Positions 1-64,000 of a stretch of DNA of 64,000 nt are shown one piece after another. Origin of the DNA: Lachnospiraceae bacterium (lineage in GTDB: Bacteria > Bacillota > Clostridia > Lachnospirales > Lachnospiraceae); the NCBI GenBank assembly GCA_017553505.1, contig JAFZLD010000003.1, positions 62,001 through 126,000 on the forward strand. The letters run 5' to 3'. The notes under the pieces were generated by a model that was not told the origin of the DNA, did no database searches, and was given only the letters and a program-made list of their open reading frames with translations. A program made the position numbers and the translations under genes. Position 1 is the first letter of the stretch. Every line of letters starts with the position of its first letter.

Positions 1-1
1 G

Positions 2-295
2 AGGAATAAGCTTGTAATCTACACGGAAAGAGGCGTATTCACGTGCTACGAATCGCTCAAGCAGGTTTATGAGCGCCTTAATCAGAATAAATTTGTATAC
101 TGTCATGAAGGTATAGTTGTTAACTTTGACAAAGTAGTTTCTCTGAGCGATGAGATTGTGCTTATAGCCGACAGTTGCGAACTTCCCATGAGTCGTAAAT
201 GCGCCAAACAGTTAGGCAAAATGTTCGATGACAGACTCCAGATGTATGCCAAAGAAAAAGGAACTACGGCTCCGAGGTATTTTGATAATTTGTAG
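2..295 (+). CDS. LytTR-type DNA-binding regulator, C-terminal part
   Basis: The reading frame is open from the left edge and stops at 293-295, so only the last 97 residues are visible. They resemble a LytTR DNA-binding domain: an opening stretch with YTERGVFTCYESL, a central segment KFVYCHEGIVVNFDKV, and the closing LPMSRKCAKQLGKMFDDRL, which matches the usual 'lpvSRry...' end of the fold. In the family this domain binds direct repeats upstream of target promoters and is usually preceded by a receiver or membrane domain, which would lie outside the window. A terminator follows directly. The partner gene is not visible. Confidence 0.7.
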   Translation, partial: RNKLVIYTERGVFTCYESLKQVYERLNQNKFVYCHEGIVVNFDKVVSLSDEIVLIADSCELPMSRKCAKQLGKMFDDRLQMYAKEKGTTAPRYFDNL

Positions 296-310
296 AGACT
301 CTATGTATAT

Positions 311-345
311 GGCCCTCGCACTGTAAAGTGCGGGGGCCTTTGTAT
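311..345 (+). terminator. Rho-independent terminator
   Basis: A 12-base-pair stem (GGCCCTCGCACT / AGTGCGGGGGCC, one G-U pair) with a GTAA loop, followed by a short T-rich run. It closes the LytTR gene. Confidence 0.75.
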
Positions 346-469
346 TAAAGCGCATGATGGATTTCATAAGGATTTCCTCAAACATGATTCATTCTTTCTC
401 AAGAATTGTATAATATGATATAGTTGTGTCCAATAAACTGCAGGTATAGTAAGAGTAGGGGGAGAAATT

Positions 470-814
470 TTGAAAAAACGAACAGTGATAATAGTTGCAG
501 TCATTTGTTTTTTGGCGGTTGTGTGTTTTTTCTTTGTGCGGAAGCCGAGATTACCTAAGGATTCGATAGAGTACACGGAAGGCAGACTGATAGATAATGA
601 ACTTTGGAACTTTACGGATGGCGAAAATGTATATGTGTTTGGCGGCGCGCGTGAAGATGAGGTTAGGGGTAAATGTCTGGGATACTTAAAGAGGAAAGAG
701 CGAATCGAGTATATTTATGCTGTAGTGGGGGAAGAAGATAAATTGATAGGAGTCAATTATTCTGCGGGCTGTTCGGAGTGGAGTTTGTACAAGAAATATG
801 AGCCTGAGGAGTAG
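470..814 (+). CDS. Small membrane-anchored protein of unknown function
   Basis: The protein has 114 residues. One N-terminal hydrophobic helix at about residues 4-23 follows two lysines and an arginine, so it is either a signal anchor or an uncleaved signal peptide. The remaining 90 residues are polar, with several aromatic residues and two cysteines (near residues 68 and 99). The start is a TTG preceded by AGGGGGA at good spacing, and no better in-frame ATG exists. I do not recognise the family. It is a single-gene unit flanked by hairpins on both sides. Confidence 0.55.
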   Translation: MKKRTVIIVAVICFLAVVCFFFVRKPRLPKDSIEYTEGRLIDNELWNFTDGENVYVFGGAREDEVRGKCLGYLKRKERIEYIYAVVGEEDKLIGVNYSAGCSEWSLYKKYEPEE

Positions 815-834
815 TATAGAGGTATTGATGAATA

Positions 835-868
835 AAAGGGACTGAGCGCAAATGCGCCGGTCCCTTTG
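835..868 (+). terminator. Terminator between converging genes
   Basis: Stem AGGGAC...GTCCCT with an inner GCGC/GCGC pair around AAAT, followed by TTTG. It sits between the small membrane protein gene and leftward-reading rsmJ; the minus strand is followed by a shorter T run. Confidence 0.6.
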
Positions 869-871
869 TGA

Positions 872-1528
872 TTACGGAGTTATTATGTCGTATCTTATGG
901 AGTTGCCGCTTATTGTGTAAGATGGCTTCTTGTTGCCCAGAACAGGCGCCTTGGCAGGGCGCTTGATTACTATCTTAGTGGGTCGAGCCTCGAGGGCGGC
1001 TTGAAGCAAAGATTCCTCGTCATCGCAGGGGCGCTCGAGAAGCTGAAGGATTTGGAACTTCTTCTTGATGAGGCCGGATTTCTGACGGGTGGGGAACATG
1101 GGGTCTAGGTAGACTACGTCGGGGCGAACGGGGAGAGCCCGGAGGCCGGCGACGCTGTCGCCGGGGGTGAAGTGCAGGCGCGAGGCTACGGGCGCGAGGG
1201 CGGGGTCCGCCAGAGCGCGCGTCAGAGCGTCCTGCAGGAGGGCGGCGATGGTCTCGTTACGCTCGAAGAGGTATACCTCGAAGCCTGCGGCCGCAAGCAG
1301 GAACGAGTCCTCGCCGAGACCCGCGGTGGCATCCACCGCGACGGGGGCGGAGCCGTTTACGGGCGACTTCGTCTTGGCCGCGCGTACGAGCATTTCGCCG
1401 TTCAAATTATTAGGCTTAAGCCTGTCCTTCATAGCGGCGAAATCTCCCCGTAGCGACAGGTCGCCCGCCACCAGCGTAAGCCCTTCCGGTGTATCTATTA
1501 ATTTAGGCATTATCTTTTCGGATTCCAT
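872..1528 (-). CDS. rsmJ: 16S rRNA (guanine-1516-N2) methyltransferase-like protein, RsmJ family
   Basis: A class I SAM-dependent methyltransferase of 218 residues. It matches the RsmJ/YhiQ family, which methylates G1516 of 16S rRNA in the cytoplasm. Visible signatures are GDLSLRGDF near the N-terminus, the SAM-binding loop VDATAGLGEDSFLLA, the acidic strand end VYLFERNE, and the catalytic YLDPMFP motif of N2-guanine methylases. The frame continues upstream to a TTG at 1570. I chose the ATG at 1528 because GAGGA lies just before it and the family starts close to this point. The central part is very GC-rich compared with neighbours, which produces long antisense frames. Confidence 0.85.
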   Translation of the reverse strand: MESEKIMPKLIDTPEGLTLVAGDLSLRGDFAAMKDRLKPNNLNGEMLVRAAKTKSPVNGSAPVAVDATAGLGEDSFLLAAAGFEVYLFERNETIAALLQDALTRALADPALAPVASRLHFTPGDSVAGLRALPVRPDVVYLDPMFPTRQKSGLIKKKFQILQLLERPCDDEESLLQAALEARPTKIVIKRPAKAPVLGNKKPSYTISGNSIRYDIITP

Positions 1529-1698
1529 GGTTTCCTCGTGCTTTCTTTGGTCAAAATGATTATACAGCAATTCGTTAAACAGAAAAAGTGTTACGTAATT
1601 GTTAGCATTGTGGAACTCTATTCAAAAGTATTGTAATCTTATGGTGGAGAAAGAGGATGATACTTGGAAGCATATGGGGATAATCGGGGGGAGATACA

Positions 1699-2361
1699 AT
1701 GAACGACAGGGAACCGAGATTAAAGACCAAGCGTCTTTACATTCAGCCCATGAGCACCGAGGAGATTAGCGCCTACAAAGCATCCGCAGACAATGAATGG
1801 TTGCGCGACCGAATCTCGGAGAGAGAGAAGAGTTGCGCCGACGATCAGAGTCAGCGCATTTGGTACGCTCCTTGGAAGGTGTGCTTGCGCGACGGCGACG
1901 ATTTTATCGGAGTAATCGCCTTTAACGGTCCGCAGGAAGACAACACTCTTGAAGTGCTGTTCGACACATTTGAAGCTTATCAAGGACACGGATACACATC
2001 TGAGGCTCTGCGAAGGGCTGTAAGATGGGCATTCAATTGTCCCGAAGTATTTTTTGTGGAAGCATCGGCAACCGACCACTGCCATGCGGCCAAGAAAGTT
2101 TTGGAGAAACTTGAATTCAAGCCGGACGGCGTCTCAGCCGAAGGCATGAGATATGTTAAATCTAAATCCGAACCCTGGGTGGCGGTTTATATGTGTTTTG
2201 GTATGGCTATCGGCTGCGCCATTGGCGGAGCATACGGGAACACAGGGGTCGGACTGAGCCTCGGCATCTGCGCGGGAATGGCTGTGGGGACGGCCATTGA
2301 TACGCACATGAAGAAAAGCAGAGCCAGACAAAGAGAGGCTCGAAAAGAAGTGGAGATTTGA
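1699..2361 (+). CDS. GNAT acetyltransferase with C-terminal glycine-zipper segment
   Basis: Residues 1-155 are a GNAT-type N-acetyltransferase of the RimJ/RimL kind: RLKTKRLYIQPMS opening, the LEVLFDTFEAYQGHGYTSEAL acetyl-CoA loop (Q-x-x-G-x-G/A variant), and a helix then EKLEFKPDG. The substrate is unknown. Unusually, residues 165-205 add a hydrophobic stretch rich in regularly spaced glycines (MAIGCAIGGAYG...GICAGMAVGTA), followed by a basic tail. Such glycine-zipper segments pack as membrane helices. The protein may therefore be membrane-tethered or a fusion of two functions. A strong terminator follows. Confidence 0.75.
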   Translation: MNDREPRLKTKRLYIQPMSTEEISAYKASADNEWLRDRISEREKSCADDQSQRIWYAPWKVCLRDGDDFIGVIAFNGPQEDNTLEVLFDTFEAYQGHGYTSEALRRAVRWAFNCPEVFFVEASATDHCHAAKKVLEKLEFKPDGVSAEGMRYVKSKSEPWVAVYMCFGMAIGCAIGGAYGNTGVGLSLGICAGMAVGTAIDTHMKKSRARQREARKEVEI

Positions 2362-2368
2362 ATAGATG

Positions 2369-2408
2369 GACCGTTACGTAACCGAAAGGCGTAACGGTCC
2401 GATTTTTT
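2369..2408 (+). terminator. Rho-independent terminator
   Basis: Eleven-base-pair stem GGACCGTTACG / CGTAACGGTCC, then GATTTTTT. It ends the acetyltransferase gene. Confidence 0.85.
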
Positions 2409-2485
2409 GTCGGGGCTTTCAAAAGAAACAAAAATAAGGTACAATTTCTTCGTGATTATTATTGGGATAGTTACGGAGGTTACAA

Positions 2486-2746
2486 ATGGAAAAGGCCAAA
2501 AAACAGATTAAAACACTTTTTATCGTACGCATCTGCCTCTGGGTGATTGCGGCCGTATCCACCGGCATTTGGATATGGTATTCGATTAAACTTCACAACG
2601 ACGGAATATTCGATCCTTACGAGTACGCTACCTTGTTAAGACCCGTATTCTATACTTGTCTTATAATTGCAATCGCAGCAATCTGCATAAGCTTCCTGCT
2701 TCGTAAGGTTACGGTAGAGATAAAGAGACAGAACGATATCAGATAA
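2486..2746 (+). CDS. Small two-helix membrane protein
   Basis: The protein has 86 residues and two predicted membrane helices (about 10-31 and 52-73) separated by a short polar loop, with lysine/arginine-rich ends that suggest both termini are cytoplasmic. A CGGAGG ribosome site precedes the ATG. It ends 14 bases before corA and is probably co-transcribed with it. I do not recognise the family, and an accessory role for CorA is only a guess from position. Confidence 0.6.
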   Translation: MEKAKKQIKTLFIVRICLWVIAAVSTGIWIWYSIKLHNDGIFDPYEYATLLRPVFYTCLIIAIAAICISFLLRKVTVEIKRQNDIR

Positions 2747-2760
2747 GGGGATAGTACAAA

Positions 2761-3681
2761 ATGTCCTATTACTTAATTAAAGATTTTTTACAGGATTCAG
2801 CCGTCGAGGAGTGCGCCAAGCGCGAATTTCCCTACGTTGCGGTAGTAACGGCCGAGGAATTTGATAAGAACTACAGCTTCTTTGATATGGGTATCGATAT
2901 GGAAGTTGAGTACGAGCATCCGGGCCTTACCAAGGCTGTAGTGAACTACGACTCACTTACAGGATGCTTCTCAATACCCGACAGAAAAGACCTTTTCGGA
3001 GAGCACCACAAGTTTTCTTTTGCCCTCGATGAGAAGGGTATAGCCTTCATCAATGACGACGGCACCGCGCAGGCGATTATAGATAAGGTCAAGGCCACAA
3101 GAAAGTGGCGCGACCCCTCACTTGAACGCTTCATATACGACTTTCTCGAGCGAATAGTCGAGAACGACTTAAAGTTCTTCGAATGCATGGACAAGCAGCT
3201 CGATGAAATGGAGGACGGCATCCTCAAGGGCGAGATTGACGACGTTATGGAGCCGCTTCTTGATTTCAGAGGACAGGTGCTTGAGATGCATACCCACTAC
3301 GAGCAGCTTATGGACCTGATTCAGGAATTCTTGGAAAACGAAAACGGATTCTTCCACCAGAAGAACCTTCGTTTCTTTGACATGTTCCTAAACAGAATCA
3401 ACCGACTCAACGACCTTGCCACATCCATGCGCGAGCGTGTAATGCAGGTGCGCGACCTTTACCATACACAGCTCGAAGTTCGTCAGAACAAGATATCCAC
3501 AGTTCTTACCATCGTGGCAACAATTTTCATGCCCCTTACCCTCATCGTAGGCTGGTACGGCATGAACTTTAAGTACATGCCCGAGCTTGAGTGCCCCTGG
3601 GCCTATCCGACGGTAATAGGTATCAGCGTGCTTATAGTAATCATAAGCATTACTTTCTTTAAAAAGAAAAAGTGGCTATAA
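2761..3681 (+). CDS. corA: CorA-family magnesium/divalent cation channel
   Basis: A 306-residue membrane protein of the CorA (MIT) family, which forms pentameric channels for Mg2+ (some members Co2+ or Zn2+). The diagnostic YGMNF motif closes the first of two C-terminal membrane helices (about 250-272 and 280-300), and the protein ends in a lysine cluster (KKKKWL). The N-terminal 240 residues form the acidic cytoplasmic funnel with long helices, including many Glu/Asp that sense Mg2+ in the family. It follows a small membrane protein gene with 14 bases between them and is closed by a shared terminator. Confidence 0.9.
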   Translation: MSYYLIKDFLQDSAVEECAKREFPYVAVVTAEEFDKNYSFFDMGIDMEVEYEHPGLTKAVVNYDSLTGCFSIPDRKDLFGEHHKFSFALDEKGIAFINDDGTAQAIIDKVKATRKWRDPSLERFIYDFLERIVENDLKFFECMDKQLDEMEDGILKGEIDDVMEPLLDFRGQVLEMHTHYEQLMDLIQEFLENENGFFHQKNLRFFDMFLNRINRLNDLATSMRERVMQVRDLYHTQLEVRQNKISTVLTIVATIFMPLTLIVGWYGMNFKYMPELECPWAYPTVIGISVLIVIISITFFKKKKWL

Positions 3682-3701
3682 GAATTCAGAACATAAAAAA
3701 G

Positions 3702-3740
3702 CCCGGTACACTTCACACGAGAGTGCACCGGTTTTTTTAT
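3702..3740. terminator. Shared terminator between convergent genes
   Basis: Stem CCGGT(A)CACTT / GAGTGCACCGG flanked by AAAAAA on the left and TTTTTTT on the right, so it can work in both directions for corA and the leftward gene after it. Confidence 0.8.
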
Positions 3741-4219
3741 GCTTCTTTTTCTTTCCTGATAAAGAACCAAAGCGGCATGATAAGCAGTATCAGCAACACT
3801 ACGATAATGCTTCTTCCCACCCACTTGTAAGGTCCGCCGTAATAGCCCCAAGGGAGGCGAAGATAGGTAATCAGGAAGAACAATATAAACTGGATAAAGT
3901 GGTTGATAAGCGACAGCAAGATACCGCCGACAATCCAGCCTGCGGGCTGACCTTTGAAACGCTTCCAGTCTTCGCTTAACCAAAGCTTCCATACGAGGAA
4001 GTAGCCCACAAGAATGATTACCCAACCGACGATGTAAAGCGGAATGTTAAGGTAATAAACCTTATTGCCCAAAAGCGAGGCCATAACATCCGGCTCCGGA
4101 TCCTTCGGGAAGGATAACTGAATCAAAAATCCGAGCAACACTACCGCATCTGCGATGAGCCAGTGAAGCATCAGAAAAAGAAAGTTTTTAAAATTCGAAC
4201 GAGTCTTCATAACCATCAT
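3737..4219 (-). CDS. Four-helix membrane protein of unknown function
   Basis: About 160 residues with four hydrophobic segments (roughly 12-33, 57-77, 92-118 and 130-152) and a basic C-terminus. No catalytic motif is recognisable. Three possible starts lie close together (ATG codons at 4219, 4216 and 4210) and none has a convincing ribosome site, so the exact start is uncertain. It converges on corA and shares its terminator. Confidence 0.6.
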   Translation of the reverse strand: MMVMKTRSNFKNFLFLMLHWLIADAVVLLGFLIQLSFPKDPEPDVMASLLGNKVYYLNIPLYIVGWVIILVGYFLVWKLWLSEDWKRFKGQPAGWIVGGILLSLINHFIQFILFFLITYLRLPWGYYGGPYKWVGRSIIVVLLILLIMPLWFFIRKEKEA

Positions 4220-4387
4220 TCATCAGCCGACTTGGATTGCTCAGGGTAAGGAGCATCGGCCGAAGCCCAATATAATCTTGGTACAAGGGTTATTTTACAG
4301 CAATTACTCCAAGGATTCAATGAATTCTCGCATTGCTTTCCGGCGCTTTTTTGACTCTTACATCAGGGAAATCCGCTTTTGAGCATA

Positions 4388-4420
4388 AAAAGGGCAGGGC
4401 AGATAGACAAAACCTGCCCC
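4388..4420 (-). terminator. Terminator of the GntR/ABC operon
   Basis: Read on the minus strand, stem GGGCAGG / CCTGCCC is followed by CTTTTTA. It lies just beyond the stop of the permease gene. Confidence 0.7.
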
Positions 4421-4442
4421 GCCTGTTTAAGTGTTGTATGAG

Positions 4443-5246
4443 TTACTCGATGTTGAGCTTATATTTAAGCACAAGGCGTGTGGCTACGTACTCGATAGCG
4501 TATATTACCACGTAGTAGATAATCGTAGTAAGAAGGACTGAGGAGAGCGTCTCTGCCAAAATGTCCATATCGTAAATGCCGATAAGCGAATTTTTGAAAC
4601 CGATACTCGCAAAGATGGAGCTGATGGTTCTTGAAAGAATAAGGTGACCGATAAAAGCAAGGAACGCACCTAAAATTCTGTGATTGGGCAAAAGCTGACC
4701 GAGGGTAATGCAGAAGAAAATAACTATCTGCGAACCGAAGAGTGCCACAAAAACGGTAAGGATAATAATCAATACACCATTCTTGGCGAGCATATATGTG
4801 CGGATTAACTCCCAGCCATCGCTGATAAACTTAAGTACATCGGGTAAAGCAATGTTGCCTACGAATAAAGGTAAGAAGGAGACAACAAATGCAAGAGCCG
4901 ACAAAATTATTACAGCGGCACCGGCCAAAAGCTTGCTGATAAGGTGCATGTCATGTGTAACAGGGAGAGTAAGATAGAAATATCCTCTGTCTGACATGAG
5001 TGACTTGTGGTAATTAAGCGCAATCATAATATATACTGCGAATCCGCATCCCAAAAGGGAAATAACATATACAAAAGCAATTACGAAGACCAGAATAGAA
5101 GCAATGATATTACTGCCTGCGCCGTCGAAGCTAAAGATTTCGACGCATATTCTCAAAGCAATCGATGAACCGATAAGCACTGCAAAGAGCGGTAAAACAA
5201 AGCGGCACAATGCCTTTAAGTCGTATTTAATCAATTTACCTAACAT
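4443..5246 (-). CDS. ABC-2 type permease subunit
   Basis: A 267-residue polytopic protein with about six membrane helices and the layout of ABC-2 permeases found with YtrA-like regulators (opening LIKYDLKALCRFVLPLFAVL). It overlaps the upstream ATPase gene by seven bases, which implies translational coupling and one complex. The substrate cannot be read from sequence. In this class the operon usually answers cell-envelope stress or antimicrobial peptides. It is the last gene of a three-gene leftward operon. Confidence 0.8.
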   Translation of the reverse strand: MLGKLIKYDLKALCRFVLPLFAVLIGSSIALRICVEIFSFDGAGSNIIASILVFVIAFVYVISLLGCGFAVYIMIALNYHKSLMSDRGYFYLTLPVTHDMHLISKLLAGAAVIILSALAFVVSFLPLFVGNIALPDVLKFISDGWELIRTYMLAKNGVLIIILTVFVALFGSQIVIFFCITLGQLLPNHRILGAFLAFIGHLILSRTISSIFASIGFKNSLIGIYDMDILAETLSSVLLTTIIYYVVIYAIEYVATRLVLKYKLNIE

Positions 5247-5938
5247 GCGAATACCTCCCTGAACAAAGCATCAACGGATTTGCCGCGCTTTTCTCTGATG
5301 TTGTCTACGGTGTCATTAAGTACGAGGGTGCCTTCTTTGAGGAAGAGGGCTCTGTCGAGGGTGCTCTCAACATCCTGAATAAGGTGGGTTGAAATAAGCA
5401 CTGCGGCTTCCTCGTTGTAATTCTGTAAGATGGTTCTTAAGATGTAATCTCTTGCTGCGGGATCGACGCCGCCGATGGGCTCATCTAAGCAGTAAAGTTC
5501 GGCTTCACGAGCCATGGCAAGAATTAACTGAACCTTTTCTCTGTTACCCTTTGAAAGAGTCTTGTAAGTCTTCTTCTCATCAAGGTGAAGATCTGCAAGC
5601 ATGTTTCTTGCTTTCTCCCTGTTAAAGTCTGTGAAGAAATCACAGTACATCTTAACAAGGTCATCGATTCTCATCCAGTCGGGAAGAGCACATCTCTCGG
5701 GAAGGTACGAAGTAATTCTCTTACTGTTAACTCCGGGCTTCTCACCGTTAATCAAAATAATGCCCGATGTGGGGGTAAGTAATCCGTTAATCATTTTAAT
5801 GAAAGTGGTCTTGCCGCTTCCGTTGGGGCCAAGTAAGCCGATTATCTGACCTTTTTCAAGTGTAAGGTCTAAGTGGTCTACCGCGGTGTCTGCGCCGTAA
5901 CGCTTGGTCAATTCGCGGGCTTCAACAATTATACTCAT
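5240..5938 (-). CDS. ABC transporter ATP-binding protein
   Basis: A 232-residue cytoplasmic ATPase. It shows Walker A GPNGSGKTT, a Q-loop region, a degenerate signature LSKGNREKVQL (LSxG followed by charged residues, as in ABC-2 exporters), Walker B LYCLDEPIGGVD and the switch histidine in STHL. It overlaps the regulator gene by four bases (ATGA) and the permease gene by seven. A ribosome site AAAGGAGG lies inside the end of the regulator gene. It powers the permease encoded next to it. Confidence 0.92.
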   Translation of the reverse strand: MSIIVEARELTKRYGADTAVDHLDLTLEKGQIIGLLGPNGSGKTTFIKMINGLLTPTSGIILINGEKPGVNSKRITSYLPERCALPDWMRIDDLVKMYCDFFTDFNREKARNMLADLHLDEKKTYKTLSKGNREKVQLILAMAREAELYCLDEPIGGVDPAARDYILRTILQNYNEEAAVLISTHLIQDVESTLDRALFLKEGTLVLNDTVDNIREKRGKSVDALFREVFAC

Positions 5939-6297
5939 AATTCCTCCTTTACTTTCGAAAGAAAATCTGCCGCTTCATTGCGGTTATAGCCTAAACTTGC
6001 CATCTTCTTTAAATAATTGTCCGCATGTTCTTTGGCCAGATCTTCACGTAATTTATAAATCATCTGACTGTCTTCGGTAATGAAGCGCCCCGCAGTCCTC
6101 TGTGCACACACGATTCCGCTTCGCTCAAGTTCCGCAAAAGCACGCTGCACGGTATTAGGGTTAACTCCTGCCTCGGTAGCTATATCTCTTACCGAAGGAA
6201 ACTTATCGCCGGGCCTGTAAGTACCGTTGGCAATTCGTAAGCACATCTGCTCGGTTAGCTGTAAGTAGATGGGCTTGTCTTCTGTAAAGTCCCACAT
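5935..6297 (-). CDS. GntR-family (YtrA subfamily) transcriptional regulator
   Basis: The protein has 120 residues: an N-terminal winged helix-turn-helix (YLQLTEQMCLRIANGTYRPGDKFPSVRDIATEAGVNPNTVQRAFAELERSGIV pattern, residues about 11-70) and a short helical tail instead of a ligand-binding domain. This is the YtrA type, which normally represses its own operon with the ABC genes behind it. A near-perfect inverted repeat lies 34 bases upstream of its start and is the likely operator. Ribosome site AGGAG is well placed. Confidence 0.9.
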   Translation of the reverse strand: MWDFTEDKPIYLQLTEQMCLRIANGTYRPGDKFPSVRDIATEAGVNPNTVQRAFAELERSGIVCAQRTAGRFITEDSQMIYKLREDLAKEHADNYLKKMASLGYNRNEAADFLSKVKEEL

Positions 6298-6330
6298 AAG
6301 AAACTCTCCTTTCTTTGAAACTGTGTTACT

Positions 6331-6364
6331 GTATTACTGTGTTAATCACTTAATACAGTAATAC
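6331..6364. promoter_or_regulatory. Probable operator of the GntR regulator
   Basis: Inverted repeat with 15-base arms, GTATTACTGTGTTAA and TTAATACAGTAATAC, separated by TCAC and differing at one position. It lies upstream of the GntR gene on the side of the divergent RiPP cluster. The regulator's binding here is inferred from its position and from the habit of YtrA-type proteins. Confidence 0.7.
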
Positions 6365-6447
6365 ACCATTACAAAAGAAATGTCAACGTGTTTTTGAAAT
6401 ATTTTTAATTGCAGTGAAAGAAAGGCATAATAATTCGCAATAAGGAA

Positions 6448-6476
6448 TTGACATATATATCTATGCAATATATACT
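6448..6476 (+). promoter_or_regulatory. Consensus sigma-A promoter of the RiPP cluster
   Basis: TTGACA at 6448-6453 and TATACT at 6471-6476 with a 17-base spacer. Transcription should begin near 6483, leaving a leader of about 170 bases before the first maturase. I found no supported reading frame in the leader; it contains two copies of a short CAAGCAAT repeat (near 6520 and 6540). Confidence 0.75.
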
Positions 6477-6655
6477 AGTGTCTAACATGAGTTGATGTGT
6501 TGCATAAGTACGAAATACAAGCAATCTGGGGTGACTTGCAAGCAATGATGACATATGTATAAATAGTAATAGAGACTATACGGCGCAAATGCACACAATA
6601 ATCACATGTAGTAGATACAACATATTGCGAATGAGGATTGTACGAAGGGGTTTAT

Positions 6656-7942
6656 ATGGGTAAAGATACTTTGTGTTTCTCAAAGACTGCGAAATTCCTG
6701 TTTGATGAAGGGCAGGTAGTGGCTGTAAACCGATTTAGTGGTAAGTGGATGAGATTTTCAAGGGAATGCTATGAATATTTGCTGAAGGGCATTGACGCAG
6801 GACTTTCTGCTGATGGATTTTTGGAGTGCTTTATGGATGAGAATGACAAAGCATATATCCAAAAACTTATTGACGGATTACAAAGAATTGGCGTCGTGAC
6901 AGACGTAGCTCAAAGAGAGAGGGAAGAAGAACCATATCTGGAAAGTGTTCAGTTTTCTTTGACGAACAGGTGTAATTTACAGTGTAAGCACTGTATTGCA
7001 AGTGCTACGGGAATGGCCGGTGAAGACCCTTTGAGTACAGACGACATAAAGACTATTATCGATAAACTTGTGTCTTGCCGCGTGAAGACTATTATTTTGT
7101 CGGGTGGAGAGCCCTTGGCAAGAAAAGATTTTTTGGAAATACTTCGTTATATAAAAAAGGCAGACAAAAAAATTGAGATTTCACTTATGACGAATGCCTT
7201 GCTGATTACAGAGAGCAACGTCAGGGAGATTGTTGATTGTGTAGAGGATGTTGATATCAGCCTTGATGGTTACGATGAAGAAACCTGTAGCAGAATCAGA
7301 GGCAAAAATGTATACGGGCGTGTGCTGAAAAGTATCGAATTACTTCAAAAGAACGGGATGAGTAAGATTGCCCTTTCGATGGTTTCTCTCGGAAATGATG
7401 TGGAAAGCGACCGAAAGTTTAACGAGCTATGTAAGAGATTAAATGTCACTCCGATGATAAGAAGGCTTTCTTACATGGGAAGAGCCAAAGAAAATGAAGA
7501 ATACTTGCGAAGCTTGGAAAAGAATACTCAATTAACGGAGATGGCAGAGATTCCCGCCGAGAAGGCAAGGAGTGCTACCAAAGCATGCTCATGCAAAGCC
7601 GGAATTCGAGTAATAAATATAGATGAATGCGGAGACATATATCCGTGCAATACCTTTACTGCATGTATGAAGAAAATTGGTAACGTTATTGAAATAGATT
7701 CTTTGTATGACTTTTTGAAAGGGCGCATGAATTCGACTGATGATAACGAAATGTCGTTTTTCAAATTCAATCCGTACTACGAAGAAATCTGTAAGGAGTG
7801 CAATCTTCGATATTTTTGCTGGACGTGTCCATATGCAACAATGGATTACTTGAATGAAAACGCCGATTATTCCCGTTATTGTGAGGGAATGAAGGCTTTC
7901 CTGACTCCCATTATCTGGGGAGAGAAGTATGAACGGGTGTAA
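6656..7942 (+). CDS. Radical SAM/SPASM peptide maturase with N-terminal RRE-like domain
   Basis: A 428-residue enzyme. Residues 1-85 look like a PqqD-type winged-helix precursor-recognition element. Residues about 98-300 are a radical SAM barrel with the 4Fe-4S motif C106-x3-C110-x2-C113 and GGEP. The C-terminal third is a cysteine-rich SPASM region (ACSCKAG, GDIYPC, CKEC, CWTC). Such enzymes install thioether or carbon-carbon crosslinks in precursor peptides. The frame extends to a TTG at 6638, but the ATG at 6656 follows GAAGGGG and is preferred. It is first in an eight-gene operon, and the precursor gene lies two genes downstream. The reaction type cannot be decided from sequence. Confidence 0.88.
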   Translation: MGKDTLCFSKTAKFLFDEGQVVAVNRFSGKWMRFSRECYEYLLKGIDAGLSADGFLECFMDENDKAYIQKLIDGLQRIGVVTDVAQREREEEPYLESVQFSLTNRCNLQCKHCIASATGMAGEDPLSTDDIKTIIDKLVSCRVKTIILSGGEPLARKDFLEILRYIKKADKKIEISLMTNALLITESNVREIVDCVEDVDISLDGYDEETCSRIRGKNVYGRVLKSIELLQKNGMSKIALSMVSLGNDVESDRKFNELCKRLNVTPMIRRLSYMGRAKENEEYLRSLEKNTQLTEMAEIPAEKARSATKACSCKAGIRVINIDECGDIYPCNTFTACMKKIGNVIEIDSLYDFLKGRMNSTDDNEMSFFKFNPYYEEICKECNLRYFCWTCPYATMDYLNENADYSRYCEGMKAFLTPIIWGEKYERV

Positions 7943-7947
7943 GTGGT

Positions 7948-8982
7948 ATGAAAAAGACGTCTTTCACCATAGTAGTTACCACAGAGTGTAATTTGAACTG
8001 TACTTATTGCTATGAAAAACATTTTAACAGGGCAGTAATGACTCGTGAAGTTGCTGAAAAAACTGTGGAATTTATCAAAAACAAGATAAAGGAAAACAAA
8101 CTTGAGTATGTCATTATTCGATTTCACGGCGGAGAACCGTTATTAAATACAGAAGTAATCAAATTTATCATGGATGAACTTGAGACACAGCCATGCAAGA
8201 TAGGTTACTTCATGACGACGAACGCAACGTTAATAAAAGAAGAAATGTTGCCTTTTCTTCGCAAAATTGATGCACTAAGCGTGAGCATGGACGGAACGGA
8301 AGAAGAACACGACAGAAACAGAATCGATAAAGGCGGAAAAGGAACATATCAAAGAGTCCTTGAAAAAGTGAAGCTGCTTCTTGAATATATGCCCAATTTG
8401 ACTGCAAGAATGACTGTCACTCCTGACACATATAAGAACATATATACCAATTTTATAAGCCTTTCGGAGTTGGGAATAAGAAATATAGATCCTTTTTTGG
8501 ACTTTACATCCGATGTGTGGACGAGTGAAATGCTCGCCGAATATATGGATGAAATGAAGAAGGTGGCAATCTATATCAAAGAAAAGGAAAAAGAAAATAT
8601 AACCATAAGGACGGCGATGATTGGTACTGCCACAACAAAGACAAAGAATACTTTGTGCGGTGGCGGTAAGACTTCTTTTTCCATTACGCCGGAAGGGAAC
8701 ATATATCCGTGCATGGAAGTTGCTTTCAATAAGGCGTTTCTACTTGGCAATGTTGAGGCGGGATGCGATAATTGTGAGCTTCTTGAAGAAATAGAGAAGG
8801 TGGGGCATGAAAGAAACAAGTCATGCGACGGTTGCGGCAGATATGATTATTGCATGGTGACCAGATGCAAAATAGTAAACTATGCACATACGGGAGACTA
8901 TAACTTGCCCAAGCCGATAATGTGCGCCAATGAGCATATTAAGTTAGGCTTGGAAAAGTATTTGATTAACTTGACCATATAA
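7948..8982 (+). CDS. Second radical SAM/SPASM maturase
   Basis: A 344-residue enzyme that lacks the N-terminal recognition domain and begins almost at the barrel. It shows C14-x3-C18-x2-C21-Y and FHGGEPLL, the style of anaerobic sulfatase-maturase-like enzymes. The C-terminal SPASM part is rich in cysteines (CGGGK, GNIYPC, CDNC, CDGCGRYDYC, RCK), enough for two auxiliary clusters. It starts five bases after the first maturase, so the two are probably made together. Having two maturases suggests two modification steps or a heterodimer in which the first binds the leader. Its target is presumably the peptide encoded just downstream. Confidence 0.88.
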   Translation: MKKTSFTIVVTTECNLNCTYCYEKHFNRAVMTREVAEKTVEFIKNKIKENKLEYVIIRFHGGEPLLNTEVIKFIMDELETQPCKIGYFMTTNATLIKEEMLPFLRKIDALSVSMDGTEEEHDRNRIDKGGKGTYQRVLEKVKLLLEYMPNLTARMTVTPDTYKNIYTNFISLSELGIRNIDPFLDFTSDVWTSEMLAEYMDEMKKVAIYIKEKEKENITIRTAMIGTATTKTKNTLCGGGKTSFSITPEGNIYPCMEVAFNKAFLLGNVEAGCDNCELLEEIEKVGHERNKSCDGCGRYDYCMVTRCKIVNYAHTGDYNLPKPIMCANEHIKLGLEKYLINLTI

Positions 8983-9024
8983 TCATATGGAAATATGGAA
9001 GTTTTGAGGAAAGGAGGAAAAATT

Positions 9025-9198
9025 ATGTTGAAGATTGAAAAGATCGAGGACAAGAGCCTTAACCTCGATGTTCAGGGCCAGGGTTGCTGGGATGACTGCT
9101 TCATTGGCGAACATTGGGAGGCAAAGTCTGACTTCAAGACAAACGGTTGTTGCTGGCACAATGACAACTACACTGCAGCATCCTGCATCATTTTCTAG
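9025..9198 (+). CDS. RiPP precursor peptide, cysteine-rich core
   Basis: A 57-residue peptide starting at the ATG 9025, six bases after a perfect AAAGGAGG site; the longer frame from 8995 lacks one. Residues 1-17 are charged and cysteine-free (leader-like), ending near VQGQG. The core holds five cysteines (21, 25, 42, 43, 54) in blocks GCWDDC and GCCWHND and a C-terminal SCIIF. Cys-Trp pairs and Trp-x-Asp/Asn triplets fit thioether (sacti/ranthipeptide) or three-residue cyclophane chemistry. Its codons are C/G-ending, unlike the AT-rich maturase genes, which suggests high expression. I do not recognise it as a named RiPP class. Confidence 0.8.
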   Translation: MLKIEKIEDKSLNLDVQGQGCWDDCFIGEHWEAKSDFKTNGCCWHNDNYTAASCIIF

Positions 9199-9221
9199 GA
9201 TAGGTGTGGCACAAGATGCCG

Positions 9222-9251
9222 AGGTGCTCTATAATAAGTTATAGAGCACCT
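9222..9251 (+). other. Perfect hairpin behind the precursor gene
   Basis: A 13-base-pair perfect stem (AGGTGCTCTATAA / TTATAGAGCACCT) with a TAAG loop, 23 bases after the precursor stop. There is no long T run, so it probably stops only part of transcription or protects the 3' end of the precursor mRNA. Either effect would keep precursor above exporter levels. Confidence 0.7.
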
Positions 9252-9289
9252 TCCAATGGTAAAACATTATAATATGCACGGGGGATAAT

Positions 9290-10354
9290 ATGTGCTTTAT
9301 AATTCGAAATAAATTATGCAATATTGTAAAAAATCCCATATATGCCATAGGCATAGTAGTGATGCTAGCATTTGTATATGTTGAATGTAGCAGATATTTG
9401 GAGGTTAGATACTTTACTGATGATTCTCAGATAATAACACTTGACGAGTCGGAAGTTGGCGAAGCTGATGTGATGGATGGATACATTCCTATGAGCGAGA
9501 AAGAACGATTTGATAGTGGCTTGTCTGAACTTAAGAATGACTTGACGTATATAGGATTGCCTGAAACTGAGGCAGAGGAAATATGCAGTGAAGCCGGCAG
9601 AATGGATATGAGGGAAGCTATAGAATATCTGGGACAGAAATGTAGCTTCTTGGCTAATGTTTCAAGCTATTTCTATAAAGATGATGCTAAAAAGGGAACG
9701 GCCGAGGCGGTCAATTCATACATAAAAAGCGCTTTGGCACGAGAAGACTACATGGACTATTTCGGTCGAAAGTTCGCCGATTATCTGGGGACCGTGTTTG
9801 CTTTCTTTTGTTTGATACTTTTTCCGTTCTATTTTGGATCGGATTGCAAGAAAGATATCTACGAACTTCTTCATACCAAGCCTTTGTCCGGTAAGAGATA
9901 TATAGTTTCTCAAGCTCTTGGCAGCATACTTGCGGGGCTGTTGGCTGTTGCGGTAATAACGCTTGTGTTTCAGGGAATTGTTTTCTTCAGAAAGGGAAGC
10001 TTTGATTTTGCTGCAGATACCCTACGGATATGGAAGTATTCACTTTGGTGCATCATTCCGGGAATTGTTTTTGTTTCGGCAATTTTTCTTTTGGCAAGTG
10101 TTACCTTTAAGTCACCGTTTCCGGCGATTCCACCGGTTTTTCTGCTGATTTTATATTCAAACTCCGGTGTGAAAAATGTTGAGGGCTCATTTGCTTATCT
10201 GCACCGTCCGGGTTCGATTTTGATAAGGTATCCCGAGCTGTTTTTCGAAACGAAAATTTCGGATCGGTTCTATGCATATCAAGCAGGACTCGTTGTTGTC
10301 GGATTGCTGATAATAATGCTTGCAACGGTAGTATGGGAAAAGAAAAGAGTGTAA
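9290..10354 (+). CDS. ABC-2-like membrane subunit of the RiPP cluster
   Basis: A 354-residue membrane protein. One N-terminal helix (about 17-37) is followed by a 125-residue extracytoplasmic, acidic, helical domain and then about five membrane helices from residue 165 onward. This is the shape of ABC-2 permeases with a large first loop. The region YELLHTKPLSGKRYIVSQALGS is typical of the cytoplasmic coupling segment. It probably pairs with the second permease and the ATPase at the end of the operon. That complex may give self-protection against the mature peptide, an inference from the context only. Confidence 0.7.
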   Translation: MCFIIRNKLCNIVKNPIYAIGIVVMLAFVYVECSRYLEVRYFTDDSQIITLDESEVGEADVMDGYIPMSEKERFDSGLSELKNDLTYIGLPETEAEEICSEAGRMDMREAIEYLGQKCSFLANVSSYFYKDDAKKGTAEAVNSYIKSALAREDYMDYFGRKFADYLGTVFAFFCLILFPFYFGSDCKKDIYELLHTKPLSGKRYIVSQALGSILAGLLAVAVITLVFQGIVFFRKGSFDFAADTLRIWKYSLWCIIPGIVFVSAIFLLASVTFKSPFPAIPPVFLLILYSNSGVKNVEGSFAYLHRPGSILIRYPELFFETKISDRFYAYQAGLVVVGLLIIMLATVVWEKKRV

Positions 10355-10361
10355 TAAAGAT

Positions 10362-11021
10362 ATGGGATGTTCGTTATTAAGAAAGGTTAAAACGTACATA
10401 GGGGTATCGCTTCCTTGGTATATTTGTGCCCCTGTCATTATGTTTGCTCTTGTCTTCCCCATAGTATTCGGGTGCGAAACTTATGAAGATATTGGTGTCA
10501 TGTTAGACAGGTGCATTAGCTTCCTGGCGATTTTGACCTTTTCAAATGTTTATCATGTTGAGTTACAGCTTAGAACATCCGAAGTATACAGTCTCTTGCC
10601 CAAGGGCAGAAAAAGGGCAGATATTTTAAAAAGAATATTTGTGCGATTTTTATTTCTGACTGTCATTGTGCTTGTCTGCTTTGCGGGATATACATTAAAA
10701 GGAGTGCATACATATGCGGATCAGGATACGGGCGTTGTGTGTGCGCAGGCTTTTTTTTCTATTGTGGCTGTAATGCTTTTTTTTGGAGCGATAAGTTTTT
10801 GGGCTGTAAATCTGACCGGCAGTATGGCTGTCGGAGTCGGAATAAGTATTGCAGTCTGGATGATTCTTGTTTCGGCTTTGGCAGCAGGACTTCCCGCACT
10901 GATTAATGTTTTTGCATATGGTGCTGCGAAAGACTGGTATATTGGGAAAATTACGGCAATAGCAGCGGCTGTTTTGTTTTTCATAGCGGGAACAGTGGCA
11001 ATAGATAACAGGAAAAAGTAA
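10362..11021 (+). CDS. Second membrane subunit of the RiPP cluster
   Basis: A 219-residue protein with six hydrophobic helices and the same topology as small ABC-2 permeases; the segment VYSLLPKGRKRADILKRIF is the likely cytoplasmic coupling loop. It starts eight bases after the preceding permease gene and ends four bases before the protease gene. With the larger permease it can form a heterodimer for the ATPase encoded at 13790. No close family is recognised. Confidence 0.65.
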   Translation: MGCSLLRKVKTYIGVSLPWYICAPVIMFALVFPIVFGCETYEDIGVMLDRCISFLAILTFSNVYHVELQLRTSEVYSLLPKGRKRADILKRIFVRFLFLTVIVLVCFAGYTLKGVHTYADQDTGVVCAQAFFSIVAVMLFFGAISFWAVNLTGSMAVGVGISIAVWMILVSALAAGLPALINVFAYGAAKDWYIGKITAIAAAVLFFIAGTVAIDNRKK

Positions 11022-11024
11022 GAC

Positions 11025-12017
11025 ATGAGTAACGGGGCGGCTTGTAAGGTTGCAATAGTTGACAGCGGAATAGATTTAAACTTGTATGAAAGCCATGTGG
11101 TTAAATATGTTGAATATGCAGAGAATGCCGGAAATGAAGGTGAATATGATTCAAACGGCCACGGCACACTTTGTACTTCTGCAATGCTGTCTGTTAATCC
11201 CAACCTGCAATTGGTGGTAATAAAGGTACTTAATGAAAAAAATATGTGCTCCGACGAACGATTGCTAAGAGCACTGAATCTATTAAAAGATGTAGATGCA
11301 GATATTATAAATTTAAGCCTTGCAACACATTCGACGGAGTCATTTGAACGATACAAAAAAGTGGTGGCGGAACTGACGGATCAGGGGAAGGTTGTTATTG
11401 CGGCCACTGCAAACGGGAACAAGGATTCGTTACTATCCGGATTGGATAGGACAATAGGAGTATACGGAAATCTTTTTTGTGCTGCCAAAGACTTTTGGTA
11501 TCAGAAGGGGAATGCAGTTCAATGCGTTGCGGACAGTTTGCCTTACCTATACAGAGGTCGTCATGGAGAATATGAGCTTTTTGGCGGAAACAGCAAGGCT
11601 ACAGCCATTTTTTCGGGAATTGTATCACTGCATATGGATGAGCTGAAGGCTTGTAATTTTGAAGAAAAAGAAATAATCCTTCAAAGGATGGCCAAAAGGC
11701 AATCCTGGGTCAAAGGAGAGATTTGCGCGGATCCCAAAATGATTGAAGAATGCAACATCGAGCCGGTTAGAGACGAACTTTACTGGAAAGTTGCGGAAGT
11801 AATGGCAGGAAAATTCGCGGTAGGCGTAGAGGATATCGTTAATCGGAGCGATAAGCGTTTATATGAATGGGGGTTAACACGTTACAACGCGTTTGACATA
11901 GTAGAGGCATTGGAAAGAGAAACAGGAACTAAATTGCCATATTCGAAAATAAACTTTTTCTGGTTTGGGTCGCTGGATGCTCTTTGCAACAATATAAGAA
12001 TGGTAAAAGCGGTTTGA
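11025..12017 (+). CDS. Cytoplasmic subtilisin-like (S8) protease of the RiPP cluster
   Basis: A 330-residue serine protease of the subtilase clan without signal peptide or propeptide. The triad is visible as D13 (IVDSGI), H46 (NGHGT) and S190, with oxyanion Asn130 (ATANG). The serine motif reads GGNSKATAIFSG instead of the usual GTSMATPHVAG. Residues about 215-330 form an extra helical domain of unknown role. Because the exporter lacks a C39 peptidase domain, this enzyme is the best candidate for removing the leader peptide inside the cell before export. It is tightly packed between the permease and exporter genes. Confidence 0.82.
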   Translation: MSNGAACKVAIVDSGIDLNLYESHVVKYVEYAENAGNEGEYDSNGHGTLCTSAMLSVNPNLQLVVIKVLNEKNMCSDERLLRALNLLKDVDADIINLSLATHSTESFERYKKVVAELTDQGKVVIAATANGNKDSLLSGLDRTIGVYGNLFCAAKDFWYQKGNAVQCVADSLPYLYRGRHGEYELFGGNSKATAIFSGIVSLHMDELKACNFEEKEIILQRMAKRQSWVKGEICADPKMIEECNIEPVRDELYWKVAEVMAGKFAVGVEDIVNRSDKRLYEWGLTRYNAFDIVEALERETGTKLPYSKINFFWFGSLDALCNNIRMVKAV

Positions 12018-12023
12018 GGGTTT

Positions 12024-13766
12024 ATGAATGGCAACGGCTATAAAATAATTTGGAAATACGTTAAGGACATTTATATTAAAAGCAATCTCAAAATCAGTTT
12101 GTCTGTTTTTGTGTTATCTGCAATTAAGATTTTTGGAGTGCTGATTCCTCCGATTTATATCGTTAAGATAATGGATAAGGCAATCCCAAATAATGACGGG
12201 AAAAATATACTTTTATACATTGGCATAATTCTTTTTTTTACAATTTTTGATGCAGTGTTAGGTGTTATATTGCGAAAGCTTTACAACGAAATGAGTAAGA
12301 ATACCTGCATTAAATATCAAAGAAAATGCCTTGAGCATTTATTCAGACTTGATGGCAAGTATTTAAGTAACAGTCGCGTCGGTGAAAAACTGGTGACGAT
12401 GATGAATGATGTGTCTCAGCTTAAAACTTTGACTTCATCGGCTGTTTTTGATTTTGTACTTGATTCGATAACGGCGATAGTTATGCTGATTTTTCTCGCA
12501 AGAATCAAGCTGGATATGCTTTTGATGATTTTGTGCATTCTTCCGGTTATTTACTTAAGCCAGCGATACTTTCAAAAGAAGGGCAGAGAAAAGGCCGCTA
12601 AAGCAAGAGATACACAGAGCAGTTATGCGGATGTACTTCAGACGATAACCACAAGTACAATTCCCTGCATATTGAGTAACGCTAAGTCCTATTTCTTAAA
12701 AAAGAATGACGAAAGAATAATTGAATCGGAGAATTATACCAATGAATTAAATATGGTATATGCCAAGAATTCCGGTGTTTTAAGCTTCTTATCAGCCATG
12801 TTCATTATAACGGTACTTGGCGTGGGCGGATTTAAAGTAATGAGGAACACTTTGTCCATAGGCGGATTGATAGCGTTCAATATGTATTCGCAGAAATTGG
12901 TTGTTCCGATACTTAAAGTCTCCAATATGATTATGACGCTACAGACTGTGGTTGTTTCGATGGAACGCCTTGAGGCATTTATGGCAGAGAAAGAAGTGGA
13001 GCCTCGTAACTTTAATCCCAGAGTGGTTATGGGTAAAGAAAGCAGTGAGATAAGTTTTGAAAATGTTTCTTTTAGCTATGAAGAAAAGCCGATTTTGAAG
13101 GATATATCGTTGAAGTTTGAGAAAGGTTGTTACAACGTTGTTGTGGGTGAAAGCGGATGCGGTAAATCGACGCTGACGATGCTTCTGTACAGAATATGGA
13201 ACGTACAGGATGGATTGATTAAAATTAACGGGCATGACTGCAAAGAGTTTTCGGTAGACAATCTTAGGAATAGCATAACGATAGTTGGGCAGGATTCCTT
13301 TCTTTTTAACGATACGATATTTAACAATATTGCTATGGGTAGTGGATTTGATAAGGATAGGGTGGAAAAATGCTGCCGGATTGCCTGCATACATGACTAT
13401 ATCATGTCGCTTCCGGAGCAGTACGAAAGTCTTGTGGGCGATAGCGGTGTAAAGCTTTCCGGCGGTGAAAAACAGAGAATCTGTATAGCAAGAGCACTCT
13501 TACAAGATACTCCCATACTGGTGTTGGACGAAGCAACTTCAGCACTTGACCAGCTTACGGAGAGGAAGGTTCTTGATAATATTTCAGAATGCATCAAGGA
13601 TAGGATTTTTATCCTAATAACGCACAGACTGGCAAGCATAGTTGATGCGGATAATATTGTTGTTTTAAAAGACGGTGAAGTGGAAGCTTGTGGAAGTCAT
13701 CACGAGCTGATGAGGATTTCGCCGCAATACAAGACGATGTTTGAACGAAAAGAATGCATTGAATAG
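12024..13766 (+). CDS. Peptide-export ABC transporter (membrane domain plus ATPase)
   Basis: A 580-residue half-transporter. Six membrane helices occupy about residues 20-310, and the nucleotide-binding domain about 335-575 has Walker A GESGCGKST, signature LSGGEKQR, Walker B ILVLDEATSALD and switch THRLASI. No N-terminal C39 protease domain is present, so it should export an already trimmed peptide. It starts seven bases after the protease gene, with GAGGG as ribosome site. Homodimers of this class export bacteriocins, lipids or modified peptides; the RiPP product is the natural cargo here. Confidence 0.9.
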   Translation: MNGNGYKIIWKYVKDIYIKSNLKISLSVFVLSAIKIFGVLIPPIYIVKIMDKAIPNNDGKNILLYIGIILFFTIFDAVLGVILRKLYNEMSKNTCIKYQRKCLEHLFRLDGKYLSNSRVGEKLVTMMNDVSQLKTLTSSAVFDFVLDSITAIVMLIFLARIKLDMLLMILCILPVIYLSQRYFQKKGREKAAKARDTQSSYADVLQTITTSTIPCILSNAKSYFLKKNDERIIESENYTNELNMVYAKNSGVLSFLSAMFIITVLGVGGFKVMRNTLSIGGLIAFNMYSQKLVVPILKVSNMIMTLQTVVVSMERLEAFMAEKEVEPRNFNPRVVMGKESSEISFENVSFSYEEKPILKDISLKFEKGCYNVVVGESGCGKSTLTMLLYRIWNVQDGLIKINGHDCKEFSVDNLRNSITIVGQDSFLFNDTIFNNIAMGSGFDKDRVEKCCRIACIHDYIMSLPEQYESLVGDSGVKLSGGEKQRICIARALLQDTPILVLDEATSALDQLTERKVLDNISECIKDRIFILITHRLASIVDADNIVVLKDGEVEACGSHHELMRISPQYKTMFERKECIE

Positions 13767-13789
13767 TGCAATTTCCGGAGGAATAATTC

Positions 13790-14665
13790 ATGAGCATTAC
13801 GATTGAAAACGTCTCAAAAAGGTTCAAGGAGAACATGGCACTTGACAATGTAAGCCTTGAAATCGGAGAAGGAATATACGGACTTTTGGGAGAGAACGGC
13901 GCGGGAAAGACAACGCTTATGCGAATCCTTACCACTTTGCTCGACCCTACTGAGGGAAGTGTGACTATATGCGGGCAGAAACTATGTACCGGCAATCGCG
14001 AGGAGATTAAGAAATTGATTGGCTATCTTCCACAGGAGTTGGGACTTTATCCGTCGCTTACCGTCGTTGAAACCCTTGAATATCTGGGCGGACTTTGCGG
14101 GCTGACCAAAGAAGAACGCAAAGAAAGAATAAGCATGCTTCTTGAACAGACCAACATGTATGAGCATCGTAATAAAAAGAACAGGCAGTTATCAGGCGGA
14201 ATGAAACGAAGAGTCGGTCTGATGCAGGCAATGCTTACAGACCCGAAAGTTCTTATTGTGGATGAGCCCACTACGGGACTGGATCCTGAAGAAAGAATAA
14301 GAATCAGAAATCTATTGTCTGATTTTTCAAAGGGAAGAATGATTATACTTTCTACTCACGTAGTAGAAGATTTGACTGCCACTTGTTTCAGACTCGGGGT
14401 GCTCAAAAAAGGCCGTGTTATGTATCAGGGTTCTTTGACTGATATGATGAAAGCAGCCGAAGGACACGTATTTCGGACGGTAGTCGCGGACGAGAGAAAA
14501 ATGGAAATCCTCAGAAATAAATACAGAATCGTAAACAGTGTTCCCGGAGAAAACGGGTATAAAGTCAGATATATTGCCATGGATACTGCCGATGTAGCGG
14601 ATTCCACAAGCGCAGAGGTATCTTTGGAGGATGCATATATTTATTTAAACAGTATGAACACTTGA
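13790..14665 (+). CDS. ABC ATPase, last gene of the RiPP cluster
   Basis: A 291-residue ATPase of the CcmA/DRA type: Walker A GENGAGKTT, signature LSGGMKRRVG, Walker B LIVDEPTTGLD, switch STHV, and a C-terminal domain of about 75 residues. It has no membrane domain, so it must act with separate permeases. The two ABC-2-like proteins encoded at 9290 and 10362 are the likely partners. In bacteriocin clusters such three-part pumps usually give producer immunity. It has its own GGAGG site and is followed by the operon's terminator. Confidence 0.88.
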   Translation: MSITIENVSKRFKENMALDNVSLEIGEGIYGLLGENGAGKTTLMRILTTLLDPTEGSVTICGQKLCTGNREEIKKLIGYLPQELGLYPSLTVVETLEYLGGLCGLTKEERKERISMLLEQTNMYEHRNKKNRQLSGGMKRRVGLMQAMLTDPKVLIVDEPTTGLDPEERIRIRNLLSDFSKGRMIILSTHVVEDLTATCFRLGVLKKGRVMYQGSLTDMMKAAEGHVFRTVVADERKMEILRNKYRIVNSVPGENGYKVRYIAMDTADVADSTSAEVSLEDAYIYLNSMNT

Positions 14666-14673
14666 AAAATCTA

Positions 14674-14720
14674 GCCCGAATGATTATTAATACCATAATC
14701 ATTCGGGCGCTCTTATTTTT
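14674..14720 (+). terminator. Terminator of the RiPP operon
   Basis: Perfect 14-base-pair stem GCCCGAATGATTAT / ATAATCATTCGGGC followed by GCTCTTATTTTT. It marks the right end of the cluster. Confidence 0.85.
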
Positions 14721-14783
14721 GCCGTCTTTTATTGTAAAGCGGAGAATATTCGTATTATAATAGTATCAGGAGGTACATTGAAT

Positions 14784-15101
14784 ATGGAGGGTAAGTACAA
14801 GAAATGGCAGAAGCTTCTACTGACAGCGGTGTTCCTGATAATTGTTGCATCTGCGATATGCAGGTGTATCATGTATAAAGGAGATAGGGGAGTCATTATA
14901 ATGCTTTCTTTTGTGGCACTTTTATTCTTTGGGGTGCTTTGCGTCGCCGCATTGTTTCCGGCTACATGGAGAATGCCGGATAAAAGTAAGGCTAAGATTA
15001 AAGATCCTGCAAAGTATCAGGAGAATTACACCACGGTATTTGTGATTGTTAATGTGGTATTAAGCGCCACAATGATATTGTTTATTTGGGTTTTACCATG
15101 A
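14784..15101 (+). CDS. Small three-helix membrane protein
   Basis: A 105-residue protein with hydrophobic helices at about 12-30, 40-60 and 83-103 and a lysine-rich loop between the second and third. No motif is recognised. AGGAGG lies at 14768-14773. The ATG at 14784 (10-base spacing) is preferred here, but a TTG at 14778 (4-base spacing) is possible. The kinase-like gene begins 25 bases later, so the two may be co-transcribed. Confidence 0.55.
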   Translation: MEGKYKKWQKLLLTAVFLIIVASAICRCIMYKGDRGVIIMLSFVALLFFGVLCVAALFPATWRMPDKSKAKIKDPAKYQENYTTVFVIVNVVLSATMILFIWVLP

Positions 15102-15126
15102 AATAGTTTATTTGGGGTTTGAATTG

Positions 15127-16176
15127 ATGGACGCAAGAGAAGTAGTGGGGCTTTTTGCAAAAGAAGCCCCTGTTGATATTATAGAGAAGAATACAAGCCA
15201 CGGGGACGAAGATTTCAGAGAAACGCTGATTGTGGATTTGGGCGGGAAAAGGATGGTTATCAAGCTTTCGTCGAACGGCTTCACCGATGAAAAGCATCTT
15301 CTTCTTTGGGAGAGGATTGCTAAGGAGTACAGAAATTTGGGCTATTACTGTCCGCAGTTTATACGGACGATGGATGGTTCTTTCCCCCAGGTTCAGTACA
15401 AAGGCAGAGAGTGTATCGCGTGGGGCGAAGAATTTTCTTTGTACAGGTCTGCGGATGAATTGATAAAAGAAAAGTTTGCGGACACACATCTTGTTAAGGA
15501 TGGGTGGTATTCGTTCCTTGAAGATGCTATGATTATGGATGCTAAGGTTGCGGCGAGACACTTTGACTATACGGATATGCCTTCGGCTTATTGTATGTTT
15601 GAAGTATTCGATCCCAATGATAAGACGGACGAGACTACCGAGGATGCGGAGAAGTGGCTTGCGGTAGCTCGCAAACTGCCGACGGAATTCGCGGGACAGG
15701 TTCAGCGCATCTGGAACAGGTGGCTGGACGCCAGACATGAGCTTGAAAAGATTTATCATAAGCTGCCCACGTCTGTTTTTCAGGCCGATATCAATGATAC
15801 AAATGTTTTGCTTGATGATGAAGGCAATTTTAAGGGCGTTTATGATTTCAACATAGGCGGAAGAGAAGTTTACATTAACTATATAATCCGCCAGGCTCCG
15901 TACGTTTCCACGTGGGATGGGTATGAGGCGCTGGAGGGCGAAGATGTCTTTTTAAACCGTGTGCTTCATGCCTTGGAGATTTCGCGCAAGGCTTATTCTT
16001 TTTCTGAATTGGAGAAAGAAGCTGCGCCGTTACTCTATAAATGCATCAGACCTCTGTGGTGGGCTGCTTCATGCGGACTCGAAGAGACAGGCGACGATAC
16101 TGAGAAGATACGTCGACACTTGGATTGCGTAGAGTACGAGCAGACGAGAGAAATTGATTTTGCTTCACATATGTAG
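15127..16176 (+). CDS. Aminoglycoside-phosphotransferase-like kinase
   Basis: A 349-residue protein with the fold signatures of the APH/choline-kinase family. An N-lobe strand carries an ATP lysine (KRMVIKLS), the catalytic loop is VFQADINDTNVLLDDEGN (H replaced by Q in the usual HGDxxxxN pattern, D and N retained), and the metal-binding aspartate is in VYDFNIGG. The family phosphorylates small alcohols, sugars or antibiotics in the cytoplasm. Nothing here points to a substrate, and antibiotic resistance should not be assumed. The ATG at 15127 is preferred over a TTG at 15112. Confidence 0.75.
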   Translation: MDAREVVGLFAKEAPVDIIEKNTSHGDEDFRETLIVDLGGKRMVIKLSSNGFTDEKHLLLWERIAKEYRNLGYYCPQFIRTMDGSFPQVQYKGRECIAWGEEFSLYRSADELIKEKFADTHLVKDGWYSFLEDAMIMDAKVAARHFDYTDMPSAYCMFEVFDPNDKTDETTEDAEKWLAVARKLPTEFAGQVQRIWNRWLDARHELEKIYHKLPTSVFQADINDTNVLLDDEGNFKGVYDFNIGGREVYINYIIRQAPYVSTWDGYEALEGEDVFLNRVLHALEISRKAYSFSELEKEAAPLLYKCIRPLWWAASCGLEETGDDTEKIRRHLDCVEYEQTREIDFASHM

Positions 16177-16208
16177 ATATACGAATTACTTTAAGGAGTG
16201 ACCGGAAC

Positions 16209-17573
16209 ATGGGATTGTTTGAATTACTGCTTTTGGCGGTGGGACTTTCTATGGATGCTTTTGCGGTGTCCATTTGTAAGGGGCTTGCCGTTAAGAAAAT
16301 TACTGCAAAAGAATATTTGTTATGCGGCGTATGGTTCGGAGGCTTTCAGGGACTGATGCCGCTCATAGGCTATCTGGTGGGGTCAAGGTTTGAAAGGTTT
16401 ATAAGCGTGGTGGCTCCGTGGGTAGCTTTTATATTGCTTGCGCTTATCGGCGGCAATATGGTCAAAGAAGCCTTCGCTCCGCCTGAAGAGGTGAAGCCGG
16501 AGTTCGATGTTAAGACCATGTTCATGATGGCTGTGGCCACGAGTATCGATGCGCTTGCAGTCGGTATTACTTTTGTGGCGGTGCCCGTTAAGGTTGTAGC
16601 CGGCGGCAGTTTCATTAATGTAATCTTCGCAGTGGTTACGATAGCGATTACCACATGCATTATCTCCATGATAGGCGTTAAGATAGGACATATCTTCGGT
16701 ACCAGATATAAGTCCGGTTCCGAGATTATGGGTGGAACGATTCTTATATTTATAGGTCTTCGCGCACTGTTGTCTCATCTTGACAGGTCGCAGGCTCTGT
16801 CGGATTCCGAGACGATTTTCGGAATGCTGATTCCTCTTATAGGAACGCTTCTCGGCGCTGCGGTAGTATACGCCAAGAAGAATGAGCTTACCAAGGATTT
16901 AAGGATGATACTTGTGGGACTGACTTCGGGTATCATGATTTCAATAGCAGTGTGGGGAATGATTGAACCCGCAGTTAAGGGAGTATCCGGCGATGTTAAG
17001 ACAGGGATAATTCTTGTGGTCGCTTGCTTTTGCGGAGGTGTGCTGCTTCAGTATATTCTGGACAGTGTTATACCTCACACGCATGCATATGCCGACCTCA
17101 CGGAGGGTCCTAAGTGTGGACTTGATACGGGCATGAAAGTTATGCTTACGGAAGTTATTCATCATATCCCCGAGGGTATCGCACTTGGCGCAATTTATGC
17201 GGGCCATTTCCTCGAGACCGCGTGGATTTCGGCTTCAACGGCGCTGGTACTTGCAATCGCCATCGCTATTCAGAATATCCCCGAGGCGCTCTTCGTGTCA
17301 CTTCCGCTTCGCGAGAAGGGCACCAATACCGGCAAGGCTTTCTTTATGGGCGTGGTATCCGGCATGCCGATACCGCTTCTCGGTATTATTACGGTTATAG
17401 TTGCGCTCCTGTTTCCGAGCATTTTGCCTTATGTGATGGCACTTGCGGGCGGCGCACTGATATATACAACGGTCGAGGAAATCCCGGGACTTGGGTCCAA
17501 GAAAGAAAACGACAAGGGTGCGCTGGCATTTGTTGTGGGATTTGCGATTGTGATGTTTATGATTTTCTTTTGA
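16209..17573 (+). CDS. MntP-ZIP fusion metal transporter
   Basis: One uninterrupted frame of 454 residues. Residues 1-190 match MntP manganese exporters: LSMDAFAVSICKGLAVKK with Asp16, and SIDALAVGITF with Asp114, the two conserved repeats. Residues about 200-454 match ZIP-family divalent metal transporters: HHIPEGIALG (318-327), QNIPEALFVSLPLR (from 355) and the last helices with AGGALIYTTVEEIPG. About six plus eight membrane helices are predicted. MntP proteins pump Mn2+ out, and ZIP proteins usually carry Zn2+, Fe2+ or Mn2+ inward. AAGGAG precedes the ATG. No yybP-ykoY riboswitch fits in the 32 bases upstream. Confidence 0.88.
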   Translation: MGLFELLLLAVGLSMDAFAVSICKGLAVKKITAKEYLLCGVWFGGFQGLMPLIGYLVGSRFERFISVVAPWVAFILLALIGGNMVKEAFAPPEEVKPEFDVKTMFMMAVATSIDALAVGITFVAVPVKVVAGGSFINVIFAVVTIAITTCIISMIGVKIGHIFGTRYKSGSEIMGGTILIFIGLRALLSHLDRSQALSDSETIFGMLIPLIGTLLGAAVVYAKKNELTKDLRMILVGLTSGIMISIAVWGMIEPAVKGVSGDVKTGIILVVACFCGGVLLQYILDSVIPHTHAYADLTEGPKCGLDTGMKVMLTEVIHHIPEGIALGAIYAGHFLETAWISASTALVLAIAIAIQNIPEALFVSLPLREKGTNTGKAFFMGVVSGMPIPLLGIITVIVALLFPSILPYVMALAGGALIYTTVEEIPGLGSKKENDKGALAFVVGFAIVMFMIFF

Positions 17574-17703
17574 TGAATCATAAATATGAGTAACGGTTAA
17601 AAAAATAAATCAAAAGTTAATGGCTGTTCACTACCATTCTTATAATTCGGCGGATATAATAAGGCTATAAACGGTACCGCTTGATTTATGAACGGAGGTA
17701 GTT

Positions 17704-18744
17704 ATGCAGATTAACGAAGTAATCAGAAAATATAGAAAAGAAAACAATTTAACTCAGGAAGAAATGGCTGTAAGGCTCGGGGTGACCGCGCCTGCGGTCA
17801 ATAAGTGGGAGAGCGGCGCCTCGATGCCCGATGTATCGCTTCTCGCGCCTATAGCAAGGCTGCTTCATATATCGCTCGACGAGCTGCTTTCTTTTAAGGA
17901 AGAACTCTCGGATGTAGAAATCAGGAATATCCTGGCCGAGATACAGACGATGTTTATGACGGAGCCTATCGGGGCTGTGCATAAGAAGATGCAGGAATAT
18001 ATAAGGGAGTATCCCAATGAGGAGGAGCTTATCCTTTCTTTTGCAGCTATTATGTATGGCAGATGCTTTATACTGGCGCCAGATGAAGGAACCAAGTACG
18101 AAAACTGGATTAAGGACTGTTATAAGAATCTCTTGACGAGCAATGACGAGAGAATCAGACGCCGCGCTGCTGACGGTATGTATGCCCTGTACATAGGCAT
18201 GGAGCAATTCGAAGAAGCTGAGCGCTGCCTCGAATATTATTCCCCCGATGACCCCGACAGACCAAGAAAGCTTGCCACAATCTACTACGGCACTGGTCGA
18301 TACGAAGAAGCATACAAAACGCTTGAAGGAACGCTGTATACGGACTATCAGAAGATGAGCGTAGGACTTCACCAGATATACAGGGTTGCCATGAATACAG
18401 GTGACCATAAGAAAGCGGAGGCAATTCTTAACAAAGAAAGCGAGCTTGCCGACCTCTTCGAGATGGGAGAGTACCACAAAAACGCGGGAAGATTCGATTA
18501 TGTCGTAGCCACGAAGAATGCAGAGGAGACTTTGAAAATCCTCGATATATTAATGGCTCATTCCGAGAATTTGACGGATTACAGAAAGTCAAGTTTGTTT
18601 GAGCATGTGACCTTCGCCGAAGGTGAGCCCGGATTTGCGGATGTAATGCGTATGAATCTGTTTAATCAGGTGTGTAACGATGATTCATATGCATTTGTAA
18701 GAGAATCGGACGGGTGGGAAGAGTTTAAAAAGAAGTGGAGTTAA
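17704..18744 (+). CDS. XRE-type regulator with C-terminal TPR-like repeats
   Basis: A 346-residue cytoplasmic protein. Residues 1-62 are a Cro/C1 helix-turn-helix (IRKYRKENNLTQEEMAVRLGV... KWESGASMPDVSLLAPIARLL). Residues about 75-340 are all-helical with repeated aromatic/alanine pairs like tetratricopeptide repeats (for example EEAERCLEYYS, GRYEEAYKTLEG). The design resembles peptide-sensing regulators, but no peptide gene is seen beside it. It stands alone between a -10-like TATAAT region and a terminator. Confidence 0.8.
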   Translation: MQINEVIRKYRKENNLTQEEMAVRLGVTAPAVNKWESGASMPDVSLLAPIARLLHISLDELLSFKEELSDVEIRNILAEIQTMFMTEPIGAVHKKMQEYIREYPNEEELILSFAAIMYGRCFILAPDEGTKYENWIKDCYKNLLTSNDERIRRRAADGMYALYIGMEQFEEAERCLEYYSPDDPDRPRKLATIYYGTGRYEEAYKTLEGTLYTDYQKMSVGLHQIYRVAMNTGDHKKAEAILNKESELADLFEMGEYHKNAGRFDYVVATKNAEETLKILDILMAHSENLTDYRKSSLFEHVTFAEGEPGFADVMRMNLFNQVCNDDSYAFVRESDGWEEFKKKWS

Positions 18745-18751
18745 ATAGATT

Positions 18752-18778
18752 AAGGCGACCGATTATCGGTCGCCTTTG
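18752..18778. terminator. Terminator between convergent genes
   Basis: Eleven-base-pair stem AAGGCGACCGA / TCGGTCGCCTT with a three-base loop, between the XRE regulator gene and the leftward phosphoesterase gene. Confidence 0.75.
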
Positions 18779-18781
18779 CTA

Positions 18782-19699
18782 TTATTTACGGGTGTTATAG
18801 TCGGGGATGCCTAAGATTGCGGCAGCCTCGGCGAAGTATTTCTCGTCGATGTGAGGCCAGTTTACAGGTACACCGGTGGCCTTGGCCTGAAGGTCATGGG
18901 CAGTGTTTACAAGCTCCGGAGTGTAGTCTTCGCCGGTTTTAAGGGTAAAGATGTTGTTGGAGATGAACCACAAGCCTTTGTCCATGAGGCCTTTTTCGTA
19001 GATGCTGTCGATGACGTAGTCGACGTCGTAGGGGAGGCTTAGGAATTCTGCTTCCCAGCGGGCGCCGCCTGCTTCGGTGTTGTCATATCCGTGAAGGATA
19101 AGGCACTGGGCAAGGCCGGGGTTATTGATGGCTATGCCGAGAGCACCGGTATTGAAATAGTGGCGACCGTTGTGGTCGAGACGACCCTGATAATGGGTGT
19201 GGCCTGCTATAAGATAGTCCGTATCTATCTTTTCAAGCCACTCGCGGGTATTGTCGCCGTCAAACTGCAAAAGCTCGCGCGTGTTCTCGGGTGAGCCGTG
19301 GCAGCAGGTGAGGGCGGGATAGCCTTCGCATTCGTACTTAAAAGTTATGGGGAGGGATTCAAAGAAATCGAGATCCCTGTCTGTTAAACGCTCGTAAGTG
19401 TATAAAAGGTTGCCGCTTGCAGAGTTGTATATCCATTTCGGACCATCGGACTCGCCACGGACGACCTTTCTTTGACCAATCATGTAGTCTTCCCGGTTGC
19501 CGCGAAGTGCGGTGACGGTGTAGCGGTCCATGAGCTTGTAGATGTAGTCCATGGTCTCTGCAGTGTCCGTCGTATCGGATACGTAGTCGCCGAGGAAAAA
19601 GAACTCGGTTATGCCTTGTGCTTCCATATATTTGACTGCTGTCTTGAAAGCGGTGAAGTTACTGTGGATGTCGGCGATGACGCCTATCTGTTTTGTCAT
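18782..19699 (-). CDS. Calcineurin-like metallophosphoesterase
   Basis: A 305-residue cytoplasmic enzyme with the full set of metal-binding motifs: DIHSN (residues 10-14), GDYVSD, GNRED, CCHGSP and GHTH. These place it in the YfcE/ApaH-like group of dimetal phosphoesterases that hydrolyse phosphodiesters or dinucleotides. The substrate is unknown. The frame extends upstream to 19732, but the ATG at 19699 has AGAGGA before it, and homologous proteins start directly at the first beta strand (KQIGVIADIH). Single-gene unit. Confidence 0.88.
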   Translation of the reverse strand: MTKQIGVIADIHSNFTAFKTAVKYMEAQGITEFFFLGDYVSDTTDTAETMDYIYKLMDRYTVTALRGNREDYMIGQRKVVRGESDGPKWIYNSASGNLLYTYERLTDRDLDFFESLPITFKYECEGYPALTCCHGSPENTRELLQFDGDNTREWLEKIDTDYLIAGHTHYQGRLDHNGRHYFNTGALGIAINNPGLAQCLILHGYDNTEAGGARWEAEFLSLPYDVDYVIDSIYEKGLMDKGLWFISNNIFTLKTGEDYTPELVNTAHDLQAKATGVPVNWPHIDEKYFAEAAAILGIPDYNTRK

Positions 19700-19809
19700 T
19701 ATAATTTCCTCTTTTGTTAGTATATAACGCATTTTACAATAAGTGAATTGATTATTTTTAAGGGGGAAGTTAAGATTGAATTAAGTTCGTGAGAAAGAGA
19801 GATTAGATT

Positions 19810-20256
19810 ATGAGGATATGTGATGAGGTCAGGGCGCTTGTAGAGGGTGTACCCTATGTAAGCGCTAATCTGGCCAATGTCTCGGCGCTCATTTGGGAGC
19901 GCTTCGATGATATTAACTGGGCAGGCTTCTATGAGATGAAAGACGGGAAGCTGGTGCTTTCTTCTTTTCAGGGAAAGGTTGCCTGCGTAGAGATTAAGAT
20001 TGGCCGTGGCGTGTGCGGAACCGCTGTAGAGAAGGACGAAACCCTTGTGGTTCCCGATGTGCATAAGTTCGCGACGCATATAGCCTGTGACAGCGCGTCC
20101 AATTCTGAGATTGTTATTCCGATTCACCGCGGTGGGGAAATTTTCGGTGTGTTGGATATCGACAGTCCTTCTTTTGACAGATTCGGTGAAGAGGACAGAG
20201 TTGAGCTGGAAGCGGCAGTGAAGGTATTGGAAGAGTTTCTTCCCGAAATGAGATAA
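19810..20256 (+). CDS. msrC: Free methionine-(R)-sulfoxide reductase (GAF domain)
   Basis: The protein is a single GAF domain of 148 residues that carries the fRMsr signatures: NWAGFY, GKVACVEIKIGRGVCGTA, IACDSASNSEIVIPI and GVLDIDSPSFDRF. The three cysteines that line the active site in this family (in ACVEI, GVCGTA and IACDS) are all present. The enzyme reduces free, not peptide-bound, methionine-R-sulfoxide in the cytoplasm, using thioredoxin. It complements MsrA encoded near 30 kb. The ribosome site is weak. The xylosidase gene starts 30 bases downstream. Confidence 0.92.
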   Translation: MRICDEVRALVEGVPYVSANLANVSALIWERFDDINWAGFYEMKDGKLVLSSFQGKVACVEIKIGRGVCGTAVEKDETLVVPDVHKFATHIACDSASNSEIVIPIHRGGEIFGVLDIDSPSFDRFGEEDRVELEAAVKVLEEFLPEMR

Positions 20257-20286
20257 TAATGGCACGATAGTGCAGGAGGTATACAA

Positions 20287-22260
20287 ATGACTATATATGT
20301 TAATCAGGCGGCACTCACTGAGGGCGACGGTTCCAAAGAAAGACCGTTTAAGCACATCAATGATGCTGCAAGGGTTGCCAAGCCCGGCGATGAGGTAATT
20401 GTTGCGAAGGGTGTGTACAGAGAGTACGTTAATCCGCTTCGCGGCGGCACCAAGGACGAGAGAATCGTTTATCGTTCGGAGGAGCCTTTGGGTGCGGTTA
20501 TTACCGGTGCCGAGGTTGTGAAAGGCTGGAAGAAGTATAAGGGAACTACATGGGTGGTTCGAGTAGGAAACGGCGTGTTCGGTAACTACAATCCTTATAC
20601 TACAGAGGTGTACGGAGACTGGTATTTTGCGCCCGCTGTGCGTCATACCGGTGCGGTATATCTTAACGATAAGATGTTATATGAGACAGAGAGCCTCAAG
20701 GAATGTCTTGCGGGAGAGGTTTACACACCTTCGTGGGACCCCGAGTTCTCTGTATATAAGTGGTTTGCTGAGCAGGACGGTAACGATACTGTTATCTATG
20801 CTAATTTCCATGAATTTGACCCTAATAAGGAGAATGTTGAGATTAACGTTCGTCGTCGTTGTTTCTTCCCTGAGAAGCAGGGACGCGGCTACATTACCGT
20901 ATCCGGCTTCAATATTCAGAAGGCGGCTACCACATGGGCTCCTCCGGCAGCTTTCCAGGACGGTATGATAGGACCTCACTGGAGCAAGGGTTGGATTATT
21001 GAGGATTGTGAGATTTCCAACTCCAAGTGCTGTGGTATTTCCCTCGGTAAGTATTACGATCCCGAGAACGATCATTATTTTACCACCAAGCATTTAAAGA
21101 GCCCTACGCAGATGGAGCGTGACGCCGTATGCCGCGGTCAGTATCACGGCTGGCTCAAGGAACGCATCGGTTCACATATCGTGCGTCGTTGCCACATTCA
21201 TCACTGCGAGCAGACAGGTATCGTAGGCAGAATGGGTGCTGTCTTCTCAACTATCGAGGACAACCACATTCATAACATCAACAACATGCAGCAGCTTGGC
21301 GGCGCCGAGATTTCCGGTATTAAGCTTCACGCTGCTATCGACGTAACCATTCGTCGTAACCATATTCATCACTCCACCATGGGTATCTGGTGCGACTGGG
21401 AAGCTCAGGGTACACGTATTACACAGAACCTTCTTCACGACAACTATCGTCCCGACTTCTGTACATGGGCCGAGGGCGGTATGGGAAGCCAGGATATCTT
21501 CGTAGAGGTGGGTCACGGTCCTACGCTTATCGATAATAATATTCTTTTGTCAAAAGCATCATTGTTCTTCGCTACAGAAAGCGTTGCGCTTGTACATAAC
21601 CTTATCTGCGGGGCTTTCCTTCAGGTAGGCGGCGGTACAGGCCCTCGTTACACACCTTACCACATCCGTCACAGGACAGAGGTTGCAGGCTTTAACACCA
21701 TTAACCACGGTGATGACAGATTCTACAACAATATCTTCATCAAGATGTGGCCCAATGTTAAGGACAAGGAAACCGGCAAGATTAACAAGGCCGATTCGAC
21801 ACCCGGTACATGGTACTTTGATGAGTATCCTACCTACGATGAGTGGATTAAGAACTTCGACCTTGACGTAAAGCGTCCCGACATGGGCAAGCTTGCCAAG
21901 TTCCAGTTCGATCACCTTCCTGTATGGGCCGACGGTAACGTATATCTCGGCGGCGCGCTTGCCTGGAAGAAAGAGAAGAACAAGCTCGTTGATAAGAAGG
22001 CCAAGGTTAAGGTTGAACTTGTGGAGAAGAACGGCAAGTACACCGTTAAGACCAATGTGTTCGACTTCCTTAAGGATTTCAGCGACGGTATCATCACCAG
22101 CGATATCCTCGGCAAGGCATTCCAGCCCGAGCAGCGCTTTGAGAATCCCGACGGTTCTGCAATCACCTTCGATCAGGACTACTTCGGCGACCACCGCGGT
22201 ATTACCACCATACCCGGTCCTTTCGTAAGCAAGGAGAGTTTGAAGAAAGCGGTTTGGTAA
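20287..22260 (+). CDS. GH120-family beta-xylosidase
   Basis: A 657-residue right-handed beta-helix protein without signal peptide, matching GH120 beta-xylosidases such as Thermoanaerobacterium XylC. Shared features are the N-terminal YVNQAALTEGDGSKERPF start, VYGDW, VEINVRRRCFFP, WAPPA, HWSKGWIIED, HAAIDV and CDWEAQG. By comparison with XylC (Asp382, Glu405), Asp370 in WCDWEAQG is the likely nucleophile and Glu407 in IFVEVGHG the acid/base. A 14-residue insertion between them explains the wider spacing. It would split short xylo-oligosaccharides in the cytoplasm. A GGAGG site precedes it and a strong terminator follows. Confidence 0.9.
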   Translation: MTIYVNQAALTEGDGSKERPFKHINDAARVAKPGDEVIVAKGVYREYVNPLRGGTKDERIVYRSEEPLGAVITGAEVVKGWKKYKGTTWVVRVGNGVFGNYNPYTTEVYGDWYFAPAVRHTGAVYLNDKMLYETESLKECLAGEVYTPSWDPEFSVYKWFAEQDGNDTVIYANFHEFDPNKENVEINVRRRCFFPEKQGRGYITVSGFNIQKAATTWAPPAAFQDGMIGPHWSKGWIIEDCEISNSKCCGISLGKYYDPENDHYFTTKHLKSPTQMERDAVCRGQYHGWLKERIGSHIVRRCHIHHCEQTGIVGRMGAVFSTIEDNHIHNINNMQQLGGAEISGIKLHAAIDVTIRRNHIHHSTMGIWCDWEAQGTRITQNLLHDNYRPDFCTWAEGGMGSQDIFVEVGHGPTLIDNNILLSKASLFFATESVALVHNLICGAFLQVGGGTGPRYTPYHIRHRTEVAGFNTINHGDDRFYNNIFIKMWPNVKDKETGKINKADSTPGTWYFDEYPTYDEWIKNFDLDVKRPDMGKLAKFQFDHLPVWADGNVYLGGALAWKKEKNKLVDKKAKVKVELVEKNGKYTVKTNVFDFLKDFSDGIITSDILGKAFQPEQRFENPDGSAITFDQDYFGDHRGITTIPGPFVSKESLKKAVW

Positions 22261-22270
22261 TATAAGATAA

Positions 22271-22301
22271 AAAGGCCCCGAGCGATTGCCCGGGGCTTTT
22301 T
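22271..22301. terminator. Terminator between convergent genes
   Basis: Stem GCCCCG / CGGGGC within AAAAGGCCCCG...CGGGGCTTTTT, with A run on the left and T run on the right, so usable from both sides. Confidence 0.85.
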
Positions 22302-22308
22302 GCATGCT

Positions 22309-23445
22309 TTATTTGGCCTTAAGGAAGTTACGATAGCCCGGCAGATACTGCACGTGGATGCGGTTCTCGGGATTGACATCAGTAAGATAGAGCACCGCGA
22401 GGAATATCCATTCCAAAGGCTTCATGAGGATGTATACCACGTCCGAGGAAAACTTGTTGCGTATTACGCGGGCGATGGGAAGACCGTGCTTGTCGTAGAA
22501 ATTACGTACCGCGCGGTGGAAGCGGGGAGTGCGCTCTTCAAGCACCTGCTCGAAGGCGTTGGCAATCTCTAATTGGCGGTTTACCACTACGACGGTGCCG
22601 TTTCTTTCGCCGTAACGGAGAGGGCGTACTAGGCCTTTGTGTCCGCGGGCTGCCACGGTACAGAGGTAGTGACCTTCAAAAGGAAGATTGGGAGGCGCGA
22701 TTCGCTGCGACAGCGCGTAGTCGGCGGTCTCAGTCCAGGCCTTAACGATAATGTCTGGCTGCTGTCCGAACAGGGTAAGTATCAAAAGAAGGATTCCGAG
22801 AAGCGGTATCATTGCGACAAAAGCGAACAGCGGCCACATGGAAGACTTGGCGAGCCATCTGTTGAGGGTGCGAAGGAATTCGTTCTTGCCGTACAAAGCT
22901 TCGTCGTGCTCTATGGATGCGTTCCATTCTTTGATCTTGCGACGGATAATATCGAGAATCATGACGATGATGTTGAAAGGAAGAATCATCAAAGGGTAAG
23001 AGTTCGCGATATCCTTAATCTGGATACACCACACAACAACCGTAATCATCATGGGATACAGCGGCGCCATGCAAAGAACTGTGGCAAGCGGCGGCAGCTT
23101 GGAAGCGGGCGTGAAGTCCAGGATAATAAATCCGATAAGCGCGAGAGCGCAGATAATCAGATAGAAACCGACTCCCTCCGTCCACATCGGCTGGTGAATG
23201 CCTTCATACAGAGCCTTGTTCCACTCGCTGTTATTAATGTTCAGCACAATTGCTCCGTAGAATATCGAGAGAACCACTCCGAAGAATAATGTGGCGGCCC
23301 ATACAAGGCGCCTTAATACGGGTTTGACTCTTAAAGTAAAAAGGTCCAATACATTAATTGCAGTGACCGTGATCGGAACAATAAATATTGCTATTATGAT
23401 AAAGAAACCTGCAATTGCACTTTGCATACTGTTTATAGTCTCCAT
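22309..23445 (-). CDS. Polytopic membrane protein, possibly DUF6688
   Basis: A 378-residue protein with about seven hydrophobic helices up to residue 230 and a soluble C-terminal domain. That domain contains HYLCTVAARGHKGLVRPLRYGERNG and VNRQLEIANAFEQVLEERTPRFHRAVRNFYDKHG, features I associate with the uncharacterised DUF6688 family; the family name is from memory. Function is unknown. AGGGGGA lies six bases before the ATG at 23445, which is preferred to the TTG at 23451. Single-gene unit. Confidence 0.65.
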   Translation of the reverse strand: METINSMQSAIAGFFIIIAIFIVPITVTAINVLDLFTLRVKPVLRRLVWAATLFFGVVLSIFYGAIVLNINNSEWNKALYEGIHQPMWTEGVGFYLIICALALIGFIILDFTPASKLPPLATVLCMAPLYPMMITVVVWCIQIKDIANSYPLMILPFNIIVMILDIIRRKIKEWNASIEHDEALYGKNEFLRTLNRWLAKSSMWPLFAFVAMIPLLGILLLILTLFGQQPDIIVKAWTETADYALSQRIAPPNLPFEGHYLCTVAARGHKGLVRPLRYGERNGTVVVVNRQLEIANAFEQVLEERTPRFHRAVRNFYDKHGLPIARVIRNKFSSDVVYILMKPLEWIFLAVLYLTDVNPENRIHVQYLPGYRNFLKAK

Positions 23446-23596
23446 TTCCAATCCCCCTATGCGTAGGAATACCTTAAACTAAATTACGATCCAAGTGTAT
23501 CAACCGAAATCCCGCCTATCAAGGGCTTCGGGCGCTTATTAAGAAAACCTACAAACAACCATAATCCGTTGTTCAAAATCTTAAGAAAAAACAGAA

Positions 23597-23630
23597 AAAA
23601 TCCCGCGGGGAGCAATCTCCCAACGGGACC
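23597..23630 (-). terminator. Minus-strand terminator of a lost gene
   Basis: On the minus strand, GGTCCCG-TTGGGAG-ATTG-CTCCC-CGCGGGA is followed by TTTTTT. It lies just beyond a 34-codon coding remnant and no complete gene, so it probably served a gene that has been mostly deleted. Confidence 0.6.
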
Positions 23631-23646
23631 CTCTGTTGTAGGAATA

Positions 23647-23751
23647 CTAGATTGTAAGCGCTAATTCTTTGGCGTCTTTGGTAAGTTTGAAGGAAGCGGT
23701 CTTGCCTTCACACTGAGCCTTGTAACCTCCGAATACTTGCGACTGTTGAGT
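23647..23751 (-). pseudogene. C-terminal remnant of an unidentified gene
   Basis: A 34-codon open stretch on the minus strand ends in a stop and is followed 17 bases later by a good terminator. Its product ends FGGYKAQCEGKTASFKLTKD then AKELALTI, which reads like the last strands of a beta-rich protein. There is no start codon, ribosome site or room for a normal gene, because an in-frame stop lies directly upstream. The parent family is not recognised. The interpretation as a deletion remnant rests on protein-like composition plus the intact terminator. Confidence 0.45.
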
Positions 23752-23899
23752 TTATAAAGAAAGTATAGTAAAAAATTGCTTGTTTTTCTGTCATAATTCC
23801 ACTGCCTTTTTGTTATATTGCGCTTATTTGCCATTGCGGTCTGTATTATTCAGACAATTCGTGGTATAATCATTTTACTAATTTGACGAGGCGATATAA

Positions 23900-24073
23900 T
23901 TGGAAACTATGTATTATGAAGTAGTCTCAATTGACGGAGATTACGCTAACTTAAAAAGAACGGACGTAGAAACGGACGACTTAAAACTCGTGGCGAGAGC
24001 ACTTCTTCCTTATAACATTCGAGAAGGTTCCAAGCTTAAGTACGAGATGATGACTTACAGTCTCATCGACTAG
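23900..24073 (+). CDS. Small DUF3006-like protein
   Basis: A 57-residue frame starting at TTG 23900, eight bases after GAGG; an ATG at 23909 is the alternative but lies 17 bases from that site. The product (METMYYEVVSIDGDYANLKR then TDVETDDLKLVARALLPYNI) has the pattern of DUF3006: short beta strands, 'I-x-G-D-x-A', a 'LP' turn and 'REGSKLKYE'. It precedes the Sfp-type gene by ten bases and is probably co-transcribed. Function unknown. Confidence 0.6.
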   Translation: METMYYEVVSIDGDYANLKRTDVETDDLKLVARALLPYNIREGSKLKYEMMTYSLID

Positions 24074-24083
24074 AGGACAAGCT

Positions 24084-24776
24084 ATGTTTTTGAAGGTCTA
24101 TATAGCCGACATCACGCCTCTCTACGATGAGAAGACTTACGAATACTATTACAAAAAGTCCATCCCGTGGCGGCAAAAGAAAGCGGACGGCATCAAGCTT
24201 CAAAAGCCCAAGTGCCAATCAATCGGCGCAGGCATTCTTCTTAAGAAAGCCCTCGAGGATGTAGGTGTACCCAAGAACCTGTGGTCGTTTACGGAAGCGA
24301 AGTTTGGCAAGGCGATGCTTACCGATGCCCGCGAACTTATGATAGATTTCAGCCTCTCCCACTCCGGTGACAAGGTTATGTGCGCCATAAGTGACTGCGA
24401 GGTAGGTTGCGATGTTGAAATGATTAAGGACAATACCAAGGTAGCCAATCGTTTCTTTACCGGGCACGAGGCAGAACTTGCGCGTGATAACGCCGAAGTT
24501 TTCACCCGCATCTGGACGCTCAAGGAAAGCTTTATCAAAGCAACCGGAGAGGGTTTAAAGCGCCCGCTTAACAGCTTTGAAATCTGTTTTGAAGGTGATT
24601 ATGAGCGGACAGGCATATTGAGAGTAACGGGTGTAAAGGGCGACGGAATTGAGCCCGATACGTTTTCTTTGTACGAATGGGACTGCGACGCCGGATACAG
24701 ATATTCGGTGTGTGTTAAAGCTACAGAACTTACCCCTGAGATGGAACTTGTAAAACTTATCAATCGGCAGGGTTAA
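24084..24776 (+). CDS. 4'-phosphopantetheinyl transferase, Sfp type
   Basis: A 230-residue cytoplasmic enzyme that moves the phosphopantetheine arm of coenzyme A onto carrier proteins. Motifs visible: FSLSHSGDKVMCAIS, VGCDVEMIKD (the Mg2+-binding Asp and Glu), FTGHEAELA, and WTLKESFIKATGEGL with the catalytic Lys/Glu pair. Sfp types serve secondary-metabolite synthases, but many Firmicutes also use one for fatty-acid ACP. No synthase is in the window, so its target is open. It follows the small DUF3006-like gene. Confidence 0.92.
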   Translation: MFLKVYIADITPLYDEKTYEYYYKKSIPWRQKKADGIKLQKPKCQSIGAGILLKKALEDVGVPKNLWSFTEAKFGKAMLTDARELMIDFSLSHSGDKVMCAISDCEVGCDVEMIKDNTKVANRFFTGHEAELARDNAEVFTRIWTLKESFIKATGEGLKRPLNSFEICFEGDYERTGILRVTGVKGDGIEPDTFSLYEWDCDAGYRYSVCVKATELTPEMELVKLINRQG

Positions 24777-24785
24777 GATAGAGAA

Positions 24786-24801
24786 TGTAACATATGTTAC
24801 A
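24786..24801. promoter_or_regulatory. HcpR/Crp-like operator before the dfx-rbr genes
   Basis: A perfect 16-base palindrome TGTAACATATGTTACA containing GTAAC(n4)GTTAC, the site type described for clostridial HcpR. Its centre (24793.5) is 41.5 bases from the start point predicted by a TACACT -10 element at 24823-24828, the usual place for an activator of the Crp/Fnr class. Confidence 0.7.
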
Positions 24802-24859
24802 GAATTTTTATGGGGAATTAAGTACACTTAAGTCAGCTAAGAAAAAGGAGGACGTTACA

Positions 24860-25234
24860 ATGAGTTTGAAGTTTTACCGTTGTTCCCACTGTGGACAGAT
24901 TATCGTGAAGGTTAAGGAAACCGCAGTTCCCGTAGTATGCTGCGGCGAAGCAATGACAGAGTTAATTCCCGGTACTACCGATGCGGCTGTTGAGAAGCAT
25001 GTTCCCGCAGTTACCGTAGAAGGCAATACTGTTAAAGTCGCAGTAGGCGAAGTTGAGCACCCCATGATGGATGCTCACTACATCGAGTTCGTGGCTATCG
25101 AGACTACAAAGGGCTTCCAGATTAAGTTCTTAAAGCCCGGCGAAGCGCCCAAGGCTGAATTCGTGCTGGCAGCAGGCGAAGAGCTTGTAGCTACATACGA
25201 ATACTGCAACTTGCACGGACTTTGGAAGAAATAA
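24860..25234 (+). CDS. dfx: Desulfoferrodoxin (two-iron superoxide reductase)
   Basis: A 124-residue protein that reduces superoxide to hydrogen peroxide in the cytoplasm of anaerobes. The N-terminal desulforedoxin domain has the Fe(Cys)4 ligands C8, C11, C27 and C28. The catalytic domain has E45-K46-H47, H67 and H73, and ends with CNLHGLW, giving the Fe(His)4Cys centre. AAGGAGG before ATG 24860 settles the start over an upstream in-frame ATG. It lies 22 bases before rubrerythrin, which would remove the peroxide, and is probably activated by the Crp/Fnr protein encoded two genes further on. Confidence 0.95.
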   Translation: MSLKFYRCSHCGQIIVKVKETAVPVVCCGEAMTELIPGTTDAAVEKHVPAVTVEGNTVKVAVGEVEHPMMDAHYIEFVAIETTKGFQIKFLKPGEAPKAEFVLAAGEELVATYEYCNLHGLWKK

Positions 25235-25256
25235 TATATAGGCAGGAGAATTTATT

Positions 25257-25796
25257 ATGGCAAACAAATACGCAGGTACCCAGACAGAGAAGAACTTAGA
25301 GGCCGCTTTCGCAGGCGAGAGCCAGGCCCGCAACAAATACACTTACTTCGCATCGAAGGCCAAGAAAGAAGGCTTCGAGCAGATTGCGGCACTTTTCTTA
25401 AAGACCGCCGACAATGAAAAAGAACACGCTAAGCTTTGGTTCAAAGAACTCGGCGGAATCGGCGACACACTTGAGAACCTTGCAGCAGCTGCTGACGGCG
25501 AGAATTACGAGTGGACCGATATGTACGATGAGTTCGCTAAGACCGCCGACGCAGAAGGCTTCCCGGAGCTTGCGGCCAAGTTCAGAGGCGTAGCTGCCAT
25601 CGAGAAGGCTCACGAAGAAAGATATCGTGCACTTCTTAAGAACATCGAGACCAACAAGGTATTCGAGAAGAGCGAAGTTAAAGTATGGGAGTGCCGTAAC
25701 TGCGGCCACATCGTAGTAGGTACCAAGGCTCCCGAGGTATGCCCCGTATGTGCACATCCTCAGGCTTACTTCGAAGTACACGAAGAGAATTACTAA
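25257..25796 (+). CDS. rbr: Rubrerythrin (peroxide reductase)
   Basis: A 179-residue protein with a ferritin-like diiron domain (residues about 1-135; repeated E-x-x-H/ExxARxxY elements such as [13 protein letters not shown] and [12 protein letters not shown]) and a C-terminal rubredoxin domain (CRNCGH...CPVCAHPQ, four cysteines). It reduces hydrogen peroxide to water with NADH-linked electrons. It shares an operon with dfx, giving a complete superoxide-to-water route. GGAG ribosome site; strong terminator behind. Confidence 0.95.
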
Positions 25797-25811
25797 ACCG
25801 ATACAAACAAT

Positions 25812-25838
25812 GGTGGCGGGTTAATACCCGCCACTGTT
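25812..25838 (+). terminator. Terminator of dfx-rbr
   Basis: Nine-base-pair stem GTGGCGGGT / ACCCGCCAC with TAAT loop, then TGTTTG. Confidence 0.75.
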
Positions 25839-25882
25839 TGACTGTGCTAAAATGTTCTTATGATTCATAAGAGGAGCAACCC

Positions 25883-26542
25883 ATGCAGTGCAGATTATTT
25901 CAGGATATAACAGAAGAAGAACAGGAGAAGATGCTTACCTGTGCGGAAGCCCGCGACAGAGAGTTCAAGCCGGGAGAATATATATTTAGGCAGGGCGACG
26001 CGCCTAACAGCATGTTCGTGATTAAGAAGGGCAGCGTCATGATCTGCAAGGACTTCGCCTCCGGCAAAAGAAACGTTCTTTTTACAGTCTATGAGAAAGA
26101 TGTATTCGGCGAAATGTTCTTATTCTCCGATGAAAAAGAATACTGGTACGACGCCATAGCCTGCGAGCCTACAGTTGTGCTTGAGATTCCGCGAAAGTTC
26201 TTCTACGGTTTCTGCAAGAACGCGTGCCACAAGCACCAGACGGTGGTCAGAAACATGCTTGATGTGCAGTCGGGCAAGAACTTTTTGATGACGCGTAAGC
26301 TCTACCTGCTTTCGGGCAAGACGCTCAAGGAACGCATTGCGATGTGGGTGCTTGACTCGGCGGGTGAGGGAGATTCTTTTGCCACCGACATGAAGCGTGA
26401 GGAGCTGGCGGATTACCTCGGCACCACGAGACCGTCACTCTCGAGAGAACTCATGAACATGCAGGATGAGGGCCTTATCGACGTGGGCAAGGCGACTTTT
26501 AAAATCAAAGACAGAGAGGGGCTTGAGTACTTCGCCGAGTAA
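25883..26542 (+). CDS. Crp/Fnr-family transcriptional regulator
   Basis: A 219-residue protein with a cyclic-nucleotide-binding-like beta-barrel (residues about 5-120, with GEYIFRQGDAPNSMFVIKKGSV and FGEMFLF) and a C-terminal winged helix-turn-helix (REELADYLGTTRPSLSRELMNM). It has no FNR-type N-terminal cysteine cluster. Its position beside dfx-rbr and the two GTAAC(n4)GTTAC palindromes at -41.5 before stress operons suggest it is the HcpR-like activator of both, perhaps sensing NO or redox state. The cofactor cannot be read from sequence. Confidence 0.88.
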   Translation: MQCRLFQDITEEEQEKMLTCAEARDREFKPGEYIFRQGDAPNSMFVIKKGSVMICKDFASGKRNVLFTVYEKDVFGEMFLFSDEKEYWYDAIACEPTVVLEIPRKFFYGFCKNACHKHQTVVRNMLDVQSGKNFLMTRKLYLLSGKTLKERIAMWVLDSAGEGDSFATDMKREELADYLGTTRPSLSRELMNMQDEGLIDVGKATFKIKDREGLEYFAE

Positions 26543-26544
26543 CG

Positions 26545-27252
26545 ATGGAAAAAGAACTTTTTAATCCGATAAAAAAATACTTCGAAGGCCGCGGTTATAC
26601 CGTTGACGGTGAAGTGGACGGCATGGATATGTACATGCGACGCGGAGACGAGACTGCGGCGGTGGAGCTTAAGCAGACGCTTGACTTCAGGGTATTCCAG
26701 CAGGCGGCGCTGAGGCAGAAGCTTGTAGATACTGTCTATGTGGGAACCTTCAACCCCAAGAATATGCGCTCGAAAGCCGTTCGCGACAAGATTTATATAT
26801 TAAAGCGCCTTGGCATAGGCCTCATAGCAGTCTCCAAGAGAACGGGGCGCGTGGAGGTTATCAGCGAGCCTGTGGTGAGTCCGCTTGAAGACTTCAAGAA
26901 AATGAACCGGCGCAGAAGCGAGCACGCCAGTGCTGAATTTGACAAGCGCCGTACCAAGGGCAATACCGGAGGCGTCACACGCAAGAAGCTTATTACAAGC
27001 TACCGCGAGGATGCTCTCTTAGTACTGGATGCACTCGCGGAACTCGGCGGTGAAGGCAAAAGCAGGGACGCAGCAGACATTTCCGGGGTCAAAAAGGCAG
27101 CTGTCATAATGAACAGTAACTTCTACGGCTGGTTTGAACATGTATCCACAGGTGTTTACCGCGTAACCGATGCGGGGTATAATGCACTTGAAGAGTTCGA
27201 AGAAACTGTATACGTACTGAAGAAAAACAATAAACAGGACGAGTATAATTAA
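26545..27252 (+). CDS. DUF2161-like putative PD-(D/E)XK phosphodiesterase
   Basis: A 235-residue protein starting three bases after the regulator's stop, so probably co-translated. The first 110 residues look like a restriction-endonuclease fold: helix LFNPIKKYFEGRGY, acidic VDGMDMYM, then AAVELKQTLD with the E-x-K of the active site, and a long helix. This is the pattern of DUF2161. The rest resembles a winged helix (EDALLVLDALAELG...). Function is uncharacterised. It may act on nucleic acid or only bind it. Confidence 0.7.
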   Translation: MEKELFNPIKKYFEGRGYTVDGEVDGMDMYMRRGDETAAVELKQTLDFRVFQQAALRQKLVDTVYVGTFNPKNMRSKAVRDKIYILKRLGIGLIAVSKRTGRVEVISEPVVSPLEDFKKMNRRRSEHASAEFDKRRTKGNTGGVTRKKLITSYREDALLVLDALAELGGEGKSRDAADISGVKKAAVIMNSNFYGWFEHVSTGVYRVTDAGYNALEEFEETVYVLKKNNKQDEYN

Positions 27253-27268
27253 ATTGTATAAAATATAC

Positions 27269-27297
27269 TTGCATTAAATTTAAGACTGTGTTATAGT
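27269..27297 (+). promoter_or_regulatory. Candidate sigma-A promoter upstream of grcA
   Basis: TTGCAT and TATAGT separated by 17 bases. It could give basal expression of the grcA-trxA genes. A second start near 27390, with TATATT at 27378-27383, fits the palindrome at 27342-27355 as an activator site. Confidence 0.45.
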
Positions 27298-27341
27298 GAA
27301 CTTGTGGTTGAGAAACCTTCTTTTGAAGAAAATTTTTATAT

Positions 27342-27355
27342 GTAACATTTGTTAC
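27342..27355. promoter_or_regulatory. HcpR/Crp-like operator before grcA-trxA
   Basis: GTAACATTTGTTAC, matching the palindrome before dfx at all but one base. The centre (27348.5) is 41.5 bases before the start predicted from TATATT at 27378-27383, the same geometry as at dfx. Confidence 0.68.
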
Positions 27356-27429
27356 GGATTCTTTTTACAAAAGATTATATATTAAGCTTGTAAAAAGAAA
27401 ACAGACTTCATGAAAAGGAGGGCTTAATC

Positions 27430-27672
27430 ATGAAAGAAAATACACAACAGATCAACAACCTCGTAGCATTACTTGACGGATACGCATCCAAGGGCGGCCA
27501 TCATCTTAATGTAAATGTACTTAACAGAGACACATTGCTTGATGCTCAGAAGCATCCCGAGAATTATCCTCAGCTTACCATCAGAGTTTCCGGCTACGCT
27601 GTAAACTTTATCAAACTTACACCCGAGCAGCAGGCTGACGTTATCTCCCGTACATTCCATGAGGCTATCTAG
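27430..27672 (+). CDS. grcA: Mini autonomous glycyl-radical protein, GrcA/YfiD-like
   Basis: An 80-residue protein equal to the C-terminal end of pyruvate formate-lyase: [31 protein letters not shown] and [16 protein letters not shown]. Gly55 in RVSGYAV is the radical glycine. In E. coli, YfiD (127 residues) replaces the oxygen-damaged radical domain of PFL and is controlled by FNR. This version lacks nearly all of YfiD's N-terminal half, yet it has its own AAGGAGG site, start codon and promoter region, so it is not a gene fragment. It is followed by thioredoxin and appears under the same activator site as dfx-rbr. Confidence 0.88.
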
Positions 27673-27692
27673 TTTCAAAGGAGGATACAGAT

Positions 27693-28004
27693 ATGTCTGA
27701 TTTAGCAGTTAACAAAGAGAAGTTTGAAGAATTATTGAAGGGCGACAAGCCTGTACTTGTAGATTTTTACGCTGAGTGGTGCGGACCTTGTAAGATGACC
27801 GCTCCCGTAATTGAGGAGTTCGCGGCCAATCACCCCGAGTTCACAGTATGTAAGGTCGATGTGGACAAGGAAGAGGATTTGGCTTCCGAGTACAGCGTAT
27901 TCAGCATTCCTACACTCATCGTGTTCAAGGACGGCAAGCCTGTAAATAAGAACGTGGGCGGTGTTTCAATGTCCAAACTTCTTGAATTTACGGGTGCTAA
28001 ATAG
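27693..28004 (+). CDS. trxA: Thioredoxin
   Basis: A 103-residue thioredoxin with the active site WCGPC, cis-proline IPTLIVF and typical length. It reduces protein disulfides and supplies MsrA, free-methionine-sulfoxide reductase and peroxidases. It lies 20 bases after grcA with a GGAGG site, probably in one operon under the stress promoter. Terminated by the hairpin at 28021. Confidence 0.95.
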   Translation: MSDLAVNKEKFEELLKGDKPVLVDFYAEWCGPCKMTAPVIEEFAANHPEFTVCKVDVDKEEDLASEYSVFSIPTLIVFKDGKPVNKNVGGVSMSKLLEFTGAK

Positions 28005-28018
28005 TATAGTGGAAATAG

Positions 28019-28052
28019 GTGGGCGGCTCCGCTGGGAGTCGCCCTTTTTCTT
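28019..28052 (+). terminator. Terminator of grcA-trxA
   Basis: Stem GGGCG-GC-TCC / GGA-GT-CGCCC followed by TTTTTC. Confidence 0.8.
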
Positions 28053-28067
28053 TAGGAGGATGGCACT

Positions 28068-28787
28068 ATGAAGTGGCTGGTTACGCTCGCGGTACTCCCG
28101 GGGATACTCATTATGCTCTGGGTATACAAGAAAGACAAAATTGAGAAAGAGCCCAAGGGACTGTTGCTTAAACTTTTTGTTCTCGGAGCAATTTCCGTAA
28201 TTCCGGCTGCATTGCTGGAAATCGGGGCAGGGTGGATACTGGAGTCGTCGGTAACGGACGGGCTTGATGAGATACTTATTATCGCGATAGAGAATTTCGC
28301 AGGGGTCGCGCTCATAGAGGAAGCAGGCAAGTATTTCTTCCTAAAGAAAGGATCGTGGAAGCATCCTGCTTTTGACTACCGCTTTGACGGAATCGTGTAT
28401 GCGGTTGTGGTAAGCATGGGCTTTGCGGTTGTCGAGAATATAATGTACGTGGTTGAGAACGGTTTCGGAAACGCTATCGTGAGAGCTTTGATTTCGGTGC
28501 CGGGACATGCTTCTTTTGCCATTTGCATGGGTGCGTATTACGGAGCCGCTAAGGTGGCGGAGAGCTGGGGAGACCCGGTACAGTCGGAGAAACTCAGAGC
28601 GAAGGCACTGTGGATGCCGGTATTTATGCATGGATTCTTCGATTTCTGCCTGTCGGTGGATTCGTGGATAGCGCTTATAGTGTTCTTTGTCTACATAATC
28701 GTTGTGGATATTGTGATAATCAAGAAGATTAAGAAGTATTCGAGAGAAGATACACCTATATATGTACATAACACCGGGGTCCTGTAG
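28068..28787 (+). CDS. prsW: PrsW-family intramembrane metalloprotease
   Basis: A 239-residue protein with about eight membrane helices. The family motifs are all present: EEAGKY (EExxK), FDGIVYAVVVSMGFAVVEN, PGHASF and MHGFFDF, which supply the metal ligands within the membrane. In Bacillus PrsW makes the first cut in anti-sigma factor RsiW in response to antimicrobial peptides. No anti-sigma gene is nearby, so the substrate is unknown. GGAGG precedes the ATG; the stop codon is in the loop of its own terminator. Confidence 0.88.
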   Translation: MKWLVTLAVLPGILIMLWVYKKDKIEKEPKGLLLKLFVLGAISVIPAALLEIGAGWILESSVTDGLDEILIIAIENFAGVALIEEAGKYFFLKKGSWKHPAFDYRFDGIVYAVVVSMGFAVVENIMYVVENGFGNAIVRALISVPGHASFAICMGAYYGAAKVAESWGDPVQSEKLRAKALWMPVFMHGFFDFCLSVDSWIALIVFFVYIIVVDIVIIKKIKKYSREDTPIYVHNTGVL

Positions 28788-28801
28788 AGGACCCCGTTTT
28801 A
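28773..28801 (+). terminator. Terminator overlapping the prsW stop codon
   Basis: Stem CGGGGTCCT / AGGACCCCG with loop GTAG that contains part of the stop codon, then TTTTA. Confidence 0.8.
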
Positions 28802-28814
28802 TATTGCGTGATAA

Positions 28815-29789
28815 TCAATAACCTATGCAGTTAAGAAGCTTGTCGAGCAGTTCTGCGTTTCTGATTGAAAATTCGGGAGTTACGAGGGACTCTTTGCCGG
28901 TCAGTATGCTTTCGCCGAGGTCGGTAACTTCCAGGGTGTAATTCGAAGGAACGTTAATCATGCGTGTGATGTGCTTGCCTTCTGAGATTACGGTATATGA
29001 AACGTCGCCCGATTCATTGTAAGGAACCATGGAGTGGATTTCGCCCTTGGTACCGCGAATGTAAAGTCTGTCGAAACGAGCGTTGCTGCCGATACCCATT
29101 ACCATGCCGACGTTGAAAGCGGCTCTTGCTCCGTTCTTAAAGCCCATAATCGCTCCGGCAAAAGCATCTACACCTTCATCGGTCATTTCAGCCACGCATT
29201 TCACGTAATCTATGTCTGAATCTATCATTGAAAGAATCATGGTGGTGCAGTAGCAACCGAGGTCGTAAATCATACCGCCGCCGAATTCCTTGTGCAGACG
29301 GAAGTCTTCTTTGTATCCCTGAGTCATAAAAGAGGTATCGATGTAAACAGGATCGCCTATCAAACCGCCCTTTACGTCTGCTATCAGAGATTCCATGTAG
29401 GGGCTGTGAAGATATGCGTAGGCTTCCATCAAAATCTTGCCGGTTTCTCGGGCTACGGCATACATTTCGCGCGCATCATCGGCATTGAGAGCCAAAGGTT
29501 TCTCGCAGAGAACGTTCTTGCCGGCTCTGAGTGCCTTTATAACCCATTCTTTGTGAAGATTATTGGGCAAAGGAATGTATACGGCCTGAATATCGGGGTC
29601 GTTAATGAGTTCATCGTAGCTTAAGTAGCTCTTTTTGAATCCGAAGCGGTTTACGAAGTCATTAACCTTGTCGGGATTCCTGCCGGCGATGGCATAGACT
29701 TCGCAGTTGTCGGCTAATAACATTCCTGGAATCGTGGCGCCTTTTGCGATGCCTGCGGTGCCCAAAACGCCCCATTTTACCTTGTTCAT
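28815..29789 (-). CDS. Gfo/Idh/MocA-family NAD(P)-dependent oxidoreductase
   Basis: A 324-residue enzyme. The N-terminal Rossmann fold has WGVLGTAGIA, and the family's catalytic EKPLALNADDAREM (with the conserved lysine) and a C-terminal substrate domain with DLGCYC follow. Members oxidise or reduce sugars, inositols or dihydrodiols. The substrate is unknown; with three pentose-releasing glycosidases nearby a sugar role is plausible but not shown. The ATG at 29789 follows AAGGAGG. It is 28 bases from msrA, which reads the same way. Confidence 0.88.
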   Translation of the reverse strand: MNKVKWGVLGTAGIAKGATIPGMLLADNCEVYAIAGRNPDKVNDFVNRFGFKKSYLSYDELINDPDIQAVYIPLPNNLHKEWVIKALRAGKNVLCEKPLALNADDAREMYAVARETGKILMEAYAYLHSPYMESLIADVKGGLIGDPVYIDTSFMTQGYKEDFRLHKEFGGGMIYDLGCYCTTMILSMIDSDIDYVKCVAEMTDEGVDAFAGAIMGFKNGARAAFNVGMVMGIGSNARFDRLYIRGTKGEIHSMVPYNESGDVSYTVISEGKHITRMINVPSNYTLEVTDLGESILTGKESLVTPEFSIRNAELLDKLLNCIGY

Positions 29790-29817
29790 AAACAAACCTC
29801 CTTGGTTTAATCAGGAT

Positions 29818-30315
29818 TTAATTTTTAAAATAGTCTTTTCTGCCGGATTCCTCGAGCTCTTTTTCAAAGGCTTCGGGGTTCTTTAAATAGTAGTCTTGAT
29901 GGTATTCTTCGGCAGGATAGAATGATTTAAAAGGCTCGAGTGCTATGGCCGGCTTGCGCCCCGATTCCTGTTCGAGAGCTTTAAGGGCATTCTCGGCTGC
30001 TATACGCTGAGATTCGTCGGTATAATAAATTGCCAGAGTGTAGGAGAAGCCTTTATCAATGAACTGTCCTTCGGAATCGAAGGGATCTACGTTGGCAAGA
30101 TAAATCTCGAGTAAAGTTTCATAATCGGTTTGCGATTCATCGTACTCGACACAGATGGTTTCTCTGTGACCGGTGCGCTGAGCTTTGACATCTTCATAGC
30201 TGGGATTGACTTCATCACCGCCGCTGTAACCGCTTATAACAGATGATGCCTTGTAGATTTTAAAGATAGGAGTGATGCACCAGAAGCATCCTCCCGCAAA
30301 GTAAGCTTTTTTCAT
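29818..30315 (-). CDS. msrA: Peptide methionine-(S)-sulfoxide reductase
   Basis: A 165-residue MsrA with the active-site GGCFWC close to the N-terminus, SGYSGG, and the conserved GHRETICVEYD and YPAEEYHQDYY regions. It reduces methionine-S-sulfoxide in proteins, using thioredoxin. The ATG at 30315 gives the family length; the nearest purine-rich site (AAAGGA) is about 18 bases away, so the true start could be slightly different. It precedes the Gfo/Idh gene by 28 bases. Confidence 0.93.
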   Translation of the reverse strand: MKKAYFAGGCFWCITPIFKIYKASSVISGYSGGDEVNPSYEDVKAQRTGHRETICVEYDESQTDYETLLEIYLANVDPFDSEGQFIDKGFSYTLAIYYTDESQRIAAENALKALEQESGRKPAIALEPFKSFYPAEEYHQDYYLKNPEAFEKELEESGRKDYFKN

Positions 30316-30679
30316 ATGGGTATTGAGATAATCCTTTCTTGCTGATATTGTATAATTAAATTGGTCACGACACAAGCAGTTCACGAAAGTTTAATAATTG
30401 GCGTAACTGCGGGAAATGTGACAATTAATAACATGCGTGATATTGTGCATGAGAATATGCGGGCAATAATTAAATCAAGATTTAGCAGAAAACGACAATC
30501 ACACGGATGCGGATTTTTGCTGAAAATAACGCGAGTTATATTACGCGCAGAATCAACGTTTTTGCTGATTTACATTACAATAATTGAGCTTGTGGATATT
30601 TATATCGGCGATTTTGCGTTTTACAAAGAATAGAGTTGAGCTATGATAATAATAAAGATATTGAGAATGGAGCAAAGTT
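30316..30679. other. Intergenic stretch without supported gene
   Basis: The 364 bases between divergent msrA and an acetyltransferase gene contain an open frame at 30361-30633 with no ribosome site and a non-protein-like composition. A TACAAT-like element on the minus strand near 30350 could be the msrA promoter. I saw no repeat or strong hairpin. Confidence 0.4.
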
Positions 30680-31252
30680 ATGAAGATAAGAGTGGCTACC
30701 CCGGCTGATGCGGAGCGAATTGCGGAAATCTATGGACCGTATGTAGAGAATACCGCAATTACTTTTGAATACAAAGCACCCGATGCAAGCGAAATGGCTA
30801 AGCGAATAGCCAAGACTCTGGAAACATATCCTTATCTTGTTGCGGAAGATGATGACGGAATAGTACGAGGATATACTTACGCAGGCAGATTCAGAGTGAG
30901 AGAAGCTTACGATCATTGCGTAGAAATGTCTTTGTACGTAGACAGCGACTATAGAAAGTCAGGAATCGGACGCGCATTGTATGCAGAAATAGAGAAATTG
31001 TTGCTAATGCAAAACATTTATGTGGTATACGCCAATGTAACTTTCACAAATGATAAAGAAGATACCCACGTTACTGATGACAGTATTAAGTTTCATAAGA
31101 AACTGGGATATGAATTAATTGGTAAGCACGCCGATTGTGGCTACAAATTTGGAAACTGGTATGGGGTATGCTGGCTTGAAAAGAATTTGAGCGAAAGACC
31201 CGAAGTAGTTGAGCCCTTTATTCCGTTTCCCCGCATAAAAGAGAAATTGTAA
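30680..31252 (+). CDS. GNAT acetyltransferase of the phosphinothricin/methionine-sulfone type
   Basis: A 190-residue enzyme resembling Pat/MddA: IRVATPADAERIAEIYGPYVENTAITFEY start, SLYVDSDYRKSGIGRALY as acetyl-CoA loop, and FHKKLGYELIGKHADCGYKFGNWYGVCWLEK near the end, all typical of this group. Members acetylate amino-acid analogues such as methionine sulfoximine. Residues 112-125 are a small polar insertion. A weak GGAG site precedes the ATG. Confidence 0.87.
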   Translation: MKIRVATPADAERIAEIYGPYVENTAITFEYKAPDASEMAKRIAKTLETYPYLVAEDDDGIVRGYTYAGRFRVREAYDHCVEMSLYVDSDYRKSGIGRALYAEIEKLLLMQNIYVVYANVTFTNDKEDTHVTDDSIKFHKKLGYELIGKHADCGYKFGNWYGVCWLEKNLSERPEVVEPFIPFPRIKEKL

Positions 31253-31645
31253 TGCGTTTGAATGGCGAAAACTAGGAGTTTATATTCAAATTCCGACAGG
31301 ATATATCAATTTTTTTATAAGCAAATTAAATTTGGTACTTTTAATTCGTCTAAATTTGTTATATGATAATAATGTATTTGTTTTAGAAGGGGGATAAACG
31401 TCATATTTCTCGGAATCCGAATCTGAGTCTTTTATCTGCGCCTTTTTGGGCAGATTGAGGATTTTCTTTCTATTTTGACGAATAGGTAAAAGCTTTTTCT
31501 TGGTTCCGCGTTATCTGCGCGTTTATTCAGTGAGACAAATCCAAATTCGCCTTCTTTTGCGATGATTGCATTAAGTGCAATACTTTGATAAGTTAATAGT
31601 GCGTTTATTTGACGCATTTATTATAAAAAAGCGGAGGTAAAAACT
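31253..31645. other. Intergenic stretch without supported gene
   Basis: In 393 AT-rich bases I found no supported coding frame. A TATGAT/ATAAT element near 31362 may be a promoter for the small XRE regulator downstream, which would then have a leader of about 270 bases. One weak hairpin (ATCTGC...GGGCAGAT, near 31435-31453) is visible. Confidence 0.35.
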
Positions 31646-31867
31646 ATGGCTATTTCCTACAACAAGCTTTGGAAGAGACTCATCGATGAGAAGATGAGCG
31701 CTGCAGAGTTAAGAAGACTCGCAGACATCTCTCCCAACACCATGACCAAGATCCATAAGGACGAGACAGTTTCTATGGATGTTTTGTGCAGAATTTGCGA
31801 CATTCTTGGCACATCATTTTCTGATATCGTGGACTACACTCCCGAGAAACCCAGAAAAGGTCGTTAA
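31646..31867 (+). CDS. Small XRE/Cro-type regulator
   Basis: A 73-residue protein that is essentially one helix-turn-helix domain: LWKRLIDEKMSAAELRRLADISPNTMTKIHKDE then SMDVLCRICDILGTSFSDIVDY. This short YozG-like class is common in Firmicutes and often autoregulates. A GGAGG site and a terminator frame the gene. Its target is not evident. Confidence 0.88.
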   Translation: MAISYNKLWKRLIDEKMSAAELRRLADISPNTMTKIHKDETVSMDVLCRICDILGTSFSDIVDYTPEKPRKGR

Positions 31868-31878
31868 TCGCATAAAAT

Positions 31879-31912
31879 TCCGTCGTTTGATTTCAAACGG
31901 CGGTTTTTTATT
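31879..31912 (+). terminator. Terminator of the small XRE gene
   Basis: Imperfect stem CCGTCGTTTGA / TCAAACGGCGG followed by TTTTTTA. Confidence 0.75.
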
Positions 31913-32023
31913 GCCTAAATCGTGCGGTATATTGCCCATTTCTTTTGATGTTTCCACAAAAATTGATGCATGGGCATACCTTTAGTGATACACTTTAGGT
32001 ATATTAAATAAGGAGGTTACTGT

Positions 32024-32419
32024 ATGAACGAAGTATATGAATTTTTAAAGAAATGCGGTGTTTATTATCTTGCAACTGTTGAAGGCGACCAGCCCAGAGT
32101 TCGTCCTTTCGGAACCGTTAATGTATATGAAGGCAAGCTTTACATCCAGACCGGTAAGGCCAAGGAAGTTTCCAAGCAGCTTCACATCAATCCCAAGGCA
32201 GAGATTTGTGCTTTTGCCGCTGACGGAAGATGGATCAGAGTTGCAGGCAAGCTTATTGCCGATGACAGAAGAGAAGCTAAGACAGCTATGCTTGACGCTT
32301 ATCCCGATTTGAGAAGAATGTACAGCGAAGATGACGGCAATACAGAAGTGCTTTATTTTGAAGACGGTGTTGCAACAATTTCTTCTTTTGCAGGCGCTCC
32401 CGAGACAATTAAGTTTTAA
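32024..32419 (+). CDS. Pyridoxamine 5'-phosphate oxidase-like flavoprotein
   Basis: A 131-residue split-barrel protein: YYLATVEGDQPRVRPFGTVNVYEGKLYIQTGKAKEVSKQL is the FMN-binding half, followed by a WIRVAGK strand. Members bind FMN or F420 and reduce small molecules or detoxify nitro compounds. The family is often named by analogy only, and vitamin B6 synthesis is unlikely for this short form. AGGAGG site before ATG. Single gene. Confidence 0.85.
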   Translation: MNEVYEFLKKCGVYYLATVEGDQPRVRPFGTVNVYEGKLYIQTGKAKEVSKQLHINPKAEICAFAADGRWIRVAGKLIADDRREAKTAMLDAYPDLRRMYSEDDGNTEVLYFEDGVATISSFAGAPETIKF

Positions 32420-32460
32420 TAAGTTTCCTGTATACTTAAGAAAAACTTGACGGAGCAGTT

Positions 32461-33993
32461 ATGACCATTAATGACATCAGCGAATACATCAAAAACAGCG
32501 ACAGGGAGATGACTCGAGAAGAGTTCCTTGAAGCAATAGAGATATTCAAAGAAGACGCGGAAAGCGAAGCTTTGTATGTAAGCGAATTTCTGCGTTTTGG
32601 GTTCGCTGTGGGCAGATTTGAGGGCAACCCGTTCTTAGACGATTTGCATCTGTGCAATCAGATGTATATTGCCACGGTGCAGGGCAATGCCGAGCTTAAG
32701 AAGCTTCATCTTCCTTATTTGTATCTTAAGGAGATGGAGTACTATACTCTGGTCAATTCTTATTCCGAGTGTGTGCGTATCGTCAACAGGATACTGGACC
32801 TTGGTGAGGTGCCCGACTTCTGTATGGGAGCGTGCCTCTCTCAGGCGATTGACATATTTATGGGCTGCGGACTTACCAAGGAAGCGGAGAAATATGTCGA
32901 GGCGATGCGTGTTTTCTCCAACGTCTGCGATCTTCCCGCCAGGAATCTTATTATGATTGACTGTAACCTCATGCAGGCTTATGCATTCATGGGGCGCAGA
33001 AAAGAGTATGAGTATTTCAGGAAGAGCGTTTCGCGTTATCCGGAGAATACGCTGGATGAAGGCGTAATGAGCATTGTGAAACTCTATGTGCTCGGCTCTG
33101 AGGCTTTGATTGATTCGGACAGAGAACCTACGAGAGAGTATGTAAGGGAAGTCTGCGAGTTAATGGAGACGGGTGCGTTCCGCACAGGCCTTACGGCAGA
33201 TTATGCCGAGATGGTAGTGCCGATTTTTAAGTGGATTAAGAACGATGTTGCGCCTGAGAAACTTGTTGAGTATGTTCTTTTGATGATAGATGCATCGGAG
33301 ATTATTGCGGACAAGCTTGAGATGTACAGCCTTCTGGTGAATGATTTCAAGGTGGACCGCGTTAAGTACGCAGGAGTGTACAACGACTATTTCGAGACGC
33401 TGAAGGCGTATTACGACAACGATTGTGAGATTCGTCGTCACGAAGTAATAGGCGAAATGATGGCCTACGAAATGGAGAAGCAGTACAGGGCAAGGGCTAT
33501 GACCGATGAACTTACGGGTATCGGTAACCGTCACGCATATGAGGCAGAGGTCGATTCGATTATCGCCGAGCGTGTCAATGGCAAGATTCCTGCCAATGTT
33601 ATTGTATTCTCGATGGACGTTAACGGACTTAAGCATGTTAACGATACTTACGGACATCAGGCCGGTGACGATTATATTCGCGGTGCGGCAGATTGCCTTA
33701 AGATGACGATGGGTAATTACGGTAACGTGTTCCGTGTGGGTGGTGATGAATTCGCAGCGATTATCCGTGCGACCAATTTCCCGGATGAGGAGGTTGTGGC
33801 ACTTCTTCGTAAGAATCTTTCCGAGTGGAGCGATTCCTACGGCAATCACCTGACCATGTCTGTCGGCGTGGCCAAGTCAGCGGACAATCCCGAATGCAAT
33901 ATCGAAGAGATTATAGGCATTGCGGACGAAGCAATGTACAAGGACAAGAGAGCTTACTATCAGCAGACCGGCAGGGACCGTCGTCAGAGATAA
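32461..33993 (+). CDS. GGDEF diguanylate cyclase with helical N-terminal domain
   Basis: A 510-residue cytoplasmic protein. Residues 1-345 are helical with TPR-like pairs and no membrane helix. Residues 350-505 are a GGDEF domain that starts RAMTDELTGIGNRHAYE and has an intact GGDEF at 427-431, so it should make cyclic di-GMP from GTP. The usual inhibitory RxxD site ahead of GGDEF is absent (the segment reads MTMGNYGNVFRVGGDEF), so product feedback is probably missing. A GGAG site precedes the ATG. The signal it senses is unknown. Confidence 0.9.
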   Translation: MTINDISEYIKNSDREMTREEFLEAIEIFKEDAESEALYVSEFLRFGFAVGRFEGNPFLDDLHLCNQMYIATVQGNAELKKLHLPYLYLKEMEYYTLVNSYSECVRIVNRILDLGEVPDFCMGACLSQAIDIFMGCGLTKEAEKYVEAMRVFSNVCDLPARNLIMIDCNLMQAYAFMGRRKEYEYFRKSVSRYPENTLDEGVMSIVKLYVLGSEALIDSDREPTREYVREVCELMETGAFRTGLTADYAEMVVPIFKWIKNDVAPEKLVEYVLLMIDASEIIADKLEMYSLLVNDFKVDRVKYAGVYNDYFETLKAYYDNDCEIRRHEVIGEMMAYEMEKQYRARAMTDELTGIGNRHAYEAEVDSIIAERVNGKIPANVIVFSMDVNGLKHVNDTYGHQAGDDYIRGAADCLKMTMGNYGNVFRVGGDEFAAIIRATNFPDEEVVALLRKNLSEWSDSYGNHLTMSVGVAKSADNPECNIEEIIGIADEAMYKDKRAYYQQTGRDRRQR

Positions 33994-34090
33994 TGAGGCG
34001 ACGCGTGTTCTTTGGCCGTTTTATATGGATTATTATCAGCGCCTGCCTTGGGGTGGGCGCTAAAATTTGATTATGAGAAGAGAGAGTGAA

Positions 34091-35584
34091 ATGAAAGTTA
34101 AGATTGATAAGGACAAGAGATTTTCTTTTTACAACAATGTTGACTTCTGTGTGGGTACGGGAAGACTGGGGTTAGCGCTTACTTCCGAGTATCTTGATGA
34201 GCTTAAGCTTACGCAGGAGGAGATTGGATTTAAGCACATAAGAGGACATGGTCTGTTCTCCGATGATGTGGCTATTTACCACGAGTATGAGGAGAACGGC
34301 GAGACTAAGGTTGAGTACAATTATACGTATCTGGATCGTATTTTTGATAAGTATCTGGAGCTTGGCATCAGACCTTTTCTGGAGCTTGGATTTATGCCGG
34401 GCAAGATGGCAAGCGGCACACAGACGATTTTCTACTGGAAGGGCAACACTACGCCACCCAAGGATTACAAGCTTTGGACGGATATGGTGGTGGCTTTGCT
34501 TAAGCATTTGAAGAGCCGTTACGGTGAGGAAGTTGTAGAGTGGCCCATCGAAGTGTGGAACGAGCCCAACCTGCCGGGATTCTGGTACAAGGCCGATATG
34601 GCTGAGTACTTTAAGCTCTTTAAGGAGACCTTTACTGCGATTAAGGATTACGATGCGCGGTTTAAAGTCGGCGGCCCTGCTATATGCGGTGTACGCGACG
34701 AAGAGTGGATTCGTGCGTTCCTTGAGTTCTGCAAGGATAATGGTTTGAAGCCCGATTCCGTGACGCGCCATCATTATTGCGTAGAGTTCCCCGAGAATAT
34801 CGGCCATTATGACTATTCCAAGCTTGAAAATGCGGACATGAGACTTGCGAATCTGCAGTCTTCGAGAGACATTATTGATTCTTTTGACGAGTTTAAAGGT
34901 ACACCTATTCATATTACCGAGTTTAGCACTTCGTATACGCCCAAGGGAGTTATTCATGACACTAACCTGAATGCGGCTTATCTTGCTGAGCAGCTGTCGC
35001 GCCTCGGTGATATGAACGAATCCTATTCTTACTGGACTTTCGGCGATGTATTCGAGGAGCAAGGCGTTCCCTACACGCCTTTCCACGGCGGCTTCGGTCT
35101 CGTAGCTCACGGTTGCATTCCCAAGCCCACTTTCTGGACGTTTGCTTTTTACAAGAAGCTGAAATTGAAGGGCAGCGAGTGCGTGCTTAAGGATAAGAAC
35201 TCTGTGATTGTCAAGTCCGCGAAGGGCTATGCCGGTGTGGTATGGAACATTGACGGCGACGAGTTTACGCGCGAGTTTGAGATGCCGGTCGACGGAGCCG
35301 AGTACACCTTGGTGACCAAGACCGTTGACGAGGAATGTTGCAATCCATTGAAATTGTGGCACGACCTCGGCGAGCCCGCCAATCCTTCGAAGGAGGTTGT
35401 GGACTTAATCAGGTCTTCGGCTCGTCCGCTGGTGCAGAGCACTGTTGTAGCTGCCGGTGGTGACGGCGTGGCTGTTGCGCCCGTGACCGTCAAGAAGAAC
35501 GGCGTAGTCTACTTCGAGCTCGAGGAGCGCTCGTTCACTCCCGACCGTGGCTATGATTACGAGAAAGTTATTACATTTCATTAG
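34091..35584 (+). CDS. GH39-family beta-xylosidase
   Basis: A 497-residue cytoplasmic glycosidase matching Thermoanaerobacterium XynB: EVWNEPNLPGFW with acid/base Glu158, HITEFSTSY with nucleophile Glu277 (XynB uses Glu160 and Glu277), SYWTFGDVFEE and FHGGFGL. It releases xylose from xylo-oligosaccharides with retention. I took the ATG at 34091 rather than 34067, because homologues start near there and AGAGAG lies before it. No transporter is beside it. Two terminator-like hairpins follow. Confidence 0.92.
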   Translation: MKVKIDKDKRFSFYNNVDFCVGTGRLGLALTSEYLDELKLTQEEIGFKHIRGHGLFSDDVAIYHEYEENGETKVEYNYTYLDRIFDKYLELGIRPFLELGFMPGKMASGTQTIFYWKGNTTPPKDYKLWTDMVVALLKHLKSRYGEEVVEWPIEVWNEPNLPGFWYKADMAEYFKLFKETFTAIKDYDARFKVGGPAICGVRDEEWIRAFLEFCKDNGLKPDSVTRHHYCVEFPENIGHYDYSKLENADMRLANLQSSRDIIDSFDEFKGTPIHITEFSTSYTPKGVIHDTNLNAAYLAEQLSRLGDMNESYSYWTFGDVFEEQGVPYTPFHGGFGLVAHGCIPKPTFWTFAFYKKLKLKGSECVLKDKNSVIVKSAKGYAGVVWNIDGDEFTREFEMPVDGAEYTLVTKTVDEECCNPLKLWHDLGEPANPSKEVVDLIRSSARPLVQSTVVAAGGDGVAVAPVTVKKNGVVYFELEERSFTPDRGYDYEKVITFH

Positions 35585-35600
35585 TTTTTGAATTTGGTTA

Positions 35601-35658
35601 AGCTCCCGGGGGCTTGTGGCGCCTGATTAGTGCAGGCGTGGTGGCTCGGGAGCTTTTC
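35601..35658 (+). terminator. Terminator behind the GH39 gene
   Basis: Outer stem AGCTCCCG / CGGGAGCT with inner stem CGCCTG / CAGGCG, followed by TTTTC. Confidence 0.75.
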
Positions 35659-35661
35659 TGT

Positions 35662-35707
35662 TGCCCGGCCTCGTAGTGTTTCTTTTACTTCGCCCGGGCA
35701 TTTTCTT
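35662..35707 (+). terminator. Second tandem terminator
   Basis: Stem TGCCCGG / CCGGGCA with a 25-base loop, followed by TTTTCTTTT. It isolates the promoter that starts at 35745. Confidence 0.6.
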
Positions 35708-35744
35708 TTGCTGCCCCTGCGAGACCGCGTTAAGAAAATTTCTC

Positions 35745-35772
35745 TTTACATATTTCGATTTCGTGTTACAAT
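35745..35772 (+). promoter_or_regulatory. Strong promoter-like element in a gene-free region
   Basis: TTTACA and TACAAT with a 16-base spacer. Transcription would start near 35779, but no supported coding frame begins until 36415. Confidence 0.55.
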
Positions 35773-35778
35773 GCTAAT

Positions 35779-36010
35779 CTAGATACTGTTAATTCAACGG
35801 GCCGCTTACCGGCTCATGCGGGAGACTCTTCCCTGTGAATTCTCAAGATTGATATATGTGCGGTGCGTGCGCCGGTGTTGCGCAAATTGCAATTTTGGCT
35901 CGCCATGATTACACACGCCCTTCTTACATGAGCTTTTTTGCGCAGAATGGTCTCTTTGACGTACCGAACCATTCCATTTAACTGAATTTATATCATGGTA
36001 GGAGTGTGTT
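35779..36010 (+). ncRNA. Candidate structured non-coding RNA
   Basis: This stretch follows a promoter and two terminators and has no plausible frame. It is more GC-rich than normal intergenic DNA. It holds several possible stems: GCCG/CGGC and GGGA/TCCC near the start, GCGCAAA (35880) with TTTGCGC (35937), the palindrome AAATTGCAATTT, and GAATGGT / ACCATTC at 35945-35975. It might instead be the long leader of the nuclease-like gene. I could not match it to a known RNA class. Confidence 0.3.
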
Positions 36011-36032
36011 TATGTGGTTACTAGACTGTAAA

Positions 36033-36315
36033 CCCATCCATAAAGCGCTAAAGTTCGCATGGCAGGGGTAAAAGAAAGTTTGAAAAGCGCTTTCAACCAA
36101 TCCATATTAGACGAAAACTTTATATGGAAGGGGATAGAAGTAAGCAACAAACCCATCCATATGCAAGAAAAAGTTAGCAGGTAGGGGAAAGCAGGTCAAT
36201 TTGGATGGCGAGATACCATGCCATATGTGTAATAAAGGCAATATGGAAGGGGGCAAGGCGATTTGGAAGTGTGAGGTCACCCCATCCTTGAAAAGGATAG
36301 CATGATATGGATGGG
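36033..36315. repeat. Nine-copy 11-base motif array in both orientations
   Basis: Copies of ATATGGATGGG or close variants occur at 36122, 36200, 36241, 36261 and 36305 on the plus strand and, inverted, at 36033, 36097, 36152 and 36280. Facing pairs (36097/36122, 36152/36200, 36280/36305) could fold into three hairpins. The array ends 100 bases before the nuclease-like gene. The copies were picked out by eye, and the weakest (36261) differs at about three positions. Confidence 0.6.
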
Positions 36316-36414
36316 AGTTGCGCTAATAGTGCATTAGTGACAGTTGTTGCACATGCTGATGATTCTGAGAAAGAACAAAAATGTAGCCGGTAATGACGCA
36401 AAAAGGAGTGAGGG

Positions 36415-37209
36415 ATGCAAAGCGAGAGTAAGGAAGAATATGAGGAGTTCTTGAAAAAATTAATCAAACGTTTGGAGGTGGCACAGCAAAACGCACCAAA
36501 AGGGAGATTGAAGATTTTGAAGAAAGGTGGTCATTATGAATACTATTACTGCGAAGCGGGAGTGGGCTCGTCAAGGGTGTCGGCAAGGTATCTTAGCAAA
36601 AATGAGGATGCCTTAATCAAAGCACTGGTGCAAAAAGAATATGACAAAAAATTGCTCAGGGAAGCATCCGAACAACTCAAAAAAATGAAAAGAAAGCCTG
36701 AAAATGTCGGAGCCGAGAGCCTGGAACATGTCTATTACGATTTAACCGATGCGCGAAAGCAGCTAATCAATCCCAGGATGAACCTACGGCGGGAGACTAT
36801 TCAAGAATGGCTCGACGCACCGTACGAGGGTAAAGGCTTTAGGGAAGGCGACCCGGAAATATATACGGAGGCGGGCGAGCGGGTGAGGTCGAAGTCGGAG
36901 AAGATGATTGCGGATAAGCTTAGACTTTTGGAAATTCCGTACAAGTACGAGTGCCCGATGGAGCTTAAGGGGTACGGGACGATATATCCCGACTTTACGC
37001 TACTTAATAAGCACACGCTGCAGCCGGCGATTCTTGAGCATTTCGGCATCATGGATGACCCTGAATATTCTGCGAATGCTGTGGCCAAGGTGAGGACGTA
37101 TGAAAGAAACGGCATCTTTCTCGGACAGAATCTCTTTCTGACGTTTGAAACAGCGCAGACACCTTTCGACGCAAGAAGCCTCGAGACAATTCTCGCAGAC
37201 TTTATCTGA
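36415..37209 (+). CDS. Putative PD-(D/E)XK nuclease-like protein
   Basis: A 264-residue soluble protein. Residues 1-130 are helical and charged. Residues about 160-255 look like a nuclease core: VRSKSEKMIADKL (helix with Glu), YECPMELKGYGTIYPDFTLL (strand pair with the Asp of the active site), then ILEHFGIMDDPEYSANAVAKVRTYERNGI. The E-x-K element is replaced by L-E-H-F-G. Such proteins recur as stand-alone genes in Lachnospiraceae, and their function is unknown. AAGGAGTGAGGG lies before the ATG. A repeat array lies directly upstream and a 200-residue unknown protein downstream. Confidence 0.6.
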   Translation: MQSESKEEYEEFLKKLIKRLEVAQQNAPKGRLKILKKGGHYEYYYCEAGVGSSRVSARYLSKNEDALIKALVQKEYDKKLLREASEQLKKMKRKPENVGAESLEHVYYDLTDARKQLINPRMNLRRETIQEWLDAPYEGKGFREGDPEIYTEAGERVRSKSEKMIADKLRLLEIPYKYECPMELKGYGTIYPDFTLLNKHTLQPAILEHFGIMDDPEYSANAVAKVRTYERNGIFLGQNLFLTFETAQTPFDARSLETILADFI

Positions 37210-37286
37210 CCCGCAGGAACGCGTGGCGGCCGGAAAAAGAAACAGTATCTGATACAACAACAATCCAAATTTCGAAAGGAGACAAC

Positions 37287-37889
37287 ATGACACAGAAAGA
37301 TCAAATCGAAACAGCATTAAACCACGTAATCAACATCGCGATGGGCCTTGATCCCATAACAGGTGAGGAGACCGAGGAAGGCAGCATCCTTAATCGTTCT
37401 GAGGTAATCAGAACCATGTTCACGGTCAAAGAAGTCCTGCAGGAAAAACTCACTTTTGAGGCTTTAAGCCCCAGAAGCACAGCAATCACGCATAACAGCA
37501 CCATCACGCAAAAGAAACCCCGCGACACCAGGGAAGTCGGATTCCCGCCTGAAATCGTAGACAACTTTAAGTTCAAAGGCAAGACAACGGTCACACATTT
37601 CATCAAGGACATGTACGCCTGCGCAGAGACCGATGAATTCAAGCCTGTAAAAGCGGCGACAATCCTGAACTGGCTTGTGCTCGAAGGCTACCTTGAAGAG
37701 GCATATGACAAAGAACTTGAAGTTAACTACAAGTCAGTCACAGAAAAGGGCGCAGAGCTTGGCCTCTCCAACAGGCGCGTGGAATCGGGCCTAGGCGGAA
37801 GAAGCTATATTTCTGTTATGTTCGGCAAAGAAGCTCAGCTTTACGTAGTTAACAACATGGACAAGATTCTGAACGGCGAAGCCGCTTAA
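37287..37889 (+). CDS. Conserved hypothetical protein
   Basis: A 200-residue soluble protein with an AAAGGAG site. The N-terminal 75 residues are helical with an acidic TGEETEEGS loop. The C-terminal half contains ATILNWLVLEGYLEE, a winged-helix-like unit, and SVTEKGAELGLSNRRV...YISVMFGKEAQLYVVNNM, which recalls the DNA-binding C-terminal domains of phage antirepressor-like proteins. I do not recognise the family. It follows the nuclease-like gene by 77 bases and may belong to the same module. Confidence 0.55.
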   Translation: MTQKDQIETALNHVINIAMGLDPITGEETEEGSILNRSEVIRTMFTVKEVLQEKLTFEALSPRSTAITHNSTITQKKPRDTREVGFPPEIVDNFKFKGKTTVTHFIKDMYACAETDEFKPVKAATILNWLVLEGYLEEAYDKELEVNYKSVTEKGAELGLSNRRVESGLGGRSYISVMFGKEAQLYVVNNMDKILNGEAA

Positions 37890-37906
37890 GCGCGTGGCAA
37901 CTCCAT

Positions 37907-37998
37907 AAATCCCGCACTATCGGGATTTCGCCGAAATTCAAACTGAGGATATGCATAGCGGGTCGACGCCCCGAAAAATGATCGTCAGACCCGCTAAA
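37907..37998 (+). other. Two hairpins behind the hypothetical gene
   Basis: AAATCCCG / TCGGGATTT (37907-37928) and a longer stem TAGCGGGTC-GACG / CGTC-A-GACCCGCTA (37957-37998). Neither has a T run, so termination is uncertain. Confidence 0.45.
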
Positions 37999-38069
37999 AC
38001 ATATTATTTCCGATACATATCCCCTAATAATGTGATAGAATTGAGCATATCATTATGGGGGTTGCAATT

Positions 38070-38579
38070 ATGAAACTAAGATCATTCAATCCTGACAAGG
38101 ATTTTGACACAATAAAAACCTGGATAACCGACGAGCGAACACACGCATTCTGGAGCGCGAACAGATTCAGTTATCCTCTGGACCGGGAGAATTTCGAGGT
38201 CACGCTCAAAGAAAACGGTCAAAACTTCGGCGACGCACCCTATGTGGCAACTGATGGCAGCGACACAGCCGTAGGTTTCTTTATCTACGCTTATAATCAA
38301 GAGACCAAAGAAGGTATGCTCAAATTCATCGTCGTTGACCCGGAGCGCAGGGGAAAGGGAACGGCACGCGAAATGCTTAAACTTGCGACAGAGCAAGCCT
38401 TTACAAACCCGGACGCGATAGCGGTCCACCTGAATGTGTTCCCTGAAAACGCAAGAGCCAAGCGATGCTATGAAAAAGCAGGATTCACGGAACGCAAGAC
38501 CACGCCTAAGGCCTTCGCTTACAAAGACGAGCTCTGGGACCGCTGCAATATGGTAATGAAACGAGAAGACGAGCAATAA
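38070..38579 (+). CDS. GNAT acetyltransferase
   Basis: A 169-residue enzyme with the standard GNAT layout: LRSFNPDKDFDTIKTWI start, a strand FIVVDPERRGKGTAREML carrying the acetyl-CoA pyrophosphate loop (R-R-G-K-G-T), and NARAKRCYEKAGFTER near the end. The substrate is unknown. An ATG at 38055 is in frame, but GGGGG sits right after it and at good spacing for the ATG at 38070, which is therefore chosen. Confidence 0.85.
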   Translation: MKLRSFNPDKDFDTIKTWITDERTHAFWSANRFSYPLDRENFEVTLKENGQNFGDAPYVATDGSDTAVGFFIYAYNQETKEGMLKFIVVDPERRGKGTAREMLKLATEQAFTNPDAIAVHLNVFPENARAKRCYEKAGFTERKTTPKAFAYKDELWDRCNMVMKREDEQ

Positions 38580-38583
38580 AAAA

Positions 38584-38612
38584 CGGGGCGACAGACATCT
38601 GCCGCCCCGCAA
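38584..38612 (-). terminator. Terminator, mainly for the leftward gene
   Basis: Twelve-base-pair stem CGGGGCGACAGA / TCTGCCGCCCCG with one mismatch. On the minus strand it is followed by TTTTTTA, on the plus strand only by GCAATTTG. Confidence 0.75.
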
Positions 38613-38629
38613 TTTGTGTAGCGAGAAAA

Positions 38630-39727
38630 CTATATTTCTTTCACATACAAGTGATCCGTGTATCCGCCGTAATTCTCGATTTCCTTAACGTAGTGATATC
38701 CGTAGTGCTCATATAGCCCCACATACTCCGAAGGAATGTAACTCCGGCGAAAGCCCAGCCCGCGCAAATATTCATTGACGTAATCGATGAGCTTACCGCT
38801 GATGCGAAGCCCGCGATGACTTTCAGAGACGAATATGGAAGATACCCAGGGGGTTATTTCCGGAAGCGGGTAGTAGTCGGTTTTAAGCGCCGAAGCCATT
38901 CCCACAATCTTTCCGTCTTCAACGGCCGCAAACATCGTCTCCCAGTCGCTGAACTCCCAGCCGCGAACTAGTCCTGCCAGATGGTCTCGAACCTCAACCC
39001 ACGAGCAATTCTCCACGTAAGATAAGAATTCTGCCGCAAACTCCGTATCCTTCTCAACTTTCTTAATCTCGAAGTTCTTAAGAGGTCTCCAGCCGAAATG
39101 TTCCTCAACCAGTGCCACGGTATCCTCTACACTGCGATCGGTATCTCTTTCAACCCAGAAAAACTCACTTTCCTTAATCGCCTTATAATTAGTCATATTC
39201 AGCGAGTACAAGGTCTCGGTGACGGTTCTCTTGGCCGCCTCGTAATCGGAAGCACTGTGAAGATAATCACTGAAGTCCTGATGATCGGGACGGTCACAGT
39301 AGGTCTCCACAAGGTCGGTGGGGTCGGTAATCATGAACGCCGCGTGTGAAGAATCGGACAAACGACTGATTTCATCCATAGTCAAATGGCAATCGCAAAT
39401 AACCGGTCCGTTCTGTGAAAGCTTGATTAAATCAAGAATAATAAAATCGGTCTGCTCACGAAGATTGTCAATCAGCCATTGCTTATACTCGGCAACCGAA
39501 CGACCGAAGAATTCATCGGCATTCTTAAACCGGCGATTCATATTAGGCTGCGACGCGGGGTCGGACATAGCCTGATGATGAGGAAACTGCTCATCAATGT
39601 CGTATACGGGAATTCCGTACTTCTTGCCAAGGGCGCGCGACACGGTGGTCTTGCCACCGCAAGGCGTACCTGTAATAAAATACACGTTTCGTAACTGTTT
39701 CTTTATACAATTGTCTGCAAATATCAT
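38630..39727 (-). CDS. P-loop kinase-like domain fused to a GNAT acetyltransferase
   Basis: One frame of 365 residues holds two enzymes. Residues 1-215 start VYFITGTPCGGKTTVSRALG (Walker A) and follow the adenylate/shikimate-kinase-like fold, with DIDEQF and IILDLIKL. Residues 220-365 are a GNAT domain with TPWVSSIFVSESHRGLRISGKLIDYV as acetyl-CoA loop and LYEHYGYHYVKE at the end. A bifunctional protein acting on one small molecule (phosphorylation plus acetylation) is a reasonable inference, but the substrate is unknown. AAGGAG precedes the ATG. Confidence 0.78.
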   Translation of the reverse strand: MIFADNCIKKQLRNVYFITGTPCGGKTTVSRALGKKYGIPVYDIDEQFPHHQAMSDPASQPNMNRRFKNADEFFGRSVAEYKQWLIDNLREQTDFIILDLIKLSQNGPVICDCHLTMDEISRLSDSSHAAFMITDPTDLVETYCDRPDHQDFSDYLHSASDYEAAKRTVTETLYSLNMTNYKAIKESEFFWVERDTDRSVEDTVALVEEHFGWRPLKNFEIKKVEKDTEFAAEFLSYVENCSWVEVRDHLAGLVRGWEFSDWETMFAAVEDGKIVGMASALKTDYYPLPEITPWVSSIFVSESHRGLRISGKLIDYVNEYLRGLGFRRSYIPSEYVGLYEHYGYHYVKEIENYGGYTDHLYVKEI

Positions 39728-39874
39728 AATAATGTTCTCCTTATAAATAGTCTGCCTGTAACGTAACTAAGCATGAAACTATTTATAAACAGCTTCATGC
39801 TATCAGATATTTCGCATCCTTAAGAACATAACCATAGTGGTACCTCCATTACATATATAGGCCAAAGAAAGCGC

Positions 39875-40231
39875 CTACTTCTTAATAAATTTCTTAACAG
39901 CTTTAAAGGTCTTGTCGCTTATAACGTGCTCAATCTTGCACGCATCCTCGGCAGCGGTCTTAGGGTCAACGCCGATGCTTTCAAGAAGTGCGGAAAGGCA
40001 CTTGTGACGATCGTAAATCTTCTCGGCAATAGAACGGCCGGAATCTGTGAGGGTAATGTAGTTCTTGGCATCCATCTCGATATATCCGCCGTTTCGAAGA
40101 ATTGACATCGCTCTGGAAACGGAAGGCTTGGAATAGCCCATCTCTTCACAAATATCTATGGAACGAACAACCGCGTTCTTCTTGGAAAGAACAAGTATTG
40201 TCTCTAAATACATTTCGCCTGATTCTTGCAT
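39875..40231 (-). CDS. DtxR-type metal-dependent repressor, short form
   Basis: The protein has 118 residues: a winged helix-turn-helix (VRSIDICEEMGYSKPSVSRAMSILRNGGYI) and the dimer/metal domain, without the SH3-like third domain of DtxR. The metal ligands look like the iron-sensing type: Met in GEMYLETI (DtxR Met10) and C-x-x-E-H in DACKIEHVIS (DtxR Cys102, Glu105, His106), not the Asp/Glu set of MntR. The ATG at 40231 follows CGGAGG. Two operator-like repeats lie in the divergent promoter region, controlling a structured RNA. Confidence 0.85.
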   Translation of the reverse strand: MQESGEMYLETILVLSKKNAVVRSIDICEEMGYSKPSVSRAMSILRNGGYIEMDAKNYITLTDSGRSIAEKIYDRHKCLSALLESIGVDPKTAAEDACKIEHVISDKTFKAVKKFIKK

Positions 40232-40281
40232 ATGCGTTAACCTCCGAGTCGAATAGTAGATTCCCATAAAAGCTTAAACTT

Positions 40282-40311
40282 AGTATAGCATTGCAACACA
40301 TCTGCAATCAA
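40282..40311 (-). promoter_or_regulatory. Promoter of the DtxR-type gene
   Basis: Read leftward: TTGATT (40311-40306) and TATACT (40287-40282) with an 18-base spacer, about 50 bases before the start codon. Confidence 0.5.
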
Positions 40312-40333
40312 TAAAAAAGATATAAAAAAACAC

Positions 40334-40362
40334 TTGACAAGTTAGCAATAGGTAACTATTAT
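40334..40362 (+). promoter_or_regulatory. Promoter of the structured RNA, with an operator in its spacer
   Basis: TTGACA at 40334-40339 and TATTAT at 40357-40362 with 17 bases between; a TATAAT at 40360-40365 overlaps. The spacer is filled by the repeat GTTAGCAATAGGTAAC. Transcription should begin near 40369. Confidence 0.7.
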
Positions 40363-40389
40363 AATACATGTAAGTTAGCTAATGCTAAC
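40341..40389. promoter_or_regulatory. Tandem DtxR-type operators
   Basis: GTTAGCAATAGGTAAC (40341-40356) and GTTAGCTAATGCTAAC (40374-40389), both 6-4-6 inverted repeats, start 33 bases apart, about three helical turns. One lies between -35 and -10 and the other just after the start point. The half-site resembles the TTAGGTTAGSCTAACC iron box of DtxR/IdeR. Binding by the divergent gene's product is inferred. Confidence 0.7.
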
Positions 40390-40601
40390 CCACCCGGGAG
40401 CATCCGGTACATAATTAACTTCCAACTCAAACTAATAATCTTGGGAACGCGAATCAGGCTTAATCCCTTTTGCCGGGATTCGCAGCGGTTGCGGCGTACC
40501 GTCGCAACCACAGTTCTCAAAATCCAAACGGTTACCAATTTACAAATGCCAATATACTATACAAGGATTGCGGTTCTCGATGAGAGGATCGCTTTCTTTT
40601 T
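40369..40601 (+). ncRNA. Candidate iron-repressed structured small RNA
   Basis: About 233 bases from the predicted start to a terminator, with no ribosome site or credible frame. At 40441-40520 a clean three-way junction can be drawn: P1 TTGGGAAC / GTTCTCAA; P2 GCGAATC / GATTCGC; P3 GGTTGCGGCG / CGTCGCAACC with a TAC loop. The upstream DtxR-type operators suggest it is made when iron is scarce. It could be a trans-acting RNA like RyhB or FsrA, or a leader with a built-in terminator for the gene at 40651. It matches no riboswitch class that I know. Confidence 0.55.
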
Positions 40602-40602
40602 G
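40570..40602 (+). terminator. Terminator of the structured RNA
   Basis: Nine-base-pair stem GCGGTTCTC / GAGGATCGC-type pairing (40570-40578 with 40584-40592, two G-U pairs), loop GATGA, then TTTCTTTTT. It ends about 50 bases before the next gene. Confidence 0.75.
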
Positions 40603-40650
40603 CCTCAAAAACACATATAATGGTTACACAAAACTTTTGGAGGTATACGA

Positions 40651-41187
40651 ATGAAGAAAGCATTGGTAGTTGTGGATATGCAGGTGGATTTCACCACAGG
40701 GGCGCTTGAAAACGCCGAGGCTGTGAAGGTTATCCCCTCGATAGTTAAGAAAGTTAATGACGCGTTTGAGGCCGGCGAGGATGTTTTTTTTACCAGAGAT
40801 ACACACGCTGACAATTACATGGCGACAGAGGAAGGCAAGAATCTGCCGATTCCTCACTGCATAAAGGGCACCGCAGGCTGGGAAATCGTACCCGAGCTTA
40901 AAGCACTTTCCGAGAAACCCGGGGTAACAATCGTAGACAAGCCTGTTTTCGGCAGCGTATCTCTCGGTGAGCTGTTAAAAGAAAGAGCCGCATACGACGA
41001 GGTTGAACTTGTGGGCGTATGTACCGACATCTGCGTTATATCAAATGCCATGATTGTGCGCGCGTTCTTGCCCGATACACACGTGAAAGTAGACGCGAGT
41101 TGCTGCGCCGGGGTTACGGTAGAAAGCCACAAAAATGCGCTTGAAGCCATGAAAGTGTGCCAGGTCGAAGTAACAAATTTAATGTAA
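40651..41187 (+). CDS. Isochorismatase-family cysteine hydrolase, nicotinamidase-like
   Basis: A 178-residue cytoplasmic hydrolase. The catalytic Asp is in VVVDMQVDF, Lys in VDKPVFGS, and the nucleophilic Cys in VELVGVCTDICVISNAM. DTHADNYM and IPHCIKGTAGWEI resemble the metal and product loops of nicotinamidase PncA, so nicotinamide deamidation for NAD recycling is the most likely role. GGAGG site. The preceding terminator should separate it from the structured RNA unless read-through is regulated. Confidence 0.85.
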   Translation: MKKALVVVDMQVDFTTGALENAEAVKVIPSIVKKVNDAFEAGEDVFFTRDTHADNYMATEEGKNLPIPHCIKGTAGWEIVPELKALSEKPGVTIVDKPVFGSVSLGELLKERAAYDEVELVGVCTDICVISNAMIVRAFLPDTHVKVDASCCAGVTVESHKNALEAMKVCQVEVTNLM

Positions 41188-41274
41188 ATGGAAAAAACTA
41201 CCTAAACGGGTAGTGTTAAGTTACAAGCCTTCTGTTACTATTTATCCACGAAATGTGTAAATGGGAGGTAATAT

Positions 41275-41769
41275 ATGTCAGCGTATACTTTTGACAAGCT
41301 GCCCTCCACGGTGGAAGAATTCAAGGCATGTCCGTACTTAGACTTGAAGGACGCTCATAACACCTTCGCGATGTTTATTGTAGCCCTCGAGATTTTCGTA
41401 CAGAATCAGGAAGCCGGTATTGAATGTATCAACATTTTACGCGGTCCTGTTCCTATGTCACCGATGGATGTAAGCTTCTTAAAAGAAAGACTGTCTGACA
41501 AGAAGTATCTTCCGATGGTGTATTTAAATGGGGCTACGCCCGCCAATAACTATACACCGTCAGCTCCTCTTACGATTGTTACGAAAGAGGACCCTGCTCC
41601 GCAATATGCGGGGGGTGACAACTTTAGGCGAGTATTCGTTAAGCAGGAAGGATTTGATAATCCCCGCTATGCAACCTTCAGGTCAAAGGGAAATGACTGG
41701 TTCATCTATGAATACTCAGGAATTCTTATGAGTGTGAAAACACCGGCGAAAGAAGACCCATGGTCCTAA
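41275..41769 (+). CDS. Conserved hypothetical protein (possibly DUF6935)
   Basis: A 164-residue soluble protein beginning YTFDKLPSTVEEFKACPYLD, with MSPMDVSFLKERLSDKKYLP in the middle and FRSKGNDWFIYEYSGILMSVK near the end. It has the look of DUF6935, a small uncharacterised family of Firmicutes; that name is from memory. No catalytic residues stand out. GGAGG precedes the ATG, and a strong terminator follows. Confidence 0.55.
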   Translation: MSAYTFDKLPSTVEEFKACPYLDLKDAHNTFAMFIVALEIFVQNQEAGIECINILRGPVPMSPMDVSFLKERLSDKKYLPMVYLNGATPANNYTPSAPLTIVTKEDPAPQYAGGDNFRRVFVKQEGFDNPRYATFRSKGNDWFIYEYSGILMSVKTPAKEDPWS

Positions 41770-41798
41770 CTTTTCGCTTGTGTAAAAGGGATAACTGC

Positions 41799-41828
41799 CA
41801 CCGGCGACGCCGGTGGTGGTTTTTTTAT
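41799..41828 (+). terminator. Rho-independent terminator
   Basis: Stem CCACCGGC / GCCGGTGG with a GAC loop, followed by TGGTTTTTTT. Confidence 0.85.
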
Positions 41829-41830
41829 AC

Positions 41831-41848
41831 CCAAATCTTAAGATTTGG
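41831..41848. promoter_or_regulatory. Perfect 18-base palindrome before the blaI promoter
   Basis: CCAAATCTTAAGATTTGG, ending five bases before the -35 element. It could bind a dimeric regulator or be part of the preceding terminator region. Confidence 0.45.
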
Positions 41849-41853
41849 AGGGG

Positions 41854-41910
41854 TTGACATATTGGGTCTATCGGAGTAGACTAAAGACAAGTCGATTGCA
41901 ATAGACCAAT
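41854..41910 (+). promoter_or_regulatory. Promoter and probable BlaI operators
   Basis: TTGACA (41854-41859) and TAGACT (41877-41882) with a 17-base spacer. GTCTATCGGAGTAGAC covers the spacer and -10 as an inverted repeat. ATTGGGTCTAT (41861) and ATAGACCAAT (41901) form a wider pair. BlaI-type repressors usually bind such GAC/GTC dyads over their own promoter. Confidence 0.6.
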
Positions 41911-41942
41911 ATAGGAGGCTGCGGTAACGCAGGGAATAGGTT

Positions 41943-42305
41943 ATGGAACACGAGAAGCTGTTTGAAGGCGAATACAGATTTATGCAGGTGATATGGGAGA
42001 ATGCGCCGGTGAATTCGGGAAGGCTTGTGGAGCTGTGCGATAAGGCGTTCGGATGGAAGAAGTCCACTACATACACCATGATTAAGAAGATGACGGAGAA
42101 GGGGTACATTGAGAATAACAATGCCACGATAAGTGTGCTTATAGGCCGTGATCAGGCGGAGAAAGAAGCTACGGTTGACTTCGTGGACAAGACTTTTGGG
42201 GGCTCTTTCTTTGACATGTTCGCGGCTTTCTACGGCGGTAAGAAGATTTCCGAAGAGGAAGCGTTGGAGCTTAAGAAGCTCATAGACGAGTACAAGGAGA
42301 AGTGA
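41943..42305 (+). CDS. BlaI/MecI-family transcriptional repressor
   Basis: A 120-residue winged-helix repressor: FEGEYRFMQVIWENAPVNSGRLVELCDKAFGWKKSTTYTMIKKMTEKGYI is the DNA-binding half, followed by the helical dimer half, where BlaR1 proteases normally cut. It ends one base before the M56 sensor gene, the standard blaI-blaR pairing. No beta-lactamase gene is nearby, so the regulated response is probably cell-wall related. Ribosome site is weak (AGGG). Confidence 0.9.
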   Translation: MEHEKLFEGEYRFMQVIWENAPVNSGRLVELCDKAFGWKKSTTYTMIKKMTEKGYIENNNATISVLIGRDQAEKEATVDFVDKTFGGSFFDMFAAFYGGKKISEEEALELKKLIDEYKEK

Positions 42306-42306
42306 T

Positions 42307-43896
42307 ATGCGAGAATTGCTTAGTACTGTTTCAAAGATTTTTATAAGCTTTGCGCAAAAGAACATTTCGCTGTCGGTGGTGATAGTTGCCATCCTTCTCG
42401 GACGATTGCTGCTTAAGAAGTTTCCGAAGCGATATTCTTATCTTTTGTGGACCTGCCTCGGTGTGAGGGCATTGTTTGATTTGGGCCTTCACCTTAAGCT
42501 TCCTAAGTTCGGACTTCCGCACTCAGAGGCGGACGTAACCGAAACCATCAATTCCGCAGTGGCTGCGGGGCAGAAGTATATATTTGAGTTTGGTACCGTT
42601 GATAGATATGATGCGTCGGTTAAAGCTGCTTTGACCGCAAGAGATATCCTGCCGGGTGCGCTTTTTGCCATATGGGCGACGGGAATCCTTGCCATGGTGG
42701 CTTACGGCATAGCTAATTTCATAAAGGTTAAGAAAGTGACCGCGGTTTCTTTTAAAGAAAAGTCGGGACTGTATCGCTGCGACTACATCGAGTCGCCCAT
42801 CGCCTTCGGCTTCATTAAGCCGAGAGTATACGTTCCTTCGGATTGCGACGTGAACGCGATGCGCTTCGTAATAGAGCACGAGAAGACCCACATCAGGCGG
42901 GGAGACGTGTATTTTAAGCTGATTGCGTTTCTGATTCTTTCGGCATATTGGGTTAATCCCCTTGCCTGGGTCGCGTTTAAACTCTTTAACCTTGATATGG
43001 AACTTAGCTGCGACGAAGCAGTAATTCGTCGCGCCGGCTTAGAAAAGCGCGAGGAGTATTCAAGATGGCTTCTTTATTACTCCACCGAATCCCGCTTCGT
43101 AAGCCTTGCCCCCACAGCCTTCGGAGAAACCGATACGAAACGGAGGGTGAAGAACATAATGAAACTTAAAAAGAAGGGTATTATATCCACCATCGCAGGC
43201 GTAGTATTGCTCGCGGCGATATTGGTAGTATGCCTTGTAATAGCGCCGAGCGCGCAGGCGGAAGAGCGTGATGTAAGTGGTGCTGAGGCGGTTTCGGAGA
43301 ATGACGAGACGGCCAAAGAAGTAGTGACCGAAGACGTTTCCGGTGAGACTGTATCCGAGCAGAATGTGGAAACGCCGGCTGAGGCTGAAGATATAGAAGA
43401 CAGCATAACAGATAGCGCTCTCACTGAGAACGCTTCTTCCGACGATACTGAGACAGCTGAAGTCATTACCTGGACAAGTCCGTTTTCTGCTACGGCGGTG
43501 TATCATATCACGAGCCGGTTTGGCAACAGAAGCCCGGGCTCTGTAAGCGGAGAAATGTTGTATCATGGAGCGGTCGATTTTGCCGCGCCTAAAGGCACGG
43601 AACTTCTTGCAGCATGTGACGGAACAGTCGAGACTGCAGGTTGGGATGGCGAGAGAGGTTATGTGGTTGCTGTAAAAGTTAACGATGATATATTATACAG
43701 ATATGCCCATCTTGATGAAATCAAAGTTAAAGAAGGAGACCTAGTCAAAGCGGGAGACGTGGTAGCGACCGTCGGCACCTCCGGCGTATCGACAGGCCCT
43801 CACCTCCATCTCGAACTTAAGATAAATGGCAAATACGTCGATCCACTTAAATATATTCAGATTCCGGAGGATACAAGAGAATCATCGGGAGAATAA
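42307..43896 (+). CDS. BlaR1-like M56 membrane protease fused to an M23 peptidase domain
   Basis: A 529-residue protein. The N-terminal 315 residues are a BlaR1/MecR1-type membrane metalloprotease with about four helices and the zinc motif HEKTH (191-195) plus ELSCDEAVI. After the last helix (about 291-313) comes an acidic Thr/Glu/Ser-rich linker. Residues about 395-520 are an M23 (LytM) domain, with ligands H420, D424 and H499-x-H501 intact. BlaR1 proteins carry a penicillin-binding sensor at this place; here it is a potential peptidoglycan peptidase. The outside domain probably reads or cuts the wall, and the inside protease releases BlaI. Confidence 0.85.
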   Translation: MRELLSTVSKIFISFAQKNISLSVVIVAILLGRLLLKKFPKRYSYLLWTCLGVRALFDLGLHLKLPKFGLPHSEADVTETINSAVAAGQKYIFEFGTVDRYDASVKAALTARDILPGALFAIWATGILAMVAYGIANFIKVKKVTAVSFKEKSGLYRCDYIESPIAFGFIKPRVYVPSDCDVNAMRFVIEHEKTHIRRGDVYFKLIAFLILSAYWVNPLAWVAFKLFNLDMELSCDEAVIRRAGLEKREEYSRWLLYYSTESRFVSLAPTAFGETDTKRRVKNIMKLKKKGIISTIAGVVLLAAILVVCLVIAPSAQAEERDVSGAEAVSENDETAKEVVTEDVSGETVSEQNVETPAEAEDIEDSITDSALTENASSDDTETAEVITWTSPFSATAVYHITSRFGNRSPGSVSGEMLYHGAVDFAAPKGTELLAACDGTVETAGWDGERGYVVAVKVNDDILYRYAHLDEIKVKEGDLVKAGDVVATVGTSGVSTGPHLHLELKINGKYVDPLKYIQIPEDTRESSGE

Positions 43897-43920
43897 AAAC
43901 TTAATTATCAACTACAACAA

Positions 43921-43956
43921 AAAGGCCGTCGCGGCTTCACACGCGACGGCCTTAAC
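43921..43956. terminator. Shared terminator between convergent genes
   Basis: Stem AAGGCCGTCGCG / CGCGACGGCCTT, flanked by A and T runs, between the BlaR-like gene and the leftward purine permease gene. Confidence 0.85.
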
Positions 43957-43967
43957 TATGCCACTAA

Positions 43968-45392
43968 TTAAATAGCTACAAAGAACTTTACGATAAACAA
44001 AATCGACAAGATGTAAGTAAGAAGTGAAACTTCCTTAGCCTTACCGGTGCAGATTTTGATGAAGGAGTAGCTGATAAGCGCAAGGCCGATGCCGTGGCCG
44101 ATGGAACTGGAGATGGGCATTGCGATGAGCATGATAGCTACGGGGATAAGCTGCGCGGGATCTTTGAAGTCGATTTCTTTTAAGTTAGCAAGCATTAAGA
44201 ATCCTACATAAATAAGTGCGGAGGATGTAGCCGCTGCGGGGATGATGCCTGCGATGGGTGCGATGAACATGCAAAGAAGGAACATGATACCGGTGGTGAT
44301 GGCTGTAAGACCGGTACGTCCGCCTGCTTCAACGCCGGAAGCCGATTCAACGAATGTGGTAACGGTAGAGGTACCGGAAAGGGAACCTGCTACTGTGCCG
44401 ACAGCGTCGGCCAAAAGGGCTTCACGCATCTTGGGCATGTTGCCGTCTTTGTCAAGCATACCTGCACGGCTTGCGGTACCTACCAAAGTTCCGATGGTAT
44501 CGAACATATCGATGATGCAGAAGGTAATCACAAGTGTGATGATGGTAACCCATCCGATACTTACAAAGGTTGCAAAATCAAGCTTGAATAAAGTGGTCTC
44601 TGCCATGTCGGCAAAAGGAGGAAGGAACGAAGCGCTCTTAAGGCTTTCGAAAGGATTAACCTTAAGGAAGATTGCCTCGCCTGCCCAGTATACAACGGAA
44701 GCACCGAGCATACCGAAGAGCACTGCGCCTTTAACTTTCTTGTGCTCCAAACCGATGATTAAGAATAAGCCAAAGAAAATGGTTACAACTGTAAGAACCA
44801 TTACAGGAAATGCACTGCCCATGGAATCTGCAGCGGACTTAGCGGTAAGTGCGCCGAAGAAATCGCGCATAACGTATGAAGGACCGCCGTTCTCGCCGTA
44901 TACGCCTACATTAGAGCCAAAGCCGATGTTCATAAGCATCATACCGATTGCGGGTCCGATTCCGAGTCTGATGGGAAGCGGAATTGCCTCAACGATTTTC
45001 TCTCTTACATTAAGAACCGAAAGAACGATGAATACCACGCCTTCGATTAAGATAATGCAAAGTGCCGCTCTGAAGGACTGAAGATAGCTAAGTCCCGTAA
45101 TAGCAACGATGTTGGTGACAACAACGGCAAAGAAACTGTTAAGTCCCATACCGGGTGCCATCGCAAAGGGCTTGTTGGCAACAAGACCCATGAAGATTGT
45201 ACCGATTGCGGAAGCAATACAGGTAGCAAGGAATACGCCATTCCAAAGGTTACCGCCTTCGGCACCGAAACCGGTTAAGAGGTTAGGGTTAAGGGCAATG
45301 ATGTAAGCCATTGTCATGAACGTTGTAAGGCCGGCGATAATCTCGGTCCTTACGGTGGTGTTGTTTTCCTTGAGTTTAAAAAACTTTTCCAT
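43968..45392 (-). CDS. AzgA-type (NCS2) purine permease
   Basis: A 474-residue protein with 12-14 membrane helices. The family marks are RTEIIAGLTTFMTMAYIIALNP, PFAMAPGMGLNSFFA, and GTASRAGMLDKDG near the middle, typical of PbuG/PbuO/AdeP transporters for guanine, hypoxanthine or adenine. The ATG at 45392 follows GAGGAG and is preferred to an upstream start at 45443. I looked for a purine riboswitch in the leader and did not find its conserved core. Single-gene unit. Confidence 0.92.
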   Translation of the reverse strand: MEKFFKLKENNTTVRTEIIAGLTTFMTMAYIIALNPNLLTGFGAEGGNLWNGVFLATCIASAIGTIFMGLVANKPFAMAPGMGLNSFFAVVVTNIVAITGLSYLQSFRAALCIILIEGVVFIVLSVLNVREKIVEAIPLPIRLGIGPAIGMMLMNIGFGSNVGVYGENGGPSYVMRDFFGALTAKSAADSMGSAFPVMVLTVVTIFFGLFLIIGLEHKKVKGAVLFGMLGASVVYWAGEAIFLKVNPFESLKSASFLPPFADMAETTLFKLDFATFVSIGWVTIITLVITFCIIDMFDTIGTLVGTASRAGMLDKDGNMPKMREALLADAVGTVAGSLSGTSTVTTFVESASGVEAGGRTGLTAITTGIMFLLCMFIAPIAGIIPAAATSSALIYVGFLMLANLKEIDFKDPAQLIPVAIMLIAMPISSSIGHGIGLALISYSFIKICTGKAKEVSLLTYILSILFIVKFFVAI

Positions 45393-45590
45393 AAAAAGAA
45401 CTCCTCTCCGTAGAAATAAAATAAACGATATAACCTCTTGCAAAAAGGTTTATACCGTCTTGCAATTTATTTTCCCACAAAGGCATCTGTCCGTCAAGGA
45501 AGGAAAACACTTAACTGACAACTTTTATACCTCTTAGTGCCAATTTCTTACCACTTACCGAAAAAGCCTTTAAAACCGCGGTTTGTCATG

Positions 45591-45596
45591 TATAAT
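45591..45596 (+). promoter_or_regulatory. TATAAT element directly before the LytTR gene
   Basis: A perfect TATAAT ends seven bases before ATG 45603, so the transcript would begin at or within a base of the start codon. No ribosome site is present. A good -35 is not visible. Confidence 0.5.
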
Positions 45597-45602
45597 ACAA
45601 CC

Positions 45603-46058
45603 ATGAACAACTTTAAAGTTAAAATCGAAATCGATGAACAACTAAATGAAAGCGAAGTCGTCATCAGATGCAGAGAGGCGGACGAATCCGTTATCAAGCT
45701 TCAAAAGCTTATCTCGGCGGCATCTGACAACGGAGGACAGATAAGCTTCTTTAAGAACGATACAGAGTTTTTCCTCCCTTTGGATAACGTATTGTTCTTT
45801 GAAACGGACGGCGGCATTATAAGGGCCCATACCGCCGACGATGAATTTGATGTGAAGTTTAAACTGTACGAACTCGAAGAGAAGCTTCCGCGGAGCTTTG
45901 TAAGAGTTTCCAAATCGACGATACTTAACATTCGCAGGGTTTATTCGATTACCAGAAATCTTACCGGAGCAAGCAAGGTCGAATTCAGAGACAGTCACAA
46001 GATTGTCTATTGCTCCAGAAACTACTACAAATCACTTAAAGACAGCATGACACCATAA
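45603..46058 (+). CDS. LytTR-domain regulator, apparently leaderless
   Basis: A 151-residue protein: about 50 N-terminal residues with short strands (VKIEIDEQLNESEVVIRCRE), then a LytTR DNA-binding domain (LDNVLFFETDGGIIRAHTAD, LPRSFVRVSKSTILNIRRV, IVYCSRNYYKSLKDS). Stand-alone LytTR proteins of this kind are often paired with a small membrane protein that keeps them inactive, and the LiaF-like gene follows 11 bases later. No ribosome site precedes ATG 45603 or the alternative ATG 45588; the TATAAT just ahead suggests a leaderless message. Confidence 0.82.
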   Translation: MNNFKVKIEIDEQLNESEVVIRCREADESVIKLQKLISAASDNGGQISFFKNDTEFFLPLDNVLFFETDGGIIRAHTADDEFDVKFKLYELEEKLPRSFVRVSKSTILNIRRVYSITRNLTGASKVEFRDSHKIVYCSRNYYKSLKDSMTP

Positions 46059-46069
46059 GGAGAATATAT

Positions 46070-46786
46070 ATGACAAACAGAATCAGAAATTTGGTTACGG
46101 GCATCTTGCTCATACTCATTGCGACAGCATTGATACTTTGGAAACTTGGCAAGGTTACGCTTAACTTCTCAATCGCAGGCGTCGGCGGCTTTTGGCTCAT
46201 CGTTGCGATGGTGCTTGCGGCGTACGTAATTGCGGCTATAATCGATTTGAACTTTTCGTCGATTTTCTTCCCGCTTGCGATAATCGCTATTATCTTCAGA
46301 GCACCCCTTGGCATCACAGCGTTAAGCCCTTGGATTATTCTTATCGTGGCAGGTCTTCTTACGGCAGCTTATGAGAAGATATTTCCGGACCCTATGAAAA
46401 AAGAACTCGATCACGAATACGGTGACAACGGTGAGAGCGAACTTTCGGGCAAGACACTTTATCACGCAATCGCTTTCGGAGAATCTACCAAGTATATCCG
46501 CTCCGACTGTCTTGAAAAAGCAGGATTTAAAACAAGCTTCGGCGAGATGAGAGTTTATTTTGACAACGTATCCGTTCCTTACGGGGACCTTTCGGTTGCT
46601 ACCAAGACAACTTGTGGCGAGACCATTCTTTATATTCCCAGAGAGTGGGAGATTATCAATCGCGTAAGCGTTATTGCCGGCGATACAAGCTACGGCGGCG
46701 CAGAGCCTCAGGTGAGCGCAGGAAGCGTACGTTGTACCATTACCGGTAAGGTTCGTTGCGGCGAGCTCCGCATCGAGAGAATCTGA
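46070..46786 (+). CDS. LiaF-like membrane protein
   Basis: A 238-residue protein with four N-terminal membrane helices (about 8-26, 36-58, 65-80 and 85-102) and a beta-rich C-terminal domain of repeated strands (ESTKYIRSDCLEKAGFKTSFGEMRVYFDNV...), the layout of LiaF/VraT proteins. Those proteins inhibit cell-envelope sensors. Its link to the LytTR gene in front (AAGGAG site, 11-base gap) suggests it controls that regulator. Confidence 0.78.
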   Translation: MTNRIRNLVTGILLILIATALILWKLGKVTLNFSIAGVGGFWLIVAMVLAAYVIAAIIDLNFSSIFFPLAIIAIIFRAPLGITALSPWIILIVAGLLTAAYEKIFPDPMKKELDHEYGDNGESELSGKTLYHAIAFGESTKYIRSDCLEKAGFKTSFGEMRVYFDNVSVPYGDLSVATKTTCGETILYIPREWEIINRVSVIAGDTSYGGAEPQVSAGSVRCTITGKVRCGELRIERI

Positions 46787-46795
46787 CGATAATTG

Positions 46796-46823
46796 AAGGG
46801 TCATGGCGACATGGCCCTTTTGT
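46796..46823 (+). terminator. Terminator of the LytTR/LiaF-like pair
   Basis: Stem AGGGTCATG / CATGGCCCT with a GCGA loop, followed by TTTTG. Confidence 0.75.
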
Positions 46824-46906
46824 TATGTTTAAAAAGAAACCGAATCGTGATACAATAAATCTCACGTGGGTGACACGAAAAGATTTCTTTTTACAAGGAG
46901 ACAATC

Positions 46907-47245
46907 ATGAAAATAGATTTTGATGCTATTCCCGAAGAAAGACTTGAGCACTTCAAGGACGGCGAGGGCTGCCTTGTGGCCAAGAGATATATTGATGATT
47001 CCGTAACGATTCTTAACGGATATCTTGAGAAAGGTTCCTCTATCGGAATGCACGGACACATCGGTTCTACCGAGACGGTTTACGTGTTTAAGGGCGTGGG
47101 CAAGATGATTTGCGACGGTGTGGAAGAGCCTATGACTGCGGGTTCTGTAAGCTACTGCCCCGAGGGACACACTCACAGCCTTGTAAACACAGGCGATGAA
47201 CCACTTTATTTTATGGGAGTTGTACCTAAGGTTAATGGAAATTGA
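46907..47245 (+). CDS. Cupin-domain protein
   Basis: A 112-residue single cupin barrel: SSIGMHGHIGSTETVYVFKGVGKMICDG is motif 1 (two His and Glu as metal ligands) and YCPEGHTHSLVNTGDEPL is motif 2 (His). Such small cupins act as isomerases, sensors or metal-binding proteins; the substrate is unknown. AAGGAG before the ATG. The end overlaps the next gene by 11 bases, so the two are translated together. Confidence 0.88.
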   Translation: MKIDFDAIPEERLEHFKDGEGCLVAKRYIDDSVTILNGYLEKGSSIGMHGHIGSTETVYVFKGVGKMICDGVEEPMTAGSVSYCPEGHTHSLVNTGDEPLYFMGVVPKVNGN

Positions 47246-47789
47246 GTATACGATAGAAAAGAGCCACAGGCGCACGCTTTCAATGGAAGTTAAGCCTGAC
47301 GGCACTGTTATGATAAAGGCTCCAAAGTTTGTGTCGGATGCCGAGATTGGGCGATTTGTAAGTTCGCGCTCGGACTGGATAGAGAAGACCGTTAAGAAGG
47401 TTCTTGTAAAGAACGCGGGACTTTCCGAGGTCGAGCGTATGACGGATACGGAGCTCAGAGTTTTAAAAAGAAAAGCGCGTGCCATGATTATGCCTCTTGT
47501 CGAAGAGTATGCGGACCTTATGGGAGTTACTTACGGCACTGTAAGTATTCGCGCTCAGAAGACCCGCTGGGGCAGCTGCTCGAGCAAGGGAAATCTGAAT
47601 TTTAACTGCCTTCTGGCACTCTGCCCCGAAGGCGTAATGCGTTATGTGGTGGTGCATGAGTTAAGCCACAGGCGCCATATGAATCACTCGAAAACATTCT
47701 GGAGCATGGTGGAAGAATACATGCCCGATTACAAAGAACAGAAACTGTATCTTAAGAGAAACGGCGACTTGCTGATGGCGAGGCTGTAG
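47235..47789 (+). CDS. YgjP/DUF45-type zinc metallopeptidase
   Basis: A 184-residue protein of the M48-related YgjP family: the long N-terminal helix/strand part, RWGSCSSKGNLNFNCLLALCP, then VHELSHRRHMNHSKTFWSMV with HELSH as the zinc site and Lys-Tyr-Leu near the end. Homologues have been linked with nucleotide or protein hydrolysis, and the function is not settled. The start lies inside the cupin gene; the alternative ATG at 47196 is too deep within it. Confidence 0.85.
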   Translation: MEIEYTIEKSHRRTLSMEVKPDGTVMIKAPKFVSDAEIGRFVSSRSDWIEKTVKKVLVKNAGLSEVERMTDTELRVLKRKARAMIMPLVEEYADLMGVTYGTVSIRAQKTRWGSCSSKGNLNFNCLLALCPEGVMRYVVVHELSHRRHMNHSKTFWSMVEEYMPDYKEQKLYLKRNGDLLMARL

Positions 47790-47816
47790 GGATACGTATC
47801 TTAAGGGGAGGGTACT

Positions 47817-48383
47817 ATGAGTAAGATTAAAGTTACGAACAATTCCAAACTGGTGTTGGGCTTCACGCTTTTATGCGCCATTACTCTTATAATCAATTAC
47901 GCTACGGGAGGAGTCAGCAACAGGCTTTTGTTCAGTGTCTACAGGGCACCGCTTACCAATCCTCTTACGTACATCAGATTTTTCGGCCATGTGCTCGGCC
48001 ATGCGAATTTTGAGCATTTTATCGGTAACATTATGCTTATTGTGGTGGTAGGTCCCATGCTGGAAGAAAAGTACGGCGCTAAGGACCTGCTTACAATAAT
48101 GCTTATTTCAGCCTTTGTCACAGGGCTTATTCACTTTATCTTCTTTCCCGGAATTCAGCTTCTCGGGGCCAGCGGCATCGTGTTTACGTTTATCCTTCTG
48201 GCTTCTTTTACCGGATACAAGGGTGGCAATATTCCGCTTACTTTTATCGTGGTGGCTGTGCTTTATATCGGCAATGAAGTATATCAGGGACTTTTCGTTA
48301 AGGATAATGTTGCCAATCTTATGCACATAATCGGCGGACTTGTGGGCGCTTTCTTTGGCTTCATTCTCAACAAAAATAAATAA
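47817..48383 (+). CDS. Rhomboid-family intramembrane serine protease
   Basis: A 188-residue protein with six membrane helices. The family pattern is complete: HANFEHFIGNIMLI in helix 2 (H and N), LLGASGIVFTFI in helix 4 (catalytic Ser in GASG), and NLMHIIGGLVGAFFGF in helix 6 (catalytic His). It would cleave membrane proteins near the outer face of their helices. AGGGGAGGG before ATG. It follows the YgjP-like gene by 27 bases. Confidence 0.9.
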   Translation: MSKIKVTNNSKLVLGFTLLCAITLIINYATGGVSNRLLFSVYRAPLTNPLTYIRFFGHVLGHANFEHFIGNIMLIVVVGPMLEEKYGAKDLLTIMLISAFVTGLIHFIFFPGIQLLGASGIVFTFILLASFTGYKGGNIPLTFIVVAVLYIGNEVYQGLFVKDNVANLMHIIGGLVGAFFGFILNKNK

Positions 48384-48449
48384 TTCAACATTTGACAGAT
48401 TTGTGCTATATTGTATACGGGGAAACTCGTTGAGAACGGAGACAGCGCG

Positions 48450-50240
48450 ATGCTTTTTAATGCTATAACTTTGCTGGGCGGCCTTGCCATGTTCCTGTAC
48501 GGAATGAGAATGATGAGCGGCGGCCTTAAATCCAGCGCCTCAGGTACACTTAAGACAATTATGGAGAAGGTTACGAACAGCCCGATCAATGCATTCCTGC
48601 TCGGTGTTGCGGTAACCGCTATCATTCAGTCGTCTACGGCCACAATCGTTATTACTTCAGGTCTTGTGGCAGCAGGCATTATTTCGCTTAGGCAGTCACT
48701 CGGTATCATCATCGGTGCCAATGTAGGTACCACCGTTACCGGTCAGATTATCAGACTTCTTGATATTGACGGAAGCGCAGGCTCCGTACTTCAGTTTTTC
48801 AAACCTTCGACTCTTGCGCCGATAGCTCTCATTATCGGTATTATTCTTATAATGTTCTGTAAGTTCAAGCGTTCCGACACAATCGGTACCATCGCTATGG
48901 GCTTCGGTATTTTATTCTCAGGACTTATGAATATGACGGGAGCGGTAAGTTCCCTTACGGATACGCCTCTTATGCAGAGCCTCTTTACGGGACTTGGCAA
49001 TAACCACGTTATCGGTTATCTGACCGGTGCAGGCGTTGCGTTCGTGCTTCAGAGCTCCAGCGCTACGGTCGGTATTTTGCAGGCTTTCTCCGTATCCGGC
49101 GATCTTACTTTCAAAGCCATCTATGCGGTTATCACCGGTATTTATCTCGGTGACTGCGTTACTACCGCCATCGTGTGCTCCATCGGTGCCAAGGCCGATC
49201 AGAGACGCGTCGGTGTCATAAATATTCTTTTTAACTTAAGCAAAACGGTTCTCGTACTTATCGGAGTTAACATTTTCCATGCTTTCGGACTTCTTGACAA
49301 GATTTGGGAAATGCCTGTTAACTCAGGTGTAATCGCCAACACTAATACTGTATTTAATTTGACATGTGCGATTTTGCTCCTACCCATGGTAGGAGTTTAT
49401 GAGAAACTCAGTAAGAGGATAGTTAAGGATGATCCTGTAGCTGTCGACAAGTATGCAGAGAAGCTTGCGGCACTTAACCCCGCTTTCTTTGCCACACCCG
49501 CACTTGCGCTTCGCAGTTGCTACGACATTCTCAAAGAAAGCCTTTCCATCTCCTTACACAGCATCAACAAAGCCCTTGGCATGATTGAGAAATACGACCC
49601 CGAAGTGTACAAAGAAATCGATGAGGAAGAGGACACCGTCGATGAACTGACCGACAGACTCAGCGACTATATGGTGCAGCTTTCTCCCCATATCAAGGAA
49701 GAATATCATGTTAAGATTCTCGACGAATACTACAAGGTAGTTACGGAGTTTGAGAGGCTCAGCGACCACGCGCTTAACCTTGCGATGTGTGCCCGTAACC
49801 TCGAGGAAGACCATATTTCTTTCTCCGATCCCGGTCTTCAGGAACTTGCTGTAGTAAGAGATCTTCTTAACAGAATTTTCAATAATACTACATCGGCTTT
49901 TGAAAAAAGAGATGTTGCGGCAGCCCGTCATATCGAGCCTCTCGAGGAGGTTATGGATGACATGGTCAATGCTCTTAACGACAACCACCTTGCACGTTTA
50001 AGAGCAGGCACCTGTAATATTCATGCGGGCACGGTATTCCTTGATATTCTTTCCAATATCGAGAGAATTTCCGACGTATGCAGTAACATCGGTATCGCGG
50101 TTATAGCGCGTGCCAATCCCGAAGTTGCCAATCTTGCGCACTCCTACATTTCTTCCCTTCATCAGGGTCGCGATGCGGGATACAACCGCGAGTATGAGGC
50201 GGCTCACGAGGAGTTCTTCGGCCGTATTAAGAAGGATTAA
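48450..50240 (+). CDS. Na/Pi-cotransporter family protein with PhoU-like tail
   Basis: A 596-residue protein of the NptA/YjbB family. About nine membrane helices hold the two inverted repeats with QSSTAT and QSSSATVGI, the sodium/phosphate signature. Residues about 350-590 are helical PhoU-like repeats. It moves phosphate with sodium; some relatives export it. The frame extends to a TTG at 48411 inside a TTGACA/TATACG promoter, so the ATG at 48450 (GGAG nine bases before) is the likely start. Its stop overlaps the next gene's ATG. Confidence 0.9.
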   Translation: MLFNAITLLGGLAMFLYGMRMMSGGLKSSASGTLKTIMEKVTNSPINAFLLGVAVTAIIQSSTATIVITSGLVAAGIISLRQSLGIIIGANVGTTVTGQIIRLLDIDGSAGSVLQFFKPSTLAPIALIIGIILIMFCKFKRSDTIGTIAMGFGILFSGLMNMTGAVSSLTDTPLMQSLFTGLGNNHVIGYLTGAGVAFVLQSSSATVGILQAFSVSGDLTFKAIYAVITGIYLGDCVTTAIVCSIGAKADQRRVGVINILFNLSKTVLVLIGVNIFHAFGLLDKIWEMPVNSGVIANTNTVFNLTCAILLLPMVGVYEKLSKRIVKDDPVAVDKYAEKLAALNPAFFATPALALRSCYDILKESLSISLHSINKALGMIEKYDPEVYKEIDEEEDTVDELTDRLSDYMVQLSPHIKEEYHVKILDEYYKVVTEFERLSDHALNLAMCARNLEEDHISFSDPGLQELAVVRDLLNRIFNNTTSAFEKRDVAAARHIEPLEEVMDDMVNALNDNHLARLRAGTCNIHAGTVFLDILSNIERISDVCSNIGIAVIARANPEVANLAHSYISSLHQGRDAGYNREYEAAHEEFFGRIKKD

Positions 50241-52039
50241 TGAAGTTTAGAGAGAAGCTTATGAAAATCCGCGCAGATTATCTCTTCTTCAGAGATGAGT
50301 GCGTGGCGGCACAGATTGTTGCCGTTAAAAGAATAAGTATTATGGCGATGCTCTTTTCCATTGCGGCACCGTTTATTTTACTTGCATTCGTAACCGACAG
50401 CGCGGAGTACGTAATTACCCAGTACATCGCGCTGACTATCGTTGCGGCTACATGTCTTTTGATGGTTTTCATGATTGACCATCTTAAGTTCTTTCAGAAC
50501 AGTTTGCGCCACCGTACCAATTTCGGTGAGTGCGTCTATTTTATCAGTTGTTTCCTTTATATTGCGTGGGGCAATCTTTCCCTCGGTATCACTTACAGAG
50601 TAATAGAGCGATTCGATATAGTCGTGTGGATAGTCATTTACCTGATTGTTGCAGGTATGGCGACCATGATGCCTTTCCAGGTTATCCTGGTCAATCTGGC
50701 TTCTTTCGGCACCACGATTATACAGATATACAGGCTGTCGGGTAAAGCTCCGGACCGGTTTGTAGTTTATCATGTAAGCATGTTCGTGTTCTTCATATCG
50801 TTCATCATGATTGAAAAGTATCAGTATTCGCTTAAGAGCTTTAAACGCCTTAAGTCGATTGAAGAGCAGCGTGCCGACAGAGAGAGTTTCCTTGTGAACA
50901 TGACTCACGAGATGCGTACGCCTCTTAATGCGGTGCTTGGTAAGAACAACATCATCATTAACGATACCAAGGAACAAGAGACCCTTAAACTGTCCAAAGA
51001 AATCAATACCAGCGGCAAGATTATTCTTGCCATGATTAACGACATTTTAGACCTTTCCAAGATGGAAGCCGGCAAGATGACCATTAACCCCGTGAACTAT
51101 TCACCGAGTGTAATCAGTTATGAGGTGGCGGATATTATGCGTTCGGATGCGGTTGCCAAGGGCCTCGGATTTAAGCTGGAGGTAAGCTCCAATGTTCCTG
51201 CGGGACTGTACGGCGATGATGTGCGTATCAGACAGGTCATCATGAACCTTGTGTCGAACGCCATTAAGTACACGAGAGAAGGCTCCGTTACTCTGCGAAT
51301 GTGGTTTGACAATATCGACCCCAATGACAAGATTGGTCAGCTTCATGTGGCAGTCATCGATACGGGTATCGGCATTAAGGAAGAGGACCTTCCGAAGCTT
51401 AAGAAAGCATTTATGCGACTTGACAGCGAGAATAACAGAAATGTTGAGGGTACCGGCCTCGGACTCGCCATAAGTTCATCGCTTTTACAGCTTATGGGCA
51501 GTGAGCTTAAGGTTGACAGTGTTTACGAGATTGGGTCGACGTTTTCTTTTACCGTGGAGCAGATGGTAACGGATGCGCGCTCGCTTAGAAAGTTTTACAA
51601 AGAAACCGATGATTCCGGCATCAAGCGATTCGATGCTTCGCTTGCGAAGGTGCTGGTTGTTGATGATAACAAGGTTAACTTCTCGGTCTGCAAGGGTCTT
51701 ATGAAATATTACGGATTCGTGCCGGACTACGCGGAGAGCGGTGAGAAGGCGCTTAAGATGATTAAGACGGGTGACTATGATTTGATCTTTATCGATCACC
51801 TGATGCCCGAGATGAGCGGACTTGATGTGCTTAATCACATTAAGGAAGATTATCCCGAGGTGTATGAGAAGACGCCGATTGTGGCGCTTACCGCCAATGA
51901 AAATCAGGACTCCGAAGAAGAGTACAAGGGGCATGGATTTACCGATTACCTCGGCAAGCCGATTGATGAGCAGAAGCTCCATGATATACTTGATAAGTAT
52001 ATCCCCGAAGAGAAACGCGTTAAAGCACCGAAAGCCTGA
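50240..52039 (+). CDS. Hybrid sensor histidine kinase with receiver domain
   Basis: A 599-residue membrane kinase. Six helices occupy about residues 28-200. The HisKA box NMTHEMRTPLNAV has His223, the ATPase domain shows NLVSNAIKYT, DTGIGI and GTGLGLAI, and a receiver domain (470-590) has VLVVDDNKVN and phospho-acceptor Asp519 (FIDHLMPEMSG). No separate response regulator is adjacent, so signal output may pass through a phosphorelay or another locus. It overlaps the transporter gene by one base, hinting that it monitors phosphate or sodium state. Confidence 0.92.
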   Translation: MKFREKLMKIRADYLFFRDECVAAQIVAVKRISIMAMLFSIAAPFILLAFVTDSAEYVITQYIALTIVAATCLLMVFMIDHLKFFQNSLRHRTNFGECVYFISCFLYIAWGNLSLGITYRVIERFDIVVWIVIYLIVAGMATMMPFQVILVNLASFGTTIIQIYRLSGKAPDRFVVYHVSMFVFFISFIMIEKYQYSLKSFKRLKSIEEQRADRESFLVNMTHEMRTPLNAVLGKNNIIINDTKEQETLKLSKEINTSGKIILAMINDILDLSKMEAGKMTINPVNYSPSVISYEVADIMRSDAVAKGLGFKLEVSSNVPAGLYGDDVRIRQVIMNLVSNAIKYTREGSVTLRMWFDNIDPNDKIGQLHVAVIDTGIGIKEEDLPKLKKAFMRLDSENNRNVEGTGLGLAISSSLLQLMGSELKVDSVYEIGSTFSFTVEQMVTDARSLRKFYKETDDSGIKRFDASLAKVLVVDDNKVNFSVCKGLMKYYGFVPDYAESGEKALKMIKTGDYDLIFIDHLMPEMSGLDVLNHIKEDYPEVYEKTPIVALTANENQDSEEEYKGHGFTDYLGKPIDEQKLHDILDKYIPEEKRVKAPKA

Positions 52040-52064
52040 GATATTGAGGCTGCGGTGCTTTTTG
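52022..52064 (+). terminator. Terminator overlapping the kinase stop codon
   Basis: Outer stem AAGCACCG / CGGTGCTT and inner stem AGCCT / AGGCT, then TTTTTG. The stop codon is inside the hairpin. Confidence 0.8.
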
Positions 52065-52105
52065 TTACCTCGAAAATAAGTGAAACGTTTAACCCACAAT
52101 CTTTA

Positions 52106-52133
52106 TTTACAAACGGTAAAATTATGGTACAAT
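52106..52133 (+). promoter_or_regulatory. Promoter of the LacI-type gene
   Basis: TTTACA and TACAAT with a 16-base spacer, about 30 bases before the ATG. A LacI-like half-palindrome TGAAACGTTTAAC lies at 52081, just upstream. Confidence 0.55.
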
Positions 52134-52164
52134 CTTGGTAAAAGTTTTACTTAGAGGGATTTGT

Positions 52165-53232
52165 ATGGCTAAAAGAAATATGGAATCCGTTGTGACCATC
52201 AAGGATATTGCGGCATCCTGCGGTGTGTCCATCTCAACGGTATCAAACGTTTTAAACGGCAAGAAGAATAAGGTCAGTGAAGAAATGTCGGCCAAGATTC
52301 GTGCCGAAGTGGAGCGAACCGGCTATCGCCCCAATTATCTCGCCAAGAGTTTAAGATCTATTTCGACCAAGACTATAGGCATTATAGCCGAGGACCTTAT
52401 CGTGTTCAGTTCGCCATCCATTATCGAAGGTGTTATGAACTGCTGTGAAGAGCACGGCTACAATGTTGTCATAGAGAACATGAGACTGTTCGGTCGCTGG
52501 AGCGGCAGATGGATGCACGATGAGGCATTGTTCCAGTCCGCACTTCAGCCCGTGCTTGCCAAGATGGATGCCATGAACGTGGACGGAATCCTTTATGTGG
52601 GCGGTCACGAGCATACAGTCAATAAGCTTATCAGTGCTAACAATCTGCCTATCGTAATGTCTTACGCAATCGCCGCGGACAAGGAAATTCCTACCTTCCG
52701 CTTGGATGACGTATCCGGCGGATACGATGTTACCAAGTATCTTGTATCCAAGGGCCACAAGCATATAGGCGTAATCGCCGGTGAATACGACAATACCCAT
52801 ACGGTTAACCGTATCATCGGTATTCAGAAGGCGATGTTCGAGGAAGGCATTCTTTTCGACCCGAGCCTTATCGAGTATTCCACCTGGAACAAGGCGGGCG
52901 GTTACAACGGCATGAGGGCATTGATTGACAAGGACATTACCGCAGTATTCTGTATGTCCGATGCAATTGCTGCCGGCGCGTATGCGTTCCTTAAGGAGAA
53001 GGGTATGAAGCCCGGTGAGGACATTTCCATCATGGGTTACGATAACCAGGATATAGCATCCTTCCTCACACCCGAGGTTACTACCGTGGCACTTCCGCTT
53101 CCGGAGATTGGTTACAAGGCTGCCGATAAGATTATTGAGATGATTGAGACACCTCTTTCCGCCGGCAAGCAGATTACGGACATCCGTATCAAGGGAAATA
53201 TCATTGAGAGAAAGTCTGTGAAGACGATATAG
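52165..53232 (+). CDS. LacI-family transcriptional regulator
   Basis: A 355-residue repressor with the LacI helix-turn-helix and hinge (VTIKDIAASCGVSISTVSNVLNGKKNKVSEEMSAKI and the GYRPNYLAKSL hinge) and a periplasmic-binding-protein-like sugar domain (SKGHKHIGVIAGE, MSDAIAAGAYAFLKEKG, SIMGYDNQDIASFL). It stands directly before an arabino-oligosaccharide operon with ACGTTTTAC-type operators, so it most likely represses that operon until an arabinose-derived ligand binds. The ATG at 52165 follows AGAGGG. Confidence 0.92.
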   Translation: MAKRNMESVVTIKDIAASCGVSISTVSNVLNGKKNKVSEEMSAKIRAEVERTGYRPNYLAKSLRSISTKTIGIIAEDLIVFSSPSIIEGVMNCCEEHGYNVVIENMRLFGRWSGRWMHDEALFQSALQPVLAKMDAMNVDGILYVGGHEHTVNKLISANNLPIVMSYAIAADKEIPTFRLDDVSGGYDVTKYLVSKGHKHIGVIAGEYDNTHTVNRIIGIQKAMFEEGILFDPSLIEYSTWNKAGGYNGMRALIDKDITAVFCMSDAIAAGAYAFLKEKGMKPGEDISIMGYDNQDIASFLTPEVTTVALPLPEIGYKAADKIIEMIETPLSAGKQITDIRIKGNIIERKSVKTI

Positions 53233-53241
53233 AGATTTACG

Positions 53242-53269
53242 AGCCTGTCGATAATTCGGCAGGCTTTTT
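53242..53269 (+). terminator. Terminator of the LacI gene
   Basis: Nine-base-pair stem AGCCTGTCG / CGGCAGGCT with loop ATAATT, followed by TTTTTC. Confidence 0.85.
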
Positions 53270-53374
53270 CTTTTACAGTCAAAGAAAAACGTTACACCAT
53301 TTATGGTAGTAACGAAAACGATATCTGTGAATAAATCACAAACATTTGACGGCGAATTGTATAATATTGCCATA

Positions 53375-53431
53375 TTGACGAATCATAACTGTACAAATAT
53401 AATGAAATCCGAACAAAGAAAAACGTTTTAC
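53375..53431 (+). promoter_or_regulatory. Promoter and LacI-type operator of the arabinoside operon
   Basis: TTGACG (53375-53380) and TATAAT (53398-53403) with a 17-base spacer. The near-palindrome GAAAAACGTTTTAC (53418-53431) begins about eight bases after the predicted start, a typical roadblock position. A related GAAAAACGTTACAC lies at 53282 and may be an auxiliary site. Confidence 0.7.
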
Positions 53432-53515
53432 CTCAAACGGTCTTATCCCGAATCGCTTGAGTAAGTCGTAATTCCGAAGTTCGGGTTAACAGTACATCAC
53501 TAACAGGAGGTATCT

Positions 53516-55120
53516 ATGAAAAAGTTATTGGCAATGCTCTTAGCTATGACAATGGTTGTTGCATGTCTTGCAGGCTGCGGTAAGTCTGAAGAGAAGACAA
53601 CACCCGAGACTAAGAGCTCTACAGAAAGCTCCGCAGTAACATCTACAGCGGAAGGCGAGTTAACTCTCGCACAGCAGGCTATTGCCGACAGAAAGGCAGA
53701 AGCTGAAAAGACAGGTAAATACACAAAGGTTGTTGTTTCTTTCTTTGACTGGACAGGCGCACCTGCAGGTATCGACAGAATCAACCGGAAATTAAGCGCT
53801 TATACCGAAGAGACACTCGGTGTTGATGTTGAGCTTCTTATCATCGACTCCGCAGCATACAGCGATGACATCAAGCTTATGCTTTCTTCGGGTGAGCAGG
53901 TAGACCTTTTCTCCACATGCGGACCCGGTTACATGACCTGTGTTAACAACGGTTACACCGCAGACCTTGAAGAGAACGGTCTTCTTGACAACTACGGCGC
54001 AGGCCTTAAGGACGTTGTAAGAAGCGATTACTTCGATGCATGTCGTGTAGGCGGCACACTTTACGGTGTTCCTCCGATTAAGGATTACGCTATTCAGACC
54101 GCAGCTGTTTGTATCGGTACCGAGTACCTTGACGGCGCAGGTGTTGATCTTTCTAAGTTCCAGAAGGACAGCCTTGGTTACTACAAGTGCACATGGGATG
54201 ATGTAGACGATATGTTTGCCAAGATGCACGCTGCATTCCCTGACAAGATTGTATACTCCACTCAGGACAACATGCTTTCACAGGGTAGCTGTGTTGACCC
54301 TGTAGGCGGCGACTACTACGGATCGCTTCTCGATCCCGCTAACAGCTTAAAGGTTGAAAACGTATACGAATCAGAAATCTTTAAGACCTGGTGCGACAGA
54401 TTCTACAGATGGAATCAGGCAGGTTACATTTCAGGCGATGCTCTTACCGACAAGAACGGTGCATCCGCAAGAATTAAGTCAGGCGCATACATGGCTATGA
54501 TGGCTTGCGGTAAGCCCGCATACGAGAACCAGATTTCCGGTGAGTGCGGACGTCCCATGACAGTATTTGACGTAGGTGAGCCTTTCATGAGCTCTTCCGC
54601 AGTATCTTCTTTCCCTTGGTGCATGAACCAGAACACAGAAGATCCCATCGCAGCAATGCAGGTACTTGAAGCACTTTACACCGATCCCGTTGTAGCTAAC
54701 TTAGCTTGCTGGGGCGAAGAAGGTGTTGAATACGTAGTTAACGCAGACACCACCATTAACTGGGGACCCGGCGTTGATTCCACCAACTCCGAGTACTATC
54801 CTAACGTACTCTGGCTTATGCCCAACCAGTACGCAGCACACGTTTGGGAAGGAGATCCCGTTGACGTAGGTGAGCAGACCGCAGCATTCAACGACAACTG
54901 CCCCGTTAAGTCCAAGGCTCTCGGATTCACCTGGGACAACAGCGAATACGCTTCAACTTACACCTCTCTTCAGAACGCATACGAAGAGTACGCAGGCAAG
55001 GTTATCTACGGTTTCGTAGAGCCCGAAGCAGGTCTTAAGGAGCTTAACGACGCTCTTAAGGCAGCAGGTCTTGACGAGTACATGGCTGCTAAGCAGAAAG
55101 CTCTTGACGAGTGGAAATAA
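53516..55120 (+). CDS. Sugar-binding lipoprotein of an ABC importer
   Basis: A 534-residue extracytoplasmic solute-binding protein. The signal peptide ends in the lipobox LAGC (Cys21), followed by a Ser/Thr/Glu-rich linker. The length and the NTDGIR-free, tyrosine/tryptophan-rich body fit the large oligosaccharide binders that work with LplB/YtcP permeases. The GH51 enzyme at the end of the operon points to arabino-oligosaccharides as ligand. The codons are strongly biased to C-ending forms, consistent with high expression. AGGAGG site; three hairpins follow before the permease genes. Confidence 0.9.
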   Translation: MKKLLAMLLAMTMVVACLAGCGKSEEKTTPETKSSTESSAVTSTAEGELTLAQQAIADRKAEAEKTGKYTKVVVSFFDWTGAPAGIDRINRKLSAYTEETLGVDVELLIIDSAAYSDDIKLMLSSGEQVDLFSTCGPGYMTCVNNGYTADLEENGLLDNYGAGLKDVVRSDYFDACRVGGTLYGVPPIKDYAIQTAAVCIGTEYLDGAGVDLSKFQKDSLGYYKCTWDDVDDMFAKMHAAFPDKIVYSTQDNMLSQGSCVDPVGGDYYGSLLDPANSLKVENVYESEIFKTWCDRFYRWNQAGYISGDALTDKNGASARIKSGAYMAMMACGKPAYENQISGECGRPMTVFDVGEPFMSSSAVSSFPWCMNQNTEDPIAAMQVLEALYTDPVVANLACWGEEGVEYVVNADTTINWGPGVDSTNSEYYPNVLWLMPNQYAAHVWEGDPVDVGEQTAAFNDNCPVKSKALGFTWDNSEYASTYTSLQNAYEEYAGKVIYGFVEPEAGLKELNDALKAAGLDEYMAAKQKALDEWK

Positions 55121-55125
55121 GGAAT

Positions 55126-55286
55126 CATAGGTGTGTGTTGTACACCTATGACGAAAATGATTAGCTTTAAAATCATTTTCGCGCGGAGAGTTCCGCTCCC
55201 GATTTGGTATTTCACAAAGCGGGAGGTTCCGCTTAAAAACAATGAATCAACTATTTGGAGCCGGTCTTATGGGCCGGCTCCGATTT
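55126..55286 (+). other. Chain of intercistronic hairpins
   Basis: Between the binding-protein and permease genes: TCATAGGTGT / ACACCTATGA (55126-55152), GAAAATGATT / AATCATTTTC (55153-55180), a weaker GCGGA.../TCCGC element, and GGAGCCGG / CCGGCTCC (55257-55281). Such structures commonly stop part of the transcripts and protect the binding-protein mRNA. Confidence 0.65.
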
Positions 55287-55302
55287 AAAGAAGGAATTCA
55301 CA

Positions 55303-56244
55303 ATGAAGAACGATACAAAGGTTGCAGGTAAGAAAACATTGAAAAAGCGTTTAAGACGCTTTCTTCCGATGTACATTATGGCACTTCCGGGACTGATTTA
55401 TTTATTCATCAATAACTACATGCCGCTTCCCGGCCTTGTGCTTGCTTTTAAGAAATTCAATGCCAAGAAAGGTATTTTCGGTTCGGACTTTATCGGCCTT
55501 AAGAACTTTGAGCCCTTATTTAAGACCAAAGATGCCTTCGTTATTACAAGAAACACAATCCTTTATAATCTGGCATTTATAGTTATCAACACAATACTGG
55601 CTGTGTTTGTTGCAATAATGCTTGCGGAGATGACTTCGAAGCTTAAGAAAACTTATCAGTGCCTCATTTTACTACCGTTTATGATTTCCATGGTAATCGT
55701 AAGCTACCTGGTATTTGGTTTCTTCTCTAACGACAACGGTTTCGTCAACAACACGATTTTAAAGTGGCTCGGCAAGGACCCCGTTCAGTGGTACATGGAG
55801 AAAAAATACTGGCCGTACATCATCGTGTTTGTTAACGCTTGGAAGGTTACGGGTTACAACTGTATCATCTACCTTTCGGCCATCCTCGGCATCGACAGAG
55901 GAATCTACGAATCTGCGGCAATCGACGGCTGCAGCAAGTGGAGACAGATTACGAAGATTACGATTCCGCTTCTTAAGCCCACCATCATCATGATGACGCT
56001 TCTTGCAATCGGTCGAATCTTCTACTCGGACTTCGGACTTTTCTATCAGGTTCCCATGAACCAGGGTGCATTGTTCAAAGTCACCAACACAATCGATACA
56101 TACGTCTACAGAGGACTCGTGCAGGACGGTAATTACGGTATCTCATCCGCAGCAGGCCTTTACCAGTCACTCGTGGGCTTCATACTGATACTTGCGGCCA
56201 ACCTTTCGGTTAAGAAGATTGAGCCCGAGAGCGCTTTATTTTAA
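55303..56244 (+). CDS. ABC sugar permease, LplB-like
   Basis: A 313-residue membrane protein with six helices and the binding-protein-dependent permease loop ESAAIDGCSKWRQITKITIPLLKP (EAA motif). The start NYMPLPGLVLAFKKFN is typical of LplB/YteP-type oligosaccharide permeases. It forms a heterodimer with the next protein. The ATP-binding subunit is not in the operon and is probably a shared MsmK-like protein. The ATG at 55303 has AAGGA before it; the frame from 55255 lies inside the hairpin. Confidence 0.9.
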   Translation: MKNDTKVAGKKTLKKRLRRFLPMYIMALPGLIYLFINNYMPLPGLVLAFKKFNAKKGIFGSDFIGLKNFEPLFKTKDAFVITRNTILYNLAFIVINTILAVFVAIMLAEMTSKLKKTYQCLILLPFMISMVIVSYLVFGFFSNDNGFVNNTILKWLGKDPVQWYMEKKYWPYIIVFVNAWKVTGYNCIIYLSAILGIDRGIYESAAIDGCSKWRQITKITIPLLKPTIIMMTLLAIGRIFYSDFGLFYQVPMNQGALFKVTNTIDTYVYRGLVQDGNYGISSAAGLYQSLVGFILILAANLSVKKIEPESALF

Positions 56245-56258
56245 CAGGAGGAAAAAGA

Positions 56259-57149
56259 ATGCGAAGCGACAAAAAATTCCAGATATTCTCGCATGCGGTG
56301 CTCATTCTTTTTTCACTGCTTGCGCTTCTTCCGATGATACTGATGTTTACATCGTCACTCACGGACAACAACGAACTTATTGCGACAGGATACACCTACT
56401 TCCCCAAGAAGTGGTCACTCTACGCCTACGAATACATCTTCAGTACCGGTAACTCTGTGGTACATGCTTACGGAATATCCGTGCTGCTTACTTTTGCGGG
56501 AACGGCACTTGCGCTTACCATCACAACGCTTCTTGCCTACGCGATTTCCAAGAAGGATATGCCCGGACGCAAGGTAATTACGTTTCTGATTGTGTTCTCG
56601 ATGCTCTTTAACGGAGGTTTGGTACCGACATACATCATCTACACGAATCTTCTGGGTATTAAGAATTCATTCTGGGCGCTGCTCATTCCGGGACTTTTGA
56701 TGAACGGATTCAACGTAATGCTTATGAAGTCTTACTTCGTATCCAGCATTCCCGAGGAGATTCTCGACGCGGCTTACATCGACGGCGCAAGCGAGACGAG
56801 AACATTCTTAAGCGTTGTAATTCCGCTTTCCAAGCCTATACTTGCAACGATAGCGCTTTTTGCAGGTATCGCTTACTGGAACGACTGGATGAACGGTTAT
56901 ATCTACCTTACCAAGAGAACGGATCTTTATTCGGTGCAAAACCTACTTAACCGAATGATGCAGAATATACAGTTTCTTTCGCAGTCAAGCTCCAACGTGC
57001 AGAACGCCAATGTCGGCTTAAGCGCCATTCCCATGGCTTCCGTGCGTATGGCGATGGCAGTTGTGGGTATCCTGCCGATTATAATAATTTACCCGTTTGT
57101 TCAGAAATACTTTGTAAAGGGAATCACTCTCGGTGGTGTGAAGGGATAA
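56259..57149 (+). CDS. ABC sugar permease, YtcP/CarB-like
   Basis: A 296-residue partner permease with six helices and the EAA loop EEILDAAYIDGASETRTFLSVVIPLSKP; it ends in the family's FVQKYFVKGITLGGVKG. It starts 14 bases after the first permease with AGGAGG. With that subunit and the lipoprotein it would import arabinose-containing oligosaccharides. Confidence 0.92.
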   Translation: MRSDKKFQIFSHAVLILFSLLALLPMILMFTSSLTDNNELIATGYTYFPKKWSLYAYEYIFSTGNSVVHAYGISVLLTFAGTALALTITTLLAYAISKKDMPGRKVITFLIVFSMLFNGGLVPTYIIYTNLLGIKNSFWALLIPGLLMNGFNVMLMKSYFVSSIPEEILDAAYIDGASETRTFLSVVIPLSKPILATIALFAGIAYWNDWMNGYIYLTKRTDLYSVQNLLNRMMQNIQFLSQSSSNVQNANVGLSAIPMASVRMAMAVVGILPIIIIYPFVQKYFVKGITLGGVKG

Positions 57150-57156
57150 CGACTAC

Positions 57157-58662
57157 ATGAAAATTACGATAGATAGAAACAAGCAGTTAGGTTACATCAA
57201 CCCCGATATCTACGGCCATTTCAGTGAGCATCTGGGCCGCGGTATTTACGAGGGAATATTTGTCGGCGAGGACTCGGAGATTCCGAATACCGACGGTATC
57301 AGAAACGATGTAATCGAAGCACTTAAGGAAATTGAAGTGCCGGTGCTTCGCTGGCCGGGCGGATGCTTTGCCGACGAGTACCATTGGATGGATGGCATCG
57401 GTCCCAAAGAGCAGCGAAAGAAAATGGTTAACACCAACTGGGGCGGCGTCACCGAAGACAACAGCTTCGGTACTCACGAGTTCATGAGACTCTGCGAACT
57501 CCTCGGCTGTAAGGCATACATAAACGGCAACCTCGGTACGGGCACTCCCCGCGAAATGTCCGAGTGGGTAGAGTACATGACCGGAACCGGCAGCTCCCCC
57601 ATGACCGAACTTCGTAAAAAGAACGGAAGACAGGAGCCTTGGAAGGTAGATTACTTTGCCGTAGGTAACGAGTCCTGGGGATGCGGTGGTAATATGCGCG
57701 CGTCATACTATGCAGACCTCTACAGACATTATCAGACCTTCTTGCGTACTTACGACCCCGAGAATCCTATCAAGAAGATTTGCGTGGGCCCCGGAACCGC
57801 TGATACCAAGTGGACCAAGACCGTTCTTGAGACCTGTTACGAGGACGCTCAGCGCGCCTTCCACGGATTTATGGATTACATTACGCTTCACCACTATGTG
57901 TTTCCCAACGGCTGGAGCAACAAGGGAAGCGCTACGAAATACAGCGACGAACTCTGGTATAAGAGCCTTAACAAAGCAGTCTTTATGGACACCCTCATTA
58001 AAAAGAACGAGGCAGTTCTCGATGACTACGATCCCGAAGAGAAGATTGCTCTTTGCGTAGACGAGTGGGGCGGTTGGTATGAAGTTGAAGAAGGCACCAA
58101 TCCCGGATTCTTATATCAGCAGGCCACGATGCGCGACGCTCTTATCGCAAGCGCTACTATGGACATCTTTAACCGTCACTGTAAGCGCGTAAAGATGGCT
58201 TGTATCGCTCAGATGGTAAACGTTTTGCAGTCCGTTCTTTTGACTCAGGGACCGGAAATGGTTAAGACGCCCACCTTCTATATTTTTAAGATGTACAAGC
58301 ACCATCAGGGCGCAACCGCTGTGGATTCCTACATCACAGACAATGAATTCGAAGGACCCGATGAGTGGAAGATTCCCAGAGTCTCCGCTTCCGTATCGGT
58401 CAAAGAAGGCGTCATGACCATAACCGCCAGCAATTTAAGTCTTACGGAATCCGAGACCGTTGATGTGGACATTCACGGAGAAATAAAAGGCGAAATAATT
58501 GAGGCCAAGATTGTTACAGCTGAGAATGTCAGAGATTATAACGATTTCGACACAGAAGAAAAGATTACCGAAACGGATTATTTTGACTTTAAGAACGAAA
58601 AAGGAAAACTTTCTTTGACCTTGCCCGCACACAGTGTGGTAATGCTGAGAATAAATGAATAA
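57157..58662 (+). CDS. abfA: GH51 alpha-L-arabinofuranosidase
   Basis: A 501-residue cytoplasmic enzyme that removes arabinofuranose side chains from arabinoxylan or arabinan fragments. Signatures: YGHFSEHLGRGIYEGIFVG near the start, RWPGGCFADEYHW, FAVGNESWGCGG with acid/base Glu172, and CVDEWGGWYE with nucleophile Glu303. It has no signal peptide. It is the last gene of the uptake operon, seven bases after the permease, so the imported sugar is trimmed inside the cell. Length matches characterised GH51 enzymes. Confidence 0.94.
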   Translation: MKITIDRNKQLGYINPDIYGHFSEHLGRGIYEGIFVGEDSEIPNTDGIRNDVIEALKEIEVPVLRWPGGCFADEYHWMDGIGPKEQRKKMVNTNWGGVTEDNSFGTHEFMRLCELLGCKAYINGNLGTGTPREMSEWVEYMTGTGSSPMTELRKKNGRQEPWKVDYFAVGNESWGCGGNMRASYYADLYRHYQTFLRTYDPENPIKKICVGPGTADTKWTKTVLETCYEDAQRAFHGFMDYITLHHYVFPNGWSNKGSATKYSDELWYKSLNKAVFMDTLIKKNEAVLDDYDPEEKIALCVDEWGGWYEVEEGTNPGFLYQQATMRDALIASATMDIFNRHCKRVKMACIAQMVNVLQSVLLTQGPEMVKTPTFYIFKMYKHHQGATAVDSYITDNEFEGPDEWKIPRVSASVSVKEGVMTITASNLSLTESETVDVDIHGEIKGEIIEAKIVTAENVRDYNDFDTEEKITETDYFDFKNEKGKLSLTLPAHSVVMLRINE

Positions 58663-58687
58663 CGATGATAGAGCTAATTATTTATCT

Positions 58688-58718
58688 AAGAGTCTCGCTG
58701 GTGCGGGACTCTTTTTTC
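58688..58718 (+). terminator. Terminator of the arabinoside operon
   Basis: Stem AAGAGTCTCGC / GCGGGACTCTT with TGGT loop, followed by TTTTTT. Confidence 0.85.
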
Positions 58719-58855
58719 GTGTATTACGATGGACCATAAAAGTAGATTAATGAATGATGTTGAAACAGAGTAATGCTTTCATTTGCCATGAAATAATGAC
58801 GCAAACTGACACTAACAAATCTCGCAAAGAAGCGATTAGAGTATAAGAAATAGTC

Positions 58856-58885
58856 TTGACAACGCAAAGAGCATTGTGATACAGT
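58856..58885 (+). promoter_or_regulatory. Promoter of the secreted-protein gene
   Basis: TTGACA and TACAGT with an 18-base spacer, about 40 bases before the ATG. Confidence 0.55.
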
Positions 58886-58927
58886 ACACATTAACTACAA
58901 ACATATCACATAAGGAGGCAAAGCTGT

Positions 58928-59566
58928 ATGAAAAGAAGACTTTTGAGTGCAGTTTTTGCATTTACTATGCTTTTTTGCAGCACAACGAGCTATGCAAATT
59001 CGAAGAACTATTCTGCTGAAGAAGTTAAGGGAATAATAATTGAGACATATAATGAATGTGGCGTTACAGCGGAATGGGTTGACGTGCTTGACCGAGCTTA
59101 CACGCAAGCAGAGGTTGATGCATTAATCGCAGAAATCAGAAAAAGCACTAAAGGTAGTGACTCTGCGTTTGATATGATGATTGAAATTAGTGATTTGAAC
59201 TTTGATATTGTCGGAAAAAATCAGTGCGGACTGATGTACATGGAGAATAAGCGGACAAGATATTACCAGGAATATTTAACGAACAATATGTATTCCGGTG
59301 CGACTATTGTTATTGAATTAAACGCCACTGTGAATTTGGGGTCAAATACATACGTTAATGTTGATAGCGTGAAGTCCTACCACCATGGCTATAGCTTGAA
59401 TTTTGATAATTGGAAAGAAAAGGAAATAAGATATACATATTCGAGTGATATGAAAACTGTGTATGTGACAGCTAAAGGTGATATGACAACTACCGTTTCT
59501 ATTTTGGGAATAGCTAATGTTGGTACGGTAAAAGAACATACAATATCAACATCTTTTTCTTTATAG
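58928..59566 (+). CDS. Secreted protein of unknown function
   Basis: A 212-residue protein with a clear signal peptide (KRR start, hydrophobic core, cleavage after TTSYA, near residue 23). The N-terminal third of the mature part is helical (YSAEEVKGIIIETYNECGV), the rest is beta-rich with many Thr/Ser/Tyr (TTTVSILGIANVGTVKEHTIS). Only one cysteine pair candidate is present. I do not recognise the family. It is AT-rich compared with neighbours and has an AGGAGG site. A 50-codon membrane-peptide gene follows 12 bases later. Confidence 0.65.
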   Translation: MKRRLLSAVFAFTMLFCSTTSYANSKNYSAEEVKGIIIETYNECGVTAEWVDVLDRAYTQAEVDALIAEIRKSTKGSDSAFDMMIEISDLNFDIVGKNQCGLMYMENKRTRYYQEYLTNNMYSGATIVIELNATVNLGSNTYVNVDSVKSYHHGYSLNFDNWKEKEIRYTYSSDMKTVYVTAKGDMTTTVSILGIANVGTVKEHTISTSFSL

Positions 59567-59578
59567 GAGGGCATAGGA

Positions 59579-59731
59579 GTGTTTAATATACAAGTGACAG
59601 GGATGCCGTTATCCCATGTTTTGCTTACGGTATTTGCAGTGATAGGGCAGATAGCTCAAGTGCTATGCTATATAGCGGTATTGATAGCAGCGATAATTTA
59701 TATAAAAAAGAATGTAAAGAAGGACAAATAA
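59579..59731 (+). CDS. Small 50-residue membrane peptide
   Basis: GTG start at 59579, seven bases after TAGGAGGG. The product has a short N-terminal segment, two closely spaced hydrophobic stretches (about 12-24 and 26-43) and the basic end KKNVKKDK. That is the look of a small holin-like, immunity-like or regulatory membrane peptide. It ends just before a strong terminator and is co-transcribed with the secreted protein. Family unknown. Confidence 0.6.
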   Translation: MFNIQVTGMPLSHVLLTVFAVIGQIAQVLCYIAVLIAAIIYIKKNVKKDK

Positions 59732-59739
59732 GTGCGTTG

Positions 59740-59768
59740 GGTCCGGCAGAATACTGCCGGACCTTTTT
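59740..59768 (+). terminator. Rho-independent terminator
   Basis: Ten-base-pair stem GGTCCGGCAG / CTGCCGGACC with AATA loop, followed by TTTTT. Confidence 0.9.
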
Positions 59769-59871
59769 GAGTATGTGACATAATGCGTAAACGAACTATT
59801 ATATACAATAATTCATTAATATGTTTCAGGTAAAATATACTCTACCTAAAGTATTAGGGGAGGAGGCGCCT

Positions 59872-60390
59872 ATGAGTATCGGTATCAACTCTTCCTACGG
59901 CTTTCCCGACTACCTTAAGGAGATGATGGCTACTCCTTATCAGAAGGAACAGGAAGCTAAAATGCGAAAGGCGGCAGGTATTGAAACTCCCGCCGACAAA
60001 CTCGAAGAAAAAATAAAGAAGCGCTGCGACCCGACCTGCGAGTGCGAGACATGTAAGAGGCGTAAATATGTGGACGGCTCGGATGAGATGGTTTCTTTTA
60101 AGAGCGCCCAGCATATTCCTCAGGCGGCGGTTGCCACGAGAGTAAGGGCTCATGAACAGGAGCACGTTTCCAACGCTTACAAAAAAGCAGCTCAGGACAA
60201 CGGAAAGGTGCTTCAGGCAAGTGTGGCCATTCACACCGCTATCTGCCCCGAGTGCGGAAGAACCTATGTATCCGGCGGTACCACAACGACTCGTATAGCA
60301 TATTATAATGAAGAGAATCCTTATCAGAAGGATCTTAAATTGCAGGATTCCACCAAGTACGCGGGCATGAATGTGGATAAGAACGCGTAA
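59872..60390 (+). CDS. SprA-related putative zinc metallopeptidase
   Basis: A 172-residue protein. After a Lys/Glu-rich helix and a cysteine group (CDPTCECETCKRR) comes VRAHEQEHVSNAYKKAA with HEQEH as zinc site, then CPECGRTYVSGGTTTT. This matches the SprA-related catalytic domain described in eubacteria, whose substrate is unknown. No signal peptide. The ATG at 59872 follows AGGAGG; the frame from 59821 has no such site. Confidence 0.8.
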   Translation: MSIGINSSYGFPDYLKEMMATPYQKEQEAKMRKAAGIETPADKLEEKIKKRCDPTCECETCKRRKYVDGSDEMVSFKSAQHIPQAAVATRVRAHEQEHVSNAYKKAAQDNGKVLQASVAIHTAICPECGRTYVSGGTTTTRIAYYNEENPYQKDLKLQDSTKYAGMNVDKNA

Positions 60391-60430
60391 GCGCATATTC
60401 ACGGTGGATAATTTATCAAAAAAGCATATT

Positions 60431-60470
60431 AAAAGAGTCTAACTTATCGGTTACGACTCTTTTTTTATTG
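60431..60470 (+). terminator. Rho-independent terminator
   Basis: Stem AAGAGTC-TAAC / GGTTA-CGACTCTT followed by TTTTTTTA. Confidence 0.8.
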
Positions 60471-60515
60471 CGAAAAATAGTGTACTATTGGATTATCAGA
60501 AAAGGAGGGGCAAAA

Positions 60516-60968
60516 ATGATAGGTACAATTTCTATGACATTGCTTTGGCTGATTATCTTTGCATTATTGATTATCATTGAGCTTGTCACAATGGGGCTTA
60601 CCACCATCTGGTTTGCCGGGGGAGCAATTGTAGCGTGCGTGATTGCGGCGTTCAGTCTTCCTATTTGGCTTCAGATTGTATTCTTTCTTTTGGTGTCCGT
60701 CGCACTTTTGTATTTCACTAGACCCATCGCGGTTAAGTACTTTAACAAGAGTCGTGTCCGCACCAACATCGAGAGTATGATTGGCAAACAAGCTGTGGTA
60801 ATGAGTGAAATCGACAACATTCAGGGAATCGGCCAGGTAAAAGTTAACGGCATGGACTGGAGTGCACGTTCTTTTGACGGAACACCCATCGAAGCCGGCA
60901 AAGTGGTTGTAGTAAGAGCAGTCGACGGCGTTAAGCTTATCGTATCGCTCGATCCCAATAACAATTAA
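60516..60968 (+). CDS. NfeD-like membrane protein
   Basis: A 150-residue protein: two or three hydrophobic segments (about 8-60, with IELVTMGLTTIWFAGGAIVA), then an OB-fold domain (MIGKQAVVMSEIDNIQGIGQVKVNGMDWSARS...GKVVVVRAVDGVKLIV) typical of short NfeD proteins. NfeD works with the SPFH protein encoded 26 bases downstream in membrane microdomain organisation. The ATG at 60516 has AAAGGAGG; the longer frame from 60468 overlaps the terminator. Confidence 0.9.
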   Translation: MIGTISMTLLWLIIFALLIIIELVTMGLTTIWFAGGAIVACVIAAFSLPIWLQIVFFLLVSVALLYFTRPIAVKYFNKSRVRTNIESMIGKQAVVMSEIDNIQGIGQVKVNGMDWSARSFDGTPIEAGKVVVVRAVDGVKLIVSLDPNNN

Positions 60969-60994
60969 ATTTTTAAAAAGCAAAGGAGAACAGT

Positions 60995-61906
60995 ATGCCT
61001 TACGTAATAGGTGCATTAGCAGTAATCTTAGTATTAATTATTATTTCTTGTATTAAAATCGTGCCTCAGGCACAGGCTTTCGTAATTGAAAGACTCGGCG
61101 CTTACCAGGGAACATGGTCCGTAGGTCTTCACTTCAAGGTTCCTTTCCTTGACAGAGTTGCCAAGAGAGTTCTTTTAAAAGAGCAGGTTGTGGACTTCCC
61201 TCCGCAGCCCGTTATCACCAAGGATAACGTTACAATGCAGATTGATACCGTTGTATTCTTCCAGATTACAGACCCTAAGCTCTTCACCTACGGTGTTGAA
61301 GCTCCCATGATTGCAATCGAGAACCTTACAGCTACAACTCTTCGTAACATTATCGGTGATCTTGAACTTGACCAGACACTTACCTCCCGTGAGACCATCA
61401 ACACCAAGATGCGTGCTACACTTGATGAAGCTACCGACCCTTGGGGAATTAAGGTTAACCGTGTGGAAGTTAAGAACATTATGCCTCCCGCAGCTATCCG
61501 TGACGCCATGGAGAAGCAGATGAAGGCAGAACGTGAAAGACGTGAAGCAATCCTTAAGGCAGAAGGTGAAAAGAAGTCCACAGTCCTTGTTGCAGAAGGT
61601 AAGAAAGAATCCGCAATCCTCGAAGCAGAAGCTGAGAAGGCAGCAGCTATTCTCAGAGCTGAAGCTCAGAAGGAAAAGATGATTCGTGAAGCAGAAGGTG
61701 AAGCTGAAGCTATCCTTCGCGTACAGCAGGCTACCGCAGACGGTATCAAGATGATTAAGGATGCAGGTGCTGACGAGTCCGTTATTAAGCTTAGAAGCCT
61801 CGAAGCCTTCGCTAAGGCTGCTGACGGCCAGGCTACCAAGATTATCATTCCTTCGGAAATCCAGGGAATCGCAGGTCTTGCAAAGTCTGTAAAAGAAGTA
61901 TTATAA
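60995..61906 (+). CDS. SPFH/Band 7 (stomatin/QmcA-like) protein
   Basis: A 303-residue protein with one N-terminal membrane helix (2-18), an SPFH domain (VPQAQAFVIERLGAYQGTW, DNVTMQIDTVVFFQITDP, DPWGIKVNRVEVKNI) and a long alanine/glutamate-rich coiled coil (about 170-245). These proteins form oligomeric rings on the inner membrane and regulate proteases and membrane domains. Paired with NfeD as usual in bacteria. Codons are strongly optimised. Confidence 0.94.
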   Translation: MPYVIGALAVILVLIIISCIKIVPQAQAFVIERLGAYQGTWSVGLHFKVPFLDRVAKRVLLKEQVVDFPPQPVITKDNVTMQIDTVVFFQITDPKLFTYGVEAPMIAIENLTATTLRNIIGDLELDQTLTSRETINTKMRATLDEATDPWGIKVNRVEVKNIMPPAAIRDAMEKQMKAERERREAILKAEGEKKSTVLVAEGKKESAILEAEAEKAAAILRAEAQKEKMIREAEGEAEAILRVQQATADGIKMIKDAGADESVIKLRSLEAFAKAADGQATKIIIPSEIQGIAGLAKSVKEVL

Positions 61907-61918
61907 GCCACGCCACTA

Positions 61919-62000
61919 TTTGGGCCGCCCTATGGGCGGCCCTTTTTTCGCACCCCGCCGGGGGGATTATTCCTCAAGCGCCGGGGTGCGAAAAAGGTTT
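61919..62000 (+). terminator. Two tandem terminators
   Basis: GGGCCGCCC / GGGCGGCCC then TTTTTT (61921-61947), and CGCACCCCG / CGGGGTGCG (61949-61991) followed by an A run. The second would serve the opposite strand. Confidence 0.8.
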
Positions 62001-62137
62001 CTTTTGCCGATATATCTGAGTTATAGGGGGATGAGAGGCTTATTCTTGTTTACAATTCTCTGATGTTGGGTATATAATCAAATTTGTATCACTTTATTTT
62101 GCTAAAGTGAATGAATGAGTATTTGAGAGGTGTGGCT

Positions 62138-63133
62138 ATGAATTTAAAGAACCGTGACTTTTTGAAACTTTTGGACTATACGCCCGAAGAGATTGAATAC
62201 CTTGTGGATTTATCCCTAAAGTTTAAGGATATGAAAAAGAAAGGTATTCTTCATGATGTCTTCAGAGGCAAGAACGTGGCGCTGATTTTTGAAAAGACCA
62301 GTACCCGTACGAGATGTTCTTTTGAAGTTGCGGCTCATGACCTTGGAATGGGTACGACATATCTCGATCCTAAGAGCTCTCAGATCGGTAAGAAGGAGAG
62401 CATTGCCGATACCGCGCGCGTGTTAAGCCGTATGTTTGACGGTATCGAGTACAGAGGCTTCGGTCAGGAAATCGTGGAGGAGCTTGCGCGCGAGGCTGAT
62501 GTGCCCGTGTGGAACGGTCTTACCAATGAGTTCCATCCCACACAGATGATTGCCGACCTTATTACGATTAAAGAAAACTTTGGCGCGTTTAAGGGCCTTA
62601 AGCTTACATACATGGGTGATGCCCGCTACAATATGGCTAATTCCCTCATGGTAACATGTGCAAAGATGGGTATGCACTTTACCGCTTGCTCGTCTAGGAA
62701 CTACTTCCCGGACCCTGCACTCGTTAAGACTTGTGAGGAGATTGCGGCACAGACCGGCGGCAGCATCACACTTACCGAGGACGTTAAGGCAGGTACCAAG
62801 GATGCGAACATCATCTACACCGATGTGTGGGTATCCATGGGCGAGCCTGTGGAAGTATGGGAAGAGCGTATTCGTGAGCTTTCACCTTACCAGGTTAACA
62901 AGGCTGCCATGGACAACGCTGCGGACAATGTAATCTTCTTACACTGCCTGCCCGCATTCCACGACCACAAGACCGAAATCGGCAAGGAAATGGGCGAGCG
63001 CTTCGGCCGCGCCGACATGGAAGTTACCGACGAAGTATTCGAGTCCGAACGCTCCAAGGTATTTGACGAGGCAGAGAACCGTATGCACTCGATTAAAGCC
63101 ATCATGGCCGCAACACTCGGCTACGAAGGCTAA
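62138..63133 (+). CDS. argF: Ornithine carbamoyltransferase
   Basis: A 331-residue enzyme that joins carbamoyl phosphate and ornithine to citrulline (arginine synthesis, or degradation in reverse). Signatures: [15 protein letters not shown] (carbamoyl-phosphate site STRTR), [10 protein letters not shown] (HPTQ), [13 protein letters not shown] and [10 protein letters not shown] with the catalytic Cys. The ATG at 62138 follows GAGAGGTG. No other arginine gene is adjacent, and no ARC-operon partner is visible. Confidence 0.94.
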
Positions 63134-63179
63134 AGCACTTCCGTGGCCAAAGAAAGAGAATTAAGGGATATTTAGATTA

Positions 63180-63521
63180 ATGAAAAAAGTTGTATTATGC
63201 GGTGCCAACGGGTACGAAGGCAAGTATTATTTGAATCCTGCTTTTAACAAGATACCTGAGTCGATTAAAAAAGAACTTAATATTATCTGCGTTCTTTTTA
63301 CGGAAGAAGTGGGCGGAATCATTACGATAGGATTCGATGAGGAAGGCGAGCTTGAGATTACCACGCAGGCTTCCGACGATGACTACATGTATGATGAAAT
63401 CGCAAGCGGCTTGTTAGTCAGCAAGATTCGCGCCACAAGGCAGGATTTGTTTGAATCCTTGAATTTATTTTACAGAGTGATAGTTCTCGGTGAGGACATT
63501 GCATCTGTGGAGGAGGATTAA
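63180..63521 (+). CDS. Conserved hypothetical protein, DUF6145-like
   Basis: A 113-residue acidic protein starting KKVVLCGANGYEGKYYLNPAFNKIPESIKKEL, with VLFTEEVGGIITIGFDEEGELEI and YDEIASGLLVSKIRATRQDLFESL. It fits an uncharacterised family frequent in Lachnospiraceae (DUF6145, named from memory). Its stop touches the coaX ATG, so the two are translated together; a role in coenzyme A supply is only suggested by this. Confidence 0.65.
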   Translation: MKKVVLCGANGYEGKYYLNPAFNKIPESIKKELNIICVLFTEEVGGIITIGFDEEGELEITTQASDDDYMYDEIASGLLVSKIRATRQDLFESLNLFYRVIVLGEDIASVEED

Positions 63522-64000
63522 ATGATTTTAGTAATTGATGTGGGTAATACCAATATTACCTACGGTGTGTATGACGGCGAGGAGCTTGTGGCTTCCTTCC
63601 GCATGATGTCCAAGTTCGAGCGTACTTCCGACGAGTTCGGAATTATGATTAAGGATCTTATCAAGACCAACGGTATCGAGCTTGAGAACATTCACGGCGC
63701 GATTATCGCAAGCGTAGTGCCCAAGGTAATGCATGCGCTGACGGGTGCGATTACGAAGTACCTTAACATTAAGCCTATTATTGTGGGCCCCGGCACCAAG
63801 ACCGGCATTAAGATTACCACAGAAAATCCCCGCGAAATCGGCGCGGACAGAATAGTGGACGTTGTGGCTGCTTTTGAGAAGTACGGCGGACCGGTACTGG
63901 TAATCGATTTTGGTACCGCTACCACTTATGACCTTGTGACTGCAGACGGATGCTTTGGCGTGGGTATTACGGCTCCAGGCATTAAGATTTCCGCGAAGGC
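63522..64000 (+). CDS. coaX: Type III pantothenate kinase, N-terminal part
   Basis: The first 159 residues of CoaX, cut by the right edge. [18 protein letters not shown] is the phosphate-binding opening of the acetate/sugar-kinase fold, followed by [51 protein letters not shown] and [12 protein letters not shown], all typical. It phosphorylates pantothenate as the first step of coenzyme A synthesis and needs a monovalent cation. AGGAGG site; starts one base after the preceding stop. Confidence 0.95.

Follow-up and report, generated by a model that had tools for sequence, protein, structure and literature searches.

Related peptide maturation systems

The CcpM/CLI_3235 system, of which SacP23 is a tested member (PMC10731318), comprises the families TIGR04068, TIGR04066 and TIGR04069 together with a subtilase and an exporter. 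In QHNDH maturation, QhpD introduces the thioethers of the gamma subunit, and the process further requires QhpE to QhpG (PMC8172795). The ranthipeptide maturase PapB joins Cys to Asp or Glu across 0–6 residues; where an Asp preceded the Cys, no product was seen (PMC9413430). Thuricin CD needs two unlike radical SAM enzymes, TrnC and TrnD, of which only the chemistry of TrnC is strictly essential; RRE regions are found on both, and the SPASM domain is truncated in TrnD (PMC12093266). Further two-enzyme sactipeptide clusters exist (PMC8172795).

The window analysed here is a stretch of 64,000 nucleotides from a Lachnospiraceae bacterium (contig JAFZLD010000003.1). Its positions 6656–14665 hold eight plus-strand genes around the gene of a 57-residue, Cys-rich precursor; judged from sequence, this operon very probably serves to make a small peptide with cysteine crosslinks, to trim and export it and to protect the cell from it, and its logic most resembles that of CcpM and QHNDH maturation. 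With CcpM/CLI_3235 it shares a short Cys-rich precursor, a SPASM maturase, an ABC exporter and a subtilase; however, that system has one maturase where the operon has a pair (rSAM1 and rSAM2), and its carrier-like part is a separate gene, whereas in the window it forms the tail of the protease. The resemblance to QHNDH maturation lies in a thioether radical SAM enzyme and a subtilisin-like protease serving a Cys-rich polypeptide (PMC8172795), but the window proteins score below the QhpD and QhpE cut-offs, and the operon has two maturases and the carrier-like tail. As in freyrasin, the core carries a Cys followed by Asp or Glu, and rSAM2 is nearest to PapB; the differences are six CX3D motifs in freyrasin against one conserved CX2DC in the window, and the second maturase and subtilase that the window adds. 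Thuricin CD and other two-maturase sactipeptides likewise draw on a pair of differing radical SAM enzymes encoded together, but in the window the RRE-like region is (by model) on rSAM1 only, and the cluster cysteines are full in both maturases.

Organization of the operon

The original prediction had described eight plus-strand genes, nearly all less than 50 bases apart, running from a consensus promoter to a strong terminator. The genes are arranged in this way, with six of the seven intergenic gaps below 50 bases; the exception is a gap of 91 bases 3' of the precursor gene. The promoter-like site (TTGACA-17-TATACT, sigma-70-type, plus strand, 6448–6476) has 11 of 12 matches and is the best of 24 in the scanned region, and both hexamers are identical in the near-identical cluster of locus L017; the number of sites, though, is not above that expected from shuffles (26.1). 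A terminator-like hairpin of 14 pairs followed by a T-rich tail is likewise present (14674–14708, plus strand), but such sites are no more frequent in the scanned region than in shuffles (6 versus 5.9). Another 14-pair hairpin lies directly 3' of the precursor gene (9221–9252, plus strand), where the 110-base flank has a z of -4.2; the corresponding flank has z < -2 in 11 of 15 loci. This hairpin is a possible transcript stabiliser or partial terminator. No Rfam family reached its gathering score, whether in this region or across the whole window.

Related clusters

The reading of the operon as a RiPP pathway gains support from its relatives: the core of rSAM1, rSAM2 and precursor was found in 15 further loci (Clostridia and one Paenibacillus), and 12 of these also have the subtilase and exporter. 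In L019, neither was found in the fetched 19 kb. The genome scan covered the best 80 loci, of which 11 were candidates (L017–L026 and L045) and 68 served as motif control, with L027 in neither set; L018 ends just 3' of rSAM1, and L026 and L045 are broken. At the strict threshold of E 1e-70, the phylum-wide profile search with rSAM1 recovered the window's own genome alone (1 of 398), and an rSAM2 match at E 1e-40 was present in 8 of 391 genomes. In three of the genomes with an rSAM2 match (G492, G567 and G629), rSAM1 was not beside rSAM2 in the fetched stretch.

These radical SAM peptide clusters form a recognisable and coherent group, marked by a simple chemical signature, CxxDC. As had been anticipated, no named class can be assigned: among the listed NCBIfam matches of the window proteins none reaches its cut-off, and StsB, PapB, CcpM, QhpD and QhpE all remain below theirs. 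A description of the group was not found in literature titles and abstract openings among the matches listed, which is weak evidence of absence. The relatives, the CxxDC motif, the protease tail, the precursor hairpin and the kinship with CcpM/CLI_3235 and QHNDH were not part of the original prediction.

The precursor and its CxxDC motif

The predicted 57-residue Cys-rich precursor is present at 9025–9198 (plus strand), preceded by a ribosome binding site, AGGAGG (9010–9019). Residues 1–20 are the putative leader (9025–9084) and residues 21–57 the core (9085–9195), with C21-W-D-D24-C25 and C42. All 20 precursor sequences collected from 16 loci carry C-x-x-D-C, once as C-x-x-E-C, and 16 of the 20 were chosen without reference to the motif. 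CxxDC or CxxEC is present in all 19 precursors compared, where shuffled sequences lead to an expectation of 0.44, and the L142 precursor has the motif too; in the 68 control loci it occurs in 15 of 4440 small ORFs. The precursors are short, lie next to a maturase and combine a conserved leader with a core that varies outside CxxDC, as is general for RiPPs. Nineteen of the 20 are encoded within the cluster, close to the two rSAM genes; in L023 the candidate is on the opposite strand, more than 3 kb from the maturases. No NCBIfam family matched the window precursor, and the CLI_3235-type family matched none of ten further precursors.

The repeated CX3D of PapB substrates is not found: the window precursor has one CX3E (C25–E29) and one CX3D (C43–D47), both unconserved. 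These were dropped as PapB motifs because the acids are absent in relatives and C43 is a Ser in the near-identical L017 cluster.

The radical SAM maturases

Both predicted radical SAM enzymes were recovered by Pfam (Radical_SAM). The gene of rSAM1 spans 6656–7942 (plus strand), with an in-frame TTG at 6638. Its best NCBIfam match is StsB (NF045574), at 117.2 bits against a cut-off of 625; all 12 rSAM1 proteins scanned match this family, whose best E-value is the lowest of those obtained. The ten cluster cysteines are conserved in all 15 aligned proteins, except that C388 is present in 14. By its AlphaFold model, the N-terminus (residues 1–90; 6656–6925) appears RRE-like: strands at 5–8, 12–17, 20–25 and 31–35 are followed by helices at 36–47, 52–56 and 62–77 (pLDDT of the block 83–95), which is the PqqD-like order of strands and then three helices ahead of the radical SAM domain. 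Sequence profiles gave no match for this region, and the fold comparison, covering mainly residues 88–414, barely reached it.

In the product of the rSAM2 gene (7948–8982, plus strand) the radical SAM domain comes first, with no RRE-like region ahead of it, in agreement with the prediction that only the first maturase has an RRE-like N-terminus. PapB (NF047865) is its best NCBIfam match at 196.7 bits (cut-off 340), QhpD its second at 142.7 bits (cut-off 453), and the CcpM maturase (TIGR04068) scores 118.9 bits (cut-off 500); CXXX-repeat, nif11 and SCIFF maturases are also matched well. All 10 rSAM2 members scanned match PapB, which among the families tabulated for them has the lowest best E-value. 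Among the best 25 of 89 and best 25 of 98 NCBIfam matches of the two maturases none is above cut-off, so that the analogy to PapB is a distant one. All ten cluster cysteines of rSAM2 are kept in 15 of 15 aligned proteins, and among sequences of solved structures the best match is to entry 5wgg (CteB).

The subtilase and its carrier-like tail

The S8 protein (11025–12017, plus strand) contains a subtilase domain (11025–11714; Pfam Peptidase_S8) in which D13, H46, N130 and S190 are present, and these residues are kept in 14 of 14 aligned proteins. A simple hydropathy scan found no hydrophobic segments in it. QhpE is the closest NCBIfam match (82.9 bits, below the cut-off of 165); as the QhpE model has 219 positions, the C-terminal domain (11763–12014) lies outside it.

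PDB carrier proteins align over this domain, but none of the 14 S8 proteins has the phosphopantetheine serine of the D-S-L motif in the aligned column, which in two of them is a gap; in the L098 and L142 proteins a serine is displaced by one residue, within a part that aligns poorly. The carrier-fold test of the tail by itself covered 8 of the 14 S8 proteins, without L022, L023, L024, L025, L101 and L142. In a profile comparison, the tail matched TIGR04069 proteins with a probability of 95.3 (E 2.4e-8), against 0.4 for one control, the precursor alignment; the four tails scanned by HMM had no TIGR04069 among their matches. The profile comparison suggests that the tail is a remote relative of the stand-alone TIGR04069 protein of the CcpM/CLI_3235 system. 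The fold search of the S8 protein is silent on the tail because it covered mainly residues 1–230; Foldseek likewise listed subtilases.

Transport proteins

The exporter (12024–13766, plus strand) matches Pfam ABC_membrane and ABC_tran and has no C39 peptidase match, as expected of a C39-less exporter; QhpF is an exporter as well. The lone ATPase (13790–14665, plus strand) matches ABC_tran alone, also as predicted, and is a probable partner of the two permeases. These form an ABC-2-like pair: permease 1 (9290–10354, plus strand) matches Pfam ABC-2 below cut-off, and permease 2 (10362–11021, plus strand), its partner, has no Pfam match. Each has five hydrophobic segments in the simple hydropathy scan, and neither has an NCBIfam match. 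Homologues of permease 1 occur in L007, L008, L017 and L019.

The ABC slot beside the core holds an FtsX permease and ATPase in six loci and an ABC-2-like pair with ATPase in others; in the fetched stretches of L098, L101 and L142 a module of either kind is absent. Such exchange between loci is as self-protection would predict, and the ABC modules make an antimicrobial product likely.

Proposed pathway and alternatives

The reading that we favour, by a modest measure, is a RiPP operon making a small thioether-crosslinked peptide in the following steps. The RRE-like domain of rSAM1 would bind the leader and so hold the precursor for rSAM2 as well, which lacks an RRE and would probably work in complex with rSAM1. 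Most likely rSAM2 would join C21 to the beta-carbon of D24 in C-x-x-D-C, giving a non-alpha thioether between Cys and Asp like those of PapB and QhpD; it is the CxxDC of the precursors, together with the PapB/QhpD kinship of rSAM2, that suggests this bond. The second crosslink, the least certain step, would most likely be made by rSAM1 via C25 or the outlying C42. The cytoplasmic subtilase would then cut the leader near Q19-G20-C21, its carrier-like tail acting as a docking module and not as an acyl carrier; the exporter, without a peptidase of its own, would secrete the trimmed peptide, and the ATPase and two permeases would shield the producer. This division of labour, as predicted originally and with a chemistry that we infer, fits the conserved gene neighbourhoods, the intact catalytic residues and the exchange of ABC modules.

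It is also conceivable, if rather unlikely, that both maturases form alpha-carbon thioethers in the manner of thuricin CD and streptosactin, one of them perhaps being mainly a structural partner and the Asp of CxxDC serving recognition or folding. The StsB matches of rSAM1 (12 of 12) point in this direction, as does the dependence of thuricin CD on both TrnC and TrnD with only the chemistry of TrnC strictly essential (PMC12093266), and two-enzyme sactipeptide clusters are known elsewhere (PMC8172795). Against it stand the best score of rSAM2, which is to PapB, the acid kept in 20 of 20 precursors (Glu once), and the full cluster cysteines of both enzymes, unlike the truncated SPASM of TrnD.

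The closeness of the protease to QhpE and of rSAM2 to QhpD (its second match) would suit a redox or metal-binding peptide cofactor, made like the QHNDH gamma subunit with its QhpD-dependent thioethers and need for QhpE to QhpG (PMC8172795), in place of an antimicrobial. We judge this improbable: no dehydrogenase subunit occurs among the family matches listed for the eight window proteins, the cores vary except for CxxDC, and exchangeable ABC modules like those used in self-protection are found in many loci. Export and variable cores would equally fit a secreted signalling peptide, sensed or imported by the extra ABC module; yet neither a sensor kinase nor a receptor regulator is among the eight genes, and efflux-type ABC modules are the frequent companions, making this the least probable of the readings considered.

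Returning to the thioether-crosslinked RiPP, a bolder proposal, which we make tentatively and hold as doubtful, is that the clusters form a distinct RiPP class. Here an RRE-bearing maturase would serve an RRE-less partner, CxxDC would become compact fused rings (a Cys-to-Asp thioether plus another crosslink that starts at the adjacent Cys), and a carrier fold deprived of its cofactor serine would give the leader protease its recognition tail and replace the RRE in docking to the substrate or complex. The clusters suggest that two maturases can share one recognition domain, and they raise the question of why, in two distinct peptide systems of clostridia, the leader protease goes together with a carrier-protein fold that seemingly cannot be loaded.

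Loci with stand-alone TIGR04069 proteins

TIGR04066 was not recognised among the eight gene products: the five NCBIfam matches of the subtilase are to other families, and the maturases and ABC proteins were checked among their best 25 matches. No stand-alone TIGR04069 protein was matched in G000 at E 1e-4. Seven TIGR04069 loci were compared, with the CcpM and TIGR04066 genes assigned by position and size and not by HMM; within the fetched stretch, an ORF resembling the subtilase of the window was present in four of the seven, and one resembling its exporter likewise in four. The small Cys-bearing ORFs beside the maturase in these loci mostly begin, by eye, with MKKLGK, an ORF of this type being seen in six of the seven, once as a variant.

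Organization of the operon

The gene calls bear out the positions and the single direction of the eight plus-strand genes. The cluster comprises two radical SAM/SPASM maturases, rSAM1 (6656-7942) and rSAM2 (7948-8982), a precursor (9025-9198), permease 1 (9290-10354), permease 2 (10362-11021), a subtilase (11025-12017), an exporter lacking C39 (12024-13766) and a lone ATPase (13790-14665). The spacing, described as nearly always below 50 bases, holds for six of the seven gaps, the exception being the 91 bases behind the precursor. The predicted promoter at 6448 is the best site of its region and a 14-pair hairpin does follow the ATPase, but neither promoter-like nor terminator-like sites are commoner than in shuffled sequence. 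The promoter hexamers are identical in L017, the cluster of Lachnospiraceae bacterium YSD2013. Since these two clusters are 98.9-99.5% identical gene by gene, the source of the window, whose genome amounts to 3.13 Mb, is a close relative of YSD2013.

Relatives of the cluster

Four of 397 family genomes gave a match to the subtilase (E 1e-15) and 8 of 391 class genomes one to rSAM2 (E 1e-40), the cluster's own genome being counted in both cases. When an rSAM1 alignment was run against the species-genome collection it gave at least 80 loci, 11 of which were looked at as candidates. Both maturases, the precursor, the subtilase and the exporter occur together in 12 of 15 relatives, L017 included. 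Locus L007 reproduces the complete eight-gene arrangement, and its precursor and that of the window share 68% identity. The set of maturases, precursor, subtilase and exporter is also present in L006, L020, L022, L025 and L098-L101, in some of which ABC genes lie between or beside them; in L142, the second cluster of the M8S5 genome, in the order precursor-subtilase-exporter-rSAM1-rSAM2; and in L024 (Peptostreptococcus sp. D1), where a third, rSAM1-like radical SAM gene (11187-12422 of that locus) lies between rSAM2 and the precursor. The first M8S5 cluster, L019, has neither subtilase nor exporter within 19 kb, L021 stops at a contig border, and in L023 (Paenibacillus tritici) the subtilase lies some 6 kb off on the opposite strand. 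The genome carrying L008 encodes counterparts of the subtilase, the exporter, the permeases and the ATPase, and gave no rSAM1 match at E 1e-30. Broken rSAM1 homologues were seen in L026 and L045, beside ORFs that by eye resemble recombinases or transposases.

The pairwise distances of the proteins are correlated, with r 0.66 for rSAM1 and rSAM2 (15 loci), 0.71 for rSAM1 and the subtilase (13 loci) and 0.52 for rSAM2 and the subtilase (13 loci). Such values would be expected of a unit inherited together, although host descent alone could also produce them.

Precursors and proposed crosslinking

All 20 precursors collected, from 16 loci, contain the motif C-x-x-D-C (C21 to C25 in the window), counting one with C-x-x-E-C. 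It occurs in 19 of 19 scored precursors against 0.44 expected after shuffling, and in only 15 of 4440 small ORFs of 68 control loci. Sixteen precursors were chosen independently of the motif, by similarity to that of the window, by leader pattern or as a Cys-bearing small ORF directly behind rSAM2. The weaker cases are those from L101 (chosen through a motif filter), L142 (selected for having either the motif or three cysteines) and L023 and L024 (picked by eye from Cys-bearing small ORFs); the L023 candidate lies on the opposite strand, more than 3 kb from the maturases. A lone cysteine precedes the motif in L024, L098 and L100, while the other precursors have at least one after it, and in 15 of the 20 a glutamine stands two residues ahead of the first cysteine. 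The window precursor matched no NCBIfam model; nor did nine of ten others, the tenth matching weakly an unrelated family only. Locus L025 (Ruminococcus RGIG7433) has four consecutive precursor genes (11302-12337), with a longer stretch from the motif to the next cysteine.

According to PMC9413430, PapB forms Cys-to-Asp and Cys-to-Glu thioethers across 0-6 intervening residues and gives no product when Asp is placed ahead of Cys. In C-x-x-D-C the first cysteine stands two residues ahead of the acid, whose only variant is Glu, so by analogy rSAM2 would most simply make a C21-D24 thioether, leaving C25 and the outlying cysteine to rSAM1 or a disulphide. That two unlike maturases can function as one unit has a precedent in thuricin CD, where TrnC and TrnD form a complex predicted to be held mainly by RREs (PMC12093266); there, each of the two has an RRE region, whereas here only rSAM1 has an RRE-like N-terminus by model. 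For a thioether maturase working with a subtilisin-like protease, QHNDH maturation provides a precedent (PMC8172795).

The 110-base flank after the last precursor, the one intergenic stretch scored per locus, folds unusually stably in 11 of 15 loci (z < -2, 100 shuffles each); z was not below -2 in L006, L019, L024 and L099. In the window, flank folding places a plus-strand hairpin at 9221-9252 that might increase the amount of precursor made.

Class assignment

The arrangement is real, and the original reading as a RiPP cluster is supported, its chemistry being predicted. Tested for membership of the PapB (ranthipeptide), StsB (sactipeptide), CcpM and QHNDH systems, the cluster fell into none of them; it is a variant among radical SAM RiPP clusters, and its working may be likened to a cross of the CcpM and QHNDH systems. 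No description of the group was found in the titles and abstract beginnings searched, which is weak evidence of absence.

ABC modules and neighbouring genes

The window, L017, L007, L019 and L008 carry the ABC-2-like permease pair with its ATPase, and L099 has part of this set. In L022 a related ATPase adjoins two permease-sized genes that matched no Pfam model. Six loci (L006, L020, L023, L024, L025 and L100) have a permease of 790-857 residues and a short ATPase, the large permeases matching FtsX in all six. Neither kind of module was found in the stretches examined of L098, L101 and L142, and L021 is truncated. Self-protection would predict just this pattern, an ABC module that changes between loci that keep the maturation core.

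Directly upstream and divergent (4443-6297, minus strand) lie a GntR-type regulator, an ABC ATPase and a 267-residue protein with no Pfam match; the latter two also adjoin the cluster in L017. Elsewhere in the window, a 454-residue protein (16209-17573, plus strand) combines a manganese efflux pump domain (Mntp) with a ZIP zinc transporter domain, both above the Pfam cut-off, and a 33-base tandem repeat of 3.5 copies (61523-61639) lies within a Band 7 (SPFH) protein gene.
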